From a virus, in the IMG/VR virus record IMGVR_UViG_3300025132_000080, positions 1 to 44,229 of that record: 44,229 nt of DNA; one strand, written 5' to 3'. The position numbers were made by a program, and so were the translations under genes. The notes below the pieces were generated by a model. That model was not told the origin of the DNA and did no database searches. It saw nothing but the letters and a program-made list of their open reading frames with translations. Shown piece by piece: positions 1-44,229 of this stretch. The stretch's first letter is position 1. Every line of letters begins with the position of its first letter.

Positions 1-153
1 ATGAAACTTTTTCTTTATAGCCATATCAGCCATCATTTGATAATGTATAGCTGTATAAAACATTCTTTCATCGTGATTATCAGCTGTGGTCCACCAAGGA
101 TATTCTCCGTACGATAAGTCTAATAATTCTTCAAATGTATATTTCTTAACCAT
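1..153 (-). CDS. Hypothetical protein, 3' end outside window
   Basis: An ATG at 153 opens a frame that reads without a stop to the window edge (51 codons), starting MVKKYTFEELLDLSYGEYPW. An SD sequence GGAGG lies 7 nt upstream. The start overlaps the stop of the upstream gene by 8 nt, suggesting translational coupling. I do not recognise a family. Only the N-terminus is visible, so no function is proposed. Confidence 0.7.
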   Translation of the reverse strand, partial: MVKKYTFEELLDLSYGEYPWWTTADNHDERMFYTAIHYQMMADMAIKKKFH

Positions 154-544
154 TTTCAGCCTCCGTTAGTTCAGTATGACCAGCATCTTCCCAACTTTGA
201 TTATTTAAACCCTTCATTTTTAACCACATATTTCTATATGACGTATTACTTTCTACTCCTACTGGTAAACAGGAAACACAAAATCCTTGTTTTCTAAGTT
301 TTTCTTGACGTTTTTTATCCATACCAATGTGTAAAGCACCAGGACCATTACCTTCGTCATCCATTCCTACAAAGAATGCATCACCTTTATCTGTGGTAAA
401 TATTAAACCAGTACCTTCTTCTGGATATTCTTCATCCCATAAACCCCACCATACCATTTCTATTGTTCTACCTTTAAGTAATTTTTCTGCTGAATCGTAC
501 CACATTTTAGTTCTATTATATTTTTCTTTTAGTGTTTCGCTCAT
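146..544 (-). CDS. Hypothetical protein, 132 aa
   Basis: A 132-aa acidic, Trp- and Gly-rich soluble protein. No signal peptide or membrane segment is visible. It has two cysteines close together (CVSC near residue 90) but no second pair to complete a zinc site. SD GGGAGG lies 8 nt before the ATG. It overlaps both neighbours by a few bases and sits in the minus-strand early-gene operon. The family is not recognised. Confidence 0.75.
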   Translation of the reverse strand: MSETLKEKYNRTKMWYDSAEKLLKGRTIEMVWWGLWDEEYPEEGTGLIFTTDKGDAFFVGMDDEGNGPGALHIGMDKKRQEKLRKQGFCVSCLPVGVESNTSYRNMWLKMKGLNNQSWEDAGHTELTEAENG

Positions 545-765
545 TCAAATGCCTCCCTAGCCTGTTCATATAAATCACTTGTCATATTATCCATAGCATA
601 ATCTGCTTGTTTATCAGCCCATCCATCAAGTTCTGCTTGTGTTGTGCTTTCTAATAACTGCATTTCTTCTTCAAACTTTTCACGCATAGCATCTGTATCG
701 TAATGCGTTACTCCAGTTTCTTCATCTGTACTGCTATATACAGGTATACTTATAAATTTCATCAT
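541..765 (-). CDS. Hypothetical acidic protein, 74 aa
   Basis: A 74-aa acidic protein that begins with tandem Met codons and is predicted mostly helical in its second half (EEEMQLLE...LYEQAREAFE). Its stop overlaps the next ATG as ATGA, so translation is probably coupled. SD AGAGG precedes the start. No family is recognised. Confidence 0.7.
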   Translation of the reverse strand: MMKFISIPVYSSTDEETGVTHYDTDAMREKFEEEMQLLESTTQAELDGWADKQADYAMDNMTSDLYEQAREAFE

Positions 766-766
766 A

Positions 767-889
767 TTATTTTTTCCTCTTACTTCTTACACTAGACACG
801 CTATTATAGTACATAAATTCGTATCCAAGTTCATTCAACTTCTTAATTAATTTATCTATTTCTCTTTGTATTTTTAATATTTCGTTCAC
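767..889 (-). CDS. Small hypothetical protein with GTG start, 40 aa
   Basis: A frame of 40 codons runs from GTG at 889 to TAA at 767-769, encoding a Lys-rich helical peptide (NEILKIQREIDKLIKKLNEL). The GTG is preferred over an in-frame GTG at 898 because the SD (AAAGAGGTG) sits about 8 nt before 889 but would overlap 898. It overlaps the end of the upstream gene by about 38 nt and ends just before the downstream ATG. It is short and in an overlapping frame, so it is less certain than its neighbours. Confidence 0.5.
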   Translation of the reverse strand: MNEILKIQREIDKLIKKLNELGYEFMYYNSVSSVRSKRKK

Positions 890-1160
890 TTTGCTCACCT
901 CTTTCTTTAATTTTATCATCAACTTTTTTCATCTTTTGATAAATTTTTTGATATTTATTAGTATGGAAGATTATATTATTTCTGTTCAAGTGTCCTTCGT
1001 GTTTAATACTCCAAGTAGTATCTTGTTTAGTATCTTCTATTTCCTCTTCTGTAGGTATATGAGGCATAGGATACCTATCTACTCCGTCTTCAAAGTCTTC
1101 TGATTCTCTTAACTTGTAGTTATCCATACGTTCTATTTCTTTTTTCTTGAAATATCCCAT
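852..1160 (-). CDS. Hypothetical charged protein, 102 aa
   Basis: A 102-aa highly charged protein: acidic in the first half, very Lys/Arg-rich at the C-terminus (KERGEQSERNIKNTKRNR). The ATG at 1160 overlaps the stop of the upstream zinc-ribbon gene (TAATG), with a GGGAG SD 9 nt upstream. No membrane segments or recognisable domain are seen. The basic tail could bind nucleic acid, but that is speculation. Confidence 0.65.
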   Translation of the reverse strand: MGYFKKKEIERMDNYKLRESEDFEDGVDRYPMPHIPTEEEIEDTKQDTTWSIKHEGHLNRNNIIFHTNKYQKIYQKMKKVDDKIKERGEQSERNIKNTKRNR

Positions 1161-1408
1161 TACATTCTACTCCCATCCATTATTTTATCATATTTATCTT
1201 TATTGCCTCCGCATTCTTCAGCAATCTTTTCTTTAAATTCAAAGTATGTTATTGGTTTCACTTCATCTTCACATGTATCACACCAATAATTACTATTGTC
1301 CATAAAATCTACTAATGTTTCTGTGTTAATATCAACCCAGGCACCTTGAGATACTTCTTCTGAACCACAATAATCACATACCCACATATCATCCATATCT
1401 TTACTCAT
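1160..1408 (-). CDS. Small zinc-ribbon protein, 82 aa
   Basis: An 82-aa acidic protein with two CxxC knuckles, CDYC near residue 11 and CDTC near residue 43, the arrangement of a zinc ribbon. The spacing suggests a single structural zinc. Such small phage zinc ribbons often mediate protein or nucleic-acid contacts, but the partner here is unknown. SD GGAG lies 6 nt before the ATG. The start overlaps the stop of the 87-aa gene upstream. Confidence 0.75.
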   Translation of the reverse strand: MSKDMDDMWVCDYCGSEEVSQGAWVDINTETLVDFMDNSNYWCDTCEDEVKPITYFEFKEKIAEECGGNKDKYDKIMDGSRM

Positions 1409-1664
1409 TTATTTCTCCATCTAAAACTCTATATTTATTAATCCATTGCTCATTGTATTTTTCTACAACCGAAACTCCACAAAATATCCACCAACCTCTA
1501 CCGAATTTTTTATAGAATTCTTCACGTTCTGCAATATGTTCTTTGCTCCAAACGTCAATTGACTTAAAATTCTTAAGTCTTTCTTCAAAATTTTCTTTAA
1601 TTATAAAGTCATCAGAAGATTCTTTTCTATCTTCCCATGCTCTTTCCCTATTAGTTAATTTCAT
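1401..1664 (-). CDS. Hypothetical protein, 87 aa
   Basis: An 87-aa protein rich in charged and aromatic residues (FGRGWWIFCGVSVVEKYNEQW in its second half). SD GGAGG is 5 nt before the ATG. It lies directly downstream of a strongly structured non-coding segment (1680-1880), so its translation may depend on that RNA. No family is recognised. Confidence 0.7.
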   Translation of the reverse strand: MKLTNRERAWEDRKESSDDFIIKENFEERLKNFKSIDVWSKEHIAEREEFYKKFGRGWWIFCGVSVVEKYNEQWINKYRVLDGEINE

Positions 1665-1681
1665 ATTTCCTCCAAATGTTA

Positions 1682-1879
1682 TAGGAGTAGCTAGTATAAA
1701 TCAGTATACTATCTCCGAATCGCATTTATCTGTTGCTACTCCTAATTACTAGCAAGAGAATAGACTTTGTAGAGAGGGTCACGCTACGTTCTCTATATGA
1801 CTTCTGCGCAGTAGCCAGTCTCTATCAAGTGGTCTAATCTCAGGGACCTTATGCATTTTAGGAACCTATGCTCTTGCTA
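1682..1879 (-). ncRNA. Candidate structured RNA (~200 nt) between two genes
   Basis: This gene-free stretch has exceptional pairing. A perfect 10-bp stem (1682-1691 with 1735-1744) is stacked directly next to a perfect 7-bp hairpin (1692-1698 with 1705-1711, loop 6 nt). A 9-bp stem (1750-1758 with 1871-1879) closes an inner region holding a 6-bp stem (1770-1775 with 1790-1795). The distal arm overlaps the last codons of the DUF932 gene. There is no U-tract, so it is not an ordinary terminator. Orientation follows the flanking minus-strand operon. I cannot assign it to a known RNA family, and no tRNA features are present. Confidence 0.5.
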
Positions 1880-2651
1880 ATCTTGTTACTGTAGGGTATA
1901 TCTGATTCTCCATTAGATGTACAGACTCTCTATCTCTATGTGCAACGTGTGTTGCAATATAAGTACAAGCATTTAGTAAATCCCAATATGTATTCATATT
2001 ATTGTTTACGCAATATCTTGTAAAGTCTTCCATATATTGTGTTGGAATAATCTTAGATATATCTATCATATGTTTTTTTCTAAGCTTAGTACTTGTTAGT
2101 CTAGGAAATTCCTGTTCAAACAATTGAACCAACATAGTTACTGTATCAGTTATTGTCTTATCAATATCTACAATACCAGTATTATTGTTTTTATGTACTG
2201 CTTTTTTCTTAGTTAAAACATTACCAATTGTCAAACCATTTAAACAAACAAGTCTGAATGCACCACCCATTACATTAACTGATGTTGTACCATCATAACT
2301 ATTTGCAACGATTAATTGTGGATTTATCAAGTCGCCTTTATCAACTTTGACTTCAGTATTAGGAAAATTCCATTTCCAAATAGAACGTTGTCCACCAGAA
2401 AATGTTCTTGCTTCAGCTAGTTCAACTCCGTTTCCTTTTAATACTTTTTGTACTTTATCAACAACAGTCTTGTTGTCAACTACTTTATATTCATCAGTCA
2501 TACAAGATAGTACATCTCCTGTATCTTTTCTTACGATGAACTTGTACCCTGTTTCAGTCATTAAAGTTCTTTTCTTACCTTCAGCTTTCATAAAGGTTGC
2601 TGGAACTTCTTTAACTGGAAAGAGTGTTTCCTCCATTGCTACTATAGACAT
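1866..2651 (-). CDS. DUF932-family phage/plasmid protein, 261 aa
   Basis: The protein matches the DUF932 family of phage and plasmid proteins of unknown role. The recognisable core is the stretch around FRLVCLNGLTIG in the middle, preceded by a domain with repeated short beta strands (ETGYKFIVRKDTGDVLS). The ATG at 2651 (MSIVAMEETLFPV) is chosen because GAGGAG lies 9 nt upstream. An in-frame start 48 nt further up lacks this and would overlap the preceding gene more. Proteins of this family commonly sit among replication and recombination genes, as here. Confidence 0.8.
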   Translation of the reverse strand: MSIVAMEETLFPVKEVPATFMKAEGKKRTLMTETGYKFIVRKDTGDVLSCMTDEYKVVDNKTVVDKVQKVLKGNGVELAEARTFSGGQRSIWKWNFPNTEVKVDKGDLINPQLIVANSYDGTTSVNVMGGAFRLVCLNGLTIGNVLTKKKAVHKNNNTGIVDIDKTITDTVTMLVQLFEQEFPRLTSTKLRKKHMIDISKIIPTQYMEDFTRYCVNNNMNTYWDLLNACTYIATHVAHRDRESVHLMENQIYPTVTRLARA

Positions 2652-3045
2652 TTTTATATTCTCCTCGCTCAACTTTTGTTTTCTTTGGTGTTCTACCAAA
2701 CTTTTTTATTTCATTTTCTAATAGTTTAGATTCATTTTCATATTCAGATACAATCATTTGTTGTAGATATGCAAAGCCTTTACCTTGATATACTCTTTCA
2801 TCCATGTTGTATTGATGAATAATTCTTTCTACAGTACCATTAGGTATCTTTGATATTGCTTGCAGAAAGTAAAATGACTTTTGATTATTACTATCAGACT
2901 TAATATTCTCACGAATTAATTTTATAACTCGTTTTAATCTTCTTTGACATATTGTGTTTTCGCCTCTTGCTTCCAAGAGAGAAATGATACGCTTTATTGG
3001 ATTGTATTTTCTTCCGTTTTCGTGTCCACATGCTTCGCATTTCAT
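2611..3045 (-). CDS. Zinc-binding N-terminus hypothetical protein, 144 aa
   Basis: A 144-aa basic protein beginning MKCEACGHENG: one CxxC knuckle followed by a His, then helical segments rich in Lys, Arg and Glu. The ATG at 3045 is preferred to an upstream in-frame start because GGAGGAGCT precedes it directly and it forms an ATGA overlap with the stop of the 66-aa gene. Its 3' end overlaps the DUF932 start by about 40 nt. The compositional style (helical, basic, one zinc knuckle) suggests nucleic-acid binding, as inference only. Confidence 0.7.
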   Translation of the reverse strand: MKCEACGHENGRKYNPIKRIISLLEARGENTICQRRLKRVIKLIRENIKSDSNNQKSFYFLQAISKIPNGTVERIIHQYNMDERVYQGKGFAYLQQMIVSEYENESKLLENEIKKFGRTPKKTKVERGEYKNVYSSNGGNTLSS

Positions 3046-3242
3046 AGCTCCTCCACTAATGTCTTGGCAGCCCAAGTTTGTCTACCTTTATAATAAGATT
3101 CATTACTTCTATGCCATGCATCGTCAGGTATTTCAGTTATTAATACTTCTGCATTAATACCTACATTAAGTAATATTCCCTGTAAACCATGTAGACTAAA
3201 CCTAGAACCAGGCTTTAGTTTATTAAGATAAGTTTTCCCCAA
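3042..3242 (-). CDS. Hypothetical small beta-rich protein, 66 aa
   Basis: A 66-aa protein whose sequence (LKPGSRFSLHGLQGILLNVG...VLITEIP) alternates like a small beta barrel of SH3 type. This reading is by eye. It is sandwiched by 4-nt and ~20-nt overlaps in the operon. No family is recognised and no catalytic motif is visible. Confidence 0.65.
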   Translation of the reverse strand: MGKTYLNKLKPGSRFSLHGLQGILLNVGINAEVLITEIPDDAWHRSNESYYKGRQTWAAKTLVEEL

Positions 3243-3438
3243 TAGTAACCTCCCTACTATTTATAAGTTTTTGTTCTCTTCGTTTTAAAGATACCATGTC
3301 AAGAATATCAACTAAATCGCTTTCTAATCTTTGTAGTGGCTCTTTCATTTCACCATTTAAGGTGCTATTTTTAAGTGTTTCAACCATTAAGTTTACTTCA
3401 CTATCTGTTAGTTTAATTGTTATTACTGCTTCGTTCAT
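3223..3438 (-). CDS. Hypothetical helical protein, 71 aa
   Basis: Starts at ATG 3438 (MNEAVITIKLTDSEVNLM) with SD AAGGA about 8 nt upstream, a better match than the in-frame start 33 nt earlier. A short beta strand is followed by a long amphipathic helix that could be a coiled coil (LQRLESDLVDILDMVSLKRR). The function is unknown. Confidence 0.65.
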   Translation of the reverse strand: MNEAVITIKLTDSEVNLMVETLKNSTLNGEMKEPLQRLESDLVDILDMVSLKRREQKLINSREVTIGENLS

Positions 3439-3640
3439 TGCGTTTTTCCTTCGCCCATTCAATTTGCACAATATCGTCTATCAAATCTTTCTCACTAGAA
3501 CCAATATCTAAACTATTTTTTATTCGTTGTACGATTCTATTCCAAACAGTATTTATACGTAACAATTCTTGTGCTTGTTTAAGTTTATCCAAGATTCCTC
3601 CTTTTATACGAGGGTCCCAAGTAGCCATACCTGTACTCAC
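3413..3640 (-). CDS. Hypothetical helical protein, 75 aa; first gene after a promoter
   Basis: A 75-aa mostly helical protein, probably starting at GTG 3640 or ATG 3628; neither has a strong SD. It is the first gene downstream of the promoter at 3696-3724 and of a hairpin at 3644-3668, so its start region may be under structural control. No family is recognised. Confidence 0.6.
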   Translation of the reverse strand: MSTGMATWDPRIKGGILDKLKQAQELLRINTVWNRIVQRIKNSLDIGSSEKDLIDDIVQIEWAKEKRNERSSNNN

Positions 3641-3643
3641 ATG

Positions 3644-3668
3644 ACCAGGGATAACCGAATATCCTGGT
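3644..3668. promoter_or_regulatory. Inverted repeat in 5' leader
   Basis: ACCAGG-g-ATA pairs with TATCCTGGT, giving 9 bp with a single bulged base and a 6-nt loop (accgaa). It lies immediately downstream of the predicted transcription start and only 4 nt before the likely GTG start. It could be an operator for a dimeric repressor or an mRNA hairpin. No U-tract follows on either strand, so it is unlikely to be a terminator. Confidence 0.45.
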
Positions 3669-3695
3669 TAATCTCAATACATTGAACCCTCATAT

Positions 3696-3724
3696 AATAT
3701 AACATATTAGTATTAATTATTCAA
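3696..3724 (-). promoter_or_regulatory. Sigma70-like promoter
   Basis: On the minus strand TTGAAT (3724-3719) is separated by exactly 17 bp from TATATT (3701-3696). The -10 and the spacing are identical to the promoters at 6499-6527 and 32415-32443. It would start a transcript near 3689 covering the genes from 3640 leftwards. Confidence 0.6.
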
Positions 3725-3726
3725 CA

Positions 3727-4290
3727 CTAAAATGGTAAATCGTCAGCATCAAACTCTTCTTTTGTTACTCTTGTACCACCTTCCCAAGTAGAGACTTCAG
3801 AAACTTGTAAAGCTTTCTTAGTTTCTCCATCTTTATTAGTGAAGGATGTTTCTTTAAGAGTAATCAAGCAAGGAAGACCGAATACATCATCGTCTTCTAC
3901 AATGCCTAACTGAACAACACCACTTTCATTTTTAGAAAATGACACGCCCATTTTTTCAAAGAACTCTTTATAGCGTTTATTCTTCCACTCTTCACCTTCA
4001 TTAGGATTAGGTGTAAGCCATACGCCTTTATCTGTTCTATATTCTTTACCCACAACAAAGCCACCATCAGTGAACTCACCTGTAGGAACGTGATTATCGT
4101 TATTATCTTTACGTAGTTTAGGTAGTTTTAGTTTCTTGGCTTCTTCTGCTACCTGAAATGTAACATTAAATACATAACTGCCATTGTATTCATTCATTTT
4201 AAATGAAGATACATGGGCTGGATATGTAGCTTCTGGTACTGGTGTGTATCCAGAATCTTTATTTACAAAGTTAATATTAGCTTCTTTCAT
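3727..4290 (-). CDS. SSB-like single-stranded DNA-binding protein
   Basis: A 187-aa protein ending in the acidic peptide DADDLPF, the tail by which bacterial SSB proteins recruit replication and repair partners. The body is beta-rich, fits an OB-like fold, and contains aromatic residues (YVFNVTFQV). It resembles the phage DUF669/SSB-like group more than classical Ssb. It sits two genes from a single-strand annealing protein and near a Cas4-like nuclease, consistent with a recombination and replication module. SD GGAGAG is 9 nt before the ATG. Assignment as SSB rests on the tail and context, not on an identified OB domain. Confidence 0.7.
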   Translation of the reverse strand: MKEANINFVNKDSGYTPVPEATYPAHVSSFKMNEYNGSYVFNVTFQVAEEAKKLKLPKLRKDNNDNHVPTGEFTDGGFVVGKEYRTDKGVWLTPNPNEGEEWKNKRYKEFFEKMGVSFSKNESGVVQLGIVEDDDVFGLPCLITLKETSFTNKDGETKKALQVSEVSTWEGGTRVTKEEFDADDLPF

Positions 4291-4292
4291 GT

Positions 4293-4568
4293 TTATTTAC
4301 TCTCCGTGTTTGTGGTAGTAAACTTTTCTATTACTTGGTTTACTTCCGTTTTCAATTTCTTCATGTCATCTGAGTATTTAGCACCCTTTAATCCTGAAAA
4401 GTACAGCATAGGTGATACAAAGTTACCATCAGCTGTTTGTATATATCTACGCTTCACACCTCTACCTGCGCTAATAATACCATCATTTTCCATTTTTTGA
4501 TAAGTGCTTTTATCAATAACACCTTTATCTAACAAGTCTTTAGCTTGTCCTTCGCTTAATTTACCCAT
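4293..4568 (-). CDS. Hypothetical protein, 91 aa
   Basis: A 91-aa basic protein with a strong SD (GGAGG, 9 nt). It begins with a helical segment (LSEGQAKDLLDKGVIDKSTY) that looks like a small helical-bundle or HTH-like start, followed by a beta-rich middle. It lies directly between the SSB-like gene and a small gene next to the annealing protein. The role is unknown; the context suggests replication or recombination. Confidence 0.65.
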   Translation of the reverse strand: MGKLSEGQAKDLLDKGVIDKSTYQKMENDGIISAGRGVKRRYIQTADGNFVSPMLYFSGLKGAKYSDDMKKLKTEVNQVIEKFTTTNTESK

Positions 4569-4824
4569 CTTTATTTTCCTCCATAGGTTCTTCTATCGCA
4601 TAAGATAGATAGCTTTGATTAATATTTAAGTTGAGATGACCATTACGTCTACCTCCATACATTACAAATGTTAACATAGGTTTACCGTGATATAACTTAG
4701 TACCAGTAAACGTAGCTTCACGAAACTCTTTGCCATCGTTTACACCTATTGTATACTTTGTTTGCAGTTTATATATATCATCTCTAAAGTCAACTGCTTT
4801 GCCTTCAACATTAAGAGGTTTCAT
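4561..4824 (-). CDS. Hypothetical protein, 87 aa
   Basis: An 87-aa beta-rich protein (REATFTGTKLYHGKPMLTFV). SD AGGAGG is 4 nt before the ATG. It overlaps both neighbours (8 and 14 nt), which fits translational coupling with the annealing-protein gene upstream. No family is recognised. Confidence 0.65.
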   Translation of the reverse strand: MKPLNVEGKAVDFRDDIYKLQTKYTIGVNDGKEFREATFTGTKLYHGKPMLTFVMYGGRRNGHLNLNINQSYLSYAIEEPMEENKDG

Positions 4825-5368
4825 GTTGCCTCCTTAGTTTAGCCATAGCACCTTTAAAGTTAGCATCGTTTATCTCTTTACTATCAATAGCTTTATTTAT
4901 TTGCATAGTAAGTTCAGCATTATCTATTTTACCAAGTAAAATAAGCATTTCATTTACTTGTTTTGTATTCAACGCTTCAGGCTCAGTTGGTAAATCTTCA
5001 CCAGCGTAGATATATAAACCTAATCCATGTAACGCTATTGCTTTTGCTAGACAACGTTGTATAGAATTGTTTATTTGAAATGCGTTAGGGTTATCTACAC
5101 TTCTGTTTACATGGTCTAACACTGGGTGTACTTGGGTTCTTCGTACTCCTTCTACATTTACTGATACTTGTACAAACGCACCAGCCTCAGTACGCATATA
5201 AGGTGTTTCTATGCCGTTATCAAAGAAAGTATGTACTTCCCAAGTCGCATCTGGAAAGTTTTCTAATAATACTTTTACAGCCCAAGCCCAAGAAAGATAT
5301 GTAAATTTACCTTTCTTTTCAGTATGCTCACTTACATCTATTTTACTTAACGTTTGAAATGCACTCAT
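4811..5368 (-). CDS. Single-strand annealing protein, DUF1071 (Sak3-like)
   Basis: A 185-aa protein that matches the DUF1071 family of phage recombinases. The N-terminal block KGKFTYLSWAWAVKVLL and the central block FQINNSIQRCLAKAIALHGLGL are characteristic. Members are thought to belong to the Rad52/Sak superfamily and anneal complementary single strands during recombination-dependent replication. Its close neighbours are the SSB-like protein and a Cas4-like nuclease. The length is typical for the family. The C-terminal ~45 residues are helical and probably a partner-binding tail. Confidence 0.8.
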   Translation of the reverse strand: MSAFQTLSKIDVSEHTEKKGKFTYLSWAWAVKVLLENFPDATWEVHTFFDNGIETPYMRTEAGAFVQVSVNVEGVRRTQVHPVLDHVNRSVDNPNAFQINNSIQRCLAKAIALHGLGLYIYAGEDLPTEPEALNTKQVNEMLILLGKIDNAELTMQINKAIDSKEINDANFKGAMAKLRRQHETS

Positions 5369-5546
5369 TTAAATCCCCCCAATATTCATATAATTCATCA
5401 AAATTTCTCATGATTTTTTTCCACTTATCTTTATCAAGACCAGCACTATGCCTAGCTTCAGGACTAAACATATTATATTGCCCATCTTGTCTTACCTCCA
5501 AAAAAGCTATCCATTCATTTTTAGTTACTTTATTCTTTTCTTCCAC
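5343..5546 (-). CDS. Hypothetical protein with GTG start, 67 aa
   Basis: A 67-aa acidic/aromatic protein. The start is GTG at 5546, supported by SD GGAGG 9 nt upstream; no ATG is available nearby. It overlaps the annealing-protein start by 26 nt and the upstream zinc-finger gene by 22 nt. The family is unknown. Confidence 0.65.
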   Translation of the reverse strand: MEEKNKVTKNEWIAFLEVRQDGQYNMFSPEARHSAGLDKDKWKKIMRNFDELYEYWGDLNECISNVK

Positions 5547-5725
5547 GATTTATTTCCTCCATTTTTATCTAAACTAATCTGTAAAAGTTTTAATCTTACT
5601 GGTATTACTGCAGACATATTACATACACTACAACATCTACCTGTCATTATTGGCTCAGCATTATGTCCGTATGGGTCGTCTAGTACACCCTTGCACAAAC
5701 AACAATGCGTTTCTTCTTTGCTCAT
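5525..5725 (-). CDS. Small phage zinc-ribbon protein, 66 aa
   Basis: A 66-aa protein with CCLC near residue 8 and CCSVC near residue 31, linked by the conserved-looking stretch DPYGHNAEPIMTGRCC. I recognise this as a small zinc-ribbon type widespread in phages (PYGHNAxP...GRCC). The function is not established. The tail is basic (NGGNKSWKKRIK). SD AGGAG precedes the ATG. Confidence 0.75.
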   Translation of the reverse strand: MSKEETHCCLCKGVLDDPYGHNAEPIMTGRCCSVCNMSAVIPVRLKLLQISLDKNGGNKSWKKRIK

Positions 5726-5733
5726 TATTTCTC

Positions 5734-6483
5734 CTAAATATTATACAATCCAGGACAATATTTACCCTGAAACTCACAATACTTACATTCCCAGTTATAT
5801 ACTGGTACATTCTGTTCGCCTGGTGTTAGTGCTTCAGGTTTACCTGCAACGCTATCAGAAGTTTCATTTAAATCTGTCCAATAATTAAACGCTTCTTCAA
5901 GATATAGTTCACTAATCTTTTCTTCACGCATCATTGAATTGTCTTTATTATACCACATAATAGATAATCTTAAATCAGTAATATCTTTTTCATTACCTAA
6001 TCCTATTGCATATGTAGCTAATTGTAATTCGTAGTTCACACTTGGATTTTTATCTGGATTTCTACCAAACTTCATACGCCATTTCCAAGCACCTGCGGTT
6101 TTAATATCATATACATGTATCATTTCACCTTCTAGGTTTACTACACCGACATCTAAGTGTCCTACAACCATGAGTTCTGGTATCTCTATTCTATGTTCTG
6201 TTAGTACTTGAATCTCATCTGGTTTATCTACACGCTCTTCAATGTCAAAATCTTTTAGTGCTTCTTCAAAATCAGCGTGTACTAATGTACCTAATCTTAA
6301 AAGTCTAGCACTCTTTTCATTCATAGGGTCAAGCTCTAAGTCTTGTCTTCTATGTAATTGTTTTCTATAGCAACTACCTGCGCTACTAGCTGAAAACCAT
6401 CCTTTATATTTCTCATATTTTTTACGATTTTCTACACTTTTACGTTGCAAGTATTCGTTGTATATTTTTGGTATGTCTATCAT
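5734..6483 (-). CDS. Cas4/RecB-like PD-(D/E)XK nuclease with Fe-S cysteines
   Basis: A 249-aa nuclease of the PD-(D/E)XK superfamily, Cas4-like (PDDEXK_1). Key residues in order: C38, H69, D111 (VGHLDVG), D126-x-K128 (YDIKTAG) and Y151/Q154 (YELQLATYAIG). C-terminal C233, C236 and C243 with C38 form the likely 4Fe-4S cluster of Cas4/AddB-type enzymes. Such phage enzymes are ssDNA exonucleases that generate ends for annealing, consistent with the nearby SSAP and SSB. It has its own promoter immediately upstream, and no Cas1 or CRISPR array is present. Confidence 0.85.
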   Translation of the reverse strand: MIDIPKIYNEYLQRKSVENRKKYEKYKGWFSASSAGSCYRKQLHRRQDLELDPMNEKSARLLRLGTLVHADFEEALKDFDIEERVDKPDEIQVLTEHRIEIPELMVVGHLDVGVVNLEGEMIHVYDIKTAGAWKWRMKFGRNPDKNPSVNYELQLATYAIGLGNEKDITDLRLSIMWYNKDNSMMREEKISELYLEEAFNYWTDLNETSDSVAGKPEALTPGEQNVPVYNWECKYCEFQGKYCPGLYNI

Positions 6484-6498
6484 GAATCCTCCTCGTAG

Positions 6499-6527
6499 AA
6501 TATAACGATTTATCAGGTTATAGTCAA
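6499..6527 (-). promoter_or_regulatory. Strong sigma70-like promoter before the nuclease gene
   Basis: On the minus strand TTGACT (6527-6522), a 17-bp spacer, then TATATT (6504-6499). The expected start lies near 6492, inside the AGGAGG SD (6493-6488), so the message would have a leader of only about 10 nt. It drives the Cas4-like gene and the recombination module downstream. Confidence 0.7.
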
Positions 6528-6545
6528 TACCTTTTCAGGCTATAG
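6510..6545. repeat. Tandem 14-bp repeat flanking the -35 (operator-like)
   Basis: Two copies of TTWTCAGGYTATAG (6510-6523 and 6532-6545) match at 12 of 14 positions and are offset by 22 bp, about two helical turns. One copy fills the promoter spacer and the other lies just upstream of the -35, the geometry expected of paired repressor or activator sites. The binding protein is unknown; the 84-aa winged-helix protein encoded immediately upstream is a candidate. Confidence 0.5.
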
Positions 6546-6602
6546 AGGGCTGTATTATTACGTAACCATTTAACTATCACTCCGATAGCACCTATCTATT
6601 AC

Positions 6603-6857
6603 CTAATTTACTAATCTTCTATACTCGTATAGTAATTGAAGATTATTTTGAGTGTCTTCTAACACGTATCTACCAAAAGACTTATTATTTTTGTGTTCTT
6701 TTCTAGTATCAATGTCAAAGCCCTCTTCTCTTAATCTAAATATGATTGCACTTAATCTTGTAGCACTATACTTTTGAAATGCCTCCATAGATGTAATATT
6801 ACCATATCGTTTTAGATGTCCGAGAATACGCAATGTTTGAGTTTTATCTCTTAACAT
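6603..6857 (-). CDS. Winged-helix/HTH DNA-binding protein, 84 aa
   Basis: An 84-aa basic protein with the layout of a small winged helix: helix (TQTLRILGHLKRYG), helix-turn-helix (ITSMEAFQKYSATRLSAIIFRLREEGF), then a wing rich in basic residues (DTRKEHKNNKSFGRYVL). Such small phage HTH proteins act in transcription control or replication initiation. It sits beside the promoter with tandem operator-like repeats. The start has SD GGAGG at about 9 nt and overlaps the preceding stop by 7 nt. Confidence 0.75.
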   Translation of the reverse strand: MLRDKTQTLRILGHLKRYGNITSMEAFQKYSATRLSAIIFRLREEGFDIDTRKEHKNNKSFGRYVLEDTQNNLQLLYEYRRLVN

Positions 6858-7471
6858 ATTGAAAATCCTCCTGATTGTCTTGCAAAGTTAATGAAATTAA
6901 TAACATTGTCTTTGTTAAACGGGTAACTACTAGCCCAATCTCTTTTATCATAAATCTCATCATACTTTTTCTTGAATTTATCTGGGTATATATTTGGGTA
7001 AACATCAGGATTACCTGTTTCTACCTCAACTATTTTCTTTAACTCTTCCAGTTCAGCTTCTACTTGTTTATTGTTACGTTTAGCTTGTTCTAAGTTATCC
7101 GTGTGTTCTTGAATCCATGCTTTGGTTTCTTCTGTTTCAATAGCATCTTCAAGTCTTTTAGCTATTGCTTCAGCTTTTCTTCTAGATATTACGTGTGAAT
7201 CATTATAACAACCACCATTCATATCTTTTTCAGTTAGTATGTCTGCACAATTCTCGCAAACAAATGACCACAAAGGTCTCCACCACCATACATTATTTCT
7301 AAAATATGCACCTGGATTTACGTTTTCGTATTTACTCATCAAAGTATAATACTCATCACTTAGTCCTTTTTCTTCACGCTCATCGTAAGACATAGATGAA
7401 AGTTCATCCCATCTTTTTTGATGTTTAAACTCATTCTGTATTGGTTTCTCACCATATAAATCAAATCCCAT
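6851..7471 (-). CDS. Conserved phage hypothetical protein (MGFDLYG type), 206 aa
   Basis: A 206-aa protein beginning MGFDLYGEKP and containing GAYFRNNVWWWRPLW, a combination I recognise from many uncharacterised phage proteins. Two cysteines (CENC) and a histidine follow. The second half has a long helical segment with coiled-coil character (WIQEHTDNLEQAKRNNKQVE). The function is unknown. SD AAGGAG lies 6 nt before the ATG. Confidence 0.75.
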   Translation of the reverse strand: MGFDLYGEKPIQNEFKHQKRWDELSSMSYDEREEKGLSDEYYTLMSKYENVNPGAYFRNNVWWWRPLWSFVCENCADILTEKDMNGGCYNDSHVISRRKAEAIAKRLEDAIETEETKAWIQEHTDNLEQAKRNNKQVEAELEELKKIVEVETGNPDVYPNIYPDKFKKKYDEIYDKRDWASSYPFNKDNVINFINFARQSGGFSIC

Positions 7472-7473
7472 GT

Positions 7474-7647
7474 TTAGCTCCTTTTTCTGATTATATCGAT
7501 TAATCTATCAAATCTATCTGCAATACGACCAAGTAATGTTTCACGTCTGTACTTTGCATATGCTGATAATACTGCTCTACTTTTTCTATTATCCGTATCT
7601 TGAACTCTTAAATAATATTCTTGATAGGGTTTAGGTGTATTTCTCAT
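7474..7647 (-). CDS. Small basic protein, 57 aa
   Basis: A 57-codon frame from ATG 7647 to TAA 7474-7476 encodes a basic helical peptide (MRNTPKPYQEYYLRVQDTDN... ending RLIDIIRKRS). SD GAGG is placed 7 nt upstream and overlaps the stop of the preceding gene, which supports coupling. No family is recognised. Confidence 0.7.
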   Translation of the reverse strand: MRNTPKPYQEYYLRVQDTDNRKSRAVLSAYAKYRRETLLGRIADRFDRLIDIIRKRS

Positions 7648-7656
7648 ATTTATTCC

Positions 7657-8178
7657 TCAAGGTTGAAAAGCCCATGGTTGTACTGGATACCATAGTCTCG
7701 CTTTATTTTTAATCGTCAAATCTTTATTTATATCTTGATGAAATATATAGTAATCTTTCTTTAGAATAAACCTCGTATCAGTCTTGAACGGAATCACTCT
7801 GGTTTTTGGTATAAAGTAATAAGGTCTACCATGTTTATCATCTTGTAAACTTAACCATGAAACTTTATGAAATTTACTATTTACCACTTTCCAAACTTGA
7901 TAACGTGGTATAACATGTATGTTTTTGTATTTCTTTCTATAGTCTTTTACTTCATCAGTCATTACCACATTATCATCCCACATAACATAAAACTTTTTAA
8001 TTGCATCATCATAATAATCATTCTTAGTTATTTGATACACATGATGTTGACCAAACTTTGCAATATAGTATACTTTACTGTTCTTGTCTTTTGTTCTTCT
8101 ACACCAAGCAACAGAATGTAAATTCGTATCATAATCTTTACTACCATTTTGTTCAAACGGCGCCTGTAAATCTCTCAT
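7657..8178 (-). CDS. Hypothetical protein, 173 aa
   Basis: A basic, Tyr/Trp/Lys-rich 173-aa protein with no membrane segment. ATG 8178 (MRDLQAPFEQNGSKD) is preferred over the in-frame GTG at 8184 because AAGGTG sits at the right distance. It is the first gene after the ~900-nt non-coding block. It may therefore be translated from the 3' end of that transcript. No family is recognised. Confidence 0.65.
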   Translation of the reverse strand: MRDLQAPFEQNGSKDYDTNLHSVAWCRRTKDKNSKVYYIAKFGQHHVYQITKNDYYDDAIKKFYVMWDDNVVMTDEVKDYRKKYKNIHVIPRYQVWKVVNSKFHKVSWLSLQDDKHGRPYYFIPKTRVIPFKTDTRFILKKDYYIFHQDINKDLTIKNKARLWYPVQPWAFQP

Positions 8179-8189
8179 GTTCACCTTCT

Positions 8190-9103
8190 TTCATTGATTG
8201 ATTTTAAACTGGAATCCTGAGATTACGGATTACAATGATATAACTTTAGCTTAGGTTCTTCCCTAAAACTCCCTTATTTGTTAGGAGGCATATCCACTTA
8301 GCTTTTATTCACCAAGTATTATATCAAGCCCAATAGGTATCGCCTATCACTCTTACTTCTGAGTTATTTCTACCCCTACTAAACTATTACTGGATTGCCA
8401 CCCAGTGAATAGCGTTTCGGAATACCTAGCGAACTTGGAAGTTCATCTAGACATCTTCTATTTCAAAGATGCTCGAGGGCTCTATGCTCTCAGAAGTTTC
8501 AAGACTTGCTCCGATTGGTTCTGCCAATCACTCGTCTGTTTGTTTAACTCCAATTTAATGGACTCTTTTCATACATAAAAAGGTAGACTATCAATATGAA
8601 ATGTGCGCTTGAAATAGCAATCAGGACTTCCTTTTGAGAAATCTATTGATTAGCACATCTCTATGTTCCTTATAGGAAAAGGTTTACATGGTCTTGGCTG
8701 TCTTATACTTACACTTTCGCATAAGCATCTATACACCGACTGAATATAACAACCTGGCTCCTACACCATTATGTCATACCCTATGGATTATTCCTGTTGC
8801 TATTACTAGCTCAATTGATGTTGATACACCAATATAGACTCCAACTCAGCGCCTGAAGGACTTACCTTGTTGTATTCTATGTATTCCAATTGCATACTTA
8901 AACACTATAAATAATGTCGCATTTGTTAGCTCTACGTAAGCCACAAAACACTTTATCCTTGTTTCCAAGTTTATCTAACGAGCATATACACCCGATTCTT
9001 TTATGGTAGAATGGACCAAATCTTTTAATATAAGGAAGTAGGAGAAGTGAACTAACTAATGGTATATATAATGATTGCTTAGTCGCTCTACCTACTCCCT
9101 CAT
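8190..9103 (-). ncRNA. Candidate giant structured RNA (~900 nt)
   Basis: There is no credible gene on either strand for over 900 nt, and composition is more balanced than in flanking genes. The block is packed with hairpins. Examples: 9034-9042/9091-9099 (9 bp), 8958-8969 (GAAA loop), 8922-8931/8939-8947, 8902-8906/8913-8917, 8845-8857, 8799-8810 (GUAA loop), 8708-8725 (GAAA loop), 8601-8606/8653-8658, 8513-8529, 8452-8471, 8384-8412 (10 bp, one bulge) and 8331-8349. Read on the minus strand, at least six of these gain G-U pairs that would be mismatches on the plus strand, and three loops become GNRA. Size and phage location resemble GOLLD or ROOL RNAs. I cannot confirm membership. Confidence 0.7.
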
Positions 9104-9106
9104 AAT

Positions 9107-9280
9107 TTAGTTCTTGATAGTAAAATACTCACGAAGGACTCTATCAATTTCCTCCATGGTCATATCTGTATTAGCGCCACCATTAGCCACTAATAAAGAT
9201 AATATAGTAAATACTTTATTATTACTAAGATACCCACTAGTTAATACATTACCAATTTCTTTTATTACTTGTCTGTTCAT
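9107..9280 (-). CDS. Small hypothetical protein, 57 aa
   Basis: A 57-codon frame from ATG 9280 to TAA 9107-9109, with SD GGAG 6 nt upstream. It encodes a soluble helical peptide (MNRQVIKEIGNVLTSGYLSN...EEIDRVLREYFTIKN). The stop falls only a few bases before the first stem of the large RNA, so both may share a transcript. No family is recognised. Confidence 0.65.
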   Translation of the reverse strand: MNRQVIKEIGNVLTSGYLSNNKVFTILSLLVANGGANTDMTMEEIDRVLREYFTIKN

Positions 9281-9325
9281 AGTTCACTCCATTTCATAGA
9301 TTAAGGTTTAGGTATAAGGGACACA

Positions 9326-9472
9326 TTACTGCATCCCTTTAAAGAATCTACATATATACATAACAAGGTCTATCATATCATAGATTTTTACTGATGTACC
9401 AGTATCATCTATAAGTAGATAACGACCATTGTCATCTTTATGTAGTTCTGCATTGATATGAATATATCTCAT
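9326..9472 (-). CDS. Small protein behind structured leader, 48 aa
   Basis: A 48-codon frame (MRYIHINAELHKDDNGRYLL ... ending FFKGMQ), ATG at 9472, with an excellent SD (GGGAGGT at 9487-9481). Its leader contains a pseudoknot and a stem that pairs the SD-to-start spacer with upstream sequence, so translation is probably regulated. Function unknown. Confidence 0.7.
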   Translation of the reverse strand: MRYIHINAELHKDDNGRYLLIDDTGTSVKIYDMIDLVMYICRFFKGMQ

Positions 9473-9600
9473 ATAGCATCACCTCCCTTTGCTCTATCTA
9501 CTAGAGATGTGCTATAAAAGTCGTATTTCAGCCATATTGACCGCTTCAACCTTTCGGTAAGCTACGACATCGCAATGGCTGTTACAGAAGCTTTTTAAAG
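9472..9600 (-). ncRNA. Pseudoknotted 5' leader, riboswitch-like
   Basis: Minus-strand order: AGCCAU (9580-9575), GUCGUA (9568-9563), hairpin GCUU-ACC-GAAA-GGU-UG-AAGC (9562-9543), AUGGCU (9535-9530), UACGAC (9525-9520). The two 6-bp stems interlock, giving a pseudoknot around a hairpin capped by a GNRA loop. Further down UAUAGCA (9516-9510) pairs with UGCUAUA (9478-9472), enclosing a small hairpin and the SD and reaching the A of the start codon. The compact aptamer-like fold followed by an SD-masking stem is riboswitch architecture. The family is not recognised. Confidence 0.55.
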
Positions 9601-9611
9601 AGGATTTATGT

Positions 9612-9740
9612 TTATCCCCATGTTATCCACATAATGTGTATATATATGCGGGTGTTACCTCTCCTTCTATAATACGACTAATACTATCATATATACCACA
9701 TATATGCATATATAATATATAATAATAGAATAATACTACT
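9612..9740. other. Candidate replication origin: DnaA-like boxes plus AT-rich region
   Basis: TTATCCCCA (9612-9620) and TTATCCACA (9623-9631) are in tandem, 11 bp apart. The second is an exact match to the strongest bacterial DnaA box. About 40-110 bp away lies a nearly pure A/T tract (9680-9740) with the perfect palindrome ATATATGCATATAT, a plausible unwinding element. The site lies between a terminator and a regulated leader, near the switch of coding strand. Confidence 0.45.
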
Positions 9741-9742
9741 AG

Positions 9743-9775
9743 AAAAAAGGGTAGTTGATTAATGAAGTACTACCC
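9743..9775 (-). terminator. Rho-independent terminator
   Basis: On the minus strand GGGTAGT (9775-9769) pairs with ACTACCC (9755-9749), a 7-bp stem immediately followed by six T (9748-9743). It lies 15 nt downstream of the stop of the 81-aa gene, so that gene forms its own transcription unit, separate from the leader RNA and genes beyond. Confidence 0.8.
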
Positions 9776-9789
9776 AGACTTCAGTCCCG

Positions 9790-10035
9790 TTACTGTTCAG
9801 TAACATTAACACCAGTAGACGCTAGTACGTTGGTTAACATACTAGAAACTGCGGAGTTATCAGACATCTCAAGCTGATTACCGAACTCGATAATACTGTT
9901 GAAAGTTCTGAGAACAACCCAATCTGGTACTGGTCGCTTTGACAATTGCATCTGTCTTTGTAAAGAACCGATGTTTATTGCACAAAACTGTTGGAACAAA
10001 GCTAACTTAGCTTCGTCTGTAATAATCTTAGCCAT
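9790..10035 (-). CDS. Hypothetical helical protein, 81 aa
   Basis: An 81-aa helical protein (MAKIITDEAKLALFQQFCAI...) with strong SD AGGAGG 9 nt before the ATG. It is the first minus-strand gene at the divergent junction and is followed by a terminator, hence monocistronic and perhaps highly expressed early. No family is recognised. Confidence 0.75.
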   Translation of the reverse strand: MAKIITDEAKLALFQQFCAINIGSLQRQMQLSKRPVPDWVVLRTFNSIIEFGNQLEMSDNSAVSSMLTNVLASTGVNVTEQ

Positions 10036-10145
10036 AGATTACAACCTCCTAGTTGGTTAATATAAAACTCGAATATAACTAAAAAAGTATAATTCAAAAA
10101 CCACCGAAGGGGGGTAGGGTGTGTGTATATAGGTCCATTTCAAAA

Positions 10146-10154
10146 TGCTATAAT
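10146..10154 (+). promoter_or_regulatory. Extended -10 promoter for the plus-strand genes
   Basis: TGCTATAAT is a perfect extended -10 (TGnTATAAT). No convincing -35 lies 17 bp upstream, which is acceptable for this promoter class. The start would be near 10161, giving a ~33-nt leader to the ATG at 10194. It would open the whole rightward packaging and virion operon. Confidence 0.5.
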
Positions 10155-10193
10155 TTTTCTTGGAAATAACATGGGTTATACATAAGTTATATT

Positions 10194-10376
10194 ATGACGT
10201 ATACAACTAAAGACTTAGAAAAGACTGGTTTAACTGGTGTAGCTAGACGAGAAGCTGAATTAGCTGAACAAAGAGAACAAGAGATGCTTGAAGAAGCTGT
10301 CTTAGAAATTTTAGCTGAAAAAGAACGAGCAGCTGCCGAGTTAAAGAAAAAGAAAGTACCAAAGAAAAAGAAATAG
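10194..10376 (+). CDS. Small coiled-coil protein with poly-Lys tail, 60 aa
   Basis: A 60-aa protein: a Glu/Ala-rich helix (REAELAEQREQEMLEEAVLE) that can form a coiled coil, then a tail of Lys blocks (KKKKVPKKKK). Oddly, no SD precedes the ATG although almost every other gene here has one. It is the first gene of the rightward operon. The function is unknown; the basic tail suggests nucleic-acid contact. Confidence 0.65.
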   Translation: MTYTTKDLEKTGLTGVARREAELAEQREQEMLEEAVLEILAEKERAAAELKKKKVPKKKK

Positions 10377-10463
10377 AACTAGTTATATAACTTAGTTATC
10401 TGTTTAGTAGCTACTAGGTAGCTTAAAAATAAGGTGTTTTCTAAAGTTTGTCAAGGAAAATCA

Positions 10464-10742
10464 ATGGGAATAGCAATAAAATGGCTAGGCAAGTTGCCGT
10501 ATAAAGAACAAGTTAAAATACTTGAGCATATACAAAAACTTGTAAAGCTAGAAAAAATACTTATATCTGAAATAGAAGAAGAAGGTTATGTATTAAATGA
10601 AATAGACGACATGGATGCGGACGAGGGAACTAGTAGTGTACCTATAGAAATTAATGGAAAAAAATATTTTATACATAAACAAGTTTTACATCTTATTGAA
10701 TCATTACATAAACAACTAGAAAAAAAGAATGCCTCAAAGTAA
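10464..10742 (+). CDS. Hypothetical helical protein, 92 aa
   Basis: Start at ATG 10464 (MGIAIKWLGKLPYKEQVKI), preferred because AAGGA lies 6 nt upstream. An in-frame GTG at 10434 lacks an SD. It is two helical segments joined by an acidic linker (DDMDADEGT). It overlaps the small terminase gene by 14 nt and could be a packaging accessory. That is inferred from position only. Confidence 0.65.
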   Translation: MGIAIKWLGKLPYKEQVKILEHIQKLVKLEKILISEIEEEGYVLNEIDDMDADEGTSSVPIEINGKKYFIHKQVLHLIESLHKQLEKKNASK

Positions 10743-11505
10743 AGTAATCAAAGGTGTTCGTCATTATATATACGATACTAGAGAAGAATTTAAAGAAAAA
10801 TATCCAGTGACCCCTCTTGTTAAAGATTGGAGAAAAGGGCAAGAGGGCGATTGGGTACTTAGCGATGATGGGCGCATAGTACAGTTATTAAAAGTTTCTA
10901 AAAATCTGCACCATCCGAAGGATAGCAAAAACTATTCTAGTAATAATGGTTATGTCAGAACTATTGTTGGTACATTTATTAGTAGTGCAAAGACATATAT
11001 GGATACCGATTTTGCCAAACACCCTAATAGATACACATTTTCACAAAAAATAAAAAATACAAACAAAAGAGTTAAACAACGCACGAAGTGTACCAATAAA
11101 GAGAAAATTTTTGCCACTAGCGTGGCAGTCGGAAAGGATGCTGTAAGTGCTTACATGAAAGCGTTTACTGAAAAAAATCGTAATACTGCACGTAAAAAAG
11201 CAGTAATATTACTAAAACAGGAGCGAGTAATGAGTGAAATAGAAAAAACTTCTAAAGAAGTAGCTAAAGAATTAGGCATTGACCACGCATACATATTAGG
11301 TTCGTTAAAACAACTAGCTGATACTAGCGAAGACCAAAATATAGCATTACAATCTATTAAAGAGTTAGGTAAAGCTATAGGTACGTTAGGCAATCAAGTT
11401 AAAAAAGTAGAAACGGGTGTAGTAGGATTGTTTCAAGGGTTTAGTCCCGATGAAATAGAAGGTGCTCAACGCAAAATATTACCAGAAACAACACAGGAGG
11501 ACTAA
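10729..11505 (+). CDS. terS: Terminase small subunit, putative
   Basis: A 258-aa protein. The first ~90 residues are a beta-rich domain (GDWVLSDDGRIVQLLKV) of SH3 look. The centre (KEKIFATSVAVGKDAVSAYMKAF, then KKAVILLKQERVMSEIEK) is the helix-turn-helix and oligomerisation arrangement typical of Terminase_2-type small subunits, which recognise the packaging site. It is followed by a helical C-terminus. It lies just upstream of the packaging genes, though separated from terL by the phosphoesterase and tiny ORFs. Assignment rests on HTH pattern and context. Confidence 0.65.
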   Translation: MPQSKVIKGVRHYIYDTREEFKEKYPVTPLVKDWRKGQEGDWVLSDDGRIVQLLKVSKNLHHPKDSKNYSSNNGYVRTIVGTFISSAKTYMDTDFAKHPNRYTFSQKIKNTNKRVKQRTKCTNKEKIFATSVAVGKDAVSAYMKAFTEKNRNTARKKAVILLKQERVMSEIEKTSKEVAKELGIDHAYILGSLKQLADTSEDQNIALQSIKELGKAIGTLGNQVKKVETGVVGLFQGFSPDEIEGAQRKILPETTQED

Positions 11506-12392
11506 TGATTTGTCCACATTGTAGTAGTATGCTCACTAAAAAAGAGGGCAAGAAACGAACTAAAAAAGGCTTAAAACAACAATATAGTTGTAAGTCTTGC
11601 GGTAAATGGTTTTCAATACCTATACCTAGCGATGTAAAAGAGTATGACAAATTAGAAATAGAACCAGGTAAAGTATTTGCTGTTGATAGCGATGAAAAAC
11701 TTAGAGTGCACGGATTAACGGATGTACACGTAGGTGCTAACGAATTTGACATGAAAAAGTTCCAAGAAGCTATAAAAATTATTTACGAAGACCCAAATGC
11801 AAGATGGTTTGGTAATGGTGATATGATAGAACTTATACCGCCTAACTATAACATTAATCAACGTGGACAATCTATGACACCTGAACAACAATACTTAGCA
11901 TTTTTAAAATTAGTACAACCAATTGCTGATAAATGTTTATTTATTCGTGGTGGTAATCATGACTATTTACGTAGTTTTAATATACTAGACTTTGATATTT
12001 GTAAAACATTAGCAAGTGAAATGGGTGTTCCTTACTATAGATTACCTGGATATGCACGTATTACTATTCAAGGTAAAGATTGGTATATGGTTAGTGGACA
12101 TGGTAAAAGTGGTGCTAAAAATGGTGATACTGAGTTAGATAAAATGGCATCAGTGTATAGCGATGGCGATGTATTTTTCTTAGGACATAATCATCAACTA
12201 TATTGTAAACCTATAGATTCTCTAACGATAGATGAAGAAGGTCTGGAAACTTTAAAAAGAAAGTGGTATATTAGAGGAGGTTCATTTTTACGCTACGCAG
12301 ATTATGCACGATATTCTTTTTATGGAATACAACGAACTGGGTGGATAACAATGGAATTTACTAAAGATAAAATAAACTGTTGGGAGAACTAA
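11505..12392 (+). CDS. Zinc-ribbon metallophosphoesterase
   Basis: A 295-aa protein with two parts. Residues 1-35 form a zinc ribbon (C3, C6, C29, C32) like those of transposases. Residues ~65-295 are a calcineurin-type metallophosphoesterase with the full motif set: D73-x-H75, GNGD (D106), GGNHD (N151-H152-D153), H199 and GHNH (228-230), all metal ligands present. Such enzymes hydrolyse phosphomono- or diesters; some act on DNA. Its position between the terminase genes suggests a role in DNA processing during packaging. TAATG overlap with terS couples their translation. Confidence 0.85.
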   Translation: MICPHCSSMLTKKEGKKRTKKGLKQQYSCKSCGKWFSIPIPSDVKEYDKLEIEPGKVFAVDSDEKLRVHGLTDVHVGANEFDMKKFQEAIKIIYEDPNARWFGNGDMIELIPPNYNINQRGQSMTPEQQYLAFLKLVQPIADKCLFIRGGNHDYLRSFNILDFDICKTLASEMGVPYYRLPGYARITIQGKDWYMVSGHGKSGAKNGDTELDKMASVYSDGDVFFLGHNHQLYCKPIDSLTIDEEGLETLKRKWYIRGGSFLRYADYARYSFYGIQRTGWITMEFTKDKINCWEN

Positions 12393-12393
12393 A

Positions 12394-12483
12394 ATGGCGT
12401 ATGGTTATAAAAGTCCAATGAAAAAGAAAAAGGTTAAGAAAAAATCTAAGAAAAAAGGTATGAAAAAAGGAAAGAAGAAATGA
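12394..12483 (+). CDS. Tiny poly-lysine protein, 29 aa
   Basis: A 29-codon frame, 16 residues of which are Lys (MAYGYKSPMKKKKVKKKSKK...). It starts 1 nt after the phosphoesterase stop, whose end carries a GGGAG SD. Its stop overlaps the next ATG as ATGA. It is the first of a run of eight very small basic genes. The function is unknown; it could neutralise DNA charge. Confidence 0.65.
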   Translation: MAYGYKSPMKKKKVKKKSKKKGMKKGKKK

Positions 12484-12662
12484 AGGGTGTAAACCATTAT
12501 AAAAAAGATGGAACTTTACATAAAGGAGGAACACATAAAATGCCCGATGGTAGTTTGCATTCTGGAGCTAAACATGGTAAAAGTAGTGTGAAACTTTTTC
12601 ATTATGGAGAGTTAAGTAAAAAATCAAAAATAAAAGCTAAAACTTTTTGGAGAAAAAAATAA
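12480..12662 (+). CDS. Small basic protein, 60 aa
   Basis: A 60-aa His/Lys/Gly-rich protein with an internal near-repeat (DGTLHKGGTHKMPDGSLHSG), which resembles short beta-hairpin repeats of phage structural proteins. The C-terminus is basic (KKSKIKAKTFWRKK). It is coupled to both neighbours by 1-4 nt overlaps. The family is unknown. Confidence 0.7.
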   Translation: MKGVNHYKKDGTLHKGGTHKMPDGSLHSGAKHGKSSVKLFHYGELSKKSKIKAKTFWRKK

Positions 12663-12775
12663 TGCCAAAACATAAAATGAAAAAAAAGAAAATGGGTAAA
12701 AAATTGACTGCTGGTCAAAAAAAATTACCTAAAAAATTGCAACAAGCAATACTAAAAAAGAAAAGGAAAAAATAA
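12662..12775 (+). CDS. Tiny lysine-rich protein, 37 aa
   Basis: A 37-aa peptide of which 17 residues are Lys (MPKHKMKKKKMGKKLTAGQK...). It starts in the TAATG of the previous gene and ends in TAATG with the next. The sequence could form a basic amphipathic helix. The function is unknown. Confidence 0.65.
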   Translation: MPKHKMKKKKMGKKLTAGQKKLPKKLQQAILKKKRKK

Positions 12776-12927
12776 TGGCTAAAAATATACCTACAAATAA
12801 AGCGTTATATGCTAGAGTTAAAGCAGCAGCAAAAAGAAAGTTTAAGGTTTATCCTTCTGCTTACGCTAATGCTTGGCTAGTAAGAGAGTATAAAAAACGT
12901 GGTGGCGGGTATAGAAAAGGCAAATAA
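12775..12927 (+). CDS. Conserved small phage protein (YPSAYANAWLVREYKKRG type), 50 aa
   Basis: A 50-aa basic protein. The motif KFKVYPSAYANAWLVREYKK is one I recognise from many small proteins of aquatic phages, located near terminase genes. The role is not established. It is coupled to neighbours by TAATG overlaps. Confidence 0.8.
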   Translation: MAKNIPTNKALYARVKAAAKRKFKVYPSAYANAWLVREYKKRGGGYRKGK

Positions 12928-13196
12928 TGGCAAACACTGGTTTAAAGAAGTGGTTTGCTGAAGAATGGGTAGACATTGGTGCTCCTAAGAAAAAAGGTAA
13001 ATACCAAAAGTGTGGGCGTAAATCTGCAAGTAAAAGTAAACGAGGATACCCAAAATGTGTACCAAAATCTAAAGCTAAATCTATGACTGCTGCTCAAAAA
13101 CGTAGTGCGGTTAAAAGAAAAAGAGCTAGAAAACAAGGAGTAGGGGGAAAGCCAACGAATGTTTCAACATTTGTAAAGCGTAAGAGAAAGAAATGA
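12927..13196 (+). CDS. Conserved basic phage protein (KKWFAEEWVDIG type), 89 aa
   Basis: An 89-aa very basic protein starting GLKKWFAEEWVDIGAPKKKG, with two cysteines (KCGRKS and YPKCVPK) and a GGKPTNVSTFVKRK terminus. The overall pattern is familiar from cyanophage and other marine-virus genomes (possibly DUF5872). The function is unknown. Its TAATG start and ATGA end overlap the neighbours. Confidence 0.8.
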   Translation: MANTGLKKWFAEEWVDIGAPKKKGKYQKCGRKSASKSKRGYPKCVPKSKAKSMTAAQKRSAVKRKRARKQGVGGKPTNVSTFVKRKRKK

Positions 13197-13330
13197 GAGG
13201 ACTAAGACCACAAGTAAAAAGACATACGAATGGTAAGAAAAAAACTAGACAAGGACAAAGTACAAGAACAAAGTACGGAACTAAAGCTAGTAAAAAATAT
13301 TATAAAAAACGTTATATAGGACAAGGATAA
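13193..13330 (+). CDS. Small arginine/lysine-rich protein, 45 aa
   Basis: A 45-aa protein rich in Lys/Arg/Thr/Gln (MRGLRPQVKRHTNGKKKTRQ...), without hydrophobic core segments, so probably unfolded or nucleic-acid bound. It is coupled by ATGA and TAATG overlaps. No family is recognised. Confidence 0.65.
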   Translation: MRGLRPQVKRHTNGKKKTRQGQSTRTKYGTKASKKYYKKRYIGQG

Positions 13331-13620
13331 TGGCTAAGAAAAAAGACTCTAGATTAACAAGAGCTGGTGTATCAGGTTATAATAAACCTAAACGCACTCC
13401 TAATCATCCTAAAAAATCTCATATTGTAGTAGCAAAAGTTGGAGATAAAATCAAAACAATACGTTTTGGACAACAAGGAGCTAAAACTGCTGGTAAACCA
13501 AAAGCAGGAGAATCAAGAAGAACTAGAATGAAACGTAAAAGTTTTAAAGCTAGACATAGAAAAAATATAGCCAAAGGAAAAATGTCAGCTGCATATTGGG
13601 CTAACAAAGTAAAGTGGTAG
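13330..13620 (+). CDS. Conserved basic phage protein (SRLTRAGVSGYNKPKRTP type), 96 aa
   Basis: A 96-aa basic protein containing SRLTRAGVSGYNKPKRTPNH, KTIRFGQQGAKTAGKP and SFKARHRKNIAKGKMSAAYW. I recognise this as a small protein widespread in marine phages and viral metagenomes. It has been found near packaging genes; its role is unclear. It is the best conserved member of the basic cluster. Confidence 0.85.
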   Translation: MAKKKDSRLTRAGVSGYNKPKRTPNHPKKSHIVVAKVGDKIKTIRFGQQGAKTAGKPKAGESRRTRMKRKSFKARHRKNIAKGKMSAAYWANKVKW

Positions 13621-13626
13621 GAAATT

Positions 13627-13854
13627 ATGCCGATACAAAGAAAAGGGGTAACTAAAGGTGATATGGTTCGTGCTATAAAAGGTATTGAACTACATCTGAT
13701 GCAACTTCAACAACATATTGTAATGATAGATAATATTTTAGATAAATATATCATTATGAAAAAAGACAAAGATAAATTTAAAAAGTTTATGGAAGATGAA
13801 CATAAACAAGAACAACGTAAGCAAAGCAGAAAAAGCACTAAAACTAGCAAGTAA
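13627..13854 (+). CDS. Small helical protein before terL, 75 aa
   Basis: A 75-aa protein: an amphipathic helix (GIELHLMQLQQHIVMIDNIL) with coiled-coil character, then a Lys/Gln-rich tail. Its last 59 nt overlap the start of the large terminase gene in another frame. The function is unknown; it may be a packaging accessory by position. Confidence 0.65.
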   Translation: MPIQRKGVTKGDMVRAIKGIELHLMQLQQHIVMIDNILDKYIIMKKDKDKFKKFMEDEHKQEQRKQSRKSTKTSK

Positions 13855-15367
13855 AGACTTAATAGCTTTTGGTAAACTTTTTCTTCCTGATGATTTCATG
13901 AGGAGTGAAACACCTCCATTCCATTACGAAATGGCTGATGCTATTGATGATAATAGTGTAAAACAATTAGCTGTTATTTTACCTAGAGGACACGGAAAAA
14001 CTGTGTTAACCAAATGTTCTATTATTAAAGATTTTTGTTTTTGTCCAAAAGATGATATGTTGTTTTATGCTTGGGTATCAGCAACGCAAAAATTAAGTAC
14101 TGGTAATATGGATTATATTAAATACCACTTTGAATACAATGAAAAAATAAAATACTACTTTGGTAGTTTGAAGGGAAAAAAATGGACAGAAGAAGATGTG
14201 GAGTTAGCCAATGGATGTAAACTTATTAGTAAATCGAATGTTGCGGGTATTAGAGGGGGTGCTAAATTACACAAAAGATACGACCTCATCATTCTTGACG
14301 ACTTTGAACACGAAGCAAATACTATTACAGCTGAAGCACGGGCTAAGAATAGCAATCTCGTTACTGCTGTTGTTTATCCTGCTATTGAGCCTCATACTGG
14401 TCGTCTTCGGGTCAATGGCACTCCTGTGCACTATGATAGCTTTATCAATAACCTCATCATTAATTATGAACGTAGTAAAAAAAGCAAAGATGATTTTGCG
14501 TGGAGAGTAATCACTTATAAAGCGATTCAACCAGATGGAACATCATTATGGGATAGCTGGTTTCCTTTATCTAAACTAGAAGAAAAGAAAAAGTTTTATC
14601 AAGATAGTGGAACACCTAGTAAGTTTTTCCAAGAATATATGATGGAAGTACAATCTGAAGAAGATTCAGTTTGGGGTAGAAAACATATTAAATATTGGGA
14701 AGGATATTATGAGTTTGATGATGGAGAAAAACAAGGATACATAAATATAGATGGTGCAAAAACTCCTGTGAATACATTTATTGGATGTGACCCAGCAACA
14801 GATATTAATACAAAAAATGCAGACTTTAGTGTAATTATGGTAATAGCAGTTGATGCAAATAATAATCGTTATGTATTAGAATATGAAAGACATCGTAGTA
14901 TTCCTACATTAGGAGCAAAAGATGTTGATGGAAACATTATAGATAAAAAAGGTGTAGTAGATTATATCATTGAGGCATACAAAAAATATAATTGCAAACA
15001 AGCTACAGTAGAAGATGTTGCTATGAATCGTAGTATTCTGCAAGCATTAAACGATGAAAGAAGAAGAATTAATCGTTATGATATAGCTGTAATACCTGAA
15101 AAACCAGGTGGACAACAAAAAAGAAACAGAATATATTCAGGTTTATCTGGTATTTTTTCTGTAGGTTCCTTATATTTAAGGGAAAATATGTTTGATTTGG
15201 TGAACGAAATAGTAACTTTCGGACCAAGAATGGCGCATGATGATACAATTGAAGCACTTTATTATGCAAATTTACACGCATTTCCGCCTAATTATGCAAA
15301 CAATGGTACAGAAAAACCAAAATGGTATAAACCAAAACGTAAAGCAAAAAGCTGGATAGTAGCTTAG
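13796..15367 (+). CDS. terL: Terminase large subunit
   Basis: A 523-aa DNA-packaging motor. The N-terminal ATPase has Walker A PRGHGKT (63-69), Walker B DLIILDDFE (163-171) and a coupling-type segment RLRVNGTP (203-210). The C-terminal RNase H-like nuclease has D332 (GCDPATD), E406-D407 (ATVEDVAM) and D482-D483 (MAHDDTIEAL), the three acidic positions expected for metal binding. Length is normal. The start overlaps the previous gene by 59 nt; the upstream GGAAG gives modest support. It cuts concatemeric DNA and translocates it through the portal. Confidence 0.95.
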   Translation: MNINKNNVSKAEKALKLASKDLIAFGKLFLPDDFMRSETPPFHYEMADAIDDNSVKQLAVILPRGHGKTVLTKCSIIKDFCFCPKDDMLFYAWVSATQKLSTGNMDYIKYHFEYNEKIKYYFGSLKGKKWTEEDVELANGCKLISKSNVAGIRGGAKLHKRYDLIILDDFEHEANTITAEARAKNSNLVTAVVYPAIEPHTGRLRVNGTPVHYDSFINNLIINYERSKKSKDDFAWRVITYKAIQPDGTSLWDSWFPLSKLEEKKKFYQDSGTPSKFFQEYMMEVQSEEDSVWGRKHIKYWEGYYEFDDGEKQGYINIDGAKTPVNTFIGCDPATDINTKNADFSVIMVIAVDANNNRYVLEYERHRSIPTLGAKDVDGNIIDKKGVVDYIIEAYKKYNCKQATVEDVAMNRSILQALNDERRRINRYDIAVIPEKPGGQQKRNRIYSGLSGIFSVGSLYLRENMFDLVNEIVTFGPRMAHDDTIEALYYANLHAFPPNYANNGTEKPKWYKPKRKAKSWIVA

Positions 15368-15376
15368 GAGAAAACA

Positions 15377-15775
15377 ATGCAAGATAAAATGAATATGAAT
15401 ACACAATTTGGTCCATATGATAGTAAAGAGGAAGTAGAAGATTTACAAAAAAGATTAAACGAAGTAGGATTTAGCGTAGATGTAGATGGTATGTATGGTA
15501 AAAAAACAAAAAGAGCAGAAAGAGAGTATGCTCTATATGTACAAAATAATATACCAGAAGAAAAAATGTTAATATATAATAATCCTGATTTAGTAAATAT
15601 GGCTGAAAAACCTTTTCATTTATTAATAGATGGTGATTCTAATTTATTTGATAAAGCTTTGAAAAATCCTATGTCTTTAACTGACGAAGAGTATGGTCGT
15701 GCTTTTCCTGATGCTAAAACTAATAGTCAAATATTAAAAGATTCAGATATATTTGAATTTTTAAAGAGACAATAA
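15377..15775 (+). CDS. Peptidoglycan-binding-like protein, 132 aa
   Basis: Residues ~14-50 (SKEEVEDLQKRLNEVGFSVD, then VDGMYGKKTKRAEREY) follow the PG_binding_1 pattern: paired helices with a DGxYGxKT turn. The rest (residues 55-132) is unrecognised. It lies directly before an M15 endolysin, so it may help target peptidoglycan during lysis or entry. SD AGGAG lies 6 nt before the ATG; it ends in TAATG with the endolysin. Confidence 0.7.
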   Translation: MQDKMNMNTQFGPYDSKEEVEDLQKRLNEVGFSVDVDGMYGKKTKRAEREYALYVQNNIPEEKMLIYNNPDLVNMAEKPFHLLIDGDSNLFDKALKNPMSLTDEEYGRAFPDAKTNSQILKDSDIFEFLKRQ

Positions 15776-16167
15776 TGCCTAAATTTGGTAGAAAATCACA
15801 AGAAAGATTGAACACTTGCGACCCAAGATTAATAGAACTATTTGAAAAAGTAGTTGAAGATTTTGATTGTTCAATACTACAAGGACATCGTGGAGAAAAA
15901 GAACAAAATGAATTGTTTGAAAAAGGTTTTAGTAAACTAAAATATCCTAAAGGAAGGCATAACCAATATCCTTCATTAGCTGTAGATGCAGCTCCATACC
16001 CTATTGATTGGGAAGATAGAGAACGTTTTACTTATTTTGCAGGTTTTGTTATGGGTATTGCAGCATCTATGGGATTAAGTATTCGTTGGGGTGGAGATTG
16101 GGATAGAGACACAGAATTAAAAGATAATAATTTTGATGATTTACCACATTTTGAAATAAGGGATTAA
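15775..16167 (+). CDS. M15-family endolysin (L-Ala-D-Glu peptidase type)
   Basis: A 130-aa zinc peptidase of the M15 family. Zinc ligands H62 and D71 (GRHNQYPSLAVDAAPY) and H125 (DLPHFEI) are present, with R39 in the conserved QGHRGEKEQ block. Phage members cut the peptide cross-bridges of peptidoglycan and act as endolysins. It has no signal peptide, so it would need a holin. It lies between the PG-binding-like gene and the portal gene, an unusual place for a lysis gene, so a virion role is possible. Confidence 0.85.
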   Translation: MPKFGRKSQERLNTCDPRLIELFEKVVEDFDCSILQGHRGEKEQNELFEKGFSKLKYPKGRHNQYPSLAVDAAPYPIDWEDRERFTYFAGFVMGIAASMGLSIRWGGDWDRDTELKDNNFDDLPHFEIRD

Positions 16168-16168
16168 T

Positions 16169-18391
16169 ATGGCACGTAAAAGCAAAGCAGAAACAAATAG
16201 AGAGTTGTTCAATAAAGCTAATAATTATTATAGAAAAAAATGGTTTAGCGATTCTCAAAAAGGAATGGATTTCTATTTAAATGACCAATTATCAGCTGAA
16301 GAAAAAGAAGACCTAAGAGAAGGTGGTATGCCAGACTTTATTATTAATCGTATAACACCAGCGATTGATATTATGAAATTTTTTATTACTGCTAACAATC
16401 CTAGATGGCAGGCAATTGGTGTAGAAGGTAGCGACGCTGATATAGCACATATTCATAGTATGATTGCAGAACATTCATGGCATTTATCTAGTGGTAAAAG
16501 TTTATTTTCAGAAGTAATACAAGACTCACTTGTTAAAGGTTTAGGGTTTTTTAAGGTAGAAATAGACCCAGATGCTGATAATGGTATGGGTGAAGTAGTT
16601 TATAAATCAATAGACCCTTATGATGTATATGTAGACCCTATGAGTAGAGACTTTTTATTTAGAGATGCAAACTATCTTATAGTACAAAAAAACATTTCTA
16701 AAACATCATTAATACAAATGTTCCCTGATATGAAACGAAAAATCGTCCGTGCATCAGGTATGACACAAACAAAACAATATTCTAATAGAGATGTACACGA
16801 ATCAGATAGTATTCAACCAGGTGATTTAGAGCATGAAGCTTATACATTAGAGGGAGAAAGAGATGATATACTTGATTTTTATGAAGTATATACTAAAGAA
16901 AAAATACCTCATGTAAATGTTTGGTTAAGAAAACCTCCTACAGAACAAGAACTAGCTAAAATTAAAGAAGCTACAGAAAAAGATATTTTAGATATGCAAG
17001 AAGAAATGGAAGTAGTTCTGAAAGAAAAAGAACAAGAATTGCAAATGTTGGTAGAAAAAGGAGAAATGCTAGAAGAACGTGCTGAAATTGAATCTCAAAA
17101 ATTATTTGAACAAATGCAATCAAGAATAGAAGAGCAACGAGCATTGATGGAAGCACAATTAATTAGGTCTCAAACTAGAACAAAACAAATTGTTATGTCA
17201 AAAGTTCAATTTGAAACTTTAACTAAAGACCCATCTTTTAGAGAGCAAGTAGTAGAAAATGTACCATTTTTTAAAACACAAATTAAAGTAACTGCTTCTG
17301 CTGGTGATATGTTTTTGTATGAACAAATATTACCTATAGAAGATTATCCAATTATTCCAATACCTTATCAACATACTAATACACCTTATGCTGTTAGTGC
17401 AGTAATACCTATGATAGGTAAACAAAGAGAAATAAATAAATCACATCAGATAATGTTACACAATGCGAACTTAGCATCTAATCTTAGATGGTTATATACT
17501 GAAGGAAGTATTGATGAAGAAGAATGGGAAAAATATTCAAGTAGTCCTGGAGCTATGTTGAAATATAGACAAGGATTTCAACCTCCTAATCCAATTCAAC
17601 CACTACCTATTAACAATGCATTTTATACAGTAACTCAACAAGGTAAACAAGATATAGAATATATTAGTGGTATATCATCAAGTATGCAAGGTATTGGTAG
17701 ACCTAGTTCTGAAACATATCGTGGTTTATTAGCAATGGATGAATATGGTACAAGAAGAATTAGACAATTTGTAAATAATGTAGTAGAACCAGCACTTGAA
17801 CATTTAGGTAAAGTATATATGCAATTTGCACAATTTACTTATACAACACAAAAAGTGCTTAGAGTTGTACAACCAGAACAAGGACAAACACAAGGTGAAG
17901 TACAACAAGTTTCTATTAACATTCCTATTTACAACGACTTTGGTAAAGTAGTAGAAAGATTTAATGATTATGCTTCAGCTAAATTTGATGTTAGAATTAT
18001 TGCTGGTTCAACACAACCACTTAATAGATGGGCATTACAAGAAGAATATTTCAAATGGTTCCAAGCTGGATTAATTGACGATGTAGCAATGTTAGAACAA
18101 ACTGATATACGTAATAAAAAACAATTATTACAACGTAAAGGTATGTATGCACAAATGCAACAACAACTAACAAACGCAGAAAATGCTATGAAAAGTCAAA
18201 GAGGTACAATTGAAACACTAGAAAGACAATTAGTACAAGCTGGTATCAAAGATAAATTAAATGAAAGCTCTAAAGTAATGGATAAAGAGTTAAATAGAAG
18301 TGTTGCAGCTCAACGACTAATTAGAGGTCGTATGGCAGACAAAGAAAAGATTCAACAAGAAAATGTTGATAATGAAAAAAACGTACAGTAA
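16169..18391 (+). CDS. Portal protein (P22-like)
   Basis: A 740-aa portal, the dodecameric ring through which DNA enters and leaves the head. Typical blocks include FIINRITPAIDIMKFFITAN (residues ~57-76) and the stretch SIDPYDVYVDPMSRDF. Residues ~262-337 form a long Glu/Lys/Met-rich coiled-coil insertion (DILDMQEEMEVVLKEKEQEL). The C-terminal ~120 residues are Gln-rich and helical, compatible with a barrel. The length matches P22-type portals. It follows terL and the endolysin and precedes scaffold and capsid genes. Confidence 0.88.
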   Translation: MARKSKAETNRELFNKANNYYRKKWFSDSQKGMDFYLNDQLSAEEKEDLREGGMPDFIINRITPAIDIMKFFITANNPRWQAIGVEGSDADIAHIHSMIAEHSWHLSSGKSLFSEVIQDSLVKGLGFFKVEIDPDADNGMGEVVYKSIDPYDVYVDPMSRDFLFRDANYLIVQKNISKTSLIQMFPDMKRKIVRASGMTQTKQYSNRDVHESDSIQPGDLEHEAYTLEGERDDILDFYEVYTKEKIPHVNVWLRKPPTEQELAKIKEATEKDILDMQEEMEVVLKEKEQELQMLVEKGEMLEERAEIESQKLFEQMQSRIEEQRALMEAQLIRSQTRTKQIVMSKVQFETLTKDPSFREQVVENVPFFKTQIKVTASAGDMFLYEQILPIEDYPIIPIPYQHTNTPYAVSAVIPMIGKQREINKSHQIMLHNANLASNLRWLYTEGSIDEEEWEKYSSSPGAMLKYRQGFQPPNPIQPLPINNAFYTVTQQGKQDIEYISGISSSMQGIGRPSSETYRGLLAMDEYGTRRIRQFVNNVVEPALEHLGKVYMQFAQFTYTTQKVLRVVQPEQGQTQGEVQQVSINIPIYNDFGKVVERFNDYASAKFDVRIIAGSTQPLNRWALQEEYFKWFQAGLIDDVAMLEQTDIRNKKQLLQRKGMYAQMQQQLTNAENAMKSQRGTIETLERQLVQAGIKDKLNESSKVMDKELNRSVAAQRLIRGRMADKEKIQQENVDNEKNVQ

Positions 18392-18411
18392 ATTAGAAGG
18401 AGAAATACAGT

Positions 18412-19278
18412 ATGGAAAATAACAAGGATAACTTACTAGTAGATGACGCACAACGTGCAGAATCTAAAGATGTAACCCCTACTGAGAACGATACTGTGGC
18501 TGAAAATTTTTTTTCTCAGCTTGATAGACAAGTTATGGGTGAAGTGCTAGAACAGCCAAACGTAGAAGCTCAAGTAGAACAGACAACTCCAATTCAGGAC
18601 CCTGTTGCAGAGCAAAATACTGAACAAGTTTCAGTAGATTGGGAAAAGCGATATAGTGATTCGTCAAGAGAAGCAAAAAGACTTAACAATCAATTGCAAG
18701 ACTTAGAACCATATATGCCTTTACTCAATGCGATGAAAGAGGACCCTAATTTAATTTCTCATGTGAGAGGTTATTTTGAGGGTGGTGGCTCAGCTCCTAA
18801 GAGCGTAAAAGAGCAACTTGGCTTAGATGAAGATTTCGTTTTTGATTATGACGATGCTTTGTCAAACCCTGACTCTCAATCTGCAAAGTTGTTTAATGCA
18901 ACAGTAGATGGAGTTGTACAAAGAAGGCTTGGTGATTTTGCAAGAAAACAATCTGAACAATCACGTAGAGCTTCTGAAGAAACTAGTTTTAAATCAAAAC
19001 ATGATGTTTCAGATGAAGACTATAATGATTTGATGAAATATGCAAAATCTCACAAATTAACATTGGAAGATGTTTATTATTTAAAAAATAGAGATAATAG
19101 AGACAATGAAGTCGCTAATAACACTAGAAACGAAGTAATACAACAAATGAAAAATGTTAGACAAATGCCTACTAGTGTAGCATCAAGCGGGAATACACAA
19201 AGAGAAGAAAAATCATTAGACGATGCAGTCTTTGACAAGTTGTTAGCTGAAGGAACTGAGTTAAATAAACTGATGTAA
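18412..19278 (+). CDS. Head scaffolding protein, putative
   Basis: A 288-aa acidic, hydrophilic protein with a disordered N-terminus rich in Glu, Gln and Asn, a short coiled coil (YSDSSREAKRLNNQLQDLEP) and a helical C-terminal part. This composition and its place between portal and major capsid genes are typical of phage scaffold proteins, which shape the prohead and are then released or degraded. SD AAGGAG is 8 nt before the ATG. Confidence 0.75.
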   Translation: MENNKDNLLVDDAQRAESKDVTPTENDTVAENFFSQLDRQVMGEVLEQPNVEAQVEQTTPIQDPVAEQNTEQVSVDWEKRYSDSSREAKRLNNQLQDLEPYMPLLNAMKEDPNLISHVRGYFEGGGSAPKSVKEQLGLDEDFVFDYDDALSNPDSQSAKLFNATVDGVVQRRLGDFARKQSEQSRRASEETSFKSKHDVSDEDYNDLMKYAKSHKLTLEDVYYLKNRDNRDNEVANNTRNEVIQQMKNVRQMPTSVASSGNTQREEKSLDDAVFDKLLAEGTELNKLM

Positions 19279-19311
19279 TAATAACTCAACAATCCCTAGG
19301 AGGGTAACAAC

Positions 19312-20886
19312 ATGGCAGATACTTCATACCCTAGTGCTAGTCCATTAGCATTAGCAACAAGTGACGGCTTATTCGAGGGTTTTGCGGCATCACAAGGTTC
19401 TTCACTAAACACAGGAGATTTACGTAGAAGATACGACTTTTCTGAAAGATTCGGAGAATTGGCAATTGACCAAACTCCATTCTTTAGATTAGTTTCTTCA
19501 TTAGCAAAGAAACCAACTGATGACCCCCAGTTTAAGTTTACCGAAAAGAGACATTCTTTTCACAAAAGATACGCATATGTAGTAGGATTCTATAATGGTT
19601 CAGCAGACAAATTTGACGATGCAACTTTAAAAGAATCAGACGATTCAGCTCTATCAGCAGGTGGAGAAGTGAAACTATATATGGCAACAGACTATTTTAG
19701 TGCTGGTAATATTCAAAATATTCAAGGTCAAGCTAACGGAGCAATCAAAGTTGGTGACGCTGGTACAGCACCTGAATGGATTATGAAAAATCAAATCATC
19801 AAAGTTCCTATGAGTGGAACAGCAGGCGGTGGAGCAGTTAGTGATTATGCGTTAATTCGTGTAACAGCAGTAGGAGCTCAAGCGGCTAAAAACTTATCAG
19901 GTGGTGGTGGCGCAGCAAGTGCAGAAGTTAAATTAGTTACAGGTAAAATTTTAAGATTACCTGATGTAGTTGAATTAGCTTCATTTTCTTCAAATGCTCC
20001 AGATTGTGTAGTACATGACGAAGATATTGCTGAATCTCTAGAAGCAAAACGTTCTTATGTCGTAGGTAATTCTTACGGAGAGGGTTCTTCTTTAACTGGA
20101 GAAAGCTACAAAGATAATCCATATTCAACAGGTTTTGGACAAACACAAATCTTTAGAACTGAGTTTGGTATGACCAATACAGCTAGAGCTACAGCTCTTA
20201 AGTATGAACCAAATGAATGGGCTAGAACCTGGAGAGAAAAACTAATTGAACACAAGTGGGAAATTGAACACGCTGGTTTATTTAGTACTCAAGCTTCAGT
20301 AGATAGTGTAGCTCATACACAAGGTGCTATTGATTATGTCCTTAACTATGGTAACCTTTTTGACTTAACACTTGCAACTAAGACAATTGATGACTTCTTG
20401 CAAGATATGTCTCGTTATCAAGACCCAAGATACAACCAAGACCAAGCTACAGTTTACATGTGTAGTACTGCAGTTTACACTTGGTTCCACAAAATTGGTG
20501 GGTTCTTTAAGAACAATATTGGAATTGGTCAAACTAATGCTGGTGCTTCAAATGCTGGAAATCAAGCATTATTTGGCGCAGACCTAGCCATTACAGGTAG
20601 AAAGAAAGTAATGGGACTAGATGTAACTGAAGTCAGTACTGTTTATGGTAGCATGAATCTTGCAAGATGTGTTGCTTTAGATAGTACCGATGTTAAGATT
20701 CTAGCTTTAAACATGAACAACGTAGCTTACAGACCATTAGTTGGTAATGGAGTTAATAGAGATACTGCGGTATACGTAGGAGTTCAAAATCTTGAAAACA
20801 CAGGTGTTGACAAGAGAGTAGACATCATATTAACAGAAGCTGGTTTTGAATTTATGATGCCAGAATCACACGCTATTTGGAAATAA
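19312..20886 (+). CDS. Major capsid protein, putative
   Basis: A 524-aa protein with the most generous ribosome binding site in the late region (AGGAGGG, 6 nt). Its position after scaffold and the pattern of the N-terminus (RYDFSERFGELAIDQTPFFRL) match HK97-fold capsid proteins of large podoviruses. It has an N-terminal arm, a central Gly-rich loop (GGGGAASAEV, residues ~197-206) and a C-terminal ...YVGVQNLENTGVDKRVDIIL segment. A hairpin region follows the stop. Assignment is from context and general pattern, without a diagnostic motif. Confidence 0.82.
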   Translation: MADTSYPSASPLALATSDGLFEGFAASQGSSLNTGDLRRRYDFSERFGELAIDQTPFFRLVSSLAKKPTDDPQFKFTEKRHSFHKRYAYVVGFYNGSADKFDDATLKESDDSALSAGGEVKLYMATDYFSAGNIQNIQGQANGAIKVGDAGTAPEWIMKNQIIKVPMSGTAGGGAVSDYALIRVTAVGAQAAKNLSGGGGAASAEVKLVTGKILRLPDVVELASFSSNAPDCVVHDEDIAESLEAKRSYVVGNSYGEGSSLTGESYKDNPYSTGFGQTQIFRTEFGMTNTARATALKYEPNEWARTWREKLIEHKWEIEHAGLFSTQASVDSVAHTQGAIDYVLNYGNLFDLTLATKTIDDFLQDMSRYQDPRYNQDQATVYMCSTAVYTWFHKIGGFFKNNIGIGQTNAGASNAGNQALFGADLAITGRKKVMGLDVTEVSTVYGSMNLARCVALDSTDVKILALNMNNVAYRPLVGNGVNRDTAVYVGVQNLENTGVDKRVDIILTEAGFEFMMPESHAIWK

Positions 20887-20910
20887 TAGCTAAATTGTAG
20901 ATGGTCCCCT

Positions 20911-20945
20911 GAGGTTCTTTACCTCCTTTCTCCCTTGGGGGATTC
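20911..20945 (+). promoter_or_regulatory. Hairpin downstream of the capsid gene
   Basis: Between the capsid gene and the next gene, GAGGT-tcttt-ACCTC forms a 5-bp hairpin, framed by CCCC and GGGG that can pair around it. No T-run follows, so it is a weak terminator at most. It could attenuate transcription or protect the 3' end of the abundant capsid message. Confidence 0.4.
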
Positions 20946-20965
20946 ATCTGCGTTAGGATATAATT

Positions 20966-21832
20966 ATGAAATTGTGGGAAAAAGTAAATAATATTACTGG
21001 GAATAACTCAAAAGCAAGATTTTTAATTGAGTACATTAATGCTGGTTCTAAGTTTCTTATGTCATCATTGCCTGAAAAATGGTTATGGACTATTGCTACT
21101 GAAACTGAAATAAGTGGATGGAGTAGCGCAGGAGTAAGTTTAATAGGTGCTGGTTCTGATGTAGCATATGATAAGATATTAGCAGTTTATAGATACCAAG
21201 GTACTAAACGTAGAATAGCTAAAGAAATACCAGATAAATTTATACACTCAACTGATGAATCTGATAGTCTTTCATTGCCAACAAAAATGTTTCCAGTTTT
21301 TTATAAACTAAATGGTAAGATATTTATTAAACCAGACCCTGATTATAATTTATCAAGTTCACAACAAACTTACACACCAGTAGGGGGTAGCTCTACAAAC
21401 GTAGGAGCTTCAAGCGGAGACAAAGGAGTAGTAGTTTATTCAGCACCCCCAATTATTGATGAAAATACCGAAAATTGGGTATTATCAGAATATGAAAATG
21501 TTACATTACACTATGCAGCTTCACTAGATATGTTAAGATTAGCTAGTGTATCTGATGCTGAAAAAATATTAGAAGGTGGTTATGCTAGTGTAGATGCTAC
21601 AAGCAAAACAAATTTAAGTGCTATACACTGGTTAGAAGATGAAGACCCTGAAATGGCTAATGCAGTTATTCAAGTATCTCAGGGAGATTTAAGTTTGGCT
21701 AATCAAAGATTACAACAAGCACTTGCATTTTATCAAAGAGCAGTTGCTGAATTACGTTCTATAACTGGAGCATTAGCAGTTCCTGAACAACAACAACAAT
21801 CACAACGTAAAGAACAAGGAATGACCACATAA
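20966..21832 (+). CDS. Head-tail connector region structural protein, 288 aa
   Basis: A 288-aa acidic protein with SD AGGA 8 nt before the ATG. Features are a beta-rich first half (SSAGVSLIGAGSDVAYDKIL), a Ser/Gly-rich loop (residues ~140-160), helices, and a Gln-rich tail (EQQQQSQRKEQGMTT). Position directly after the capsid gene and before two small adaptor-like genes suggests a head-completion or connector role. No family is recognised. Confidence 0.6.
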   Translation: MKLWEKVNNITGNNSKARFLIEYINAGSKFLMSSLPEKWLWTIATETEISGWSSAGVSLIGAGSDVAYDKILAVYRYQGTKRRIAKEIPDKFIHSTDESDSLSLPTKMFPVFYKLNGKIFIKPDPDYNLSSSQQTYTPVGGSSTNVGASSGDKGVVVYSAPPIIDENTENWVLSEYENVTLHYAASLDMLRLASVSDAEKILEGGYASVDATSKTNLSAIHWLEDEDPEMANAVIQVSQGDLSLANQRLQQALAFYQRAVAELRSITGALAVPEQQQQSQRKEQGMTT

Positions 21833-22110
21833 TGAAAATTTTAGAAGTAATGGAACGAGCAAATACACGTGATACTAATTTAGTAATTGCGTATATTAAA
21901 GATGCAATATTAGAAATACAATCTAACAATGAATTAGATACTGATGTTAGCAAACAAAACATTGTAGAAGATACAAGAGATTACACGCTACCAGCAGGTA
22001 TGATTGCATTAAAAAGTGTTAGTATATTAGATACTGAAGATGATAATAAATATAAAGCAATTAGAAGATTGCAACATGACCCATTAGTTACTGAGGATAC
22101 AAACCCATGA
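21832..22110 (+). CDS. Putative head-tail adaptor, 92 aa
   Basis: A 92-aa protein with a helical N-terminus (TNLVIAYIKDAILEIQSNNE) and a beta C-terminus containing RDYTLPAGMIALKSVSI. This layout is common in phage head-tail connector adaptors. It is joined by TAATG upstream and ATGA downstream. The specific role is inferred from size, pattern and position. Confidence 0.6.
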   Translation: MKILEVMERANTRDTNLVIAYIKDAILEIQSNNELDTDVSKQNIVEDTRDYTLPAGMIALKSVSILDTEDDNKYKAIRRLQHDPLVTEDTNP

Positions 22111-22562
22111 GCTACGATACAGATAGAACATATGTTTACATATACAGTGGTAAAAAAATTAGACTATATAAAATAGTACGTAGTTCTGGTAGAATTATTG
22201 ATAATCAAGGTAGAGTAAGTGGTGGATTATTAGATGAAATTATATATCCAGATGAAAGTATTACAAATGGATTACGTATTGAGTTTACAAAGATAGTAGA
22301 ACCTTTTGTTGTAGAAGACCCAGAAACAACCTCTTCGCTAACAGAAGATAGTAACCCTAGTGAATCATCACACTTAAATTTAAATAGAGTATTATCACTT
22401 GCTGTGGTTTGTTACGTAAAAGCACAATTAGCTGAGCGTATGGGTAATATGCAATTAAAAGAATACTATATGAAAGAATTTTATAAGAAAGTAGCAGATA
22501 ATGAAAGTAACAAAAATAAAGTATTTATGGCTAGTCCAATAAAAACTTTTGCAGTTAAATAA
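22107..22562 (+). CDS. Putative connector protein, 151 aa
   Basis: A 151-aa protein: beta-rich first ~90 residues (YVYIYSGKKIRLYKI), then a helical C-terminus (LAVVCYVKAQLAERMGNMQ). Translation is coupled to the previous adaptor gene by ATGA. It may have split from a single adaptor gene, since in related layouts the two parts resemble one connector protein. The function is inferred. Confidence 0.55.
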   Translation: MSYDTDRTYVYIYSGKKIRLYKIVRSSGRIIDNQGRVSGGLLDEIIYPDESITNGLRIEFTKIVEPFVVEDPETTSSLTEDSNPSESSHLNLNRVLSLAVVCYVKAQLAERMGNMQLKEYYMKEFYKKVADNESNKNKVFMASPIKTFAVK

Positions 22563-22574
22563 TAGGAGAAGAAC

Positions 22575-22817
22575 ATGGCAAACCCAAAAGGCATAAATGA
22601 TTATATGATACAAGAAAGTGTTGCACCATATATTAGCGCAGTTGTAGCAACAACTAATGAGCAAGATACATGTAGAGCAATATACGTAAAAGTCGCTGGT
22701 AATTACAATTTAACAGTAAACGGCGTAGATGTAACATTTACAGGATTGTTAGCTGGACATATATATAAGATTGCAGCTAGTAAATCAAGTTCAGCAAATG
22801 TAATATTTTTATATTAG
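22575..22817 (+). CDS. Small virion protein, possible capsid decoration, 80 aa
   Basis: An 80-aa beta-rich protein (AIYVKVAGNYNLTVNGVDVT, then AGHIYKIAASKSSSANVIFL), the pattern of a small jelly-roll or Ig-like sheet. SD AGGAG lies 7 nt upstream. Small beta proteins at this place often decorate heads or form tail-spike collars. No firm family assignment. Confidence 0.6.
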   Translation: MANPKGINDYMIQESVAPYISAVVATTNEQDTCRAIYVKVAGNYNLTVNGVDVTFTGLLAGHIYKIAASKSSSANVIFLY

Positions 22818-22826
22818 GAGTAGAAA

Positions 22827-23273
22827 ATGATTTCAGCTAATCAATATCAAGATATAGAATTGCAACAAAATGCAGATTTTACTAATGTAATAACATTAGA
22901 TAGTTCGCATACTATGACTAGTAATATGAAGTATGCAGCTGTTATTGTAAAAGATTATAACCATAGTTCATTTACTGGACCAGGTAAGAGTCAAGGTACT
23001 GATGGAACAGCAGCTTCTAATGATGTTTGGGCATCAGGAAGTCAAAATGAAGTACACTTTGATGTAGTTGCTGATAGAAGTGCTGGTACAATAACTCTTA
23101 CATTACCAGCTGAAGCTATACAATATTTTGATGATAATTTTACAGGTTATTGGGATTTAGTAGAAAAAGATGACCAAGCAGCAGATGCTTGGGTAAGGCA
23201 CATACAAGGAGATGTAGTAATCTCTAAGGGTGCAACTAAGTTAACACATACATTTACAGCATCGGTAGCATAA
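22827..23273 (+). CDS. Structural protein, 148 aa
   Basis: A 148-aa acidic beta-rich protein starting ISANQYQDIELQQNADFTNV, a style common to baseplate-upper-type phage proteins that carry a small Ig-like fold. The last 30 residues are DVVISKGATKLTHTFTASVA-like strands. The stop joins the next start (TAATG). It is probably part of the tail or fibre-attachment set. Confidence 0.6.
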   Translation: MISANQYQDIELQQNADFTNVITLDSSHTMTSNMKYAAVIVKDYNHSSFTGPGKSQGTDGTAASNDVWASGSQNEVHFDVVADRSAGTITLTLPAEAIQYFDDNFTGYWDLVEKDDQAADAWVRHIQGDVVISKGATKLTHTFTASVA

Positions 23274-23677
23274 TGGGTATAACAGCAAAAGTAACTACAA
23301 ATCCAGAAGTAAAAACTTCTTTACAAAATAATAGTGTATCAAAAACTGTAGGAGTTCAAAGAACTAGTAAAGTTCAAGATAGTTTTAGTATTGATGCAAG
23401 TGAAATACCTATAAGTTTAGATAATAGTACTGCTACTAATGTAAGAGATGCTTTGAATGGAGTAGCTACATTAGATGCTACACAAACTTATACTAATAAA
23501 ACAATTAATGCTGATAATAATACTATTTCTAATTTAGAAGTAGATAACATAAAAGCAGCAACAGTAGTTGTTGAAAGTGAAGGAATTAATTCAAATGATA
23601 ATGATGCAACATTACCAACTTCAGCAGCCGTAAAAGATTTTGCAGAAACGAGGGGAATAGACGGAGGAGCATTTTAA
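23273..23677 (+). CDS. Fibre-associated protein, 134 aa
   Basis: A 134-aa Asn/Thr/Ser-rich protein. The block LDATQTYTNKTINADNNTIS and the SNDNDATLPTSAAVKDF terminus are characteristic of tail-fibre proteins from many phages, where they form trimeric beta-structure adaptors. It lies immediately before two fibre genes and presumably links them to the tail. Confidence 0.7.
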   Translation: MGITAKVTTNPEVKTSLQNNSVSKTVGVQRTSKVQDSFSIDASEIPISLDNSTATNVRDALNGVATLDATQTYTNKTINADNNTISNLEVDNIKAATVVVESEGINSNDNDATLPTSAAVKDFAETRGIDGGAF

Positions 23678-23695
23678 CGTCAATAGGAGAAAATA

Positions 23696-24517
23696 ATGGC
23701 AAATGTAATACAAATCAAACGTAATTCTCATTCAAGTACTTCGGCACCAAGTACTTCGAATATTACGTATGGTGAATTAGGATACAATAACAATAATGGT
23801 GCTGGTGGTAAACTTTACATAGGTGGTAAAGCTTCAAATGGTTCTGCTCAAGTAGAAGATATACAAGCAAATATTATTGCTGCAATACCTAAAGCTGATG
23901 ATGATGGTAGTACATTTGGTGTAGCTACATTCAATAATGATGATTTTAATGCATCAAATGGTGTGGTTACTTTAGCTACAACATCCACAGCTGCAGAATT
24001 AAATATATTAGATGGTGCTACTCTAGATACTACTGAATTAAATAAATTAGATGGAGTGACTGCAAGTACAGCTGAATTAAATTACGTAGATGTAACTACA
24101 GCAGGTACAGTACAGGCTTCTAAAGCGGTAGTCGTAGATAGCAATAAAGATGTCACAGGTTTTAGAAACGTAACTACAACTGGTAATGTTGCCGTAGGTG
24201 GTAACTTAACTGTAAGTGGGACAACCACAACAGTAAATTCTACAGTAGTTGAAGTAGGAGATATAGCTATAGCATTAGCTAAAGACAATTCTGGAGATGT
24301 TTCAGATATAGGATTTTATGGTAAATATGTATCTTCTGGAACAAAATATGCTGGATTATTTAGAGATGCAACAGATGGTGTTTTTAAATTTTATGATAGT
24401 TTAACATTAGAACCAAATGAAGGTACTGGGGTAGTTAGTGTTGGTTCAAATGGTTATTCATTGGGAGATTTAAGTACAAATCTTGTATCTTCCAATATTG
24501 ATTGCGGTACATTCTAA
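23696..24517 (+). CDS. Tail fibre protein with T/D-rich repeats, 273 aa
   Basis: A 273-aa fibre protein. The N-terminus (ANVIQIKRNSHSSTSAPSTS) is shared in outline with the next gene and probably anchors to the tail. Residues ~95-125 have near-repeats of the form AELNILDGATLDTTELNKLD, typical of phage fibres. A beta-rich tip domain follows (GNLTVSGTTTTVNSTVVEVG), then a DIGFYGKY block often found in receptor-binding fibres. Confidence 0.8.
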   Translation: MANVIQIKRNSHSSTSAPSTSNITYGELGYNNNNGAGGKLYIGGKASNGSAQVEDIQANIIAAIPKADDDGSTFGVATFNNDDFNASNGVVTLATTSTAAELNILDGATLDTTELNKLDGVTASTAELNYVDVTTAGTVQASKAVVVDSNKDVTGFRNVTTTGNVAVGGNLTVSGTTTTVNSTVVEVGDIAIALAKDNSGDVSDIGFYGKYVSSGTKYAGLFRDATDGVFKFYDSLTLEPNEGTGVVSVGSNGYSLGDLSTNLVSSNIDCGTF

Positions 24518-24525
24518 GGAGTTAG

Positions 24526-27189
24526 ATGTCAAATACGATTAAAATAAAAAGAGGTACCAACCTCTCGAATGCTGGTACACCAGCTGAAGGTGAGTTAATA
24601 TATAAAACTGATACTAATGAGTTATATGTTGGTAATGGTTCTACTGCAGCTACTGGTTTAACAGCTATTGGTGGTAGTGCTACTATCAATAATTCAAATT
24701 GGTCTGGTACTGATTTAGCAGTAGCTAATGGTGGTACTGGAGCATCTAGTGCTAGTGGTGCAAGAAGTAATTTAGGATTAGGTAGTTTAGCAACAGCAGA
24801 TAATATAGCTGCAAGTTCAGTTACAAGTGGAGAACTTGCTACTGCTAGAGTAAATTTTGATAGCACAGATAAAACAGTAAGATGGGATAATGGTAGAGGT
24901 TATCACGGAAATCCACGAAGTGTTGCTATGGGATATTCTGGTAGTAACTATGGACAGCTTGGATACAATATAGAATTTACTACATCGTCTGGACAACATA
25001 CTGCTTCTTTTACTGATATTGCTACAAGAGTAGATTTGTATGATGGATTAATAGTTTATTCAAGCGGTAGTGCTACAACTGGTGGTAATACAATTAGTTG
25101 GACTGAATTATTAGAATGTAGAACTAATGTATTTACATATAAAGGAAGTCAAATACCTACTATGGCTAATGGCTCTAATAATAGAGTTATGACATCTAAT
25201 GATGCTTATAGTATTAACGGAGAAGCTAACCTTACTTTTAATGGTCATACATTAACAGTAAGCGGAGACAATGCCAATGGTATAAATATGGCACAAGACG
25301 GAAATAATACATCAAATTCAGAAAGAATATTTTTTACTGGTTCATCTACAAGTGCAATATTTCAAGAAGGTAGTGATTTAAGTTTTAGAACTGGTGCAAC
25401 AGCAGGTAGTTCAAGTGGTACTGAACGATTTAAGATAAGTAGTGGTGGTAATTGCTTTGCAACTGGTTCTTTAGATGTTACAAGCACAATCACTACTAAT
25501 TATGGTGTAGCATTTACAAATGGTAATACTAACTTCCTTGTTTATAACAATACCAATGATGATTTACTTTATTTAAGAGATACTACTAATAGTCAAATGT
25601 TGCAAACTTGGACTACTACTTCAAGCACAATACATAAAAATTTACTTGTTGATGGTGGACTTTTAACTATTGATGACAATGGAGATGCTAATGAGGGTGG
25701 AGAAATAGCTATTAATCCAGGCACAAGTCATAGTTGTATATGGAGAATAGATAGTTTTTATGGGCATCTTAGATTTTTTGGTTCTACTACGAGTGGAGAA
25801 CAAATGGCTCTTACACACGATGGAAATTTATCTATACTTACTGGTTCTAAGTTTAACTTTGATACTAGAGGTGGTCATACTTACATTTCAGAAGATATTG
25901 ATGATAGATTAAGATTTTTTACTGGTGGTGCTGAGTTTATGCGATTTACTGAAAGTAGCTCAGATACTATTAATTTATATAAAGCAGTAGATATGAGTGG
26001 TGCTTTGGATGTAACTGGAAACATAGACGGTACTACGCAAATGAAATTAACTGCTGCTGCACCAAGATATCAATTAAATGAAACTGGTGTTACTAACACA
26101 CCAACTTGGTGGATGATTGCAGATGGTGGTAATTACTCTATTAGATTAAATAATACTGGTGCTTACCCTTTAAGTATAACAACTGATTCAGATAATGATG
26201 CAGTATCTAAAATTGAAATGTCTACAGCTGAAGAAAGATTAGAATTAGGAAGTGGTACTAGTGGAAACCTTTTTAGAACATCAGCAGGTTATATACAATT
26301 TGGTCCATTAAATACTGGTGGTGCTCACGTTTATACAGATAGGTCACAATTCTTTTTTAACAAAAGATTAACAATAGGTGTAACACCTGGAGAAGCCATT
26401 GTTCAAAGTTATGGTGATTATGATGTAGAAATAAGAAGAGCACAAGGAACTGCTGATAGAATTGTAATAGAAGCAGACCAACATAGTCATTATGTAAATG
26501 GGACAAAAAGATTAGAAACGAAAGCTGATGGTATTTTTGTAAATGGTATTAGTAAAGCAAGTAGTTACTTCCAAGCAGAAAGTCCAGGAACTTTATTGAG
26601 ATTATACAATAGTAGTTGGGGTAATGCAACTACACATGATGTTTTATATAACTCTTATTCTAGTAGTTTTGGAGATGCTGTATACTTAAAAACAAGTGGT
26701 AATAGTACTACAAACCATGGAATTATAGTAGTAGCAGATAGTTATATTTTTATGGGTAGAGATGACCTTACTACGGGTGCTGTAGATAATTCAGCAACTG
26801 CACCTATAAATGATGTATATTTACGATTAGATTCTAGTGGTAATGGTTTATTTGACGGTGATGTAGTAGCATTTTCTACAACTATTGCATCAGACGCTAG
26901 ATTAAAAGAAAATGTAAAAGATTTAAATTATGGATTAAAAGATGTGCTTGACATTAGACCAGTATCATTTAATTGGAAAGAAAAAAGAAATGGACAACAC
27001 GATATTGGTGTGATAGCACAAGAGATAGAAAAAATTATACCAGAAGTAGTAGTAGAAGTAGATACATTAAATAGTGGAGAAGAAACTCACAAAACTGTAG
27101 ACTATGCTAAACTTACTTCGGTATTAATAAAAGCAGTACAAGAACAACAACAACAAATAAACGAACTTAAGGAGAAGTTAAATGTCTAA
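24526..27189 (+). CDS. Long tail fibre with S74 intramolecular chaperone
   Basis: An 887-aa fibre. The N-terminal module (MSNTIKIKRGTNLSNAGTPA) parallels the preceding fibre. The middle ~700 residues are a Gly/Ser/Thr/Asn-rich beta-structured shaft. Residues ~785-887 are a peptidase S74 chaperone domain: SDARLKENV with catalytic-type S789-D790, then DIGVIAQEIEKIIPEVV and a terminal coiled coil (VLIKAVQEQQQQINELKEKL). In this family the domain drives trimer folding and then cleaves itself off. It is the probable receptor-binding fibre. Confidence 0.9.
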   Translation: MSNTIKIKRGTNLSNAGTPAEGELIYKTDTNELYVGNGSTAATGLTAIGGSATINNSNWSGTDLAVANGGTGASSASGARSNLGLGSLATADNIAASSVTSGELATARVNFDSTDKTVRWDNGRGYHGNPRSVAMGYSGSNYGQLGYNIEFTTSSGQHTASFTDIATRVDLYDGLIVYSSGSATTGGNTISWTELLECRTNVFTYKGSQIPTMANGSNNRVMTSNDAYSINGEANLTFNGHTLTVSGDNANGINMAQDGNNTSNSERIFFTGSSTSAIFQEGSDLSFRTGATAGSSSGTERFKISSGGNCFATGSLDVTSTITTNYGVAFTNGNTNFLVYNNTNDDLLYLRDTTNSQMLQTWTTTSSTIHKNLLVDGGLLTIDDNGDANEGGEIAINPGTSHSCIWRIDSFYGHLRFFGSTTSGEQMALTHDGNLSILTGSKFNFDTRGGHTYISEDIDDRLRFFTGGAEFMRFTESSSDTINLYKAVDMSGALDVTGNIDGTTQMKLTAAAPRYQLNETGVTNTPTWWMIADGGNYSIRLNNTGAYPLSITTDSDNDAVSKIEMSTAEERLELGSGTSGNLFRTSAGYIQFGPLNTGGAHVYTDRSQFFFNKRLTIGVTPGEAIVQSYGDYDVEIRRAQGTADRIVIEADQHSHYVNGTKRLETKADGIFVNGISKASSYFQAESPGTLLRLYNSSWGNATTHDVLYNSYSSSFGDAVYLKTSGNSTTNHGIIVVADSYIFMGRDDLTTGAVDNSATAPINDVYLRLDSSGNGLFDGDVVAFSTTIASDARLKENVKDLNYGLKDVLDIRPVSFNWKEKRNGQHDIGVIAQEIEKIIPEVVVEVDTLNSGEETHKTVDYAKLTSVLIKAVQEQQQQINELKEKLNV

Positions 27190-27421
27190 AGTGATAGGTG
27201 CAGCAGAAGCTGTAGAATCAACAAAAATGGTTGAAATTAAACACACAAGAGTTATGAAGGATGCAGAAGGCAAAGATGTAACTGTAGTAGATTATTCTGA
27301 AACTATATCAGTAGATGAAGCTATATTACAAGCAGAAGGAAATAAAGCATCTTTAGAAGCAAGTTTAGCAGATGTAGATAAAGAACTTGAAGATTTAAAT
27401 GCATTGAAAGACGCTGAGTAA
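27182..27421 (+). CDS. Small acidic coiled-coil protein, 79 aa
   Basis: A 79-aa protein: short beta segment (EIKHTRVMKDAEGKDVTVVD) then a coiled-coil tail (LEASLADVDKELEDLNAL). It overlaps the fibre gene by 8 nt, so translation is coupled. Small proteins of this form after S74 fibres may be fibre chaperones. That is inference. Confidence 0.6.
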   Translation: MSKVIGAAEAVESTKMVEIKHTRVMKDAEGKDVTVVDYSETISVDEAILQAEGNKASLEASLADVDKELEDLNALKDAE

Positions 27422-27424
27422 TAT

Positions 27425-28213
27425 ATGGCAGGTCCAGCAGTAGGAACAAGCAATGTAGGAATGAGAGCAGCAGGTAGTGCTATTGGTGAAGCTACTAATG
27501 TAAACGAAACTTCTAATTTAAGTTTAGCAAGTTTACTTAGTGGTGATAGTCATGGTGGTATACAAAATACTTTTCCTAACAATGATAATAGTGGACCTGC
27601 AGATACATTTAATAGAATTGGTGGAACTAATAACCCATTACAAAGCACATCATTGGATAACCCTGGTGCTAACATTATGAATAATTTGAAGACTGCACCA
27701 TTTCATATGAGTCATACATTTGGTGGACAACACGCTGACATAGGTGGAGGTGGTGGTGGAATAGGACAACTTTGTATACATGATACTATATTTGTAAATA
27801 CTCCAGATGGTATGAAGAGTGTTTATGATTTAGATAATGGAGATATTATTTATTCTTATAACTTTGAAACACAAAGTATAGAAGAAGTACCAATATTAAA
27901 TACATATTTTGTTGCACATAATAATTTAATTAAGGTTATGTATAGCGATACAGATTATATAATAGTTACTAGAGACCACCCTATATATTTAGCAGATGGT
28001 TCTATGGCTAGTTATAGACCACAAAGAACAAAAGATTTATATGATTTAGATGCAAGTCAATTAGAAGTAGGTAATAGTATACAAATGATTGATGGTACAA
28101 AAATAATACATAGATTTGAGTATATGGCAGATATGGATACTACATATACTATATTAACGAAAAACAATAACTTTTACGCAGGCAACGTATTAGTACATTC
28201 AGAACTTGAATAA
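27425..28213 (+). CDS. Protein with C-terminal Hint (hedgehog/intein) domain, 262 aa
   Basis: Residues 1-105 are low-complexity and Gly/Asn-rich. A Gly run (107-112) leads to C117, the first residue of a Hint domain: block A CIHDTIFVNTPDGMKSVYDL, block B TRDH (182-185) and a terminal block NNFYAGNVLVHS (248-259). In Hint proteins Cys1 makes a thioester by N-S acyl shift. Here the final Asn of inteins is replaced by Ser259 and only three residues follow, so protein splicing is not possible. Cleavage or ligation, as in bacterial intein-like domains, could be. It follows the fibre genes. Confidence 0.8.
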   Translation: MAGPAVGTSNVGMRAAGSAIGEATNVNETSNLSLASLLSGDSHGGIQNTFPNNDNSGPADTFNRIGGTNNPLQSTSLDNPGANIMNNLKTAPFHMSHTFGGQHADIGGGGGGIGQLCIHDTIFVNTPDGMKSVYDLDNGDIIYSYNFETQSIEEVPILNTYFVAHNNLIKVMYSDTDYIIVTRDHPIYLADGSMASYRPQRTKDLYDLDASQLEVGNSIQMIDGTKIIHRFEYMADMDTTYTILTKNNNFYAGNVLVHSELE

Positions 28214-28266
28214 GTGTTATTTATTGAATAAATTAAAGAACTATTAATAGTAAATAAGGAGAAATA

Positions 28267-28431
28267 ATGGCTAAAGAAAAAGTAGAGCAACAAGAACCAT
28301 TGAATTTAGAGGATACTCTAAAATCTATTGAAGCTCAAATAGCTGAATTACGTGGTATGTATAACTATATTTCTGGTTTGAAAGAACAAGGATTTAAAGT
28401 AATACCACCTCTTCCAAAAGAAGAAAAATAG
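28267..28431 (+). CDS. Small coiled-coil protein, 54 aa
   Basis: A 54-codon frame with SD AAGGAG. It encodes an acidic helix (LEDTLKSIEAQIAELRGMYN) ending in a proline-rich turn (VIPPLPKEEK). It may be a small structural or trimerisation peptide. No family is recognised. A terminator-like hairpin follows. Confidence 0.7.
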   Translation: MAKEKVEQQEPLNLEDTLKSIEAQIAELRGMYNYISGLKEQGFKVIPPLPKEEK

Positions 28432-28437
28432 AAAGGG

Positions 28438-28460
28438 AGGGGGAGCAATCCCCCTTACTT
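28438..28460 (+). terminator. Terminator-like hairpin with GCAA loop
   Basis: AGGGGGA pairs with TCCCCCT around the GNRA loop GCAA, giving a 7-bp, very G/C-rich stem in an AT-rich region, followed by TTACTTTAATT. The T-run is interrupted, so it may only partly terminate, reducing transcription into the membrane-protein cassette. Confidence 0.55.
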
Positions 28461-28485
28461 TAATTATAAATAATAGGGGAATACA

Positions 28486-28782
28486 ATGGAAGTCGGTAAA
28501 GACACTAAATTTACATTATCTATAGAAACTGGAATAAGTATAATTGTAACTATTGGTATGATTATAGGTATGTGGTTTACTCTGCAAGCAGATATTGAAG
28601 AAGCTAAACTATTACCAGAACCAGAAGTATCACGCATGGAGTATGATTTAAAAGACCAAATGATTCGTGATTCAATATTAAATACTGAAGGCAAAGTAGA
28701 TAAACTTGAAGAAAAGGTAGATGACATTAAAGAAGATACTAAAATGATTCAAGAAACCCTGATAAACATGAATAATAACTAA
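28486..28782 (+). CDS. Membrane protein with coiled-coil ectodomain, 98 aa
   Basis: One transmembrane segment at residues ~13-33 (IETGISIIVTIGMIIGMWFT) is followed by a charged helical region and a coiled coil (VDKLEEKVDDIKEDTKMIQE). Topology and size resemble phage lysis-related membrane proteins (holin- or i-spanin-like). No direct family match is seen. It follows a partial terminator and precedes a signal-peptide protein. Confidence 0.65.
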   Translation: MEVGKDTKFTLSIETGISIIVTIGMIIGMWFTLQADIEEAKLLPEPEVSRMEYDLKDQMIRDSILNTEGKVDKLEEKVDDIKEDTKMIQETLINMNNN

Positions 28783-28794
28783 TGAGGTTTACAG

Positions 28795-29178
28795 ATGAAC
28801 AACAAATTTATATCATACTTGGTATTAACGCTTTGCTTGTCACTATCTATGTTGCGCTCACAATCAGTCAACTTAGATAACTTCCAAAAAATACAAGCAC
28901 TTAATGTGCAAAAATGTGCAGTAATTCAAGTAAATGCATCTTGGAATTTTAAAAATAGAGTAAAGATAGAAAAACTTGCAGACTTGTGTTATGTAGGTGA
29001 AATAGATTTAAATAATAAAGCTATAGGTGCAGTAATACAAAAAGAATGGAATATAAAGGTTGTTCCTACTATTATTGTTTTAAAAGAAGGAAAAGAAATT
29101 GAAAGATATGAACCTGGTATTAGTATGAGGTTTGATGAGAAAGAGGTATTTGATAAGATTAAAAAGGAAATTCAATAG
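28795..29178 (+). CDS. Secreted thioredoxin-fold protein lacking the CxxC motif
   Basis: A 127-aa protein. Residues ~1-22 are a signal peptide (FISYLVLTLCLSLSML). The rest follows a thioredoxin fold: the strand VIQVNASW leads to W50-NFKN where CGPC would stand, and IKVVPTIIVLKEGKEIERY contains the cis-proline P91. With the redox cysteines replaced it is unlikely to be an oxidoreductase. C41 and C65 lie elsewhere. It would be exported to the periplasm. Possible roles are envelope interaction, superinfection exclusion or lysis timing, all speculative. Confidence 0.7.
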   Translation: MNNKFISYLVLTLCLSLSMLRSQSVNLDNFQKIQALNVQKCAVIQVNASWNFKNRVKIEKLADLCYVGEIDLNNKAIGAVIQKEWNIKVVPTIIVLKEGKEIERYEPGISMRFDEKEVFDKIKKEIQ

Positions 29179-29186
29179 GAGATAAT

Positions 29187-29339
29187 ATGAATATTGTAGT
29201 TAGTAAATTACTTACAAGCCTCTTAAGTGAAAAGATTCTAAAAGCTGTATTATTAAAACTTGGTGATTTTTTTATTGCTAAGTCTGATAATAAGTTAGAC
29301 GATGAAATCTGGGCTGAAGTTAAAAAAGCATTGAAATAG
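29187..29339 (+). CDS. Small amphipathic protein, 50 aa
   Basis: A 50-codon frame with SD AGGAG. The first ~30 residues are hydrophobic and amphipathic (NIVVSKLLTSLLSEKILKAV), the end charged (LDDEIWAEVKKALK). Its size and pattern fit a membrane-active or holin-like peptide within the lysis-type cassette, without proof. Confidence 0.65.
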   Translation: MNIVVSKLLTSLLSEKILKAVLLKLGDFFIAKSDNKLDDEIWAEVKKALK

Positions 29340-29348
29340 GAGGGCAGC

Positions 29349-29378
29349 ATGAATTGTGAATGCGGATGTGGATGTTAG
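29349..29378 (+). CDS. Nine-residue cysteine-rich micropeptide
   Basis: ATG at 29349 begins MNCECGCGC followed by TAG. An optimal SD (AGGAGGG) sits 5 nt upstream, overlapping the previous stop, and the next gene starts 4 nt after its stop. Four Cys in nine residues, alternating with Glu and Gly, suggests metal binding. Alternatively the tiny frame exists only to deliver ribosomes to the next gene, which has no good SD of its own. Confidence 0.5.
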   Translation: MNCECGCGC

Positions 29379-29381
29379 TCA

Positions 29382-30941
29382 ATGCCAAAAAAAGAGTATA
29401 AAATACTAGGGTTTCATGGTGGTATACATGATAACTCAGATTCTAAAGATATACGTGATATAGATTTACGTGAAGCTGATGGTGTATCTACACATAAAAT
29501 AGGTAGACTAGTAGGATTAGGAAATAAAGGTAGTGCTATTACAAGTGGTGCTACCGCTGATGTTGAGCCTGGATATGGCTTACATTATTTTTCTTCTGAT
29601 TACGACCATGGTAGTGCTAATAACCCAGATGATTATTTAGCTGTATATGACAAAGCGAACACTAAAGTTCGTTTTTATTATAGAGATAAAGATGGTTCTA
29701 GTCCTAGTTTTTTGTCTGATGAAGTAACGTTTGGTGGTGCTATAAAACCTAATTATTATTATGGTGATGGTTTATTACGTATTGGAGATGCTTCTTTTAG
29801 TCAAAATAGTAAATGGTTTGGATATATAGACCAATCACTATTCTGGACTGATGATAGGGGTAATACTACAAATTTACATGATATAACTAAATGGGATAGC
29901 GGCAATCAAAAACTTCGTAAGCTTGATGCTTTATCAGGAGCAACTATGAAATTAGTAGATATGGAAAGCGCTAGTCCCGATGCTTCTACTATTAGTTCAC
30001 AAAAAGGTAGTTTAATTTTAGGATACAAAACTACTGAAGGTGGAGAATGGAATGGAAACTTTACCTTTGGTGCTACAGCAATTTACCAAGGTAATCAAGA
30101 AGGAGAAATATCAATATTCTATAGCGACTTTGTAAATAGAATAGAAGAGTCTATACCTTTGTATAACGAGCAAATTTCTTTTCAAGTATTTATAGGAGCA
30201 GGAACTGCTGGTTCTAAACCAACATCTTTGTCTGGTGATAATGTATTTGGAGATAATCGTTTAATTGGATTGAATTTTTACTTCAAAGAACAAGCAGATG
30301 ATGATTGGATATTTTTAATGCATACAGATTTAAGAGAAGGTGGTAAACATTTTTGGGATATATACGACCCGCAAAACGAAACTACCCATGGTAAATGGCA
30401 AGGTGATAGTGCTGAACAAAACGTTACGCCAAAGTTTTTTGCACAAAAAGAAGGAATACAAATTTATAATGCTATACAACAAAATACAGCTTTGTCGTTT
30501 CATGATAAAGATGATGGTACTGGAACTAATTGGATGAATAGTGGTAGTACTTATAGTTCTAGTACTGCGGGAAAATCTTATAGTCCAGTATTTTTAAGAG
30601 TTAAATTAGATAATAATAATTCAGCTAATGGGTTTGATAATAGATTTGGATTCTTAAGAGTTTGGGGTGGAGCAGTATCTCCTCTATATGTAGGAGGTGC
30701 ATCTGGAAGTAAAATTGCATTAAAGACTGGTATATCTGGTACACCAGGAACTACAGTAGATACGTATTATGTTCCCTTAACATTACCAGGACCAGGAACA
30801 GATAGAGAGTTTAGAGTACAAGTATTAGATGAGAACTTCAACGTTATAGCAGATAGCGATATACAATATATGACTATTGCTGATAGTGGTTTATCAGCTC
30901 CACCTGACTATGATGAAGACCAACAAGAAAGGGAATACTAA
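29382..30941 (+). CDS. Large tail structural protein, 519 aa
   Basis: A 519-aa beta-rich protein, rich in Gly, Asn, Asp and aromatic residues, with no membrane segment. It begins KEYKILGFHGGIHDNSDSKD, a pattern seen at the start of phage tail-hub or needle-shaft proteins, and ends in an acidic tail (DYDEDQQEREY). The next gene overlaps by TAATG and appears to be a companion tail protein, so the two may form one complex or a split gp10-like hub. Confidence 0.6.
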   Translation: MPKKEYKILGFHGGIHDNSDSKDIRDIDLREADGVSTHKIGRLVGLGNKGSAITSGATADVEPGYGLHYFSSDYDHGSANNPDDYLAVYDKANTKVRFYYRDKDGSSPSFLSDEVTFGGAIKPNYYYGDGLLRIGDASFSQNSKWFGYIDQSLFWTDDRGNTTNLHDITKWDSGNQKLRKLDALSGATMKLVDMESASPDASTISSQKGSLILGYKTTEGGEWNGNFTFGATAIYQGNQEGEISIFYSDFVNRIEESIPLYNEQISFQVFIGAGTAGSKPTSLSGDNVFGDNRLIGLNFYFKEQADDDWIFLMHTDLREGGKHFWDIYDPQNETTHGKWQGDSAEQNVTPKFFAQKEGIQIYNAIQQNTALSFHDKDDGTGTNWMNSGSTYSSSTAGKSYSPVFLRVKLDNNNSANGFDNRFGFLRVWGGAVSPLYVGGASGSKIALKTGISGTPGTTVDTYYVPLTLPGPGTDREFRVQVLDENFNVIADSDIQYMTIADSGLSAPPDYDEDQQEREY

Positions 30942-32119
30942 TGCCTAATTATGCAGTAATGAATCCAGGTAAGTATAGATTAGGAGTTCCTTTTAATTTT
31001 CCTCCTCTAGCTAACAAAAGATTAAGACAAGAATATCTAATTAAACAAATCAAGTGGAAAACGTCTGTTTTAATTGGACAAAGGTTGTACCTAGGAAATG
31101 TAAAATTAATTGATAAAGACAACAAAGAACGTATTTATAGCGATAGTGTGTTTAAGTCTAGGGCTGGTCAATTTGATACATTTACTATGGATAGAAAAAT
31201 TGATGTAGCAGTAAACGATGGTGAAGAAATTATTAGACTAGCTACATACGCAGATAGATTATTACAATATAAACAAAACACTTTGTACATTATTAATGCT
31301 ACAAAGAGTCAAGAGTTTTTAGAGGTAACACATAAACATAAAGGTGTATCTCATCATAATGCTGTATGTGAAACAGATTATGGAGTAGCTTGGTGTAATG
31401 AACATGGAGTGTATTTATATAATGGTAGACAAGTAGGTGATTTATTTGTAAAAGAAGGTGTACGTTTTATATCAGAATCTTTATGGAATAGTTTTTATGT
31501 AGATGGAGAAACGATGGTAGGTTTTTCTCCTAAATCAAAACAACTAATTATTATGAAATCATTTAAAAACGCTACAAGCAATAGTGGTGATATTTTAGTT
31601 TATGATATGATAACAAGTTCTTGGGTAAAAGGAACAGGTAGATTAAACGCTGAAGATAAAACAAATTTAGTAAATATGTGGGATGGTAGTCTAATATATG
31701 GATATGAAAATACATCTAATCAAACAACTATTGTTCCTTGGCAATCAAATCCTTCAGAAGCTATAAATAATTTTAATGTGCAATTAAAAGAGTTAAACTT
31801 TGGTACACAAGCAAAAAAGAAAGTAATTAAAGTAGAGTTAACTTATAAAGGTGCTAGTGGAGGTAACACAAATGTATTGCCTAAATATTCAGTAGACGGA
31901 GGTGGATATACTAATAATTTTGTAGATAGTTCTGGAGCTCAAATAACAAACATAGTAGGTAGTGCTAACTTTACAGTAATAGAATTATACACACAATCTA
32001 ATGCAAATAATATCAAAACATTTAGTATGAAGTTTGAAGATGTAAGCGGTCAAGATGTATCAGCTGATTTTGAAATAAATGATATGTCAATAATATATAG
32101 ACAAAAGAGTATTAAATAA
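30941..32119 (+). CDS. Tail hub protein with beta-propeller-like repeats, 392 aa
   Basis: A 392-aa protein. The segment YADRLLQYKQNTLYIINATK, followed by GVAWCNEHGVYLYNGRQVGD, has the short repeated blade pattern of beta-propeller tail proteins of podoviruses (P22 gp10-like). The last ~110 residues form a separate beta sandwich. It is coupled to the 519-aa gene upstream. It is likely part of the tail hub that plugs the portal. Confidence 0.65.
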   Translation: MPNYAVMNPGKYRLGVPFNFPPLANKRLRQEYLIKQIKWKTSVLIGQRLYLGNVKLIDKDNKERIYSDSVFKSRAGQFDTFTMDRKIDVAVNDGEEIIRLATYADRLLQYKQNTLYIINATKSQEFLEVTHKHKGVSHHNAVCETDYGVAWCNEHGVYLYNGRQVGDLFVKEGVRFISESLWNSFYVDGETMVGFSPKSKQLIIMKSFKNATSNSGDILVYDMITSSWVKGTGRLNAEDKTNLVNMWDGSLIYGYENTSNQTTIVPWQSNPSEAINNFNVQLKELNFGTQAKKKVIKVELTYKGASGGNTNVLPKYSVDGGGYTNNFVDSSGAQITNIVGSANFTVIELYTQSNANNIKTFSMKFEDVSGQDVSADFEINDMSIIYRQKSIK

Positions 32120-32409
32120 TGGAACAAGCTGAAAAAAAATTTAGTAAAACAATTTTTAGTAGTGCAGGTGGAAGTAGTGATAGAAGAAGAACAAATCATT
32201 ATACACAAGCTAGACCTAAGTTTGTAGACGAAGTACCTACACAAGAATCAGGAGTAGAAGGAGATATAGTTTTTTATGAAAATCCTGGTAATTTTAATAA
32301 AATAGAGCAATATCTTAAAAGAAGAGGTGAGTGGATTAATCTGTCTGATGGTAGACCATTAAACGATAGTCCTGTAGTACGTAAATTTGTAAAGGCGAAA
32401 GCTGGATAA
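32119..32409 (+). CDS. Small structural protein, 96 aa
   Basis: A 96-aa basic protein with a disordered N-terminus and a small beta element in the middle (GVEGDIVFYENPGNFNKIEQ, like a carbohydrate- or fibre-adaptor turn). It joins the propeller gene by TAATG and ends the tail operon before the internal promoter at 32415. The family is not recognised. Confidence 0.6.
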   Translation: MEQAEKKFSKTIFSSAGGSSDRRRTNHYTQARPKFVDEVPTQESGVEGDIVFYENPGNFNKIEQYLKRRGEWINLSDGRPLNDSPVVRKFVKAKAG

Positions 32410-32414
32410 AACAG

Positions 32415-32443
32415 TTGAAAGTTATGACTATAAGTAATATATT
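32415..32443 (+). promoter_or_regulatory. Sigma70-like promoter for the ejection cassette
   Basis: TTGAAA (32415-32420), a 17-bp spacer and TATATT (32438-32443). The start would be near 32450, just before the SD (AGGA) of the 412-aa gene. The same -10 and spacing occur in the two early promoters. Confidence 0.7.
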
Positions 32444-32466
32444 ATATATAAAAACTAGGAAGCATT

Positions 32467-33705
32467 ATGTCTGAAGGAATAAAATCAAGTTTAGAAAGAC
32501 TAACCCTTAGAAAAGGTGAATACAAAGGGAAGGCTTATAATATGGCAGGTCAACAAGGTTTATTAAAACTTGGTATTGCTAATCTAAACATGAGAGAACA
32601 AGCTAGACAAAACTTTTTAGGATTTACTGGTGCATTTATTAATTATCTAGATAAATTAAATAACTACACTCAAGACAACAAAATTATAGAAGATGGTATA
32701 GCTCAAGCTGAAGTAAATCTTGGTCTTAAAGTAAACTATCAAAGAGTAGGTTTTGATGACGTTTTTAAAGGTGATGCAAAAATAAAAGATTTAGGTAAAG
32801 AAACTTTTTTATTTGGTAATAAAGAATTTTCAAGAGCACAATTAAAAGCATTAGGTAGAACTGTACAAGAAAATGAAATGGCTATAATGGCTGGTGAAGA
32901 TGTTGACCCAGTTGATTTAAGTGGTTCTTCTGGATTTACATTTGCACAAGGAGAATCAGAAGTTATAGCTAATAGTTCACCAGACTCTTTAAGACTTGGT
33001 ATAGCACTAAATGAACAAGTAAATGAAGAAACAGCAAAATATATTTACGAACAACAAGGCGGTATTAAACAATGGTCTACAGCTGCTAAAGTAGTAGAAA
33101 GTTTGTTAAATAAAAACCCTGATTTAGCATTCTTTGGAGAAAATAATCAAAGAGTAAATGTGAAAGAAAGATTTACAACATTGCGTGATACTGTAAATAA
33201 TGATTTGAATAGTGATGTTGTTAAAAGAAAAGCAAATCAAGAGTTGCAAAAACTTTATAGTGAATTAAGTCAAGTATATAGTTGGGATGACATAAAAGGT
33301 GAAATAGCACAAGCTGAATCTGGTGATAATCCTTACGCTATAAATGTTAATGAAAAAGGTAGAGGTTTTGATATAGGTAAATATCAAATCAATAGTAGAT
33401 ATATAGTTGGTGGAGAAGGAAGTTATCAATTGAACGCAGATGGAACACCTTCACAAATGTTTGCAGATATAAAACAAATACTAGATAAAGGTTTAGTTGG
33501 TGTTGAAGTAGAACAAAAAAGTTCTTATACAGGAAAAAAACCTGGATTTGATATGGGTGATGTATTTGGTAAAGATTCTATATTTAACAAACAAGATGAA
33601 ATAGATTATGGATTTGAAGATAAAAATATTTATGAAACATTATACGACAATAATCTAATAGATGAAAATTGGAATATGTATGATTATAACTTGGAGGACA
33701 AATAA
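32467..33705 (+). CDS. Internal virion protein with lysozyme-like domain, 412 aa
   Basis: Residues ~278-315 fit a soluble lytic transglycosylase-like core: the catalytic-type glutamate in AQAESGDNPYAIN (E284) followed by FDIGKYQIN. The first ~270 residues are helical and Gln/Asn-rich, typical of ejected proteins. Such proteins enter the envelope with the DNA and locally open peptidoglycan. It is the first gene behind the internal promoter and is followed by two coiled-coil internal proteins and the giant protein, mirroring the gp14-gp15-gp16 logic of T7. Confidence 0.7.
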   Translation: MSEGIKSSLERLTLRKGEYKGKAYNMAGQQGLLKLGIANLNMREQARQNFLGFTGAFINYLDKLNNYTQDNKIIEDGIAQAEVNLGLKVNYQRVGFDDVFKGDAKIKDLGKETFLFGNKEFSRAQLKALGRTVQENEMAIMAGEDVDPVDLSGSSGFTFAQGESEVIANSSPDSLRLGIALNEQVNEETAKYIYEQQGGIKQWSTAAKVVESLLNKNPDLAFFGENNQRVNVKERFTTLRDTVNNDLNSDVVKRKANQELQKLYSELSQVYSWDDIKGEIAQAESGDNPYAINVNEKGRGFDIGKYQINSRYIVGGEGSYQLNADGTPSQMFADIKQILDKGLVGVEVEQKSSYTGKKPGFDMGDVFGKDSIFNKQDEIDYGFEDKNIYETLYDNNLIDENWNMYDYNLEDK

Positions 33706-34217
33706 TGTCACCATATGAAATAGCAATGCTTGGTACACAAGCTGTAAGTTTATTAAGTGGTGCTAATAATATAGCAGCACAAAATAGAATGACTGTTGGT
33801 ATGAATAATATATCATTAGGTTATTTACAAGACCAACTAGAACAATTACCTGAGATGACTCAGTTAGCTAAAGAAGCATCTAGAGATAAAATGCAAGATA
33901 GCATGGATATACTTGGTATGGGTGCTGGTATACAATGGGATAAAGTAAACATGAGTATGGATGCTATGATGGATAGCAATAAATTTGCTAACTATGGTCA
34001 ATTAGATTCTAGATTAGATTTAATTACAAAACAACAACAAGATAAATTTCAATCACAAGTAGAGCAACTACGTAGAAGAAGCAACTTAGAAATAGCACAA
34101 GCTGAATCATTTCAAATAGCAGAAGAATCAAGATTAGAAAACCAACGTAAATTATTAAAAAAACAAAATCAATATGCTAGAAGAAGAGATACAATGTTTG
34201 AAGCTCTATTCAGATAG
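33705..34217 (+). CDS. Internal virion protein, 170 aa
   Basis: A 170-aa helical protein. The N-terminus (SPYEIAMLGTQAVSLLSGAN) is mildly hydrophobic and resembles gp14-like ejection proteins that insert in the outer membrane. It is followed by Gln-, Met- and Asn-rich helices and an Arg-rich tail. TAATG couples it to the lysozyme-like gene. The role is inferred from composition and order. Confidence 0.65.
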   Translation: MSPYEIAMLGTQAVSLLSGANNIAAQNRMTVGMNNISLGYLQDQLEQLPEMTQLAKEASRDKMQDSMDILGMGAGIQWDKVNMSMDAMMDSNKFANYGQLDSRLDLITKQQQDKFQSQVEQLRRRSNLEIAQAESFQIAEESRLENQRKLLKKQNQYARRRDTMFEALFR

Positions 34218-34225
34218 GAGATATT

Positions 34226-35374
34226 ATGGCAGTACAATATGCAAATATAATTAACTCTTTAAGTATGATGCTTGAGTCAAGAGCAAGAAGAGAACAAGCT
34301 GAAGAACAAGCTGCGTTACAAGGGCTAAGAATAGCACAACAAGATAAGCAGTTTCAACAAGAGTATGCTTTGAAACAACAACAGTTTCAACAGCAACAAC
34401 AAGAATTTTTTATACAGCAAGGTGAATTACTTCGTGGACAAGCAGAAAAATATGCCATAGAAGAAGGTTTAGGATTAGCACAATCTGAGTTTGCTCCTTT
34501 AGTAGAAGGTTATTTAGAAAAAAAAGATGATAAGTTTGAATTACGTGGTTTAAAAAGAGATGGTACAAGTGATTTTTCTAAAGAGTTAGTTAAAATTTAT
34601 GGAATGTCAAATGCAGATTCTATAGAACTTGTAAATCAATTATCATCATTATATGTTAATGAATCTCCTACTATGCAAGTAGTTGAAAGAACAGTTGATA
34701 ATTGGGAAAAACTTACTAAAACTACTTTATCAAATGCACAAAATTTTAGATTGTACAGACAAAGATATAGAGAGTTAGGAGAAGAAATCAACGACATACA
34801 AACTGGAGACTATAAGTTTGATACTAAATATTCTATATTACCAGAAGGTCAAGATTTTATGCCTAGTGAATCTAAAGATGCTGTAGTAGGAAGTATGGCT
34901 CCTAGTATTAAAAACGTTACAGAACGTGAACAAGCAATGTCTAGAAATTTAGGAAATAGAAAAGATACTTTAGAAGAATTATTAAATAAAACATTTAGAG
35001 ATAATGATTATATATCTGGTAGTTGGAATGATTATACTAATACTTATACAAATAAAGAAAACATAGACAATATTTATGATTTAAGAAAATTATATAAACA
35101 AGATAAAAAAATTGTAGATGATGTTATAAAAGAAAATGAAGAAAGTATGAGAATTTTAAAAGGTAGACTTGAAACTTTACCATTAGGAGCAGAGCTTTCA
35201 GAAGGAACTTCTATTGATGAAATTGAAGGTACATTAAAACTATTTGAAAATGCACAAGAATATGCTGAGCTTGAAAAATCTAGAATAATGAACGCAATTA
35301 AAAATATAAACACTAGAGATGGTCAAATATCTCAAGAAAGAGTTTCAGATTACAATAGTTATCTTGAATACTAA
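34226..35374 (+). CDS. Internal virion protein, coiled-coil, 382 aa
   Basis: A 382-aa protein with a Gln-rich coiled coil at residues ~40-75 (QQEYALKQQQFQQQQQEFFI), then mixed charged helices. The design fits gp15-like proteins that line the ejection tube. SD GGAG lies 7 nt upstream. It lies between the small internal protein and the giant gene. Confidence 0.65.
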   Translation: MAVQYANIINSLSMMLESRARREQAEEQAALQGLRIAQQDKQFQQEYALKQQQFQQQQQEFFIQQGELLRGQAEKYAIEEGLGLAQSEFAPLVEGYLEKKDDKFELRGLKRDGTSDFSKELVKIYGMSNADSIELVNQLSSLYVNESPTMQVVERTVDNWEKLTKTTLSNAQNFRLYRQRYRELGEEINDIQTGDYKFDTKYSILPEGQDFMPSESKDAVVGSMAPSIKNVTEREQAMSRNLGNRKDTLEELLNKTFRDNDYISGSWNDYTNTYTNKENIDNIYDLRKLYKQDKKIVDDVIKENEESMRILKGRLETLPLGAELSEGTSIDEIEGTLKLFENAQEYAELEKSRIMNAIKNINTRDGQISQERVSDYNSYLEY

Positions 35375-35377
35375 AAT

Positions 35378-38300
35378 ATGCCAAAACTAATTGACAATAA
35401 CAATCAAACCCTAGAACAGGGTCTACAAAGAAGACTAGACGAAAATTTGTCTGGTATAACCACATCTACATTACCATCATTATCTCAACAAATGAGAGCA
35501 ATTAATCCTCAAATAGTAGAATCAGATAAAAATATGTTTGAACGTATTGGTACTAGTGTATTTGAAATAGGTAGTGAAGCCGCTGAAAGTTTTATAGACA
35601 CAGCTTTGTTTGGTATACCAAGTGCAGCTGGTCTCTATGAACCTGGAGAAGATGTAGATACTGTTTCTGAAAAAGTAGGTCAAGCTGTTGGTACAGCCGC
35701 AGGATTCTTAGTACCATTTGGAGCAGTAAGAGGTGGATTAAATATGGTAGCAAGAGGTTTAGCTGGTAAAAGTGCAGCTCCTAAGTTAGCAAAAACAATG
35801 GATGACCAAGCTAAAGAAGTATTTAAAAAATATAGTGATGATGTATTATCATTTGATAATGAACTTTCAGCATTTTATCAATCACCAATCAAAGGATTAC
35901 AAGATATAGTATTTGCTGGTACTACTAAAAAAATAGCTAACTTTGATAGAACATTTAAATCAATTAGAGATAAAGATGATTTTGTACAAAAAATTACAGA
36001 TAATGCTGGTAAATATTTAACTGAACAAGCAGATGAACTAGGGTTTAAACTAGCTAATAAAAGTAAATTATTAGATGAAGTCGGTGAAATAATATCTACA
36101 AACCTTGCAAAAGCTAACAACCAACCAATTAATACTATGCAAACATATTTAGCTTCTAAGTTTGGTAGTGGTTTAAAAGGTTCATTTATGAGTCACGTAG
36201 TAGAGGAGGCAATATTATTTGCTGGTGCTGAAAATTTAATGTTAAGTGTAGATGCATTAGCAGGAGATGCAACACTTGAAGATTTTAAAGGAACTTCTAA
36301 ACACGCATTAGTATTAGGTTCTGTTTTAGGTGGTGTAAGATTTATACCAGGTGGAGTAGCAGGTGGTATAGGAGGTATTCAAAAAGGTCCTGAACGTATT
36401 GCTCGTATTATAGCTGGTAGTAGAAACTATACAAAGAATTTAAATCCATCTATAGAATCAGCACAAAAAGGAATAGCAGCACAATATGATTACTTTGCTG
36501 GTTTAACTGGTTCAAATATTGTATCAGGCACAAACGTTAGAAAATTATTAAATGATAAAGCATTAGATATATTAGATAATGTTCCTAAAACAAATGCAGC
36601 TAGAAGAGCTAAGCTAGGAACACAAGATGTATCAAGAGAAAATTTAGAAAGAATTTTATTAAGTCCTCAATCAACACCTGAGCAAAAGAAAGCAGCAGCT
36701 GAAATAATGCAAGATGGTTTGCAGTTTTTATCTTCTCACGTTAATAGAGAGTGGAGAGAAGAAATGTTAAAAACATGGGGAGCTGACATTATAGGAAGTA
36801 GTCCTCGTATGTTAGTTGGTGGTATTGCAATGTCTGGTGGACCAACAATGTTATTGAGTGAAGATGTACCATTAGAAGATAAACTAATTGGATTTTTTAT
36901 GGGTGCGTTTATTACTAAAGGTGGTAAAAAATTAGAGTGGAGAAGTGGAGAAAATTACAATCAAGTAAATCAGTTAGGTAAAGACCCTAAGACAATGGAT
37001 AAAAGACTTATAGAGCAAGAACATGCACTAAAAGCTTTAGGAACTAGTTTTGATGGTAATGCCTCTTATAGAATATTATTACAAAAAGCATTTCAAGCTA
37101 ACTCAGATAGTGGTCGTTTTTTAAACAATCAAGTAAAACCAAAGACTGATGAGTTTGTAATTAAACTTGATAACCCAGAAGCATTTCAAGTTCGTTCACA
37201 AACAGCAATTACATCTACTAATGCGGTAGCAAGTAAAAGTGGATATAAACCAGTATACGAAGCATATATAGCATTAGGCGAATCAAAAACATTATTAACT
37301 GAAGGTAATAGATATAAAGACTGGAGCGAATTAACTAAAAAAGAAAAAGATAATTTTATAAAACGTGTAGAGCAAGAAGGTATTAGTACTCCTGAACAAA
37401 TGATTGAATACTCTAGTGAAATTAAAACAGAATCTTTTGCTGATATAGAAAGAAAACTAGCAGATAGTTATGAACGTTTACAAGCATCAATAATAGGAAG
37501 AAAAGAAACTCCTGAAATACAGGATATATCAATAGAACAAATATCTGGTAGAATAGATGGTGAACTAGCAACGGCTATAAAAGAATACAATGCACTAGGT
37601 AGCATATTAAAAGGCTCAGGTAATTATGAAGTTAATCCAAGAGCTTTTGCAATTTCAAGTGGTAAAAACACTCAACAATCATTTAAAGAAACTTATAACA
37701 ATACTTTAAAAGATTTTCGTGAGTACATGAAAAATCAACACGAAATACAAAGCGAATTAGATTTTTCTGATAGTGTATTAAATTCAGCGTTAGATTTAAA
37801 TAGAATAAATATAAATGTTATAAGAGCGGCATCTAATAAAAAAGGTGAAGGTATTTTAGACGTATTTAAAAATGATGCTGAATTCTCAAATGTATTTAGA
37901 ACATCTGATAAAAATCCTACAATAGCTGCTCGAATTGTAGTGAAAGGTAATAAAACATTAGAAAAGAAAATGAATGCTATCTTAGAAGTTGTTAGTAAGT
38001 TTGATGATAGTTATGATAAAATGTTTTCTAGTGAAAGCACATCTATAAAAAGATTAGACCCTAGTCAAGCAAGAAATATATTACAAAAATTAAGAGATAA
38101 AAATATTATGGCTTTTGCTTCACCAGGCGACTATAGTATTGCTATGCCTATAAAAACTATGGGTAGATTAATTACAAGCAAGTATGTTAGAAACTTGTTA
38201 ATCAATGGAACAGATAATACTGGTAAATTATTAACACAAACAGATAGAAACATTATACAATTAGGTATGGACCATGGTATTATTGGTTCTAGTTTACAAT

Positions 38301-41300
38301 ATAGACCTACCACAGAAGCAATGTTTAAAGTAGTAGATTCTGGTATTTTAAAACAAATAAGTAAAGATAATAACTTTTCAGCTATTGAAACATTTGTTGG
38401 AGCAAGTAACGCAGAAACAGCAGTAATCAAACAAACGTTAAGAGAAGTAAAAGAAGTGGTTGGTGATAATCCTGGTTCTACTGCAAGATTTAATCAAATA
38501 TTTGAAAACACAGTTAAGATGATTGATGATACATTTTCAAAGTATGTAAAAGGAGAAGATGGTAAAGGTGTTTTAAATAGAAGTTTAGAATTATCAAGTG
38601 GTGGCGATTTTATACAAGTTAATCAATTAGCACAACGTATTAATATGATTAAAAATAATACTCTTACTGAAGATGTAAGACTATTTTTAAATGATATATA
38701 TCAAGTAGATAGAGTAGAGTTTGTTGGTACTAAGAAAGCAATGAAATCATTAATGAATATGATGACATTTAACAAAAATCCTATAAAACTATATGAATCT
38801 GCAATAAGATATAATTTATATGATACACAAACAAGGTCTTGGAAAACAGATAAACTAAGTGAAACTGAAGTAAATGCTCGTTTAAAAGAAATGCGAGATA
38901 ATAAAATAATAGATTTTGTTGATACACAAAAAGCAGCTAGTGAAATAAAAGAACAAGGTGAATTTTTTCCAAAAGATTTTACAGAACAAAACCAAGTAAG
39001 ACTAGGTGAAATACTAAATACTTATTCACTACCTATAGATAGTAAATTTAAAGCAAATGATTTATTAGCAGAACAACCTTTACAAAAAATACAAGACGTA
39101 TTTTTCACACCTGAATATCGTAATAACTTTAACAAATTTGCTGATGATTTCGTAAATGATGTTATAAAACAAAATCCTAAACTTAGTGTATCACAAAAAG
39201 ATGCAGTAAGAATGTCAATGAAATCATTTTATACTCAATTAAAAAATAATGTTGAAGTAGAAATATTAGAGTTTAATGCAAACGCTTCAGATAATACTAT
39301 GACAAGAATTGATGTAAAAAATAGAACACCTATAGATGATGCATTATTAAAAGCTATGGGCGATGCACAACCATTTTTAAGACAAGTAAGTAGTAATACT
39401 ATTAATACTGAAGGATTACCTGGACCTTTAATTGGTAATGCTATGCAAACATTTAGACAAAAAGCATTTGAAAGCGATTACATATTTAACAATTTTGAAA
39501 AAGTAGATTTAACAAAAGCTGGTAAAGATATTCTAAATAATAAACCACCTATGAATGCTGAACCTGGTATTATATATAGATTTGCTGATTCTGATAATAT
39601 TTATTTTATTAAAAAAAATCAAGATGTATTAAACAATATAGCAAATAGATATGCTGAAGTATTGCAAAAGTTTGACCCTAATAATAAAGATGCAAGACTA
39701 AAAGAATTAGAAATAGTATTAAAAGATGATAAGTACGAATACACTATAGGAAGTGCTTGGCAAAGAGAAACAACAAAGTTAACTCAAATACTAGATGATA
39801 TATTATTATCTGATACTCTAGGTGGTGAAAATATATTTGGTACAGGATTTAGAAGACAAGAAGGTATAGGATTACTAAAAGGATTATTTAAACGTGATAG
39901 TTTAATAAATAATAATAATGCATTACGTTTTGATAAACAGCTTGTACAAACTAACATTACTGAAGCAAGAAAAATAACATTTGAAAATGCTGAATATAAA
40001 GCAGATGTTATCAAAAAATTACAAGATTTTAGAGATAATAAGTTAAACCAAGTTACAGTTGCTGATGAATTACCAGGTACTATTGCTGACTTAGTTAGTG
40101 TAAATAGAAGAATTAATGATTCATTTGATACTGAAATAGGATTAGCTATAGACCCAAAAGTAAAACAACAATTACAACAACAAAAAGCTCAATTCAATAT
40201 ACAAGTACAGGAACTAGGTATAGCAGATGCAAGTACTGTAAATGGAGTTACTATTGTAAATGATAAAACATTTAAGATGTTAGCATTTTTATCTGGTGAA
40301 ACTACTTCTAGTAATATTGGTGGTATTAAACCTATTATGTATAATTTAGGGAATGGACCACAATTATTTATAAATAAAACAGCATTTTTAAAAAACAATA
40401 ATCCTAAAGTAGAACAAATATTTAAAAACAATCCTAATTTAGATTTTGTAACGTTTACAAGTGCTAGTAAAAAAGTAACTAAAGATAGAATGACACCAGT
40501 AATTGCTATGAGTAAATTAATATCTGGTAAAAATATAGAAGAAATAGTACCAATTGGTTCTGAAAATATTGCAATCATATCTACTAAAAAAAATAAACAA
40601 TTTGCATCTTTAGGTGCTAACAATAGTGTTCATTTATTAAACAATGCTCAAAGAAATTCATACTATGATTACTTTATTAGAGATATAAATGGTTTTGATA
40701 CAAAAAGAGAATTTCTTACATCTTTAAAACAACCTGCAAACTACGCTAAAATTATTGCGGAATTTCAAAGACTTTCTACAGATAGAGTAAATAATAAATT
40801 GAATAGTGATTTAGAAGTATTTGGTAATGATACACTAATGAAGTTACTAGCAGATTCTGGTGCTATACCTACAATAAAAACAAGAATGTGGGAAGATATG
40901 TTAAAGCAACAATATCTTGATAAGATGTTTAGATTAAAAGTAGATGGTAGTACTGGTGTTTTAGCTCCTGGTACATTTTTATCTGATACAAAATTACAAA
41001 ATACTATTATATTAGAAAACGGACAACACTATAAATTTGGTGAAATAGAATTACCACACTCAGCACAATTTAAACCTATAGATAAAAACAATATTACTTT
41101 GGTGAAAAAGTTAAAAGGTGCAGCTGATGAGGTAGTTAATGGTGCATCTAAAGAAGGTCAAGTAATTATTAAAGATGTAGAAACATTAGGAGAAGCTGTA
41201 AAGAATGCTGAAAAAGTAGGTTATCAAGTGTTATCATTTTTTGAAAGACAACCACATACTAAACCTTCAAGTGTTATGCCTGTAGGTATAAAGAAATTTA

Positions 41301-43708
41301 GAAGTAAAAATGAAGGTGACCAAATTGTATTGAATGATGCAGATTTAAAAAGAGCAGCAGAAGGAGACTTTGACATAGATTCTGGTAGTGCTATCTGGAA
41401 AATGCCTCATGATGTAGCACAGGGTTTTATACAATCTAGAGGACAAGTTTTAGATTCTGTTCCTTTAGGTGTAGGTAGTAATCCTTCATTTAAAAATTTA
41501 AATTTTAAAGATTTTGAATCTAGAGAAAGATATGTAGAACAAAAATATAATGCTCAATATGTAATGGGTTCAGCTATTAACGCTAATAGAATAGTTCAAA
41601 AAATATTAAGTGGTAGAAGTTCTAGAGACGGAGAGTTTTTTGATGGTAGAACTGAAAACAAAATTATTATAGCTAAAACAGGACAACAAAGATTTATAGG
41701 TGTTAGAGGAGATGTAAATAAAACTTATCAACGCATAGCTGATTTAGTACAATCTATTTTAGATAAAGATAATGGATATGATGCTAATATATTTAAAGAT
41801 ATTAATTCTTTATATGATGATATATTCTTTGGAATAGATGGCAATGGTGTTCGTACAAATCAAGGGCTATTTAAACTATATAGATTTAGAGAAAAAGATA
41901 AAGGAGAAGGTCCTAAATATGAAGAGATAGATGCAGACTTTAGCGCAGTAGAAAGAGCTTTATTAAAAGAAAATATTATACAACCATATAGACAACTATT
42001 AAAATTGAATAATAAATTATATGATAGTGGACAACAAAGAAAAGTATCACTGAGAGATATTGCTACATATTCTAGTAACTTTGATACTCAATTATTTTTT
42101 GCTAGTAAAAATGCTGGTAGAAAATTAAGAGACCCAAATATTGATAGCGTATTTGGTGGTTATACAAAATCATTAATGTTATATGGAGAAAATACTAATA
42201 TAAGAAGTAGTATAGTTTTTGATAGACTTATAGCTGATATGTCACAAATTAAAAATTTATTATTAGAACCTACTAAAGCAAACTCAGAAGGTGTACGTAG
42301 TGAAACTATTAGTAGTGCAGTAGAATTTATGGAAGCAAGTGCTGATGGAGTAAATGCTCTTGTTAAAAACTTTAAAACTGATGTACAAAAATATGATGCA
42401 GCTAAAAAAATAGATGTAGAAATCAAAAGAAAAGAATCTTACATGAAAAAAATAAATAGATTTGAAAGTCCTGAATACTACGAAACATTACAAAATAGAT
42501 TAAACAAATTAAAAGAAGCTAGAGAAGGTTTAAAAAATGCTATTAATGTATCTAACTTAGATAAAAATATGTTTGCACTAGTAGAACAACGTTATGTAAC
42601 TGAAGCATTAGCAAAAGAATATCGTAAAAATGAAGGTAAACTAGAACCAGAACAACAAAAACAAATCGTTGAAGATGCTAAGAAAAAATTCAAAGAAGAA
42701 AAACTAGACATAGACTTTGTTGATAATGCAGACCTTGTAAATAATATTGCATTAAGTTATGCATTTAGTTCTAGGGGTAATCAAACACTTGCTGGTCTAG
42801 GTATAAAAAACACAGACCTATCAAAAGACTTTGAACTAGAAATAAAAAATGCAAAAGATTTTTATAATAAATCATGGAAAGATTATTTTGATGTAAACAA
42901 TAAAGAAGTATTTCATCCAGACCAAATAAAACAAAACATGTATGAAAAAATTGATACAATAATAAATAGATACAACGATGTACCACCTGAGTTTATCTTA
43001 ACAAAGATTATGACACCTAGAGTAGATTTTACTAAAATTATAAAATATCAAGATAAGTATTTTCCAAAACCAATAGATACTAATACAGAATCATTTATCA
43101 ATTTAGTAACTGGTTATGCATTACAAAGTCCAAGATTTAGTAAACAATTTACAGGAGATTTTGTTAGAGATTATGCAGGTGCATATAACCAAGTATATTT
43201 AAAACTACATGGAGTTAATAGTAAATTTAGTTCAGATGGAATACCATTAGAAATTACTACAGGTGAAGTATATCAATTCCCTCATCTATTACCAACTGGA
43301 CACACAAGAGATGCATTTAGTTTATTTCAAACATTTAATCCTCAAGAAACATTAACTGGTAGATTATCAAGTAGTTCTAGATTAGATAGTTATCAAACAT
43401 TCTTAGATGTATTTGGTACAGCTACTGTAAAAGATGTACTTAGTGGTGGTAATTTAGCTCCTTCATATAGCATTACAAAAAATAGAATTGAAGCTATAGA
43501 TGGTATGCATACTTTCCAAAACTCTTTAAAGAATGAAGCATTGTTTAATATCTTTAGTAGAAAGAGTGAAGATAGTTTAAAACAAATTATAAAGGGAACT
43601 GAAACAGATGTAGACCCATACATAACAAAAGACTATTATAATGGCGGTACAAGAGATGTAAAAGAATTTATTACGGATTTAGGTAAAACAACTAAGGAGA
43701 TTTGTTAA
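35378..43708 (+). CDS. Giant virion protein, candidate ejected RNA polymerase, 2776 aa
   Basis: Early hydrophobic stretches at ~101-130, ~309-330 and ~478-516 could insert in membranes, as in ejection proteins. Far downstream lies a set of polymerase-type elements: VDGSTGVLAPG (~1855-1866), GEIELP (~1888-1893), R1957-x-P1959, then G-DFDID with D1997, D1999, D2001. In beta-prime subunits RAPT...NADFDGD shows the same order with 35 residues between R and the first D, against 40 here. The crAss-like phage virion polymerase also uses a DFDID motif. The remainder is unassigned. It is the fourth gene of the ejection cassette, so it is probably packaged and injected. Confidence 0.65.
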   Translation: MPKLIDNNNQTLEQGLQRRLDENLSGITTSTLPSLSQQMRAINPQIVESDKNMFERIGTSVFEIGSEAAESFIDTALFGIPSAAGLYEPGEDVDTVSEKVGQAVGTAAGFLVPFGAVRGGLNMVARGLAGKSAAPKLAKTMDDQAKEVFKKYSDDVLSFDNELSAFYQSPIKGLQDIVFAGTTKKIANFDRTFKSIRDKDDFVQKITDNAGKYLTEQADELGFKLANKSKLLDEVGEIISTNLAKANNQPINTMQTYLASKFGSGLKGSFMSHVVEEAILFAGAENLMLSVDALAGDATLEDFKGTSKHALVLGSVLGGVRFIPGGVAGGIGGIQKGPERIARIIAGSRNYTKNLNPSIESAQKGIAAQYDYFAGLTGSNIVSGTNVRKLLNDKALDILDNVPKTNAARRAKLGTQDVSRENLERILLSPQSTPEQKKAAAEIMQDGLQFLSSHVNREWREEMLKTWGADIIGSSPRMLVGGIAMSGGPTMLLSEDVPLEDKLIGFFMGAFITKGGKKLEWRSGENYNQVNQLGKDPKTMDKRLIEQEHALKALGTSFDGNASYRILLQKAFQANSDSGRFLNNQVKPKTDEFVIKLDNPEAFQVRSQTAITSTNAVASKSGYKPVYEAYIALGESKTLLTEGNRYKDWSELTKKEKDNFIKRVEQEGISTPEQMIEYSSEIKTESFADIERKLADSYERLQASIIGRKETPEIQDISIEQISGRIDGELATAIKEYNALGSILKGSGNYEVNPRAFAISSGKNTQQSFKETYNNTLKDFREYMKNQHEIQSELDFSDSVLNSALDLNRININVIRAASNKKGEGILDVFKNDAEFSNVFRTSDKNPTIAARIVVKGNKTLEKKMNAILEVVSKFDDSYDKMFSSESTSIKRLDPSQARNILQKLRDKNIMAFASPGDYSIAMPIKTMGRLITSKYVRNLLINGTDNTGKLLTQTDRNIIQLGMDHGIIGSSLQYRPTTEAMFKVVDSGILKQISKDNNFSAIETFVGASNAETAVIKQTLREVKEVVGDNPGSTARFNQIFENTVKMIDDTFSKYVKGEDGKGVLNRSLELSSGGDFIQVNQLAQRINMIKNNTLTEDVRLFLNDIYQVDRVEFVGTKKAMKSLMNMMTFNKNPIKLYESAIRYNLYDTQTRSWKTDKLSETEVNARLKEMRDNKIIDFVDTQKAASEIKEQGEFFPKDFTEQNQVRLGEILNTYSLPIDSKFKANDLLAEQPLQKIQDVFFTPEYRNNFNKFADDFVNDVIKQNPKLSVSQKDAVRMSMKSFYTQLKNNVEVEILEFNANASDNTMTRIDVKNRTPIDDALLKAMGDAQPFLRQVSSNTINTEGLPGPLIGNAMQTFRQKAFESDYIFNNFEKVDLTKAGKDILNNKPPMNAEPGIIYRFADSDNIYFIKKNQDVLNNIANRYAEVLQKFDPNNKDARLKELEIVLKDDKYEYTIGSAWQRETTKLTQILDDILLSDTLGGENIFGTGFRRQEGIGLLKGLFKRDSLINNNNALRFDKQLVQTNITEARKITFENAEYKADVIKKLQDFRDNKLNQVTVADELPGTIADLVSVNRRINDSFDTEIGLAIDPKVKQQLQQQKAQFNIQVQELGIADASTVNGVTIVNDKTFKMLAFLSGETTSSNIGGIKPIMYNLGNGPQLFINKTAFLKNNNPKVEQIFKNNPNLDFVTFTSASKKVTKDRMTPVIAMSKLISGKNIEEIVPIGSENIAIISTKKNKQFASLGANNSVHLLNNAQRNSYYDYFIRDINGFDTKREFLTSLKQPANYAKIIAEFQRLSTDRVNNKLNSDLEVFGNDTLMKLLADSGAIPTIKTRMWEDMLKQQYLDKMFRLKVDGSTGVLAPGTFLSDTKLQNTIILENGQHYKFGEIELPHSAQFKPIDKNNITLVKKLKGAADEVVNGASKEGQVIIKDVETLGEAVKNAEKVGYQVLSFFERQPHTKPSSVMPVGIKKFRSKNEGDQIVLNDADLKRAAEGDFDIDSGSAIWKMPHDVAQGFIQSRGQVLDSVPLGVGSNPSFKNLNFKDFESRERYVEQKYNAQYVMGSAINANRIVQKILSGRSSRDGEFFDGRTENKIIIAKTGQQRFIGVRGDVNKTYQRIADLVQSILDKDNGYDANIFKDINSLYDDIFFGIDGNGVRTNQGLFKLYRFREKDKGEGPKYEEIDADFSAVERALLKENIIQPYRQLLKLNNKLYDSGQQRKVSLRDIATYSSNFDTQLFFASKNAGRKLRDPNIDSVFGGYTKSLMLYGENTNIRSSIVFDRLIADMSQIKNLLLEPTKANSEGVRSETISSAVEFMEASADGVNALVKNFKTDVQKYDAAKKIDVEIKRKESYMKKINRFESPEYYETLQNRLNKLKEAREGLKNAINVSNLDKNMFALVEQRYVTEALAKEYRKNEGKLEPEQQKQIVEDAKKKFKEEKLDIDFVDNADLVNNIALSYAFSSRGNQTLAGLGIKNTDLSKDFELEIKNAKDFYNKSWKDYFDVNNKEVFHPDQIKQNMYEKIDTIINRYNDVPPEFILTKIMTPRVDFTKIIKYQDKYFPKPIDTNTESFINLVTGYALQSPRFSKQFTGDFVRDYAGAYNQVYLKLHGVNSKFSSDGIPLEITTGEVYQFPHLLPTGHTRDAFSLFQTFNPQETLTGRLSSSSRLDSYQTFLDVFGTATVKDVLSGGNLAPSYSITKNRIEAIDGMHTFQNSLKNEALFNIFSRKSEDSLKQIIKGTETDVDPYITKDYYNGGTRDVKEFITDLGKTTKEIC

Positions 43709-44229
43709 TGGCAAGATGTACACCAGTAAGTAAAGACTTTGATACAAGATTAGAATCATTAGAAAAAATTGGTAAAAAATTTGCTGACAATAGCATAGTA
43801 AAACAATTTGATAAAGGTACACAAACTTCTATGTTTAAAAAGTTACTATATCAAGTTACAGATATGGAATATAGATTACCTAAAGTAGAAGAATTAAAAC
43901 TATTAAACAGGTTAGTAGATAGAGGGTTGAATCGTGTAGGTAAAGATAGAGGTAAATTTGCTGAACTATTATATTTACCACAAGAAATATATGCAGATAT
44001 ACCCTTCTTGAAAAAATGGTACAAAGATGTTCAAAGGTCAAGTTTAGTTCTTAAAGGTAATACACAAGAATTTAATAATGGTTTAAATCAAATTATTAAT
44101 CTACTAAAACCAGCAGCTTCTAATCAAGGATACAAAGAATCTTTCCTTGAAAAAGTAGGATTAGATTCTAAAAGATTACAACGTGAGCTTACAAATAAAT
44201 ACAAAAAATTTAATAAGTTACAACAAGAA
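43708..44229 (+). CDS. Hypothetical protein, 3' end outside window
   Basis: Starts at ATG 43708 in TAATG overlap with the giant gene, SD AAGGAG 7 nt upstream. It stays open for all 174 visible codons (MARCTPVSKDFDTRLESLEK...). It is basic, helical and Lys/Leu-rich. It is probably a further ejection or internal protein, given coupling to the giant gene. No domain is recognised in the visible part. Confidence 0.7.
   Translation, partial: MARCTPVSKDFDTRLESLEKIGKKFADNSIVKQFDKGTQTSMFKKLLYQVTDMEYRLPKVEELKLLNRLVDRGLNRVGKDRGKFAELLYLPQEIYADIPFLKKWYKDVQRSSLVLKGNTQEFNNGLNQIINLLKPAASNQGYKESFLEKVGLDSKRLQRELTNKYKKFNKLQQE

Follow-up and report, generated by a model that had tools for sequence, protein, structure and literature searches.

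The closest described counterpart of the protein analyzed here is the virion RNA polymerase of the crAss-like phage phi14:2 (PDB 6VR4; KC821624 gp077, designated gp66 in the literature). Both proteins are organized as a single chain with the two polymerase barrels, two lysine residues in the beta-type barrel DPBB-B, an R-x-P motif located 39-40 residues in front of a DFDID motif, and a terminal cysteine next to a neighbouring gene whose product starts with cysteine; 6VR4 was also the best match in the PDB. The protein analyzed here differs from the phi14:2 polymerase in that it lacks the lysine after DFDID, carries an N-terminal region in the same gene, reveals no detectable relation outside the core and belongs to a phage with other capsid and portal families. 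The virion RNA polymerase of the short-tailed phage N4 is likewise a giant injected polymerase, but is devoid of cysteine. Its fold is T7-like. A two-barrel core is also present in the RNA-interference polymerases QDE-1 and RDR2, which came next after 6VR4 in the fold search but are eukaryotic cellular enzymes without an ejection region. Thermus phage P23-45 encodes a two-barrel polymerase within a giant injected protein, gp96, in which it is fused to the tail tape measure (PMC10770324); in this long-tailed phage, however, the polymerase is N-terminal, the motif reads DFDGD and cysteine is missing.

The window, i.e. the whole stretch of 44,229 nucleotides that was analyzed (IMG/VR record IMGVR_UViG_3300025132_000080), encodes a protein of 2776 amino acids, called the giant below. 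An earlier note on this DNA had interpreted the giant as an RNA polymerase injected with the genome, and its reading as an RNA polymerase is strongly supported by conservation, a profile match and the predicted fold. Sequence comparison and structure prediction likewise provide strong support for a fusion of an N-terminal region with a two-barrel RNA polymerase core. The polymerase part is very probably a single-chain, two-barrel enzyme, which would be packaged in the virion together with a large N-terminal region putatively involved in ejection.

The giant ORF and its catalytic residues

The ORF of the giant, which has an ATG start, proved to be real, and the cassette context had also been described correctly: an SLT_3-like lysozyme gene is followed by the genes of a 170-aa and a 382-aa protein and then by the giant (Table 1). 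Additionally, a gene that was absent from the earlier note starts immediately after the giant and runs off the window; its product comprises 885-948 amino acids in relatives with a full-length copy.

Table 1. Features of the giant and of its gene neighbourhood in the window
Feature	Position	Strand	Basis
P22-like portal protein	16169..18391	+	PF16510, E 2e-50; phrog_156
SU10-type major capsid protein	19312..20886	+	PF17236, E 2e-16
Lysozyme-like (SLT_3) internal protein, without Cys	32467..33705	+	Pfam E 1e-4, below cut-off
170-aa internal protein, without Cys	33705..34217	+	
382-aa Gln-rich internal protein, without Cys	34226..35374	+	
Giant cargo protein, 2776 aa	35378..43708	+	ORF; relatives at 20-86% identity
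Predicted DPBB-B (beta-type barrel), residues about 1645-1745, with Lys1667 (NKTA) and Lys1698 (SASKK)	40310..40612	+	Invariant Lys; boundaries taken from predicted strands
Predicted DPBB-A (beta-prime-type barrel), residues about 1850-2010	40925..41407	+	hhalign; AlphaFold2 pLDDT mostly 70-96; Foldseek to 6VR4
R1957-Q-P, conserved Arg-x-Pro of DPBB-A	41246..41254	+	R and P invariant in the family and 57 crAss-type proteins
D1997-F-D1999-I-D2001, catalytic metal motif, followed by Ser2002 and not Lys	41366..41380	+	Three Asp invariant
Cys2776, last residue and only Cys of the giant	43703..43705	+	
Next cargo gene, partial in the window, product starting MARC	43708..44229	+	

IMG/VR was scanned for the pattern EGDFDID and, twice, with profiles, which resulted in the detection of 16 related contigs, and all 16 relatives are giants in metagenomic virus contigs. 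Three of them are 86% identical to the giant of the window and the others 20-30%, over the full length. The sequence elements reported by the earlier note were recovered at the expected places, namely DFDID (residues 1997-2001) with a serine next to it, the R-Q-P motif (1957-1959) 40 residues upstream and GEIELP (1888-1893). The conservation of the three aspartates, on which the earlier note had made its reading dependent, was found in all 16 relatives, along with that of the arginine, down to 20-30% identity. An alignment of 12 family members has its invariant columns concentrated in E-R-x-P-H-x-K-x-S-S and K-R-A-A-E-G-D-F-D-I-D. The most distant members, which were found without the full DFDID pattern, keep the aspartates with changed intervening residues, DYDID in one giant (L173) and DHDLD in two others (L175 and L176). 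The motif is thus more than a chance occurrence, since invariant columns cluster there and relatives detected independently of the DFDID pattern retain D-x-D-x-D. The lysine that often follows the motif is missing, as the earlier note had remarked, and is replaced by serine or threonine in every relative.

Two-barrel RNA polymerases depend on a second barrel with a pair of lysines. Its motif in the giant, which the earlier note did not contain, consists of K1667 within NKTA and, 31 residues further on, K1698 within SASKK, with a distance of 330 residues from K1667 to the aspartate motif. Its counterpart in crAss-type polymerases reads K-Y-S ... S-G-x-K-V-G. When 15 family members and 57 crAss-type proteins were aligned jointly, the only fully invariant columns were K1667, K1698, G1857, R1957, P1959, D1997, D1999 and D2001; the crAss-type rows were picked by the lysine motif, so that their own invariance is partly built in, whereas that of the window's family is not. 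Localpair MAFFT misplaced K1667 in the crAss-type rows, so that this column is based on the default alignment together with the motif itself. Both barrels contain all expected catalytic residues, i.e. D-x-D-x-D with the upstream arginine in DPBB-A and the two conserved lysines in DPBB-B, and the giant that carries them belongs to the ejection cassette of a phage whose portal is P22-like and whose capsid is of the SU10 type.

Homology and predicted fold of the polymerase core

An hhalign comparison of residues 1820-2010 of the family with a crAss-type profile yielded P=7e-8, whereas controls with other regions of the giant and with reversed and shuffled columns resulted in P values of 0.06-0.82. 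The DPBB-B stretch alone was not significant (P=0.04); the hhalign path places SASKK opposite the SG.KVG of the crAss-type polymerases. Homology between the core of the giant and the crAss-type virion RNA polymerases was demonstrated by this sequence comparison. By its motifs, the giant represents a sister branch of the crAss-type clade and not a member, because its D-x-D-x-D precedes serine or threonine and the G-x-DFDID-Lys of the clade is not found. Neither the N-terminal region of about 1300 residues (P=0.39) nor the downstream protein (P=0.05) revealed a relation to the crAss counterparts, so that only the polymerase core is common to both.

The structure prediction suggested by the earlier note agreed with the profile comparison. 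An AlphaFold2 model of residues 1600-2270 from the 72-sequence joint alignment reached a pLDDT of 82 and a pTM of 0.81, and a Foldseek search of 350,542 PDB chains with this model ranked 6VR4 of phi14:2 first (E 2e-7), structural E-values below 0.001 being reached only with crAss-type sequences in the alignment. QDE-1 and RDR2, followed by Pol II and Pol III, ranked behind 6VR4, and all 50 PDB matches listed are RNA polymerase chains. The predicted fold agrees with that of two-barrel RNA polymerases, and none of the outcomes that would have refuted the earlier note by its own terms was obtained. The model also predicts a 33-residue helix after DPBB-A (residues about 2046-2078). The joint-alignment model depends on crAss sequences, whereas a second model, made for residues 1590-2700 from family sequences only, is independent of them. 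This family-only model had a pLDDT of 67, and its top PDB match was QDE-1 with a Foldseek probability of 0.63 versus 0.10 for the next match (E=0.2); in BFVD it matched five evident family members and then a crAss-like protein. An HMM search of the PDB with the family profile alone and a PDB search with a single sequence detected no polymerase. A PDB match to 6VR4 obtained with the joint-alignment profile was set aside as circular, since crAss-type sequences are contained in this profile.

The points against a polymerase include the missing lysine after DFDID, the PDB search with the family profile that gave no polymerase, the P value of the isolated DPBB-B stretch and the dependence of structural E-values below 0.001 on crAss-type sequences. 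That DFDID occurs by coincidence in a structural protein unrelated to polymerases would agree with the result that Pfam and PHROGs gave no polymerase match for the giant, but this explanation is hardly conceivable and was ruled out in practice by conservation, the profile match, the second barrel motif and the predicted fold. Both barrels also occur in the DNA polymerase PolD (PMC10770324), and another two-barrel enzyme of this kind might be considered; the matches listed from the PDB, with 6VR4 and QDE-1 leading, are nevertheless RNA polymerases throughout, which makes a PolD-like enzyme very improbable. We also regard it as improbable, though less so, that the two-barrel RNA polymerase of the core is made in the cell and acts after infection instead of being injected, or that the giant is a non-catalytic structural ejection protein. 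The N-terminal half without a link to crAss cargo would fit such a protein, but the catalytic residues, none of which would be needed for a purely structural role, are invariant at 20% identity, the giant lies behind a lysozyme and internal proteins, and its cysteine pattern recurs in phi14:2 proteins whose annotation places them in the virion. The preferred interpretation is that of a virion-packaged RNA polymerase: by analogy with phi14:2, we infer that the giant would exit the capsid together with the genome and then transcribe early phage genes.

The phage lineage

The earlier note had stated that the other genes of this phage do not resemble those of Crassvirales, and this view was corroborated by the capsid and portal families. 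The major capsid protein of the window belongs to PF17236 (SU10_MCP), whereas those of phi14:2 and crAss001 belong to PF23898, and the portal is assigned to phrog_156 and PF16510, whereas that of phi14:2 is assigned to phrog_6547. A P22-like portal was present in all nine family contigs tested. A search of the family contigs for a T7-type polymerase (PF00940), carried out without a positive control, gave no match. Searches by tblastn with the giant, with its distant relative L176 or with a second giant described below gave no match in 50,697 phage records, so that by this sequence search the lineage of the giant is absent from annotated phages at tblastn sensitivity; no relatives were found in the prokaryotic genome contigs searched either.

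The family contigs are fragmentary, and two or more of them look like two phages joined. These contigs, G001 (69.5 kb) and G006 (71.6 kb), each contain two structural modules from different phages and may be assembly chimeras, because the second giant occurs with 100% identity on another contig (L208). This second giant (G001, the contig of L162, 47972-57141; also L207-L210) comprises 3056 amino acids without cysteine and contains the motifs FKTG...ESATK and RNP...GGADKDAD; by these motifs it resembles a two-barrel polymerase and would represent a third lineage of this kind. Proteins encoded in the tail region of the window include a thioredoxin-fold-like protein (28795-29178) with a probable signal peptide and without a CxxC motif, of which similar proteins are present in both modules of G001, and a protein with a pretoxin HINT domain (PF07591; 27425-28213). 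With respect to annotation, RefSeq lists crAss-type giant polymerases (L214, L215, L216) under names like DNA helicase, nuclear pore complex protein-like and DprA-like.

Terminal cysteines of the cargo proteins

The single cysteine at the very end of the giant, which the earlier note did not mention, is directly followed by a gene whose product starts with MARC, and the relatives show a comparable arrangement of cysteines. All 16 giants whose end is complete, that of the window and those of 15 relatives, have a cysteine at most six residues from it, and the terminal cysteine is the only one in the giant of the window and in eleven other giants counted. The next protein has a single cysteine, at residue 3-9, in all 12 family cases. 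In phi14:2, the only cysteine of gp078 (1797 aa) is the last residue and that of gp076 (1421 aa) is residue 3, and the polymerase gp077 (2180 aa) contains two cysteines, at residues 3 and 2179; gp076-078 are annotated in GenBank as virion proteins on the basis of MS/MS. Among the IMG/VR crAss-type polymerases with a complete end, which form 55 clusters at 50% identity, 67 of 67 have a cysteine among their nine C-terminal residues, where 0.7 would be predicted by their cysteine content, and the next gene in these loci encodes a cysteine at residues 2-9 in 62 of 62 cases, compared with a background of 7% and 5% for terminal cysteines in other ORFs of crAss-type loci. Where the product of the preceding gene ends in cysteine, the polymerase also starts with cysteine (7/7), and where it does not, the polymerase start is free of it (3/3). 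The pattern was seen at positions 43703-43719 of the window and in the loci L041-L160, L201-L203 and L213-L220. Proteins of 169-396 amino acids with a cysteine near each end are encoded downstream of the polymerase in four loci (L046, L061, L066 and L116) and resemble spacers between chain members. Among injected giants without this system (L204, L205, L206), no cysteine is present in the N4 virion polymerase (0/3500 residues), in P23-45 gp96 (0/5002) and in T7 gp15 and gp16; in T7 gp14, a single cysteine occurs at residue 2.

The junctions between three successive cargo members, A, B and C, were compared in 11 named phages. The members are encoded by three separate genes in phi14:2 and crAss001 (A/B/C), A and B are fused in cr55_1, cr50_1, cr60_1, cr113_1, cr7_1 and Fpv1 (AB/C), and B and C are fused in Carjivirus, jaberico and crAss002 (A/BC), the start in crAss002 being taken at the internal MSCTPS, which is residue 33 of the annotated protein. 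The giant of the window and its next gene are of the AB/C kind. A terminal cysteine was present at 26 of 26 partner-facing ends versus 0 of 22 outer ends (Fisher P=4e-14, a value that overstates independence, as the 11 phages are related), and fused junctions lack exactly the cysteine pair of that junction. Gene A of crAss001 lies on the opposite strand and nevertheless fits the pattern, which argues for a link made between the proteins and not by gene position. A constraint at the DNA level, e.g. a stop/start overlap or a ribosome binding site, was rejected as the origin of the cysteines, as they are found at positions differing by 1-9 residues and this gene A conforms to the pattern as well. 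A search of the literature, which did not cover the phi14:2 polymerase paper and may thus have missed a prior notice, found nothing on terminal cysteines in phage cargo.

Cargo proteins pass through a narrow tail, probably partly unfolded, and the structural atlas of a crassvirus attributes the extrusion order probably to packing and to interactions of the cargo proteins, with no mention of cysteine (PMC10172136). We lean towards the interpretation that the ejected proteins of crAss-like phages and of the window's lineage form one head-to-tail chain, A-B-C with the polymerase in the middle, that is joined by cysteine-cysteine disulfides. During tail passage a stray thiol would risk wrong cross-links, which would explain the scarcity of cysteine in the cargo, and a thiol pair at neighbouring ends would form a disulfide once the virion leaves the reducing cell. 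The disulfides would join the cargo into one thread and fix its exit order through the tail, and the chain would come apart by reduction in the cytoplasm of the next host. Gene fusion is proposed to be the evolutionary equivalent of the disulfide. Phages assemble in a reducing cytoplasm, however, and the disulfides would have to form late.

The evidence on the terminal cysteines comes from sequence data, and the pattern and its fusion logic might also be explained by joint metal binding, by a modification or by docking peptides of neighbouring cargo proteins that contain the cysteine. Such functions are possible, if rather doubtful: one cysteine per protein end, as is usually found, is too few for a typical metal site, the thiol is retained amid variable neighbouring residues, suggesting thiol chemistry rather than a peptide motif, and the replacement of the cysteine pair by gene fusion implies that the pair serves as a covalent link.

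With the giant very probably being a polymerase, virion-packaged RNA polymerases of the cellular type would extend to a lineage with other capsid and portal families, and this trait would therefore not be confined to crAss-like phages. For crassviruses, the question has been raised what orders the exit of giant cargo proteins through the tail, and the cysteine pattern provides a simple and testable answer to it. Should the links be disulfides, these phages would deliver their polymerase into the cell by means of a protein chain that is released by a change of redox conditions.
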